24,449 nucleotides of DNA from a virus: positions 1 through 24,449 of the IMG/VR virus record IMGVR_UViG_3300020083_001927, one strand, 5' to 3'. Under the pieces are notes generated by a model. It worked only from the letters and a program-made list of their open reading frames with translations. It searched no databases and was not told the DNA's origin. Numbering within the stretch: the stretch's first letter is position 1; the number at the start of each line of letters is the position of its first letter. This document shows positions 1-24,449 of this stretch, one piece after another. The translations under genes and the position numbers were made by a program.

Positions 1-1
1 G

Positions 2-748
2 GGATATGTGGGCTCTGCTGTTGTATCTATATTTAAAAAAGATGAATGTGTAATAGTAGACCCAAGATATAGTAGAATAAAACTAGAAGATTTAAAAGGT
101 CAAAAATTTAAAACAATTTTTGTTTCGCTGGACACTCCTAAAGAAGACAATTTTTACTTACTTCAATCTGTTGTTAAGAAAATAAACAAACTATTACCTG
201 GTAATATTGTTTGCTGTAAATCAACCGCGCTTCCTTTAATTTATGAAAAAATAGAACGGGTCAACAAGAACATTTCTGTAATACATTATCCAGAATTTCT
301 CTCGCACCGCACTAATATAAAAGATTTTAAGACCCAGAAATTTATTATCTTAGGCGGTTCAAAATCTAGCTGTATAGTGGTAAGCAGCTTGCTTAAGAGC
401 CGACTTAAAAAGGTTAAAAAAGTCATTTACACCGATATTAAAACAGCTTCATTGGTCAAGTATGCTAGTAATTCGTTTTTGGCATCAAAGATAACTTTTT
501 TTAATGAGCTTTATAAAATTTTTAAAAAGAGCAAAATCAAATCTACCTTTAGTACTTTTGTAGAGATTTTATTAAATGATAACAGAATAGGCAAATCACA
601 TACAGTTGTACCAGGTACAGACGGTAGATTTGGATGGGGTGGGCATTGTTTTAATAAAGATATTTTACATTTATATAGATTTTCTAATAGCAAGTTGTTA
701 AAATATATTTTTAATCTAAACAAACAACACAGAAAACTTTATGTATAG
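2..748 (+). CDS. Short UDP-glucose/nucleotide-sugar 6-dehydrogenase-like protein (5' end outside window)
   Basis: The reading frame is open to the left edge, and its first codons give G-Y-V-G, the end of the Rossmann GxGYVG motif of nucleotide-sugar dehydrogenases. The GTG at 8 is therefore internal, and roughly ten residues are missing. Other family motifs follow: KSTALP, a PEFL motif, the helix KYASNSFLASKITFFNEL, and GGHCFNKD, which carries the catalytic Cys of the GGxCFPKD signature. The family oxidises UDP-sugars to UDP-uronic acids with NAD. At about 248 visible residues the protein is far shorter than usual members (about 390-450). It ends shortly after the central helical domain, so the C-terminal UDP-binding domain is missing. 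The Asn normally before PEFL is Tyr. It may be a minimal phage form with another substrate, or inactive. The next gene overlaps its stop by 8 nt. Confidence 0.8.
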   Translation, partial: GYVGSAVVSIFKKDECVIVDPRYSRIKLEDLKGQKFKTIFVSLDTPKEDNFYLLQSVVKKINKLLPGNIVCCKSTALPLIYEKIERVNKNISVIHYPEFLSHRTNIKDFKTQKFIILGGSKSSCIVVSSLLKSRLKKVKKVIYTDIKTASLVKYASNSFLASKITFFNELYKIFKKSKIKSTFSTFVEILLNDNRIGKSHTVVPGTDGRFGWGGHCFNKDILHLYRFSNSKLLKYIFNLNKQHRKLYV

Positions 749-1067
749 TTATTATTTTATAGGGCTCGGAGTAACTCTTACTGGTCTTTTAATTTGGTTT
801 TATAGTCCTATTAAAATTACTATTGGTCAACTTTTGTTTGGTAAGTGTATAAATAGTGCGGAAGATTTTGATGTTGCAATAATGTTTAAATTTCCTATTT
901 TAGGCAAACTACAAAGCTGTTATATATGCTCTTCATTCTGGCTCTCTTTGTTAATCGGCAGTCTTTTCACTCTTCTTTTTGGAATAAACTACAAATTTAT
1001 TTTTTTGGCATGGTTTACATACCCGTCTATAGCTTATCTGTATAAGAAGTTTATAGATAATAAATAA
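741..1067 (+). CDS. Small integral membrane protein with a CxxC motif
   Basis: This 108-aa protein has three hydrophobic stretches (about residues 4-20, 66-82 and 84-100), so it should be an inner-membrane protein. Between the first two lies the polar motif CYICSSFW (residues 61-68), a Cys-x-x-Cys next to aromatic residues. Small phage membrane proteins of the DUF1360 type share a similar Cys/Trp pattern, but I cannot confirm membership. The start codon overlaps the end of the dehydrogenase gene, which implies translational coupling. No Shine-Dalgarno is visible. Function unknown. Confidence 0.65.
   Translation: MYSYYFIGLGVTLTGLLIWFYSPIKITIGQLLFGKCINSAEDFDVAIMFKFPILGKLQSCYICSSFWLSLLIGSLFTLLFGINYKFIFLAWFTYPSIAYLYKKFIDNK
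1059..1066 (+). promoter_or_regulatory. Late-type promoter element (class B), AATAAATA
   Basis: AATAAATA resembles the T4 late consensus TATAAATA (7 of 8). The TAAATA core is followed by ATATGT and then the ATG at 1073. The 12-mer TAAATAATATGT is identical to the stretch ahead of the genes starting at 2679 and 11142. It overlaps the stop codon of the membrane-protein gene. Confidence 0.5.
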
Positions 1068-1072
1068 TATGT

Positions 1073-1402
1073 ATGTCAAATTACTGGCAACCAAAGATAG
1101 ATAAGTGGTTAGAGAATGTTAATATTAACAATACCCCATCTTTTCCTATAAGCTATCAGTATGCACCTAATGAAGGGGAAGAAAAAAATAAAGTATTTGT
1201 TTCAGGCCATGGACAAGTAAGCTTAAAGCAACTAAAACAGCAAATTGTTGACATGCTTGATGATGCTTCAGCGTTAGCTAGATCGGACGATTTAGCAGAT
1301 TTAGAAAAACTAGAGCAAACTGTTATTTCATCTCCAGATTTAAGTAATACAATTAAACAATATATAGAGGCCCTTCGTAATTTTAGGGCCAATAAGGTAT
1401 GA
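1073..1402 (+). CDS. Hypothetical protein, 109 aa
   Basis: I do not recognise this protein. It is soluble, with a polar N-terminal half and a C-terminal half (about residues 52-105) predicted to be helical and rich in Leu, Asp and Ala (LKQLKQQIVDMLDDASALA). The ATG at 1073 is chosen because the late-type element ends 6 nt upstream; there is no Shine-Dalgarno. The stop codon lies 2 nt before the next small gene. The late-type promoter suggests expression with the structural genes, so a minor virion or assembly protein is possible, but this is inference. Confidence 0.6.
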   Translation: MSNYWQPKIDKWLENVNINNTPSFPISYQYAPNEGEEKNKVFVSGHGQVSLKQLKQQIVDMLDDASALARSDDLADLEKLEQTVISSPDLSNTIKQYIEALRNFRANKV

Positions 1403-1403
1403 T

Positions 1404-1580
1404 ATGGAAGAGGGTAAAGCAAAAACAAAGATTACAGCAGATTTTGTTTTAGATATATACGAAAAAAGTAAAAAGACAAAAGGCAAAGCTTCAGAAGAAC
1501 TACTACAAACCGCTAAAACACTTTCCAAACATTTAAATGAATGGTTGGTCGTGTCTAATAGCCTTAAAAAGAAGGCTTGA
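1404..1580 (+). CDS. Small hypothetical protein, 58 aa
   Basis: The ATG at 1404 opens a 58-codon frame ending in TGA at 1578-1580. It starts 2 nt after the preceding stop and is likely cotranscribed. An AAGG about 8 nt upstream is a weak ribosome-binding candidate. The product is Lys-rich and probably helical throughout (KASEELLQTAKTLSKHLNEW). No known family is recognised. Codon use matches the neighbours and the frame fills an otherwise empty gap, so I judge it real. Its 3' end overlaps the proposed class A promoter of the next gene. Confidence 0.55.
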   Translation: MEEGKAKTKITADFVLDIYEKSKKTKGKASEELLQTAKTLSKHLNEWLVVSNSLKKKA

Positions 1581-1603
1581 TTTTCTCTGCCCTCCTTTAA
1601 AAT
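1577..1603 (+). promoter_or_regulatory. Early-type promoter (class A) for the Gpt-like gene
   Basis: TTGATT (1577-1582), 15 bases, TAAAAT (1598-1603), 5 bases, then the ATG at 1609. The same TTGATT hexamer with a 16-base spacer occurs before the genes at 4809 and 14684. The start codon falls at or close to the expected transcription start, so the mRNA would be nearly leaderless. Confidence 0.4.
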
Positions 1604-1608
1604 GAGTA

Positions 1609-2085
1609 ATGGATAAACTGTATTTAACTTGGAATGAAGTTACAGATCAATTAAAAATTATTCACAATCAAACAAAGCATCTAGATAGTAATTCCGCAGT
1701 CATAGGCCTGTCTAGAGGCGGTTTAGTACCAGCGGTTATAATATCGCACCTCAAAAACATTAGCTGCTTTTATAGCTGTGGCATTAAGAGCTACTCTGAG
1801 CACAACAAGTCAACGGAAATAATGTTTCAATACCCAGATAAACAGGAATTAAGAAATAAGGAGATTGTGTATGTTGTTGATGATATTTGTGATACAGGGG
1901 GTACCTTAAAATTTATTGAAAATTATTTGTTGCCTATTAAGATGGTTTCAATTACACTAATATATAGGCAGAATGAATTGTATAAGCCAAATTATTTTGG
2001 TAAAGAACTCTTTGACAAGAGATGGGTTGTTTTTCCTTGGGAAGAGACTAAATATTACACTACTAAAGAACATAGTTTTTCTTAG
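1609..2085 (+). CDS. gpt: Xanthine/guanine phosphoribosyltransferase-like purine salvage enzyme
   Basis: This 158-aa type I phosphoribosyltransferase has a PRPP-binding loop VVDDICDTGGTL (residues 89-100) and a GLSRGGLVPAV motif (33-43). It resembles E. coli Gpt along its length: an N-terminal LTWNEV segment, SRGGLVP, the PRPP loop, and a C-terminal WVVFPWE matching the Gpt base-binding WIEQPWD region. Gpt is 152 aa, so the size fits. Family members convert guanine or xanthine plus PRPP to GMP or XMP in the cytoplasm. The phage also carries a GMP reductase (16058-17023) and a likely base-exchange enzyme (14684-15490), giving a plausible reason to salvage free guanine. A class A promoter lies just upstream. 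Exact base specificity cannot be read from sequence; hypoxanthine is possible. Confidence 0.82.
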   Translation: MDKLYLTWNEVTDQLKIIHNQTKHLDSNSAVIGLSRGGLVPAVIISHLKNISCFYSCGIKSYSEHNKSTEIMFQYPDKQELRNKEIVYVVDDICDTGGTLKFIENYLLPIKMVSITLIYRQNELYKPNYFGKELFDKRWVVFPWEETKYYTTKEHSFS

Positions 2086-2096
2086 GCAAATTTGCC
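2085..2096. repeat. Perfect 12-bp palindrome GGCAAATTTGCC
   Basis: This perfect inverted repeat overlaps the last base of the Gpt-like stop codon and ends 11 nt before the ATG at 2108. With no loop it is a better candidate for a dimeric operator than for a terminator. No promoter match of either class is convincing for the gene at 2108, so a controlled promoter here is possible but unproven. Confidence 0.35.
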
Positions 2097-2107
2097 ATTA
2101 ATTCTTT

Positions 2108-2671
2108 ATGAAAACAAACAAAAAAACATACAAGCTAGGCCTACTGACCCTCATATTCTTTATGACTACTGTGTCAGTATGCTTTACTGACTATAAAATA
2201 AAGAAGACCATTAAGGATGTTAAGGCTGAATTAAAGGCAGCCCCTTTGCAAGAAGAAAGGGCTATAGCAAAGCAAATTAAAGTTAAACCAGATGGCATAT
2301 TTTACAAAGATGAATTTATACCTAGGACTAATAATAGCGGGTTCAAAGTATTGACTGTCCGCTTAACAGTCTACTGGGCAAAAGGTGGACATACTGATTA
2401 TTACAGTTCTAAGAAAAAAAGCTCTACAGGATATACTTTAAAGCAAGGGGAGTCAATTGCTGTTGATCCAAGGATAATTCCTTATAAAAAAGAAGTTATT
2501 ATCCCTAATATTGGTTTGGTTAAAGCTGTAGATACTGGGTCTGCTGTTGTTGCTAAGAAGGCCTCCAATGGAAAGCTTCCAGTTATAGATGTGTTTTTTG
2601 AAAATAAGAAAGATGCAATACTCTTTGCTAATAGATACCCTAAAGTTGTTAAGGTTGCTATAATAAACTAA
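2108..2671 (+). CDS. Membrane-anchored or secreted 3D-domain protein (putative peptidoglycan lytic enzyme)
   Basis: The 187-aa product has a basic N-terminus and one hydrophobic segment (about residues 9-27), acting as a signal anchor or signal peptide. A C-terminal 3D (Asp-Asp-Asp) domain spans about residues 80-185. The three aspartates that name the family are in SIAVDPRIIP (D120), KAVDTGSAV (D142) and VIDVFF (D161). The 3D fold is shared with the MltA lytic transglycosylase catalytic core and with Gram-positive cell-wall enzymes. A role in cleaving peptidoglycan outside the membrane during lysis or entry is therefore likely. A second copy of the domain lies in the tail protein at 13593-14636, with matching TVYWA, AVDPxIIPY and DVFF motifs. 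The next gene, starting 7 nt downstream, is also a cell-wall hydrolase. Confidence 0.75.
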   Translation: MKTNKKTYKLGLLTLIFFMTTVSVCFTDYKIKKTIKDVKAELKAAPLQEERAIAKQIKVKPDGIFYKDEFIPRTNNSGFKVLTVRLTVYWAKGGHTDYYSSKKKSSTGYTLKQGESIAVDPRIIPYKKEVIIPNIGLVKAVDTGSAVVAKKASNGKLPVIDVFFENKKDAILFANRYPKVVKVAIIN

Positions 2672-2674
2672 ATA
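2667..2674 (+). promoter_or_regulatory. Late-type promoter element (class B), ACTAAATA
   Basis: The TAAATA core (2669-2674) is followed by ATAT and then the GTG start at 2679. The 13-mer TAAATAATATGTG is identical to that at 11132-11144. It overlaps the stop codon of the preceding gene. The geometry puts the start codon at about the transcription start. Confidence 0.6.
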
Positions 2675-2678
2675 ATAT

Positions 2679-3167
2679 GTGACTTTTAATAGGCTAGTCT
2701 ATAGTATTCTAGAGCAGGTTAAACCTTTATCTCCTTTTGATATAGATGTATTAGCCGCACTACTTGTTAAAGAGGCGGGAGGAGAAAAAGATTATGTTGC
2801 AGGTATGGCAGGGGTAATGAACACTATAGCTGCCAGAGCTAATAATAATCCTTCTAATTTTATAAAGGTTGCGTTACAACCAAAACAGTTTAGTGCTTTT
2901 AATAATATTAAAAGCCAGCAAGATTTGGTCAATGTTGTTACACAGACAAAGACTCATCCTAGATTTAATGCCGCAAAAGAAATGGTTGTATCTGCTTCTA
3001 GAGGTACTTTACCTAATTTAATAGGTCAAGCCAAACACTATCACGTAACTAAAGGCCCCAGTACAGTAACTCCAAGTTGGACTAGCCCACAATACGGTGG
3101 TAAAAACCCATTAGCAAAACCAACAACAACAATCGGGAGTCACACCTTCTTTTCTGGAGTGCGTTGA
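2679..3167 (+). CDS. SleB/CwlJ-like cell-wall hydrolase
   Basis: The 162-aa protein matches the Hydrolase_2 (SleB/CwlJ) family, whose members cleave peptidoglycan glycan strands. Visible signatures are LLVKEAGGEKD with the conserved Glu (near residue 33), the segment GVMNTIAARANNNP, the QFSAFN motif, GQAKHYHVT, and the C-terminal IGSHTFFSG. There is no signal peptide, so it would act from the virion or through a holin-dependent route. GTG is the only sensible start: the preceding ATG at 2677 is followed directly by a stop. A late-type element lies 4 nt upstream, which fits a lysis or virion role. The 3' end overlaps the convergent gene on the minus strand by 28 nt. Confidence 0.8.
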   Translation: MTFNRLVYSILEQVKPLSPFDIDVLAALLVKEAGGEKDYVAGMAGVMNTIAARANNNPSNFIKVALQPKQFSAFNNIKSQQDLVNVVTQTKTHPRFNAAKEMVVSASRGTLPNLIGQAKHYHVTKGPSTVTPSWTSPQYGGKNPLAKPTTTIGSHTFFSGVR

Positions 3168-3364
3168 TTTACTTTCTTTTTATTTACTTTAATTAAAATA
3201 CCTGTACCTGAGCTAGGGGCAATACCGGGGAGATTGGCGCCTTTAAACCCTTGAGGAAGCAAGCCACGATCATCTATATTTGGACCTGTGCCTTGACCCG
3301 GTCTATCAAAACTACCGTTGCCTAATCCTTCGTAAATTTTTTTAATAGAGTCGTCAAATTTCAT
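3140..3364 (-). CDS. Hypothetical 74-aa protein downstream of collar fibre
   Basis: The start ATG overlaps the stop of the upstream fibre gene in a TAATG junction, so translation is probably coupled. The product has a short N-terminal helix (DDSIKKIYEGLG), a Gly/Pro-rich middle and a Lys-rich C-terminus. Small genes directly after fibre genes often encode fibre chaperones or attachment factors, but nothing in the sequence proves this. The 3' end overlaps the convergent SleB-like gene by 28 nt. Family not recognised. Confidence 0.6.
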   Translation of the reverse strand: MKFDDSIKKIYEGLGNGSFDRPGQGTGPNIDDRGLLPQGFKGANLPGIAPSSGTGILIKVNKKKVNQRTPEKKV

Positions 3365-4752
3365 TATGTCTTAATAATCTTTGTAACAATAGCAGAAGGT
3401 TGAATATTAGTGTGTGCTTGTGCGGCATTAGACTCACCCACATTACTGGTTGTCGTTGTGTAATCAAGAGGGAACGTAATAGTAAAAGGTGTTGCACTAT
3501 GGCCATCGGTAATAACTTCAGATGTTACATACATTCTTGCAAAAGATACACCGGCGTTCCAGTTTCGATTAATATAGCCTCCACCACCATCTCCGTTGAT
3601 GTTTTGCTGTCTTTCTGCATCTTTCCACAGTCCAGCAGGGACTGTTGTTACCCTATTTACATTAGCCCCGGGTCCAGCTCTTACTGCAAACGCACCATCA
3701 TCTCCGCCCCCGCCATAACCAAAGTAATGTTGGTGGTTAAGGGGAATATTAACCGTATTCTGCAAGGTAGTGGTTACGGAGAAATTATGTGCGTGCGATC
3801 TTAAACCGCTTTGGTTTGCTGTAAGAAGAACTGATTCTAAACCACCTGTCTGTCCTACAGCACTTCCTAATGTCAGAGAACCAACACCACCAGATCCAAC
3901 TGTTACTCGGCGCCTTAGATCAGGTACATTAAATGTTGAAGTACCATTCCCTGCACCCCATAGTGTACCAATTACATTAAATAGAGTTGAAAAAGCTGCA
4001 CGGCTTACCGCTGTACCATCACACAGTAAATAACCTACCGGTGCGATTGTGCCTGCAAAATCTAAAATAGTGCCTGTTGGTACTGCTGCTACATTTGCGT
4101 TTACTATAGGGGCTAAAGATTGTGCCAATAGCGCCATTGGAACATCTGTGGGCATACCAACTGTATTAAATCTTGCCTTTACCGTGTTTGCTGGCATGTT
4201 GGCCAGCTTTGTATTATCTATCCCGGCAATCGCAACACTTAAACTATTACCAACAAAAGTCAATCCACCTGTTGGGTCTGGGATTTGAACTATTTGATCT
4301 GAAGAAATCCTCTCCAATCCACGCCCAATAGCAGTACCGGTGAAGTAAGTCCCGTCTAAACTATTTTGCTTTACACTAAATGTATTACCAACTTTGGTAA
4401 TAGTCACGTTATCGGGCGCTAGCGTAACTCCAAACCTAGCATAATCTGCTACTAAACCAGGATTTGAACCGGTTAATGCAAAAATACTAGAAGTAATTGT
4501 ATCGTAAATTATATCCCCGATTTGACCTCTCATATTAATCTGATCAAATGAAAGGTTGGTTGTTGTTTCCCCAAAAGTAGCAACACCCAGGTTTTTCATC
4601 CCTACAGCAACACCACCCGCTGTGGTACCGTCACCTATAAACAATCTTTTAGCATCAATTGTGTATCCTGGCTCACCTTGAAGTAATACTAGGTTGGTCT
4701 TTTCACTAAAGTTGCCTTTTCTAAAGACTATTCGTGTAATTGGGTCAGGCAT
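3364..4752 (-). CDS. Tail-collar domain fibre/short tail fibre protein
   Basis: The 462-aa protein begins with a segment resembling the N-terminal domain of phage tropism/fibre proteins (LFIGDGTTAGG, residues 37-47). The middle (about 60-220) is probably beta-rich shaft. From about 225 it has a clear phage Tail Collar domain: PTGTILDFAGTIAPVGYLLCDG, then WGAGNGTSTFNVPDLRRR, as in T4 gp12-like short fibres and microcystin-dependent-protein-like proteins. A His motif SHAHNF (about 319-324) follows, and the Gly-rich C-terminus (YGGGGDDG, GDGGGGYINRNW) is typical of trimeric receptor-binding tips. It likely mediates host attachment. The gene lies head-to-head with a class A gene at 4809, and a late-type element precedes its start. 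Confidence 0.85.
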   Translation of the reverse strand: MPDPITRIVFRKGNFSEKTNLVLLQGEPGYTIDAKRLFIGDGTTAGGVAVGMKNLGVATFGETTTNLSFDQINMRGQIGDIIYDTITSSIFALTGSNPGLVADYARFGVTLAPDNVTITKVGNTFSVKQNSLDGTYFTGTAIGRGLERISSDQIVQIPDPTGGLTFVGNSLSVAIAGIDNTKLANMPANTVKARFNTVGMPTDVPMALLAQSLAPIVNANVAAVPTGTILDFAGTIAPVGYLLCDGTAVSRAAFSTLFNVIGTLWGAGNGTSTFNVPDLRRRVTVGSGGVGSLTLGSAVGQTGGLESVLLTANQSGLRSHAHNFSVTTTLQNTVNIPLNHQHYFGYGGGGDDGAFAVRAGPGANVNRVTTVPAGLWKDAERQQNINGDGGGGYINRNWNAGVSFARMYVTSEVITDGHSATPFTITFPLDYTTTTSNVGESNAAQAHTNIQPSAIVTKIIKT

Positions 4753-4761
4753 AATATTATA

Positions 4762-4769
4762 TATTTATT
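4762..4769 (-). promoter_or_regulatory. Late-type promoter element (class B, minus strand), AATAAATA
   Basis: On the minus strand AATAAATA is followed by TATAATATT (9 nt) and the ATG at 4752. The spacing is longer than the 4-5 nt seen elsewhere, giving a predicted leader of a few bases. It sits back to back with the class A promoter of the gene at 4809. Confidence 0.45.
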
Positions 4770-4773
4770 GTAA

Positions 4774-4801
4774 TTGATTTATTTAGAAGTGCTTTTATAA
4801 T
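4774..4801 (+). promoter_or_regulatory. Early-type promoter (class A), TTGATT-N16-TATAAT
   Basis: TTGATT (4774-4779), 16 bases, perfect TATAAT (4796-4801), then 7 bases to the ATG at 4809. This is the clearest class A promoter in the window. Its spacing is identical to that of the promoter before 14684. No Shine-Dalgarno can fit between the predicted transcription start and the ATG. Confidence 0.6.
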
Positions 4802-4808
4802 ATCAATA

Positions 4809-5339
4809 ATGAAGGGTATAAGAGTAAACTGTATTATTACTAACGAGGAGAAATATTTCAATAGCACCGTTTTAAGGAACAAACTTAATAAGTTTGGGTC
4901 AGAAGACAATTTAAGAAAGTATTATGTATCTAAACCTGCTGCAAAATTGTTAAAATCTGGGTTAACTATTGACCAGGTTAGAAATAAACTTAACAGCTCT
5001 TACCAAAAGCAAGTTGATATAGAGATTCTATATAAATTAAAGTTGTTAAAAACCGGTAAAAAAAGAAAAAAGCAAGTATCACCGGAAGAGGCTAGGCAGT
5101 TAAGAGAACAGACAGAACATAACGAGAAGGTGTGGTATAATCATCAAGAAAAAATGAAAACTTGCTCAAAGACGTGGGTAGAGGAAATGACCGGTGGACC
5201 TAATAGAGTACAAATTCCGTACGGGGGTACATGTATTAGACCTGATATTTACTATGATAATGAAGGAAGCAAGCAAGGGAGATGCAAACCTTGCCCTTAT
5301 CATGAATATTGTCTTTGTACTAATAAGGAAGTAGTATGA
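4809..5339 (+). CDS. Hypothetical protein with Cys-rich C-terminus; paralogue of next gene
   Basis: The N-terminal 60 residues align without gaps with the next gene product: CIIT, then GSEDNLRKYYVSKPAAKLL against GSEENLKRTYICKEARDLL, then VRNKLN against IRKQLN. The C-terminal third adds a cysteine cluster (CSKTW, GGTCIRPD and RCKPCPYHEYCLC), suggesting metal binding. A charged helical linker (about 85-115) joins the parts. No named family is recognised; the N-terminal half could be a small nucleic-acid- or protein-binding domain. The gene has a strong class A promoter and overlaps the next gene by ATGA, so the two paralogues form an operon. Confidence 0.65.
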   Translation: MKGIRVNCIITNEEKYFNSTVLRNKLNKFGSEDNLRKYYVSKPAAKLLKSGLTIDQVRNKLNSSYQKQVDIEILYKLKLLKTGKKRKKQVSPEEARQLREQTEHNEKVWYNHQEKMKTCSKTWVEEMTGGPNRVQIPYGGTCIRPDIYYDNEGSKQGRCKPCPYHEYCLCTNKEVV

Positions 5340-5698
5340 GGACTAAGAAATTAACTTGTATTATTACTGGTAGAGTTCTTGCTGCTACTGGAGATTACTA
5401 TTCAAAAAAATTAGAAAAAGCTGGATCAGAGGAAAACCTGAAGAGAACATATATTTGTAAAGAGGCGAGAGATTTGCTTGAAAAAGGATTTAGTGTAAAA
5501 GATATAAGAAAACAATTAAATGCTGAAGATGTTCAAACTGTTATACCAGATGATGTTATTAAAGATATTACCACTAATGAATTTGGCTTAAAGAAGAGTA
5601 CATTGTTTTCTAATATATCTACTTTTACCCATCAAGAAACGGATCCTGAGGTAAAAGATTTTATAAATAAGATATATGCTGAGTCCTCAGAAAGATAA
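5336..5698 (+). CDS. Hypothetical protein, paralogous to the upstream gene
   Basis: This 120-aa protein shares the CIITG / GSEENLKRTYICKEARDLLEKG / IRKQLN domain with the gene before it but lacks the Cys-rich tail. Its C-terminal half (about 65-120) is acidic and probably helical. The ATGA overlap indicates translational coupling. The arrangement suggests tandem duplication followed by divergence. Function is unknown. Confidence 0.6.
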   Translation: MRTKKLTCIITGRVLAATGDYYSKKLEKAGSEENLKRTYICKEARDLLEKGFSVKDIRKQLNAEDVQTVIPDDVIKDITTNEFGLKKSTLFSNISTFTHQETDPEVKDFINKIYAESSER

Positions 5699-5912
5699 AA
5701 ATTTTACAGTTGTTAGTGATGGTACTGTATTAAGGTGTATCGATGCTAATACCGGTACACAATTTAACACTTATAGAATTAACGGCACGTTAATATCTGG
5801 CCCAGTTGTAACAGGGGATAGAGTTACTATAGTTGTAAGAAGATCTAATACAAATTTTGGCGAAGTACTTAAGCTTCCTTCTTTCATGCTTACATCAACT
5901 TTTCGCGGATAA
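5676..5912 (+). CDS. Small beta-propeller-blade-like protein, 78 aa
   Basis: The start ATG lies 23 nt inside the preceding gene in another frame. The central segment (TVVSDGTVLRCIDANTG, then SGPVVTGDRVTIVV) matches the strand-turn-strand pattern of one PQQ/quinoprotein-type beta-propeller blade, with the characteristic Asp-x-x-x-Gly turn. A single blade cannot close a propeller, so it may oligomerise or be a small beta-sheet binding protein. The resemblance is by eye only. No membrane or signal segment is visible. It is probably expressed from the 4809 operon. Confidence 0.55.
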   Translation: MLSPQKDKNFTVVSDGTVLRCIDANTGTQFNTYRINGTLISGPVVTGDRVTIVVRRSNTNFGEVLKLPSFMLTSTFRG

Positions 5913-5916
5913 TACG

Positions 5917-5944
5917 TTGATATCTAATTAACTAATGTTATTAT
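5917..5944 (+). promoter_or_regulatory. Early-type promoter (class A), TTGATA-N16-TATTAT
   Basis: TTGATA (5917-5922), 16 bases, TATTAT (5939-5944), then 6 bases to the ATG at 5951. The layout is nearly identical to the promoters before 4809 and 14684 and supports the gene start at 5951. Confidence 0.5.
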
Positions 5945-5950
5945 CTAAGC

Positions 5951-6439
5951 ATGGAGAATATGCTAGATGTAACGTTAGCGGAACAGCAGCCGCAACTAGA
6001 TTATCCATTAATTAAATCTGATTTTCCAGATTCGTTTTTTGCAGGATATATTATAAAAAATCGTTATGATGAGGAAAGACTTAACATAACAAAAACTTAT
6101 AACACAGAAAGATTTTCATTTGCCACTAATAACGGGACTTATAAACTTTACGGGTTATTAAAGCAAGCTTCTCCAAACCATAAACTAGTTTCTAGTTTAA
6201 ACTCTAGAAAAACCATTACTATTGGGGAATATAGTGGCCTATTAAATGCTTGTGGATTATCTTGTCTTTCTTGCTTCTTACACTTTTCCCCTGGCCTGTA
6301 TCCTGTTGATAATAACTTTTCATCTCATTTCTTTCCTGAGATAGACGACACTTTTCAAGAAACAAAAAATAATATACCATCTTTTCAGCAGGTGGGAAAT
6401 ATTTATATTTTTGCTCTCATAAATCATCATAAAAATTAA
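5951..6439 (+). CDS. Hypothetical protein, 162 aa
   Basis: I do not recognise this protein. It is soluble, with polar and aromatic residues spread throughout and a short Cys cluster in the middle (ACGLSCLSCF, about residues 101-110) that could bind a metal or form disulfides. There is no signal peptide. A class A promoter ends 6 nt before the ATG, which supports the start and suggests early expression. The gene is followed by an 11-base T run and the nrdA gene. Confidence 0.5.
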   Translation: MENMLDVTLAEQQPQLDYPLIKSDFPDSFFAGYIIKNRYDEERLNITKTYNTERFSFATNNGTYKLYGLLKQASPNHKLVSSLNSRKTITIGEYSGLLNACGLSCLSCFLHFSPGLYPVDNNFSSHFFPEIDDTFQETKNNIPSFQQVGNIYIFALINHHKN

Positions 6440-6502
6440 TTTTTTTTTTTCTTGAAAAAAGAAGGAACTTGCTTGTAATAAATATAAAATAATTTTTGTG
6501 AT
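6440..6502. other. Intergenic spacer upstream of nrdA with T11 tract
   Basis: The spacer begins with 11 consecutive T (6440-6450), then CTTG and an A6 run, allowing only a weak A-T hairpin. It also holds AATAAATA (6477-6484), 18 nt before the nrdA start, and a weak TTGCTT-N15-TAATTT match ending 7 nt before the ATG. Which of these drives nrdA cannot be decided from sequence. No GC-rich terminator stem is present. Confidence 0.35.
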
Positions 6503-8761
6503 ATGAATAATCAGATCTTTGTAAAAAAACGTAATGGAAATGCAGAAAAATTTGATATTGAAAAAATTCACAGAGTAATCAGATGGTCAATTGAAGGGTT
6601 AGACGGGGTAAGCCTATCGGATATAGAAATAAACGCCAAGCTCAATATGGTGCAAAATGTTACCACTAAAGAAATTCATCAAAGTCTTATTGAAGCAGCT
6701 TCTAACCTTATTTCAGTAGAATCACCTAACTATCAGTATGTTGCTTCTAGACTATTAAACTATCAGTTACGAAAAGACGTTTGGGGAGGCAAACACGCTC
6801 CAAGATTGTTAGATATGATTTATGGTGGAATTAGAAGAAAGATTTATGACCCTTCTATTATAGAAAAATATACAGAAGACGAAATTAATAAAATGGGTGA
6901 GTTTATTGATCATGATAGAGATTTTATTTTTACATATGCAGGTATTAAGCAGCTGTGTGACAAATATTTAATTAAAAATAGAATATCAGGTACTATTTTT
7001 GAAACTCCTCAATTTGCTTATATTCTAATTGCTGCATATGCTTTTGTTAATTATAATCCTGAGGATAGGTTAATATACATTAAAAGATTTTACGATGCTA
7101 TTTCTAAGCATAAAATTAATCTACCAACACCAATTATGGCCGGGGTTAGAACAGTATCAAGAGGGTACGCGAGCTGCTGCTTAATTGGTGTAGATGATAC
7201 AAAAGAATCTATTACTGCTTCCGGTACTGCAGTATCTTTAGCCACGGCTAGTAGGTGTGGTATTGGTATAGATATTTCTCGTGTCCGGGCAATGGGCACC
7301 CCGGTTAATGGTGGTTCAGTTGTGCATACAGGGGTTATCCCCTTTTTAAAGATATTCGAAGCATCGGTTAAAGCGTGGCAGCAAAATTCTATAAGAGGAG
7401 GTTCCGCTACTGTTAATATACAGTGGTGGCATTACGAGATTGAGGATGTAGTTGTATTAAAGAATAATGCTGGTACTGATGATAACAGAGTCAGAAAATT
7501 AGACTATACTGTCGGAATGTCAAAACTATTTTATGACAGGGTTATAAAAAATGAAAACGTAACATTATTTTCACCCAACGAAGTTCCTCACCTTTGGGGA
7601 GCATGGGGAACACCTGGTTTTGATAAAATATATGCAGAATGTGAGCAAGATAAGAAAATTAAATTTAAAAAGAAGATTTCTGCAAGAAAGCTATTTTCAC
7701 TTATAATTAAAGAAAGAGTAGAAACCGGTAGAATATATATTTTAAACGTCGATACGGCAAACGAACACGTTGCATGGCTAGATCAAGTCACCATGTCAAA
7801 TCTGTGCACAGAAATTATTCACCCTTATATTCCTTTAAAAGATTTTCATGATCAGGAAGCGGAAATAGGAATGTGTATTTTATCAGCAGTGAATATGTTA
7901 GAAATTAAGAATTGGAATGAATTAGAAAAGGTGTGTGAGTTAATAGTTAGATTTTTAGATGAAATTATAGATGTACAAGATTATTTTAATAAAGCTGCAG
8001 AAAATTTTGCTAAGCACCGACGTAGCCTAGGCATAGGTATTACAAACTTGGCTGCGTTTTTAGCTAAAAACGACGTAAAATACACTTCTAGTAAAGCTCT
8101 TCCAATAATTGATGAATGGATGGAGCATTTTCAATACTATCTTTTAAAAGCTAGTTTGACTCTTGCAAAAGAAAAAGGTAAATGTGAAAAATTTGATCGA
8201 ACAAAGTATTCTAAGGGCATACTACCTATAGATACTTTTAAGAAAAACACTACAGAGATTGTTAAGAGAAAACTATCACTAGATTGGGGTACATTAAGAG
8301 AGGAAATTAAAAAACACGGCTTAAGACACAGCACAGTTTCAGCCATAATGCCTTGTGAATCTAGTTCCGTTATTCAAAATTCTACTAATGGGGTAGAGCC
8401 TATTCGCTCACTCATTACCTACAAAATGTCTAAGATGGGTAAATTGCCTGTACTGGTTCCAGGCATAGGGAAATATGATCAAAATTATGAGTTAGCTTTT
8501 AGTCTACCAGATAATACAGGTCTTATTAATCTTAACGCCGTAATGCAAAAATATATAGACATGGCTATTTCTACTAACATATACTATAATTACAGTCATT
8601 ATGATGGCCACACTTTACCAGATGCTAAAGTAATGAAAGAAATTATGTATGCATATAGCATGGGTTTGATTAGTTTGTATTATAACAATACAGATGATGG
8701 TGATAAGGAGCAGTTAATTACAAAAGAAGACTCTTGTTCTAGTGGGGCATGTAAACTATGA
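6503..8761 (+). CDS. nrdA: Ribonucleoside-diphosphate reductase class Ia, large subunit
   Basis: The 752-aa protein is colinear with E. coli NrdA (761 aa). It starts with an ATP-cone (about residues 1-90), the allosteric activity site. Key residues are present: the active-site Cys in YASCCLIG (about 223-226), NLCTEI (radical Cys and catalytic Glu, about 433-438), and the second redox Cys in IGMCILSAVN. The LYYNN tyrosine pair of the radical-transfer chain and the C-terminal redox pair CSSGACKL are also intact. With NrdB it reduces ribonucleoside diphosphates to deoxyribonucleotides for phage DNA synthesis. The last 4 nt overlap nrdB (ATGA). No intron or frameshift is seen. Confidence 0.97.
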   Translation: MNNQIFVKKRNGNAEKFDIEKIHRVIRWSIEGLDGVSLSDIEINAKLNMVQNVTTKEIHQSLIEAASNLISVESPNYQYVASRLLNYQLRKDVWGGKHAPRLLDMIYGGIRRKIYDPSIIEKYTEDEINKMGEFIDHDRDFIFTYAGIKQLCDKYLIKNRISGTIFETPQFAYILIAAYAFVNYNPEDRLIYIKRFYDAISKHKINLPTPIMAGVRTVSRGYASCCLIGVDDTKESITASGTAVSLATASRCGIGIDISRVRAMGTPVNGGSVVHTGVIPFLKIFEASVKAWQQNSIRGGSATVNIQWWHYEIEDVVVLKNNAGTDDNRVRKLDYTVGMSKLFYDRVIKNENVTLFSPNEVPHLWGAWGTPGFDKIYAECEQDKKIKFKKKISARKLFSLIIKERVETGRIYILNVDTANEHVAWLDQVTMSNLCTEIIHPYIPLKDFHDQEAEIGMCILSAVNMLEIKNWNELEKVCELIVRFLDEIIDVQDYFNKAAENFAKHRRSLGIGITNLAAFLAKNDVKYTSSKALPIIDEWMEHFQYYLLKASLTLAKEKGKCEKFDRTKYSKGILPIDTFKKNTTEIVKRKLSLDWGTLREEIKKHGLRHSTVSAIMPCESSSVIQNSTNGVEPIRSLITYKMSKMGKLPVLVPGIGKYDQNYELAFSLPDNTGLINLNAVMQKYIDMAISTNIYYNYSHYDGHTLPDAKVMKEIMYAYSMGLISLYYNNTDDGDKEQLITKEDSCSSGACKL

Positions 8762-9822
8762 AATCTGTATTAAATTTAAAAAACATCGATCACACTAAGC
8801 AGCCTTTATTTTTTGGGGAAGACTTAAATTTACAACGTTATGATAGATTTAAGTATCCGGTATTTTTTGAGTTATTCAAAAGACAAGAAGAATTTTTTTG
8901 GTGGCCTCATGAAATTTCCCTGCAAAAAGATAGAGCTGATTATAAAGATCTAACACCGGAAGAAAGATTTGTGTTTGATACAAATTTAAAGTTTCAAACA
9001 TTAGGTGATAGTATGCTATCTAGATCTATACACTCGTTAAAAGACTATGTTTCTAGCCCGGAACTAGAAATATGTATGAACACCTGGCAAAGGTTTGAAG
9101 GGATCCATAGCTACAGCTATAGCTATCTTCTCAACAACGTACATCCAGATGCATCTAAATTTTTTGATAGTATAATGGATGATAAAGAAATAGTAAGTAG
9201 AGCAGAACTAATTCGTAAAAATTACGATAAAATCTTAGGTGGGGAAGATAAAAAAGATGTTAAGGAAAAGATTTTTGACTGCATTCTAGCAGTCAATGTA
9301 ATGGAAGGACTAGTGTTCTATGTTAGTTTTGCCTGTTCATTTTACTTTGGGTACAGAGGTAAAATGGAAGGAAATGCTAAAATTATTAAGTTTATTCAAA
9401 GAGATGAAGCTCAACACTTTGCTATAACTCAAAATCTTATTAAAATTCTTCGAGATGAAGACAAAGAAGGGTTTACATCAACCGTAAAAAAGAATGAAGA
9501 TAAGATTTATGCTATATATGAACAAGCAACAAAAAATGAAATCGAATGGGCACAATATCTTTTTAGTAAAAGTTCATTATTAGGTTTAAATGCTGAGGTC
9601 TTAGGGTCATATGCAAAATGGCTTTGTGATAATAGACTACGGTCTCTCGGTTACAAAAAAGTCTTTAATCAAAAAGAAAATCCAATTGCAGGTTGGTTGG
9701 ACAGTTATCTAGACAGCAGTAAAGTCCAAGTAGCCCCACAGGAGGCAGAAATAGGTGCATACAAAATTGCGGCGCGCGATACAACGATTACAGAAGACGT
9801 TTTCGACGACATTAAGTTGTAA
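8758..9822 (+). CDS. nrdB: Ribonucleoside-diphosphate reductase class Ia, small (radical) subunit
   Basis: This 354-aa ferritin-like protein holds the di-iron tyrosyl-radical centre that activates NrdA. The ligand set matches E. coli NrdB: D84 (TLGDS), E114 and H117 with the radical Tyr121 (FEGIHSYSY), E183 (VMEGLVFYVSFACSF), and E217 and H220 (RDEAQHF). The C-terminal tail (DTTITEDVFDDIKL) is acidic and suits docking into NrdA. Translation is coupled to nrdA through ATGA. The radical Tyr is present, so a class Ia type rather than Tyr-less Ic is indicated. Confidence 0.97.
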   Translation: MKSVLNLKNIDHTKQPLFFGEDLNLQRYDRFKYPVFFELFKRQEEFFWWPHEISLQKDRADYKDLTPEERFVFDTNLKFQTLGDSMLSRSIHSLKDYVSSPELEICMNTWQRFEGIHSYSYSYLLNNVHPDASKFFDSIMDDKEIVSRAELIRKNYDKILGGEDKKDVKEKIFDCILAVNVMEGLVFYVSFACSFYFGYRGKMEGNAKIIKFIQRDEAQHFAITQNLIKILRDEDKEGFTSTVKKNEDKIYAIYEQATKNEIEWAQYLFSKSSLLGLNAEVLGSYAKWLCDNRLRSLGYKKVFNQKENPIAGWLDSYLDSSKVQVAPQEAEIGAYKIAARDTTITEDVFDDIKL

Positions 9823-9825
9823 TCT

Positions 9826-9833
9826 TATAAATA
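9826..9833 (+). promoter_or_regulatory. Perfect T4-type late promoter motif TATAAATA
   Basis: This is an exact match to the T4 late consensus. It lies 8 nt before the ATG at 9842, so the predicted transcript would have a leader of only a few bases. It follows the nrdB stop directly. Confidence 0.6.
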
Positions 9834-9841
9834 TTAAACAG

Positions 9842-11041
9842 ATGATTCCTGTTTTTAATACAAAGAGGTTGGAGGCCAACCATTTATATCCTACTTTATT
9901 TGGGTTTTCTACTAGAAATAAAGTAGCTGCTAATCTTTTAAACTATGTTTACGGGGTTGTGATGGTGGTCGCAATGGCATTTGCATTCCATGCACTAAGT
10001 CTCATATTATCCGACTGGAATAAGATATTTGTTTTTCTTGCTAGTTTAGCTGTTGTAGGGTTGCCTTATTGTGTTAAGATTGTTTTGTTTGGTAACGAAA
10101 GATTTGAAGCAAAACACGCCTATCTGTGTTTGGCTATAAGCGTTTTGCCTGCTATTTTCGATTTTATAGGGTTTTATAGTGAAACAAGCATTAAGCAGAC
10201 ATTAACCCAGACAAAATTTGAAATTGTAGAGAAAATAAGTTACTTTAACACTGAAGCTCGTGAAAAATTAGAACAGGAGAAGATTTCTCTACTACAAAAA
10301 AGAGATAAAGAACTCGCTGATATTAAATCCAAGTCAGCTCAAAAATTAACACAACTTGAGGCTAGGTTGACCAACGCAAAGCAGACTTTTATAGATGAAA
10401 CTGAAGGAGTTAAGGGGCAATATACAACTGGTAAAATCGGTAGCGGACCAAGAGCAAAGGAATATCAAGCAGAAATAAGAAAGACACAAGCTTCTAACGA
10501 ACTAGAAGAAAGAAAAATTCTTCAGGAGCAAGAAATAGACGCAGAAACTATTAATAATAAGTATCAGGCCCTAATAGATCAGTGTGATGCCGGTTTAAAA
10601 GAGATAGATACATTAGTTTCTAGTGATAATAAAGCAAAAGGACTTCTATATCAAGTCAATAATGTAACTAACTTTTCAGATTTATCTAAAGTTACAATTA
10701 CAGTTAATAATAGTATATCTAATATAAGCTCTAAGATGGGTCTTGAGCCTAAGTTTGTCTCTTATTCTACAGATGATGTAATACAGCTTTCATTTAGTGC
10801 TTTATTGCGTGGTGATATTACTGCATTAGTTTGCTTTTTGCTAGCAGTTCTCTTAGAAATGGTTGACATAGTTATTGTTTTTATGATAAGAGGTACTCGT
10901 AAATCTGAAATAGTTGAAATAAAAGAAGAAGAAAAGAACAAAATATTTTTTAAAAAATATGATTCTGAAATAAAATCAGAAAAAAATCCTCAAGCAATAG
11001 AGCAAATATTTCACCCCTACCAAAATTATACAAAACATTAA
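9842..11041 (+). CDS. Four-TM membrane protein with central coiled coil (DUF4407-like)
   Basis: The frame is open further upstream, but the ATG at 9842 is preferred: it follows nrdB and sits just after a late motif, whereas an earlier start would overlap nrdB by about 68 nt. The 399-aa protein has three N-terminal membrane helices (about 34-57, 62-83 and 93-112). A long charged coiled-coil region (about 120-255) is interrupted by a Gly-rich segment (GKIGSGPRAKEY). A fourth membrane helix follows (about 326-349), then a Lys/Glu-rich tail. The order of three helices, coiled coil, one helix resembles DUF4407 proteins, though I cannot confirm this. Its role is unknown; a late function at the cell membrane is plausible. 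Confidence 0.75.
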   Translation: MIPVFNTKRLEANHLYPTLFGFSTRNKVAANLLNYVYGVVMVVAMAFAFHALSLILSDWNKIFVFLASLAVVGLPYCVKIVLFGNERFEAKHAYLCLAISVLPAIFDFIGFYSETSIKQTLTQTKFEIVEKISYFNTEAREKLEQEKISLLQKRDKELADIKSKSAQKLTQLEARLTNAKQTFIDETEGVKGQYTTGKIGSGPRAKEYQAEIRKTQASNELEERKILQEQEIDAETINNKYQALIDQCDAGLKEIDTLVSSDNKAKGLLYQVNNVTNFSDLSKVTITVNNSISNISSKMGLEPKFVSYSTDDVIQLSFSALLRGDITALVCFLLAVLLEMVDIVIVFMIRGTRKSEIVEIKEEEKNKIFFKKYDSEIKSEKNPQAIEQIFHPYQNYTKH

Positions 11042-11078
11042 TTTTTGGGCCGTCTAGAACTAAGTACTATTGAAGGCG

Positions 11079-11133
11079 TATTCAAATAGGGGTGGGAGGT
11101 GGGCTCGATAGCAATATCGGGACTATTTGAATA
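11079..11133 (+). promoter_or_regulatory. Structured intergenic element: 11-bp stem, G-tract and GNRA hairpin
   Basis: TATTCAAATAG (11079-11089) pairs perfectly with CTATTTGAATA (11123-11133). The enclosed 33 nt contain GGGGTGGGAGGTGGG (11089-11103), unusually G-rich for this genome. They also contain a nested 7-bp stem with one U-G pair closed by a GCAA tetraloop (CTCGATA-GCAA-TATCGGG). GGAGGTG inside the G-tract is a perfect anti-Shine-Dalgarno complement but lies about 40 nt from the next start. The 3' arm overlaps the late element of the gene at 11142. No U-tract follows, so it is not a typical terminator. Confidence 0.55.
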
Positions 11134-11137
11134 AATA
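11130..11137 (+). promoter_or_regulatory. Late-type promoter element (class B), AATAAATA
   Basis: The TAAATA core (11132-11137) is followed by ATAT and then the GTG at 11142. The context matches that at 2669-2681 for 13 bases. It overlaps the 3' arm of the upstream inverted repeat. Confidence 0.6.
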
Positions 11138-11141
11138 ATAT

Positions 11142-11339
11142 GTGAGTAGCGGTACTGCTGTTCCGGAGTTATCAACTACCAGGCTGTATAGGCATTTTAT
11201 GTTAATGCGTGATGAAATCTTAAAGCATAAATGGTATGAAAGTGAAAGATCTGGTTTTGATGTTGGGTTTGAATATGCTTTACTTGATTGGAATGTTAAA
11301 TTTAAGCAAGCGTGGGATAAAACTAAGGACCCTTCTTAG
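11142..11339 (+). CDS. Hypothetical 65-aa protein
   Basis: This small soluble protein is rich in Trp and Tyr in its second half: ILKHKWYESERSG, then DVGFEYALLDWNVKFKQAW. That looks like one helical unit with a conserved HKWxESExxGxDxGxxxA pattern, but I cannot name the family. GTG is chosen as start because the late-type element sits at the standard 4-nt spacing; the ATG at 11140 is followed by a stop. Its 3' end overlaps the convergent hub gene by 17 nt. The late-type promoter suggests a virion-associated or assembly role. Confidence 0.6.
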   Translation: MSSGTAVPELSTTRLYRHFMLMRDEILKHKWYESERSGFDVGFEYALLDWNVKFKQAWDKTKDPS

Positions 11340-13596
11340 CGTTATCTTGTGGTGCTGCAACATTTCTCTCTACACCGTTACTGCTTTTAGCGGCGTCTCT
11401 CAAATCACTATTACTTTTAACCAGTTTTAATGGTAAATTGCGGAAATGATGACTATGTGGCACCAGCCTTACACAATCGTCTTCTCCCCACGCACCGAGT
11501 GTATTATTATTCATCACTGGAACCCAACTAGGCGTACCTGGGCCTTGAGCTATTAGAACCCATCCTATTCTTTTATTCACCCCCGTATTAGTAGTGCCAA
11601 ATACAGTAGTATCTTCAGTTTCTTGTATCTCTACAGGGGCAGTTACATGATTTAGCGTTAATTCTCCCTCAATATGTGCACCTCCACCTACTACTAAGTT
11701 ACGACTAACACCAAGACTACTATCAATCAACACTTGCTTCATTTGTCTTTGCTTGAGAGCAATAATATCAGCAGTAATTGTAAGTCTCTTACCACCATCT
11801 ATATTGACCTCGTTACCACTGGCAATATTAATTTGTTCTCCAGACATATTAACAATAGTACCACCTATTTGAACTGGACCAAACGATTTCATGCTTATAC
11901 CTCCTGCCCCTACCTGAAGGGTATACCTGTTACATACATTAAGGGTGTAATTGCCCCCCGGTAAATCATCGACATGAACATATTCTATTAAAGGACTAGC
12001 TTCTTGATTCTCGAAAACACCATCAGTTCCTACTGAAACACCAGCATTGTATATTTTACCCTGACTATCAACACGTATACTACCAAAATCATTCATCACC
12101 AGTCCGATTGTTTCGATTTTATGCTTAGTAACGTCTACTATTTCATGCCCGCCCAAGCCTAAGCTAGCCTCTGCTTTACTTAAATTGACAATTTTAGAGC
12201 TAATTAAAGATTTTAACTGTTGTTTTGCTGGGTCAGGTGTCCAGTTACCTCCCATCGAGCTCTTACTTTGACCAGTTCCACCGCAGCTGGGGCATTGATA
12301 GGTAGGCGGGAATGCAAGATTCTGAGGACTACCAGGGGGCTGCACCCCCTTATTGTTAACATTAATGTAATCTGCTACTTCATCCTTAGTACTATCTACT
12401 GTAGAGGTAGCAACCGAAGTAAATGGACTATTTTTTAATGTATCATACTTTCTCCCACCATTACAAACAGGACATGGTCCATAGCTTCCAGCTTGAGACT
12501 GCTCAACACTATTAAAAAACTGCTTTTCCTTTACTCTTTGCGTTTCAAATCTTTGTTTTATATCAGCAATATCTTGCATCAAATCTTTCCATCTTTGTAC
12601 AGCGCTTGCATCTAAACTACCTATTTTTCTATACAAATCCCCTCTAACAGTACTATCATTATCACCATCTACATAATAATTGTCTGTACCACGAACAGTT
12701 TCAAACTTATCACCTAAAATTAAGTGTTGTTCATTGGATGTAGCAAGATATATACTCGATGGATTTGTTAAACTAATAAAACTTCCACTATAATGGGTAA
12801 TATTTACAGCTTCCCTGTTATCTGTATTTACAAATTCTATTGTACCGCCTTTTTGATTGATCAAATATTTGTTTCTATATGTTTCCACATTATGATCTGT
12901 GTTTGATGTATTTGGTTTCTTGTTTTCATAAGAATCGGGGTAATCTGATAACTCATAAACATTCTGCCATTCTTGTGCACCATGGCTTGCAGCAAAGTAA
13001 ACAGGATACATAGGATTACCGTCAATAAAAAATACCCATAAATGAGAACCTACCGAAGGAATAGCAAAAGAACCTTTTGCTTTATTTGAATAAGAGGAAG
13101 GCCGATAATTGTTACCATATATATTAGCTTTATTGGTACCAGAAGAACCTGGGCTTACAAACGCATCTTTAAGTGAGAAATTATACTTTTCATATATATT
13201 GGCCGGCTTTTCTCCTGTCCCGTCTTTATTTTGACTAAATTCTGTTGTTTTGAAATCTTTTACCGGTGTAGAGCTCTTATAATCACTGCTATCACTAATA
13301 GTTGCGCTTCTATTAAAACTGTTATAACGACCAGAAGAGTCCTCCCCCACTAAAGGCGAAGCACACTCCGCCCATGGTAAGATATCCTTTAACTCATCCA
13401 CAATATCAGTAAGATTGCTCTCTATATTAGAACCAAGAAATTTAAATTTTTTATCTGTTAATGTTTTACCCCAATTGTTATATACCCCCGGAGAAATACT
13501 GGGTATGTAGACCTTAACCCTGCCGCTTTTTGCAGGATCATTGTTAGCAACTACTATGCCGAGGTAATTACCGTAAAATTTACCTTCAGCCTTCAT
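11323..13596 (-). CDS. gp5-like baseplate hub/central spike protein without a lysozyme domain
   Basis: The 757-aa protein opens with the gp5/VgrG-type OB-fold signature FYGNYLGIVVANNDPAKSGRVKV. After a low-complexity stretch it has GSFAIPSVGSHLWVFFIDGNPMYPVYF (about 175-201), the typical second half of the OB domain. No lysozyme domain is found. Residues 240-325 and 485-650 look like beta-helix spike. Between them is a helical insert (about 330-365) and two CxxC knuckles (CPVCNGG at 375 and CPSCGGTG at 435), resembling a DnaJ-type zinc site. Near the C-terminus PHSHHF (713-718) resembles the HxH iron site at phage spike tips. It is coupled by ATGA to the 3D-domain protein upstream, which may supply the missing peptidoglycan-cleaving activity. 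Confidence 0.88.
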   Translation of the reverse strand: MKAEGKFYGNYLGIVVANNDPAKSGRVKVYIPSISPGVYNNWGKTLTDKKFKFLGSNIESNLTDIVDELKDILPWAECASPLVGEDSSGRYNSFNRSATISDSSDYKSSTPVKDFKTTEFSQNKDGTGEKPANIYEKYNFSLKDAFVSPGSSGTNKANIYGNNYRPSSYSNKAKGSFAIPSVGSHLWVFFIDGNPMYPVYFAASHGAQEWQNVYELSDYPDSYENKKPNTSNTDHNVETYRNKYLINQKGGTIEFVNTDNREAVNITHYSGSFISLTNPSSIYLATSNEQHLILGDKFETVRGTDNYYVDGDNDSTVRGDLYRKIGSLDASAVQRWKDLMQDIADIKQRFETQRVKEKQFFNSVEQSQAGSYGPCPVCNGGRKYDTLKNSPFTSVATSTVDSTKDEVADYINVNNKGVQPPGSPQNLAFPPTYQCPSCGGTGQSKSSMGGNWTPDPAKQQLKSLISSKIVNLSKAEASLGLGGHEIVDVTKHKIETIGLVMNDFGSIRVDSQGKIYNAGVSVGTDGVFENQEASPLIEYVHVDDLPGGNYTLNVCNRYTLQVGAGGISMKSFGPVQIGGTIVNMSGEQINIASGNEVNIDGGKRLTITADIIALKQRQMKQVLIDSSLGVSRNLVVGGGAHIEGELTLNHVTAPVEIQETEDTTVFGTTNTGVNKRIGWVLIAQGPGTPSWVPVMNNNTLGAWGEDDCVRLVPHSHHFRNLPLKLVKSNSDLRDAAKSSNGVERNVAAPQDNAKKGP

Positions 13597-14636
13597 GCTA
13601 TACCGTAGGTTGGGGGAGAATTTTTAGCATATCTATAATTACTTGTAGGAGGAAACACCTTTACACTTATATACTCAGGTGTAGAATTGGCAAATGCTAT
13701 TGCATCTTCTTTTTTAAAAAAGAATACATCGACTACAGGTGTTTTACCTCCACTTGCAGTTCTTGCTTTAACTGCACCTCCTGTGTCCGTGGCAAATCTA
13801 ACACCAATATCGGGGAATTGTATTCTACTTAAGTAAGGAATAATAGCCGGGTCAACCGCAGCGCTTATACCTTGTTGAAGCTGTCGACCAGTAGAACTCC
13901 GTAGAGCTGCAGAATCTGAATCTGTACCGGACCCATACGCCCAATATACTGTTCTTCTAACATATAGATCAAATCCATTTTTATTATCACCGCTATACTG
14001 GGGTGAACTTATTTGTTGTAGATTTTGTTGTGCAGAGTTATTGAAATCATTATTTTGAACTTCTGAAAGTGTCATTTCTTTAGAATTATTCTTAAGATTA
14101 TCTAATGCAGTAGTTACAGTCTCTTGTTTTTTTGCGTTAAAAATATCTGGGTTACTTAAATCTCTAATACCTTTGGGTGTAAAACTAGGGTATGAGGATT
14201 GTACTGATTGGTTAAGATTTCCCAACTGAAAAGCTTGATCATTACCCTTGAGTGTACCGATAGTTTGCATTGAAATTCCTTTTGAGTAGCTTTCTAGAGT
14301 TTTAGTAAGTTGTGAATTTGCACTTTCTAGCTGACTTATAGCAATAGAGTTCTGTACATTAATTGAGTTTTGGCCTTGAACTGAATTCAAGTAAGAAGTG
14401 GCAGATGAATCTAAAGTAGGCCTGATTGCAGTAGCATTTTGTTGAAAAACATTTTCCATATTAGTCTGATTAATAGATTGAGGTTGATCATCAGAGTAGG
14501 TGATAAAATTATCAGGCAAGTAAGAGGCTAGTGTGTTATCAAACCCATCAAAAGAAGGAATTGAGGTGGATACAGTATTTTTATCCTGTATCTTGGCTAA
14601 AAGATCTGATATTGTGTCTGGTGATGAATAAAACAC
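13593..14636 (-). CDS. Tail-associated 3D-domain protein (putative virion peptidoglycan lytic enzyme)
   Basis: The 347-aa protein has a Ser/Gln/Asn-rich, probably extended or helical N-terminal region (1-215). A C-terminal 3D domain (about 222-330) carries the three aspartates in AAVDPAIIP (D262), ATDTGGAV (D284) and VVDVFF (D303). The domain is a clear paralogue of that in the exported protein at 2108-2671. There is no signal sequence. It is encoded just before, and overlapping by ATGA, the gp5-like hub, which lacks lysozyme. It is therefore likely to be a tail component that opens the cell wall during DNA entry. Start is GTG with a late-type element 5 nt upstream on the minus strand. Confidence 0.78.
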   Translation of the reverse strand: MFYSSPDTISDLLAKIQDKNTVSTSIPSFDGFDNTLASYLPDNFITYSDDQPQSINQTNMENVFQQNATAIRPTLDSSATSYLNSVQGQNSINVQNSIAISQLESANSQLTKTLESYSKGISMQTIGTLKGNDQAFQLGNLNQSVQSSYPSFTPKGIRDLSNPDIFNAKKQETVTTALDNLKNNSKEMTLSEVQNNDFNNSAQQNLQQISSPQYSGDNKNGFDLYVRRTVYWAYGSGTDSDSAALRSSTGRQLQQGISAAVDPAIIPYLSRIQFPDIGVRFATDTGGAVKARTASGGKTPVVDVFFFKKEDAIAFANSTPEYISVKVFPPTSNYRYAKNSPPTYGIA

Positions 14637-14641
14637 AAAAT

Positions 14642-14649
14642 TATTTAAT
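14642..14649 (-). promoter_or_regulatory. Late-type promoter element (class B, minus strand), ATTAAATA
   Basis: On the minus strand ATTAAATA is followed by ATTTT and the GTG at 14636. It overlaps by one base the -35 of the divergent class A promoter, so a 47-bp spacer serves a late gene in one direction and an early-type gene in the other. Confidence 0.55.
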
Positions 14650-14676
14650 TGATTATACTGTTTAACAAGTTATATT
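14649..14676 (+). promoter_or_regulatory. Early-type promoter (class A), TTGATT-N16-TATATT
   Basis: TTGATT (14649-14654), 16 bases, TATATT (14671-14676), 7 bases, then the ATG at 14684. Hexamer, spacer and distance to start are the same as for the gene at 4809. It would drive the deazaguanine-modification gene block. Confidence 0.6.
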
Positions 14677-14683
14677 ATATAGA

Positions 14684-15490
14684 ATGAAAGTTTCTCATGA
14701 GACCCCTATTTCACTGTTAGATTATTCTAGAGATTACAATGATTTTGACTATTGTTTAGTACATTTATTAGATAAACACCCTGATTACAAGGAGTTTTAT
14801 AAGACAGCAAGACCTATTTACAATCGAGAAGTACTTCTAGACAATTCTATATTTGAATTAGGCAAAGCATTTGACGCAGAGGCTTTCTATAAAGCAGCTT
14901 TAGAACTAGAACCTAATATGTTCATAGTTCCAGATGAACTGGAAGATATGACCGGTACGATACAAAGCTTTAAAAGCTTTACAAACAAAATGCAAGATTT
15001 AAAAAACACCTTTCTAACCAAGGCCATTGGTGCTGTGCAGGGTAAAAACTGGCAAGAGTTAACCGAGTGTTATAAGTTTATATCTGATAACGCAGATATG
15101 GTTGCAATAAGTTTTGATTTTAGTTATTACCAGGTAACAGGTCGCGGTTGGCACCATTTAGAGCGTTGGTGTTCGGGTCGTCAGCGCTTTATTCAAGATT
15201 TAATAAATAATGGTCTATGGAGGTGGGATAAGCCTCATCATTTGTTGGGATGCTCACTAGCAAAAGAATTTCGTTACTATGTCGATAGAGGTATTCACAA
15301 TATTGTGTCTTGTGATACTAGCAATCCAATTGTTGCCGCTATTCATGAAATAAAGTATGATGCGGATTATGGGCTAGACACTAAACCTTCTACTAAGCTT
15401 GCAGATCTGATTAGTCATGAATTTACACCTGAACAATTAGAGATGGTTAAGTACAATACTACAATGTTTAAGAAAATTATTCGTAGATGA
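14684..15490 (+). CDS. dpdA: TGT/DpdA-like (deaza)guanine transglycosylase, predicted DNA base exchange
   Basis: The 268-aa protein resembles phage DpdA and tRNA-guanine transglycosylase-type TIM barrels. Motifs in order: LLDNSIFELG (51-60), IVPDELEDMTGT (81-92), GAVQGKNWQEL (116-126, compare TGT VVQGG), ISFDFSYY (142-149), HHLLGCSLAKEF (185-196, compare the TGT iGG loop) and SCDTSNPI (209-216). The last has a candidate nucleophile Asp211. The CxCx2C zinc site of bacterial tRNA TGT is not seen. TGT enzymes swap guanine for preQ1 in tRNA; DpdA homologues insert 7-deazaguanines into DNA. QueF in the same gene block favours the DNA role. A tRNA substrate remains possible. The gene overlaps the formyltransferase start by ATGA. 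Confidence 0.68.
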   Translation: MKVSHETPISLLDYSRDYNDFDYCLVHLLDKHPDYKEFYKTARPIYNREVLLDNSIFELGKAFDAEAFYKAALELEPNMFIVPDELEDMTGTIQSFKSFTNKMQDLKNTFLTKAIGAVQGKNWQELTECYKFISDNADMVAISFDFSYYQVTGRGWHHLERWCSGRQRFIQDLINNGLWRWDKPHHLLGCSLAKEFRYYVDRGIHNIVSCDTSNPIVAAIHEIKYDADYGLDTKPSTKLADLISHEFTPEQLEMVKYNTTMFKKIIRR

Positions 15491-16056
15491 GACCCTGGGT
15501 AGCATTTTTCTCTCAAACAGGAACAGAGATTCATAATTTAAGCAATGAAATAGGGGTGTATCCTGATGCTATCATTACAAATAATCCTACTATATCTAAG
15601 ATTAATTCTGCTTTAAGATATGTAACAGAGTTTAGAACCAATAAACTAAATCGAGAAATATTGCACACACTTACTTCTAAGCCAACAGTAGAAGAATATG
15701 AAAATATTTTAAGTAAATTTAAGAACCCTATACTAACTTTACACGGTTATTTAAGAATTATACCAAAACAAATTTGTGAAAAGTATGAAACTTACAATCT
15801 ACACCCGGGATTAATAGACAAATATCCAGAGTTGAAAGGGTTTAACCCTCAAGAGCGTGCCTACAGGGATAACTACAAGCTAGCCGGTTGTGTTATTCAC
15901 AAAGTAACACCAGAAGTTGATGAAGGAGAGATTTTAATGAGCCAAGGCATTAGTATAGAGGGGTTAACTCTTAATGAGGTCTATGAAAAATTACACGATA
16001 CGGCTTTTGATCTGTGGAAAAGTTTTTTTTCCGCTTATAATGTTTTAAAGGGCTAA
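15487..16056 (+). CDS. PurN-type formyltransferase family protein
   Basis: The 189-aa protein has the catalytic core of the 10-formyl-THF-dependent formyltransferase fold. NLHPGLIDKYPELKG (104-118) supplies Asn104 and His106, and CVIHKVTPEVDEGEIL (135-150) supplies Asp145, matching the Asn-His-Asp triad of PurN. The N-terminus (VAFFSQTGTEI) matches the first strand and loop of the family, but the glycine-rich phosphate-binding loop for GAR is altered. This suggests a different acceptor. Its position between a DpdA-like enzyme and QueF (making preQ1, which has a free amine) makes formylation of a deazaguanine side chain an attractive role. GAR formyltransferase activity in purine synthesis is the main alternative. 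Translation is coupled to the gene on each side. Confidence 0.8.
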   Translation: MRPWVAFFSQTGTEIHNLSNEIGVYPDAIITNNPTISKINSALRYVTEFRTNKLNREILHTLTSKPTVEEYENILSKFKNPILTLHGYLRIIPKQICEKYETYNLHPGLIDKYPELKGFNPQERAYRDNYKLAGCVIHKVTPEVDEGEILMSQGISIEGLTLNEVYEKLHDTAFDLWKSFFSAYNVLKG

Positions 16057-16057
16057 T

Positions 16058-17023
16058 ATGGACGTTTCTTTACATTATAAAAATGTTTTTTTAAAGCCTA
16101 ATTTCAATTCTGTTAAGTCGAGAAAAGAAATTGACACACATGTACAGTTTTGTGATCGGGTTTTCAGGTTACCTGTTATACCCGCTAACATGAAATGTTG
16201 TGTAGACTATGAAACTTGTCAGATGTTAGATAAAAACAACTACTTTTATATAATGCATAGATTTGATATAGACATTTTAAACTTTGTTAAGTATGCAAAT
16301 TTGCAGAACTTTCATAATGTTTCAATTAGTATCGGTATACAGGATAAAGATAGGCACATTATTAACGAATTATCACATATTTCTCAGCTTGGTAGGTTAG
16401 ATTTCATAACTATTGACGTTGCCCACGGTCATCACTCTAAGGTTTGTGGTCAAATTAAGTTTATTAAAGATAGACTCCCAGCAGTTAGAGTAATTGCGGG
16501 TAATGTAGCATCGTATAAGGGGGTAGAATATTTAAGAGACTCTGGAGCAGACGCCGTAAAGGTAGGTATTGGTGGTGGTTATGCGTGTACTACTAAGGAT
16601 AAAACAGGATTTACCCATCCTATGTTTAGTTGTATAATGGAATGTGCCCAAGACAACAATTTACCTGTTATCGCCGATGGTGGTATACGCAATAACGGTG
16701 ATATTTCTAAAGCTATTGTTGCAGGAGCTACAATGGTAATGTGTGGTTCTATATTTGCTGCATGTTCAGATAGCCCAGCCCCAATAGTTAAGGATTCCTC
16801 CGGGCATAGATACAAACAATACTACGGCTCAGCAAGTATTCACAATAAAATTGAAAAAAGAAATATTGAAGGTACAATGAAGCTTATGGAAGCTGATACA
16901 ACAACCTATTTAGAGAAGCTAGAGGAAATTGAACAAGATTTACAGAGTGCAATAAGCTACGCAGGTGGTTGCAATCTTAAAGCTCTTAACCTACATAATG
17001 TATCTTACGGGGTAAGAATGTAA
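16058..17023 (+). CDS. guaC: GMP reductase
   Basis: This 321-aa IMPDH/GMPR-family TIM barrel matches the GuaC type (PVIPANMKC near 39-47, NYFYIMHRF 61-69). It has GNVAS, the catalytic loop GIGGGYACTTKDKTGF with Cys177 and Thr179, ADGGIRNNGDI (206-216), and YYGSAS with NKIEKRNIEGT. There is no CBS insert, unlike IMP dehydrogenase. GMP reductase converts GMP to IMP and ammonia with NADPH. The loop reads GGGYACTT where many GuaC have GPGSVCTT; the catalytic Cys is kept. The gene begins 1 nt after the formyltransferase stop and shares a TAATG junction with the next gene. With the Gpt-like enzyme it could recycle guanine released by base exchange. Confidence 0.9.
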   Translation: MDVSLHYKNVFLKPNFNSVKSRKEIDTHVQFCDRVFRLPVIPANMKCCVDYETCQMLDKNNYFYIMHRFDIDILNFVKYANLQNFHNVSISIGIQDKDRHIINELSHISQLGRLDFITIDVAHGHHSKVCGQIKFIKDRLPAVRVIAGNVASYKGVEYLRDSGADAVKVGIGGGYACTTKDKTGFTHPMFSCIMECAQDNNLPVIADGGIRNNGDISKAIVAGATMVMCGSIFAACSDSPAPIVKDSSGHRYKQYYGSASIHNKIEKRNIEGTMKLMEADTTTYLEKLEEIEQDLQSAISYAGGCNLKALNLHNVSYGVRM

Positions 17024-17367
17024 TGGGAGAAGATTATATTAAAATTGTAGAGTCCACGTATCCAGAGACGTGTGAAGAGTTTAAAAAAATACAGAAAGAG
17101 CAATATGAAGTTTTTTGTAAGAAGCAGTTTGATTATGGGCCCCACAATATTAGTCTTGGCTCAGATCTTCACAAAAAAGAAGACATAATAGCGTCTATAT
17201 CAGCAATTGTAGTAAGGTTAAACGACAAAATTCAACGGCTTATTAATATGGTTTTAAGAAAAAAAACATTTGAAGCGGCAAATGAGCCAATTTTTGATGC
17301 TTTTAGCGATACCTCTGTATATTGTATTATTGCAGAAATAGTTAAAAGAAAAAAGTGGTGTAAGTAG
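17023..17367 (+). CDS. DUF1599-like nucleotide-modification-associated protein
   Basis: The 114-aa, mostly helical protein has the pattern CKKQFDYGPHNI (32-43), VVRLNDKIQRLINM (62-76) and NEPIFDAFSDTSVYCIIAEI (87-106). This resembles the DUF1599 (Pfam PF07659, from memory) family, found in phages beside nucleotide or base modification genes. It may be a small pyrophosphatase-like all-alpha protein acting on nucleotides; the acidic and basic residues of the last helix pair fit a nucleotide-binding role. The ATG overlaps the guaC stop (TAATG). Biochemical activity is unknown. Confidence 0.62.
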   Translation: MGEDYIKIVESTYPETCEEFKKIQKEQYEVFCKKQFDYGPHNISLGSDLHKKEDIIASISAIVVRLNDKIQRLINMVLRKKTFEAANEPIFDAFSDTSVYCIIAEIVKRKKWCK

Positions 17368-17377
17368 TAGTTGTAGT

Positions 17378-17383
17378 TATAAT
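17378..17383 (+). promoter_or_regulatory. Class A -10 hexamer TATAAT before the P-loop kinase
   Basis: A perfect TATAAT is followed by 7 bases and the GTG at 17391, the same -10 to start distance as at 4809 and 14684. The -35 position (TGGTGT, 17356-17361) is a poor match, so this may be a weaker or internal promoter of the modification operon. Confidence 0.4.
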
Positions 17384-17390
17384 AGAGTAA

Positions 17391-17975
17391 GTGAATATTA
17401 CTTTTACTGGGCCGCAGTGTTCGGGTAAGACTACTTTGCTCAAGCAAATGAAGCAGACTAGAGGTATTATGGATCAGTTTTTTTATATTGAAGAAGTTAC
17501 TAGATTAGTAAAGAGGGAGTTTAATGTTAGGATAAATGAAGAAGGTGCAAACGATATAACTCAATTGTTAATTTTAAATAAGGAACTAGAGAATTTATTT
17601 AAATACGATTATGAACTTTGGCCGGGATGTAAAGGTAATGTACATGATAGATGCCTACTAGATGGTTTGGTATTTACAGAATATTTTTATGATAAAAAAC
17701 TTGTAAGTCAGCAAATCTGGTCACAAGCGTTAAACTATTGGAATCGTTTTTATCATAAATACGATATTATATTTTATCCCGATCCCCATGAAATAAAATT
17801 AGTCGATGACGGTGAGAGAAGTGTTGACGTAGATTTTAGAAATAATATTATAGACAAGTATGAGAATTACTATCTAGATCAATTTCAATGGAAAGATAAA
17901 GTTGTAAGACTGAAAGGAACAGTAGAAGAGAGAATAGGGATGATTAAAAGTATTATAGATTTTTATACAAAGTAG
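17391..17975 (+). CDS. P-loop NTPase, probable nucleoside/nucleotide kinase
   Basis: The 194-aa protein starts with a Walker A motif GPQCSGKT (7-14) on the first strand. It has a DRCLLDG motif (86-92) like the DR of deoxynucleoside and thymidylate kinases, and resembles the AAA_28/NadR-type small kinases. A charged segment with Arg (about 134-150) may be the lid. It probably phosphorylates a nucleoside or nucleotide; the neighbouring GMP reductase, DUF1599 and QueF suggest a purine or modified purine. The specific substrate cannot be read. Start is GTG, 7 nt after a TATAAT. The downstream gene follows after 15 nt. Confidence 0.72.
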   Translation: MNITFTGPQCSGKTTLLKQMKQTRGIMDQFFYIEEVTRLVKREFNVRINEEGANDITQLLILNKELENLFKYDYELWPGCKGNVHDRCLLDGLVFTEYFYDKKLVSQQIWSQALNYWNRFYHKYDIIFYPDPHEIKLVDDGERSVDVDFRNNIIDKYENYYLDQFQWKDKVVRLKGTVEERIGMIKSIIDFYTK

Positions 17976-17983
17976 TATAAAAT
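17956..17983 (+). promoter_or_regulatory. Early-type promoter (class A) for queF, TAGATT-N16-TAAAAT
   Basis: TAGATT (17956-17961), 16 bases, TAAAAT (17978-17983), then 7 bases to the ATG at 17991. Same spacing as the other class A promoters; its -35 lies inside the end of the kinase gene. Confidence 0.45.
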
Positions 17984-17990
17984 ATATTCA

Positions 17991-18908
17991 ATGAGCAATA
18001 CCATTTTAGATAATAGCAATATTTCAAAGCATCTCGGTAAAATAACCGGTTATAAATCAACATATGACCCGACGTTGTTGGTAAGAGAGCCTAGAATTAA
18101 CAATAGAAAGCATTTAGGAATTACAGATGAGGATGTTCCGTTTGGTGGTTATGATATTTGGAATGCTTATGAAGTTTCCTGCTTAACAAAAGAGGGTATG
18201 CCTATTGCTGCTATAGCTAAGATTGTTTACCCGGCTAAAAACAAATACATCGTAGAGTCAAAGTCGATAAAGCTGTATATGAATTCGTTTAATATGCAAA
18301 AGTTTGAAGGAAATATTATTTCTATTTTAATGCAACTTCAAGATACGATTGCATCTGATCTTTCTAAGCTTTTAGAAACTGACGTCAAGGTATATGTAAG
18401 ATCTACCAAATCAGTAGATGATGGTTTGTATTATCCACCGGTCTTTTCAAATAAAGACTACCCGACGTTAGAGAATTTTATTGATGTAACTACTATTAAA
18501 GCGCCTTTTTACACAGAAAATCCCGATATTTTGAGTGCTGAAAAAATTAATGAATCTAAAGTACAAAGATTCCACTCCGCATTATTAAAAAGTAATTGCA
18601 GAGTTACTTCTCAACCTGATTGGGGAGATGTTTACATTCACTACAAGGGTAAATATGAAATTAATCCAACTTCTCTTTTACAATATATTGTTTCTTTTAG
18701 AGATGAATGTCATTTTCACGAAGAGATTTGTGAAACTATTTATATGAGAATTTTTCGAAAGTTTTTTCCCGAAGAGCTAGTTGTTAGCTGTTTATATGTA
18801 AGACGTGGTGGTATTGATATCAATCCAACAAGGTCGAGTAATCATAGTCTTTTAGACAAATCGTTAATTGACGAGTTTAAATATTTTACAAAAACGGTCA
18901 GACAGTAA
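17991..18908 (+). CDS. queF: NADPH-dependent 7-cyano-7-deazaguanine (preQ0) reductase, bimodular type
   Basis: The 305-aa protein aligns along its whole length with bimodular QueF (E. coli, 282 aa): HLGKITGYKSTYDPTLL, then PFGGYDIWNAYEVS, and the NADPH-binding ESKSIKLYMNSFN (89-101). The active-site LLKSNCRVTSQPDWG has Cys203, which forms the thioimide, and Asp210. SFRDECHFHEEICE and RRGGIDINP (271-279) follow. QueF reduces the preQ0 nitrile to the aminomethyl group of preQ1, a queuosine precursor. The NADPH motif and double T-fold argue for true reductase rather than the archaeal QueF-like amidinotransferase. Phage QueF is known from 7-deazaguanine DNA modification systems, and a DpdA-like gene lies 2.5 kb upstream. 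It ends 1 nt from the convergent ferritin-like gene. Confidence 0.95.
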   Translation: MSNTILDNSNISKHLGKITGYKSTYDPTLLVREPRINNRKHLGITDEDVPFGGYDIWNAYEVSCLTKEGMPIAAIAKIVYPAKNKYIVESKSIKLYMNSFNMQKFEGNIISILMQLQDTIASDLSKLLETDVKVYVRSTKSVDDGLYYPPVFSNKDYPTLENFIDVTTIKAPFYTENPDILSAEKINESKVQRFHSALLKSNCRVTSQPDWGDVYIHYKGKYEINPTSLLQYIVSFRDECHFHEEICETIYMRIFRKFFPEELVVSCLYVRRGGIDINPTRSSNHSLLDKSLIDEFKYFTKTVRQ

Positions 18909-18909
18909 C

Positions 18910-19275
18910 TTAAGACAGCTTTAACAAATAACTAGTCTGATTCAATACCCCAAGCATTTCATCTCGTATGTTTAATAAGTCCGTGTCCTTTTCAGGGTTT
19001 AATCTTTGAGATATTTCCGATAAAAAGAGCTTGTACGTATCTAGCGCATCACAAACACTAACACTTTTTATGTCAAAGAGTTCTATATTCATTTCCCCAT
19101 TGGCTAACTCTACACTATCCCTACCCAGTGCCGTTTCAACAAAAGTATCAATTAATTCATCTAAAGATTCATAAGCTTTGCCTAAAGCTTTATGTGCACT
19201 GTAACTTTTTGTCTGCCAATGAAAAACCCTTAGTTGATTTTGCATTTGAAGCAAATCTTTAACAACTGACTGCAT
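18910..19275 (-). CDS. Ferritin/Dps-like helical protein (DUF5856-like)
   Basis: The 121-aa all-helical protein has the Dps-like pattern LRVFHWQTKSYSAHKALGKAYESLDELIDTFVE (about 16-48). His and Trp on the first helix are followed by a second His and acidic residues on the next helix, as in ferritin-like iron sites. It is shorter than Dps (about 160-170 aa) and resembles the DUF5856 proteins common in T4-like phages. Whether it binds iron, protects DNA or is structural cannot be told. A late-type element lies 5 nt before its ATG, suggesting late expression and possibly virion association. Confidence 0.7.
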   Translation of the reverse strand: MQSVVKDLLQMQNQLRVFHWQTKSYSAHKALGKAYESLDELIDTFVETALGRDSVELANGEMNIELFDIKSVSVCDALDTYKLFLSEISQRLNPEKDTDLLNIRDEMLGVLNQTSYLLKLS

Positions 19276-19280
19276 ATTGT

Positions 19281-19288
19281 TATTTATT
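19281..19288 (-). promoter_or_regulatory. Late-type promoter element (class B, minus strand), AATAAATA
   Basis: On the minus strand AATAAATA is followed by ACAAT and the ATG at 19275. It stands back to back with the element at 19297-19304 in a 33-bp spacer. Confidence 0.55.
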
Positions 19289-19296
19289 TAGTTTAT

Positions 19297-19304
19297 ATTA
19301 AATA
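19297..19304 (+). promoter_or_regulatory. Late-type promoter element (class B), ATTAAATA
   Basis: The TAAATA core (19299-19304), then ATCT, then the ATG at 19309; the standard 4-nt spacing. It supports the short frame 19309-19440 as a real late gene. Confidence 0.55.
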
Positions 19305-19308
19305 ATCT

Positions 19309-19440
19309 ATGTCTCAACAAGATCTATTAGCAAATTTTCTAGGTGATTTAGCAGATAAAATTAAGACCGCTAAAGAACATAAAAGCATTATGGAAGCAGT
19401 ATATGCATCTGCTTCTGCTACCGGTCCAGTTTTTCTGTAA
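19309..19440 (+). CDS. 43-aa late microprotein
   Basis: A 43-codon frame starts at ATG 19309 at the standard spacing from a late-type element and ends in TAA at 19438-19440. The product (MSQQDLLANFLGDLADKIK at the start, ATGPVFL at the end) is an amphipathic helix, probably a helical hairpin with a short hydrophobic C-terminus. It precedes the tail-fibre genes. It could be a small virion or assembly protein, or a free helical peptide. No family recognised. The promoter context is the main evidence. Confidence 0.5.
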   Translation: MSQQDLLANFLGDLADKIKTAKEHKSIMEAVYASASATGPVFL

Positions 19441-19518
19441 ACTCTGATACCAAGTGGACTTTAAATAGCTTCTCAGAGAGTTAATATTGATACTTTTTAA
19501 AAATTCACTAAATAACGT
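19441..19518 (+). promoter_or_regulatory. Intergenic spacer with late-type element ACTAAATA (19507-19514)
   Basis: The spacer ends with TAAATA (19509-19514), ACGT and the GTG at 19519, the standard class B layout. Further upstream CTCTGA and TCAGAG can form a weak hairpin with a long loop, starting at the end of the 43-aa gene. A TTTTTAAAAA palindrome lies before the promoter. No T-rich terminator follows a GC stem. Confidence 0.5.
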
Positions 19519-22200
19519 GTGAGTTTACAATCTGTTACACTAAACAACAAAATACCGTTTACATTAGTCATTTCTAATGATTCGGAAAATATTTTGTATT
19601 GTACTAATATAAATGAACATCTTTTCAATGTTGCTATATTTGATACCAAACACAAACCGTTAATATTAGAATATAATGAAGAAAATAGCGAAAAATATGT
19701 CAATATTGATGTAAAAATTGGCAATAAACTCTATAAAAAGTCTATCTTTCGTGTTGTATTGACTGATAATTCTAAATTAGAATCAATCTTTAATCCCTCT
19801 TATGTAAAACCGGTAATTGTTAAGGAAAAACCAAAAATACAGATTGTAGAGGAAGTAGAAGAACCTATTAAAGAGGTAATTGTTCCTTCTACCCCAGTAA
19901 TTGAACAAGAACCAATGAAATTATATCAACCTTTACAGAAGGGTAGTATATATGAGGTTGCTGTCAATACGACAGTCCCGATGACCTTAATTGAAAGCGG
20001 GGAAGCTGAGAATATTTTCTTTTGTAGTTCGTTTACCGATCAACTGTTTAATATTGGCATATTTAAAACCCAGGATGCCGAACTTATTTGTGAATATTTT
20101 GAAAAAAATAGGGAAAAATTTGTATTTGTAGATCTTTTATTTGAAAATGGAGATTTATATACCAAGGTAAAATTTAAAATTATTGTAGTAGAAGATCAGG
20201 AGACTCCTATTTCCATGTTTAATTTAAAAACATTGGATCCAAATTCAAAATCGTACGTGGAATTTACAGGTCCCAAGGAAAGACCGCCCCAGCTGGTAGA
20301 AGATATTAAAGTACCTGAACTGGTTATTACCGAAGATAAAGAACTTGTACAACAAAAACAGGAGTATACCAAGGCTATTGAGAAGGCTCGTAATCTAGAA
20401 TTACAACTAGAAGAACAAAATAAGATATTACTGGAAAAACAAAAAGAAATTCAGAAAAAAGCAGTTGTTGTAGAGGCCGCAGATGAGGTAGAAAAATTAA
20501 TCTGGGAAAATATACAAACAAAACTTAATTCATTTAAGAAAGAGTTTGCTGATGAATTTAAAAAAGACTCCAGAAAAAATTTAGATGAGTATGTTATTGA
20601 AAAACTAAAGAAAGATCTGGAGACCACCCATGAAATAGATACCAAACTTAGAGAAATAGTGGAACAAAATGAAAGCACGGCAAAAGTTAAAGACGGTATT
20701 AAGAAATATGTAGACAGGGCAGTGGAAGCTGCATTAAGAGAGGCGAAAAAATATGCAGTTAACATGGGTGGGGGCGGTGGAGGCTCTGTAGCAGTACAAT
20801 ACGCCGAAGGCGGTGTAATGGATGGTCATCTCACAGTAAATGGGTTAACAGTAAAAGGCGAAGTAGAGTTTTGTGGGGATGTTTTACCGTGTGAAACTGA
20901 TGTTCATAGCTTAGGATCACCAACCAAGAGATGGAAAGACTTATATGTAAGCGATAGTTCAATCTATCTAGGCAGTGTCACACTTTCTGCAGTAGGAAAT
21001 ACATTTGTAGTACCAGAAAATACACTTATTATTGGAGATACTATAAATGATGGTGATTTAAATGTTTCCACTAGTATACTTTCAGCCGGGGTAGATCTTC
21101 TAGATATATTTGCACAGACTTCAGCAGGTGTTCAGTCATTAATTTGGGACCCAGTGCCCTACAATTTATCGATAACAAGTGGTAACACGGTATCGTTATT
21201 GTCCATTAAAAATGACATTCAACAATATACAGGGGATAATTTTCTTTCATTATCTGGTGGTAGTATTACTGGAAGTTTAAATATATTTCAAGATTTAACG
21301 GTAAATGGTAATTTAACCGCCCTGGGTAATTCTTATTTTGTAGATACTATTTTTACTACAACGAGTGCGTTGTCTGTTATTAATGTCGGTAAGGGTCCAG
21401 CCTTATATGTTTATCAGGCAAAGGGCCCTTATGATATTGCAAGCTTTTTTGACGGTGATGGTGTAGAAGTATTGCATGTTGGGAATGCAGAGCCTGATGG
21501 ACGCGGTAGTATTGGTATTAATACCAGTTACCCCACAGCCGAGCTTACTGTAAATGGTGCAATAAGTTCTAATCAACTTATTACCGCTCCCGGTGGTAAT
21601 AGTAATTTATGGAATAGTGTTTATAATTCAGTTACTCCAAACTCTGCGAATTGGGATTCAGTTTACTCCAGTGTTAATACAACAAGCGCAGAGTGGGATT
21701 CGGTTTATAATTCATGGAATACGTTAAGTGGGATTTATGTCACTACTCATTATCTTTCTACCAACAATGTATTGTTAAGCGCAGCTACAGTTATCGACGA
21801 TATTAATGTTGGAGGTACCGGTTACTTTAATCATGTGGCAGCTGCCTCCAAGTCATTCTATATTCCACATCCTTCCAAGCAAGGTTTACACTTACAATAT
21901 GGATCATTGGAGTCACCTTACCATGGGGTAAGATTAACCGGTAAAGCCACTATTAAAACACAATGTGCAATTAAATTACCGGATTATATCAAAGATTTAG
22001 TACATAAATCCGATACAAATGTACAGTTGACCAATATAAACCATACAAAACCTTTGTATGTGTCCGAAATTAATACAGAGGAAAACTACTTTATAGTGAA
22101 GAGAAACCATGGGTTATTCGATAAGAATAAAGAATTTAGCTTTTATTGGTCTTTTACCGCTATTAGAAAAGATATACCCGCTTTGCAAATAGAAATATAG
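19519..22200 (+). CDS. Long tail-fibre protein with duplicated N-terminal domain and coiled coil
   Basis: The 893-aa protein has two related N-terminal domains (about 1-95 and 140-240): both have a V-x-N-x-x-(I/V)-P-(F/M)-T-L-(V/I) strand followed by NI-(L/F)-(Y/F)-C. An acidic Pro linker joins them. Residues 270-415 are a long Lys/Glu-rich coiled coil ending in a Gly6 hinge. The rest is fibre shaft: GGVMDGHLTVNGLTVKG, then the LGSPTKRWKDLYVSDSSIYLG motif (465-485) typical of T4-like fibres. Three 14-residue Trp repeats (about 697-735) match the arrays of the next gene. The C-terminus (FYIPHPSKQGLHLQYGSLES) resembles conserved fibre tips. Start GTG has a class B element. It probably forms trimers in host recognition. 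Confidence 0.85.
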   Translation: MSLQSVTLNNKIPFTLVISNDSENILYCTNINEHLFNVAIFDTKHKPLILEYNEENSEKYVNIDVKIGNKLYKKSIFRVVLTDNSKLESIFNPSYVKPVIVKEKPKIQIVEEVEEPIKEVIVPSTPVIEQEPMKLYQPLQKGSIYEVAVNTTVPMTLIESGEAENIFFCSSFTDQLFNIGIFKTQDAELICEYFEKNREKFVFVDLLFENGDLYTKVKFKIIVVEDQETPISMFNLKTLDPNSKSYVEFTGPKERPPQLVEDIKVPELVITEDKELVQQKQEYTKAIEKARNLELQLEEQNKILLEKQKEIQKKAVVVEAADEVEKLIWENIQTKLNSFKKEFADEFKKDSRKNLDEYVIEKLKKDLETTHEIDTKLREIVEQNESTAKVKDGIKKYVDRAVEAALREAKKYAVNMGGGGGGSVAVQYAEGGVMDGHLTVNGLTVKGEVEFCGDVLPCETDVHSLGSPTKRWKDLYVSDSSIYLGSVTLSAVGNTFVVPENTLIIGDTINDGDLNVSTSILSAGVDLLDIFAQTSAGVQSLIWDPVPYNLSITSGNTVSLLSIKNDIQQYTGDNFLSLSGGSITGSLNIFQDLTVNGNLTALGNSYFVDTIFTTTSALSVINVGKGPALYVYQAKGPYDIASFFDGDGVEVLHVGNAEPDGRGSIGINTSYPTAELTVNGAISSNQLITAPGGNSNLWNSVYNSVTPNSANWDSVYSSVNTTSAEWDSVYNSWNTLSGIYVTTHYLSTNNVLLSAATVIDDINVGGTGYFNHVAAASKSFYIPHPSKQGLHLQYGSLESPYHGVRLTGKATIKTQCAIKLPDYIKDLVHKSDTNVQLTNINHTKPLYVSEINTEENYFIVKRNHGLFDKNKEFSFYWSFTAIRKDIPALQIEI

Positions 22201-22229
22201 AATAAATAGCATCAAATTGCCGTAAAAAT

Positions 22230-22237
22230 AATAAATA
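22230..22237 (+). promoter_or_regulatory. Late-type promoter element (class B), AATAAATA
   Basis: The TAAATA core (22232-22237), then TTAC, then the GTG at 22242: the same 4-nt spacing as at 2679, 11142, 19309 and 19519. It fixes the start of the open-ended fibre gene. Confidence 0.6.
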
Positions 22238-22241
22238 TTAC

Positions 22242-24449
22242 GTGGCTGACCGTAATGTATTAATATCTCCGGGTGAAGGTTATATATTTTTCGATAGGAG
22301 CAATACTGGCTCTTCGACAAAATATGCAGGGGTTTCTGCCGATCTTAGCGTACAAATCCAATATAATGATCTTGGTGGGTTAGAGTTTAGTACACCTGCT
22401 ACTAACAATTCAACAGTTTCTATAAGTGGTGGAAATATCGTAGCTAATAGAAATATTACCGGGTTTACCATTTTTGAGAATCACTTAAATACAAATAGTG
22501 ATGACTGGGCATCAGTTTATTCTTCAGTTCAAACAAATTCATCTGATTGGAATGGAGGCGGAAGCCTTTATACAGTAGTTACAGAAAATAGTGCAAACTG
22601 GAACAGCGTTTATACTTCTGTAAGTGAAACTAGTGCTGACTGGGATTCAACTTACACATCGGTCTCCGAAACATCGGCTGACTGGGATAGTACATATACA
22701 TCGGTTTCAGAGACAAGCGCTGATTGGGATTCAACGTATACATCGGTCTCCGAAACATCAGCTGACTGGGATAGTACATATACATCGGTATCTGAAACAT
22801 CGGCTGATTGGGATAGTACTTACACTTCAGTTTCAGAGACGAGTGCTGACTGGGATTCAACTTATACCTCCGTTAGTGAAACATCAGCTGACTGGGACAG
22901 TACATATACTTCTGTTTCAGAAACATCGGCTGACTGGGATTCAACTTATACCTCCGTTAGTGAAACCAGTGCTGATTGGGATATTACATATACTTCTGTA
23001 AGCGAAACATCAGCTGACTGGGATAGTACGTATACTTCTGTTTCAGAAACATCGGCTGACTGGGATAGTACGTATACTTCTGTTTCAGAAACATCTGCTG
23101 ATTGGGATAGTACCTATACATCGGTATCTGAAACATCAGCTGATTGGGATTCGACTTATACTTCCGTAAGCTTAAATAGCGCCGATTGGGATAGTACATA
23201 TACTTCTGTTTCAGAAACATCAGCTGATTGGGATTCGACTTATACTTCCGTAAGCTTAAATAGCGCCGATTGGGATAGTACATATACTTCTGTTTCAGAA
23301 ACATCTGCTGATTGGGATAGTACATATAGTTCAGTTAGCCTAGTAAGTGCCGATTGGGACAGTTCAATTTACGACATTTATGGTACAACACACCAAATAA
23401 CCGTTGTAACAGCAGGTACAAATAACAGAGATAATAGCGTTACTTTAAGTTTCCCGACAAGTGTATTTTTCCCAGGTAGTGTTAGTATAGCAGGTAACCT
23501 AACAATCTCTGGATCTGCCGCACAAATAGATGTAGATCACTTAGTAGTTAAAGATAATATAATTTATTTTGCAGAAGATAACCCAGCAAATGTTTTAGAT
23601 ATCGGATGGGTTGGCGCATTTACAGAAATTGGCGATGATGCTGGGTACCAACATACAGGTTTGATTAGAAGAGCAGGCCAAGGCCGCCCTGGTACATGGA
23701 CATTATTCTCTGGGCTTACAACAGAACCTGCATCTGCTGCAAATATTAATTGGGATGATTATTATTTTACAATAGACACTCTAAGAGCTAACCTATCTGG
23801 TACAGTGTTAGTACCTGGTGGCGGGTCTTCATTTGACTGGGATAGTGTATATGCTAATGTTCAAGCAAATTCAGCTGGTTGGAGCGGAGGAGGAAGCCTT
23901 TATACAGTAGTTACAGAAAATAGTGCAAACTGGAACAGCGTTTATACATCAGTAAGTGAGACTAGCGCTGACTGGGATTCAACTTACACATCGGTCTCCG
24001 AAACATCGGCTGACTGGGATAGTACCTATACATCGGTTTCACAAACATCTGCTGATTGGGATAGTACCTATACTTCTGTAAGTGAGACTTCAGCTGATTG
24101 GGATAGTACCTATACATCAGTAAGTGAAACATCAGCTGACTGGGATTCAACTTATACTTCCGTTAGCGAGACCAGCGCCGATTGGGATAGCACATACACA
24201 TCTGTAAGCGAAACATCGGCTGATTGGGATTCAACCTACACTTCTGTTAGTGAAACCAGTGCTGATTGGGATAGCACTTACACCTCAGTAAGTGAGACCA
24301 GTGCTGACTGGGATTCAACCTATACATCAGTAAGTGAGACCAGCGCCGATTGGGATTCGACTTATACTTCTGTAAGCTTAAATAGCGCCGATTGGGACAG
24401 TACATACACATCAGTAAGTGAGACCAGCGCCGATTGGGATTCGACTTAT
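22242..24449 (+). CDS. Trp-repeat tail-fibre protein (3' end outside window)
   Basis: A GTG at 22242 opens a frame running uninterrupted to the window edge (736 codons). The N-terminus (VLISPGEGYIFFDRSNTGSS) looks like a fibre domain. From about residue 88 a 14-residue repeat, consensus TSVSETSADWDSTY, begins. Trp codons fall exactly 42 bp apart from 22599 to 23355 (19 Trp) and from 23931 to 24435 (13 Trp). Each array is preceded by two looser repeats and a GGG-containing linker. Between the arrays lies a beta-rich domain (about 372-530) with GLIRRAGQGRPGTWTLFSG, typical of phage fibres. Fourteen residues equal two heptads, with Val and Trp seven apart, so a trimeric helical shaft is plausible. 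Downstream of the other fibre gene, it is likely a distal or parallel fibre subunit. Confidence 0.85.
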   Translation, partial: MADRNVLISPGEGYIFFDRSNTGSSTKYAGVSADLSVQIQYNDLGGLEFSTPATNNSTVSISGGNIVANRNITGFTIFENHLNTNSDDWASVYSSVQTNSSDWNGGGSLYTVVTENSANWNSVYTSVSETSADWDSTYTSVSETSADWDSTYTSVSETSADWDSTYTSVSETSADWDSTYTSVSETSADWDSTYTSVSETSADWDSTYTSVSETSADWDSTYTSVSETSADWDSTYTSVSETSADWDITYTSVSETSADWDSTYTSVSETSADWDSTYTSVSETSADWDSTYTSVSETSADWDSTYTSVSLNSADWDSTYTSVSETSADWDSTYTSVSLNSADWDSTYTSVSETSADWDSTYSSVSLVSADWDSSIYDIYGTTHQITVVTAGTNNRDNSVTLSFPTSVFFPGSVSIAGNLTISGSAAQIDVDHLVVKDNIIYFAEDNPANVLDIGWVGAFTEIGDDAGYQHTGLIRRAGQGRPGTWTLFSGLTTEPASAANINWDDYYFTIDTLRANLSGTVLVPGGGSSFDWDSVYANVQANSAGWSGGGSLYTVVTENSANWNSVYTSVSETSADWDSTYTSVSETSADWDSTYTSVSQTSADWDSTYTSVSETSADWDSTYTSVSETSADWDSTYTSVSETSADWDSTYTSVSETSADWDSTYTSVSETSADWDSTYTSVSETSADWDSTYTSVSETSADWDSTYTSVSLNSADWDSTYTSVSETSADWDSTY
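22597..23359 (+). repeat. Array 1 of 42-bp (14-aa) tandem repeats
   Basis: Eighteen consecutive 42-bp intervals separate 19 in-frame TGG codons, with no indel. Copies differ mostly at synonymous positions (TCA/AGT/AGC for Ser, GAC/GAT), while the peptide SVSETSADWDSTYT is almost constant; variants are SVSLNS and one WDITY. Codon divergence with a fixed peptide points to selection on the protein. Confidence 0.95.
23130..23305 (+). repeat. Near-perfect 84-bp tandem duplication inside array 1
   Basis: Bases 23141-23221 recur exactly at 23225-23305, including the variant SVSLNSADW unit, and the match extends about 11 bases upstream. This two-unit block must be a recent duplication, since other units differ by several synonymous changes. 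Confidence 0.9.
23929..24449 (+). repeat. Array 2 of 42-bp (14-aa) tandem repeats, cut by window end
   Basis: Twelve 42-bp intervals separate 13 in-frame TGG codons (23931-24435), and the array runs off the window. Its leader is a copy of that of array 1: 56 bp (22560-22615) are identical to 23892-23947, and the offset of 1332 bp holds for the flanking Trp codons too. Confidence 0.95.

Follow-up and report, generated by a model that had tools for sequence, protein, structure and literature searches.

Layout of the gene cluster

The stretch of viral DNA analyzed here (‘the window’, 24,449 nt) is contained with 100% coverage in a viral contig of 229,717 bases. Between positions 14684 and 18908 it harbors six open reading frames, all located on the + strand as a preliminary description of the sequence had claimed; the same description called the genes mostly overlapping, which holds for two of the five junctions (overlaps of 4 nt and 1 nt), while the other three are separated by gaps of 1, 23 and 15 nt. 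A further gene at 1609 to 2085, encoding a purine phosphoribosyltransferase (PRT), had been left unlinked to the cluster. NrdAB is also located near the cluster. The features considered here are:

1609–2085, + strand: Gpt-like 6-oxopurine PRT, with a proposed role in guanine salvage (PF00156, 2.9e-11)
14684–15490, + strand: DpdA, predicted DNA-guanine transglycosylase, 268 aa (homology, structural model, TGT fold)
15487–16056, + strand: formyltransferase, predicted to formylate preQ1 (PF00551, 4.6e-15; triad N104, H106, D145)
16058–17023, + strand: GMP reductase (PF00478, 5.1e-53; PRK05458; 1ypf; Cys177, Glu271)
17023–17367, + strand: DUF1599-like protein, nucleotide modification associated domain 1 (phrog_1485, function unknown, 2.2e-12)
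17391–17975, + strand: AAA_28 P-loop kinase of NadR/deoxynucleoside-kinase fold (PF13521, 5.9e-15; structural model)
17991–18908, + strand: bimodular QueF, predicted to convert preQ0 to preQ1 (both T-fold domains; conserved residues)

The gene order of the cluster is found again in dozens of contigs, which excludes a chance arrangement. The DpdA family is itself common, with a confirmed relative in at least 567 stretches of viral contigs; the neighborhoods of 80 of these were examined, together with 80 that resemble the locus of Flavobacterium phage vB_FspM_immuto (NC_055915, ‘immuto’). In bacterial genomes, DpdA3 was encountered in 3 MAG contigs among 45 pattern-matching stretches. The name of that subfamily, the DpdN formyltransferase and a formylated preQ1 (‘fdPreQ1’) reportedly go back to Cui et al. 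2023; we take the protein at 14684–15490 to belong to DpdA3, and the formyltransferase to be of the DpdN type.

Identity of the encoded proteins

Searches of the DpdA protein against Pfam, NCBIfam and PDB sequence profiles gave no match to a TGT (and, in Pfam, no meaningful match of any kind), and the PF01702 profile matched nothing in the window, so that the TGT fold became visible only from a structural model. In each fold search of that model (AlphaFold2, pLDDT 93.2) against the PDB, all 50 of the matches listed were TGTs, the best among them superimposing at 3.0 Å over 231 residues (Z 18.1). The protein displays 41.5% identity to the immuto DpdA (E 6e-54; annotation as deposited) and about 46% to a Campylobacter phage DpdA, and the stretches D53-N-S, Q119-G120, L187-L188-G189-C190 and D211-T-S-N-P are invariant in 43 aligned rows. 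An hhalign comparison paired its VQG and LMGVG stretches with those of E. coli TGT, but with a low score and a probability of 0.7. The suggestion of a TGT/DpdA-like barrel in the preliminary description is borne out by the model, the fold matches and the homology to annotated DpdA; as confidently modeled, the protein is a TGT-type barrel and a relative of DpdA.

The formyltransferase match to PF00551 lies above the curated cut-off, formyltransferases in the PDB are matched as well, and the Asn-His-Asp triad is kept almost throughout the aligned rows (N104 and H106 each in 57/58, D145 in 56/58), all of which agrees with the PurN fold first proposed. The score against the PurN equivalog is far below its cut-off (50.2 versus 150.1 bits), and the protein is therefore not classed as PurN itself. 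It is 47.8% identical to its immuto counterpart. Its preQ1 substrate is predicted, and it could act on a different amine.

Both T-fold domains of QueF exceed the Pfam cut-offs (QueF_N, 4.7e-34 and 117.5 bits; QueF, 4.7e-21 and 75.2 bits), and C203, D210, H243 and E244, the catalytic Cys, Asp and His/Glu of QueF enzymes, are conserved in at least 97% of 70 aligned rows; the early recognition of a bimodular QueF stands. The protein scores 266.1 bits against the NCBIfam equivalog TIGR03138 (cut-off 293.45), is 45.2% identical to the immuto QueF, and conserves an ESKS-x-KLY stretch that is presumably a sign of QueF nitrile reductases. The genes for preQ0 synthesis, for which a search of the remaining genome had been suggested, are all present elsewhere in the contig that contains the window: FolE, QueD and QueC were each detected in 9 of 11 contigs, including this one, and QueE is encoded in it too. 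A class II (glutamine) amidotransferase gene adjoins QueC in the phage. That GMP reductase might provide QueC with ammonia was an idea abandoned in view of this amidotransferase.

The GMP reductase match to PF00478 (the IMPDH/GMPR family) is above the curated cut-off, and GMP reductase models outscore that of IMPDH (330.9 and 283.8 versus 154.2 bits), the higher score being that of PRK05458, whose NCBIfam equivalog cut-off is 344. The best PDB match is the GMP reductase 1ypf (241.7 bits), and Cys177 and Glu271 are kept in 48 of 48 aligned sequences; the gene had been named correctly. For the DUF1599-like protein the earlier reading has weak support: 19 of 33 aligned members of its family match PF07659 weakly (best E 0.0023), and the window protein itself has no match to that profile.

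The P-loop kinase has likewise been confirmed as such, its AAA_28 match exceeding the curated cut-off and its model (pLDDT 88.9) matching structures of NadR, dCK and dGK at Z 16.6–18.6. It is 34% identical to the immuto kinase. The preliminary description regarded both the kinase and GMP reductase as unusual partners. This does not hold for the kinase, which stands beside DpdA3 in 67/68 and 64/64 loci examined, the association of DpdA, kinase and QueF being near-invariant among them, and whose family also adjoins DpdA in Campylobacter phages. GMP reductase and the DUF1599-like gene are what the cluster has in addition to that of immuto.

The window PRT matches a purine PRT and XGPRT in the PDB and is 25% identical to E. 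coli Gpt and 32% to the immuto PRT; it falls below the XGPRT equivalog cut-off (PRK09177, 67.4 versus 138 bits) and is for that reason called only a Gpt-like purine PRT. In the immuto group, 9 of 11 contigs match PF00156, with three of the nine matches lying outside the cluster, so that the cluster PRTs themselves have a Pfam match in 6 of the 11 contigs tested; the others were identified with a purpose-built profile and the PRPP motif, and the three contigs with outside matches were confirmed by the motif and a single-sequence search. The motif is present in 72 of 72 cluster PRTs. Across these 72 loci the slot is occupied by 59 Gpt-type, 11 Hpt-type and 2 unclassed enzymes, two of the Hpt-type members scoring above the NCBIfam HGPRT cut-off (150.7 and 153.6 versus 150).

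A proposed pathway and its rivals

While gene content, folds and catalytic residues are direct observations, the substrates, the order of steps, and the identity and amount of the modified base are what we infer from them. The core of the cluster (and the core only) probably supplies that half of a 7-deazaguanine DNA-modification pathway of the phage in which the base is inserted and finished. GTP would be converted to preQ0 by FolE, QueD, QueE and QueC, whose genes lie outside the cluster in the same phage, and QueF would reduce preQ0 to preQ1; DpdA would then exchange guanine in phage DNA for preQ1, and the formyltransferase would cap its aminomethyl group. In DNA capped in this manner one would expect 7-(formylamino)methyl-7-deazaguanine and, with it, resistance to the restriction enzymes of the host. 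Because the TGT/DpdA fold, QueF, the formyltransferase triad and all four preQ0 genes come together in one contig, preQ1 or formyl-preQ1 is the best prediction from sequence for the base in virion DNA. The DpdA homologues in Flavobacterium and Campylobacter phages, the matching gene order in immuto and the near-invariant association of DpdA, kinase and QueF favor this core reading as well. The Campylobacter homologues come from Firehammervirus, a genus in which 7-deazaguanine derivatives are said to take the place of all deoxyguanosine (PMC10273834); other lines of that text mention inosine instead of G for Campylobacter phages, which renders this support second-hand and not clean. As for the guanine that is expelled, the phage PRT may convert it to GMP, which host kinases would return to GTP for FolE, or which GMP reductase, where the phage has the gene, would convert to IMP; we consider this fate of the guanine a conjecture with somewhat less than an even chance.

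A use of the cluster for tRNA queuosine, or of its QueF as an amidotransferase that makes archaeosine (dG+) instead of preQ1, seems quite unlikely. Que genes in phages that lack DpdA may serve to increase queuosine in the host, and QueF and QueF-L are hard to separate by sequence (PMC6884629); an amidotransferase, moreover, adjoins QueC. Against this stand the presence of DpdA, six cluster genes that include no queA-type enzyme, the ESKS-x-KLY stretch of QueF, and the dPreQ1 yielded by the QueF-type enzymes of Dp-1 and HVTV-1 (PMC6884629).

The more closely balanced question concerns the purine genes. The PRT, GMP reductase where it is present, and perhaps the kinase may be dedicated parts of the DpdA3 pathway that handle released guanine and bring replacement nearer to completion, a reading that we hold tentatively, at just under even likelihood. 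It is favored by the constancy of the PRT, with PF00156 found in 13 of 13 DpdA3 contigs of at least 95 kb in the window lineage, and all 70 immuto-like loci placing a PRT upstream of DpdA, in the order QueE-PRT-FolE in 65 of 65 and no more than 80 nt from FolE in 64 of the 70 having both genes; by an independent PRT-FolE adjacency in Brevundimonas phage StAshley; by a distant DpdA3 contig (L240) with an HGPRT-like gene and an IMPDH/GMPR-family gene; and by phages Dp-1 and 9g, in which the stretches searched (9,000 of 56,506 and 50,000 of 56,702 bases) gave no match to the profiles of this kinase, PRT and GMP reductase. That Gpt-type and Hpt-type enzymes, which share one purine-salvage chemistry, occupy the same slot raised our estimate from doubtful to its present level. 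On the other side, neither PF00156 nor PF00478 finds a match in the genome of Campylobacter phage CP220; PF00156 is without a match in 6 of 31 window-like contigs, all below 86 kb; Pfam recognizes the cluster PRT in little more than half of the immuto-group contigs tested; and GMP reductase is missing from 3 of the 13 large contigs of the window lineage, with no PF00478 match in any of 11 immuto-like contigs or in immuto. Insertion of preQ1 by TGTs is also thought to be effectively irreversible, and the removal of guanine may therefore be unnecessary. GMP reductase is, on sequence evidence, an accessory gene of the window lineage, and it could equally be an auxiliary gene of the ordinary sort, one that keeps purines in balance for an AT-rich genome (the window has 31–40% GC, with NrdAB nearby), its place in the operon incidental; this explanation, too, we rate at a shade below even. 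GMPR-like matches occur in 73 phage records (a part of these being unannotated fragments that may be host DNA), and the four neighborhoods read contain no 7-deazaguanine genes. Most DpdA3-associated GMP reductases form one clade, which implies few acquisitions. Conversely, members of that clade remain near DpdA3 at two different positions, a separate acquisition is found in contig L082, and 39 of 46 close relatives lie in a DpdA3 locus (in a search seeded with the window’s own protein).

An exchange before replication, in which DpdA3 would act on free deoxyguanosine or its phosphates, the kinase would recharge the product and a polymerase would insert the modified base, appears improbable. It would account for a kinase of NadR/dCK/dGK fold beside nearly every DpdA3, and for its presence in Campylobacter phages, where replacement is said to be complete. 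The TGT fold, however, usually acts on a polymer, and the kinase could simply help to provide ordinary dNTPs. It is similarly improbable that nucleotide-level exchange, charging by the kinase and removal of guanine by the PRT (in some phages with GMP reductase) together lead to the replacement of nearly all deoxyguanosine.

Further searches and significance

PADLOC gave weak matches only, with no convincing defense match. PurZ-like adenylosuccinate synthetase was found in none of 11 records searched, and there is thus no sign of a diaminopurine-type route. A search for an HD phosphohydrolase (a possible dGTPase) was negative in all 9 viral contigs that it covered; one stands beside DpdA in CP220, and in immuto the match is weak and under the cut-off. 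A promoter motif of Bacteroidota type matched 38 times against 35.3 expected, which is no signal and points to no host. In the literature searched, guanine salvage by a PRT with DpdA3 is not mentioned (Cui et al. 2023 lay outside its scope and may mention the genes), nothing joins phage, preQ0 and GMP reductase, and no paper joining GMP reductase, bacteriophage and guanine was on topic by title. A search for fdPreQ1 found nothing, DpdA3 matched yeast papers only, and none of the matches listed for DpdN and related terms concerned a formyltransferase; the main text of PMC6884629 contains neither ‘kinase’ nor ‘phosphoribosyl’.

Modified guanine in DNA is a known kind of viral camouflage, and purine-salvage genes may handle the guanine that it expels. 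A kinase fixed beside nearly every DpdA3 provides a concrete test of where the exchange occurs, and a PRT fixed in the biosynthetic cluster a concrete test of the fate of expelled guanine; both bear on the way in which certain phages arrive at complete replacement of their guanine.

Comparison with known systems

Streptococcus phage Dp-1 and Enterobacteria phage 9g combine a preQ0 pathway with a TGT-type protein, as does the window phage, and Dp-1 DNA contains dPreQ1 (PMC6884629); the profile of the window formyltransferase, too, had no match in the stretches of the two genomes that were searched. Campylobacter Firehammervirus CP220 encodes a DpdA about 46% identical to that of the window, followed by a member of the same kinase family (34%), and next to this DpdA neither the annotation nor the searches show a QueF or a formyltransferase. 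The closest correspondence in gene order is provided by immuto, in which DpdA, formyltransferase, AAA_28 kinase and QueF follow one another as in the window and a PRT is present. The immuto genome has no match to the GMP reductase family and its annotated region no DUF1599-like gene, whereas the window cluster has both, and FolE, QueD and QueE adjoin DpdA in immuto but lie elsewhere in the genome of the window phage. Judged by this matching order, the core of the window cluster is of an already known kind.

A six-gene cluster built around a DpdA-like transglycosylase

Six open reading frames, separated by intergenic gaps of at most 23 nt, lie together on one strand of the window:

14684-18908, +: TGT-like protein, formyltransferase, GMP reductase (GMPR), DUF1599-like protein, AAA_28 P-loop kinase and bimodular QueF

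The TGT-like protein gave no match in a domain search; with its structural model (pLDDT 93.2), a fold search listed 50 solved structures, all of them tRNA-guanine transglycosylases (best match: Z up to 18.1, 3.0 A over 231 residues). The named proteins most similar to it come from Campylobacter phages (~46%) and, as an annotated DpdA, from Flavobacterium phage vB_FspM_immuto (41.5%); we take its family to be the one reportedly named DpdA3 by Cui et al. in 2023. Transglycosylases that act on tRNA carry a zinc site, which appears to be missing from the window DpdA, because no cysteine is found C-terminal of D211 in its sequence.

Alignment of the partner enzymes revealed conservation of Asn104 (57/58 rows), His106 (57/58) and Asp145 (56/58) in the formyltransferase, of Cys177 and Glu271 in all 48 GMP reductases (ORFs shorter than 280 aa and duplicates having been removed beforehand), and of Cys203, Asp210, His243 and Glu244 in QueF. 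Since these residues, whose roles we presume from family knowledge, are retained, all three enzymes look functional.

The same partners recur in related loci, which are kin and in some cases near-identical, such that their counts do not represent independent events. Among the 80 loci closest to the window (‘window-like’), out of at least 567 confirmed DpdA3 loci, 68 extend at least 3.5 kb downstream of DpdA; these contain QueF (68), the kinase (67), the DUF1599-like gene (56), the formyltransferase (55) and GMPR (28). The sole kinase-negative locus, L069, has its kinase slightly past the distance limit, and a recount under other limits (n=64) gave kinase 63, QueF 61, formyltransferase 56, DUF1599 49 and GMPR 20. 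Where GMPR is present, it lies directly 3' of the formyltransferase in 21 loci, upstream in 6 and far downstream in 1. For loci resembling the immuto cluster (‘immuto-like’; 80 of 98 confirmed), those reaching 4.5 kb or more past DpdA carry the kinase (64/64), QueF (64/64) and the formyltransferase (61/64); GMPR and the DUF1599-like gene were found in none of the 80. The kinase also adjoins DpdA in three Campylobacter phage loci.

Several other features were observed in the window:

18910-19275, -: DUF5856 protein, tail-to-tail with QueF; PHROG assignment starvation-inducible (Dps-like); homologues in 11/80 related loci, mostly at the same position
2108-2671, +: small protein with a signal-like start
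13593-14636, -: larger protein, whose C-terminal part is a 112-residue domain shared with the preceding protein (54% identity)
22242-24449, +: ORF running past the window end, with 42-nt (14-residue) tandem repeats in two arrays of ~16 and ~12 copies; perhaps a tail-fibre-type protein

The preQ1 pathway in the surrounding contig

The window is contained, full length and at 100% identity, in a viral contig of 229,717 bases (G001), which also encodes:

G001 154928-155671, -: QueC
G001 173992-174648, -: FolE
G001 176341-176994, +: QueD
G001 177775-178521, +: QueE-like radical-SAM protein

Together with the window QueF, these genes indicate that a complete GTP-to-preQ1 route exists in the phage contig; its QueE and QueD score below the NCBIfam equivalog cut-offs. 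QueC, FolE and QueD are each present in 9/11 contigs tested, and the two contigs that lack them (121 and 95 kb) are possibly fragments.

Two further genes of G001 adjoin this pathway:

L144:14238-14927, -: class II glutamine amidotransferase, directly adjoining QueC
L145:19664 to L146:359: second P-loop kinase, directly 3' of QueD/QueE and separate from the DpdA-operon kinase

The amidotransferase and QueC look like a split version of a Gat-QueC fusion; of four related contigs searched, three have a homologue no more than ~1.5 kb from QueC, and none was seen in 10 immuto-like loci. The second kinase is AAA_28-like judging from its start, and its counterparts in loci L120 and L121 match the kinase profile.

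A phosphoribosyltransferase as a possible partner of the pathway

A Gpt-like purine phosphoribosyltransferase (PRT) gene at 1609-2085 had been left unconnected to the cluster in the preliminary description; its linkage emerges from comparison of contigs. A PF00156 match is present in 13/13 window-like DpdA3 contigs of at least 95 kb (a cut set post hoc, with the data already seen, and with G001 and a second contig, G003, sharing an identical DpdA sequence), and in 25/31 of all window-like contigs tested (16/20 and 9/11). For the immuto-like clusters we used a profile of our own, which places a PRT no more than 5 kb upstream of DpdA in each of the 70 loci whose sequence reaches far enough. The gene order is QueE-PRT-FolE in 65/65, and 80 nt or less separate PRT from FolE in 64/70 loci having both genes. 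Pfam detects the cluster PRT in 6/11 immuto-like contigs, with the match located elsewhere in 3 and no match in 2. All 72 PRT genes found in these clusters carry a PRPP motif and match the window PRT as a single query.

By simple sequence marks, this slot holds 59 Gpt-type, 11 Hpt-type and 2 unclassed enzymes:

L209, L210, L213, L214, L218, L221, L222, L224-L227 (immuto-like loci): Hpt-type PRT replacing the Gpt-type, between QueE and FolE

Two Hpt-type members exceed the NCBIfam HGPRT cut-off (150.7 and 153.6 vs 150), and the best-fitting model for the immuto PRT is that of the xanthine PRT (59.7 vs a cut-off of 138). The occupation of one slot by two enzyme types of shared purine-salvage chemistry is the best argument for PRT function belonging to the pathway. 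Since the 11 Hpt-type enzymes all accompany a single subset of the DpdA family, they may reflect one replacement event.

GMP reductase and the possible fate of guanine

The GMPR family is found in 10/13 large window-like contigs and 11/21 of all those tested, in 0/11 immuto-like contigs, and without a match in immuto, CP220 (a Campylobacter phage), phi19:2 and StAshley. A FastTree phylogeny of 48 sequences unites the DpdA3-associated genes from both main positions in a single clade (support 0.999). The upstream-position pair of loci L114/L115 nests among the adjacent-position genes, and the gene of L082 branches elsewhere in the tree.

The FolE-QueD-QueE-QueC-QueF series makes preQ1, and DpdA puts 7-deazaguanines into phage DNA as a protective modification, as described in one published account (PMC6884629). 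Onto the observed gene content, gene order, fold and residues of the cluster a scheme can be projected in which DpdA would insert preQ1, the formyltransferase would produce its formylamino form, PRT and GMP reductase would handle the expelled guanine, and the kinase would act on a nucleoside or nucleotide. Because every exchange must release one guanine, we propose a salvage arm in which the PRT, GMPR where present, and perhaps the kinase process it, a reading that we consider possible while falling just short of probable.

PRT and GMP reductase could also represent ordinary purine metabolism, and other phages carry GMP reductase with no sign of a 7-deazaguanine pathway in the four neighbourhoods examined, which speaks against a special link to DpdA3. 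Among close GMPR relatives, 39/46 occur with DpdA3 and 41/46 with DpdA3 or QueF; those with neither are in L120, L121, L124, L126 and L128, the first two of which hold a sister GMPR gene whose surroundings include QueE (and, in L121, QueD). A phage-like stretch in a Clostridia MAG (L240) carries a distant DpdA3 (33%), with HGPRT-like and IMPDH/GMPR-family genes within 21 kb and no QueF or FolE match in 20.8 kb:

L240 9983-10807: distant DpdA3
L240 2722-3273: HGPRT-like gene
L240 18297-19427: IMPDH/GMPR-family gene

Comparison with known phage systems

The linkage of PRT and kinase to DpdA, and the insertion of GMP reductase, may be new: we could not find them in print, in a literature search that did not include Cui et al. 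2023. Searched by tblastn, the window PRT matched 13 of 50,697 phage records, which include three named groups, each examined through one record. Immuto carries Que genes; in StAshley the PRT adjoins FolE, with QueC, QueD and QueE present and a weak DpdA3-profile match; phi19:2 has a FolE at another place in its genome. CP220 has no PF00156 match, and phages 9g and Dp-1, with known 7-deazaguanine pathways, gave no PRT, kinase or GMP reductase match in the stretches searched. Formyl-preQ1 in phage DNA was reportedly published in 2023, by Cui and colleagues. Judged from its genes, the modification core is of a known kind, and an annotated cultured phage has the same gene order.
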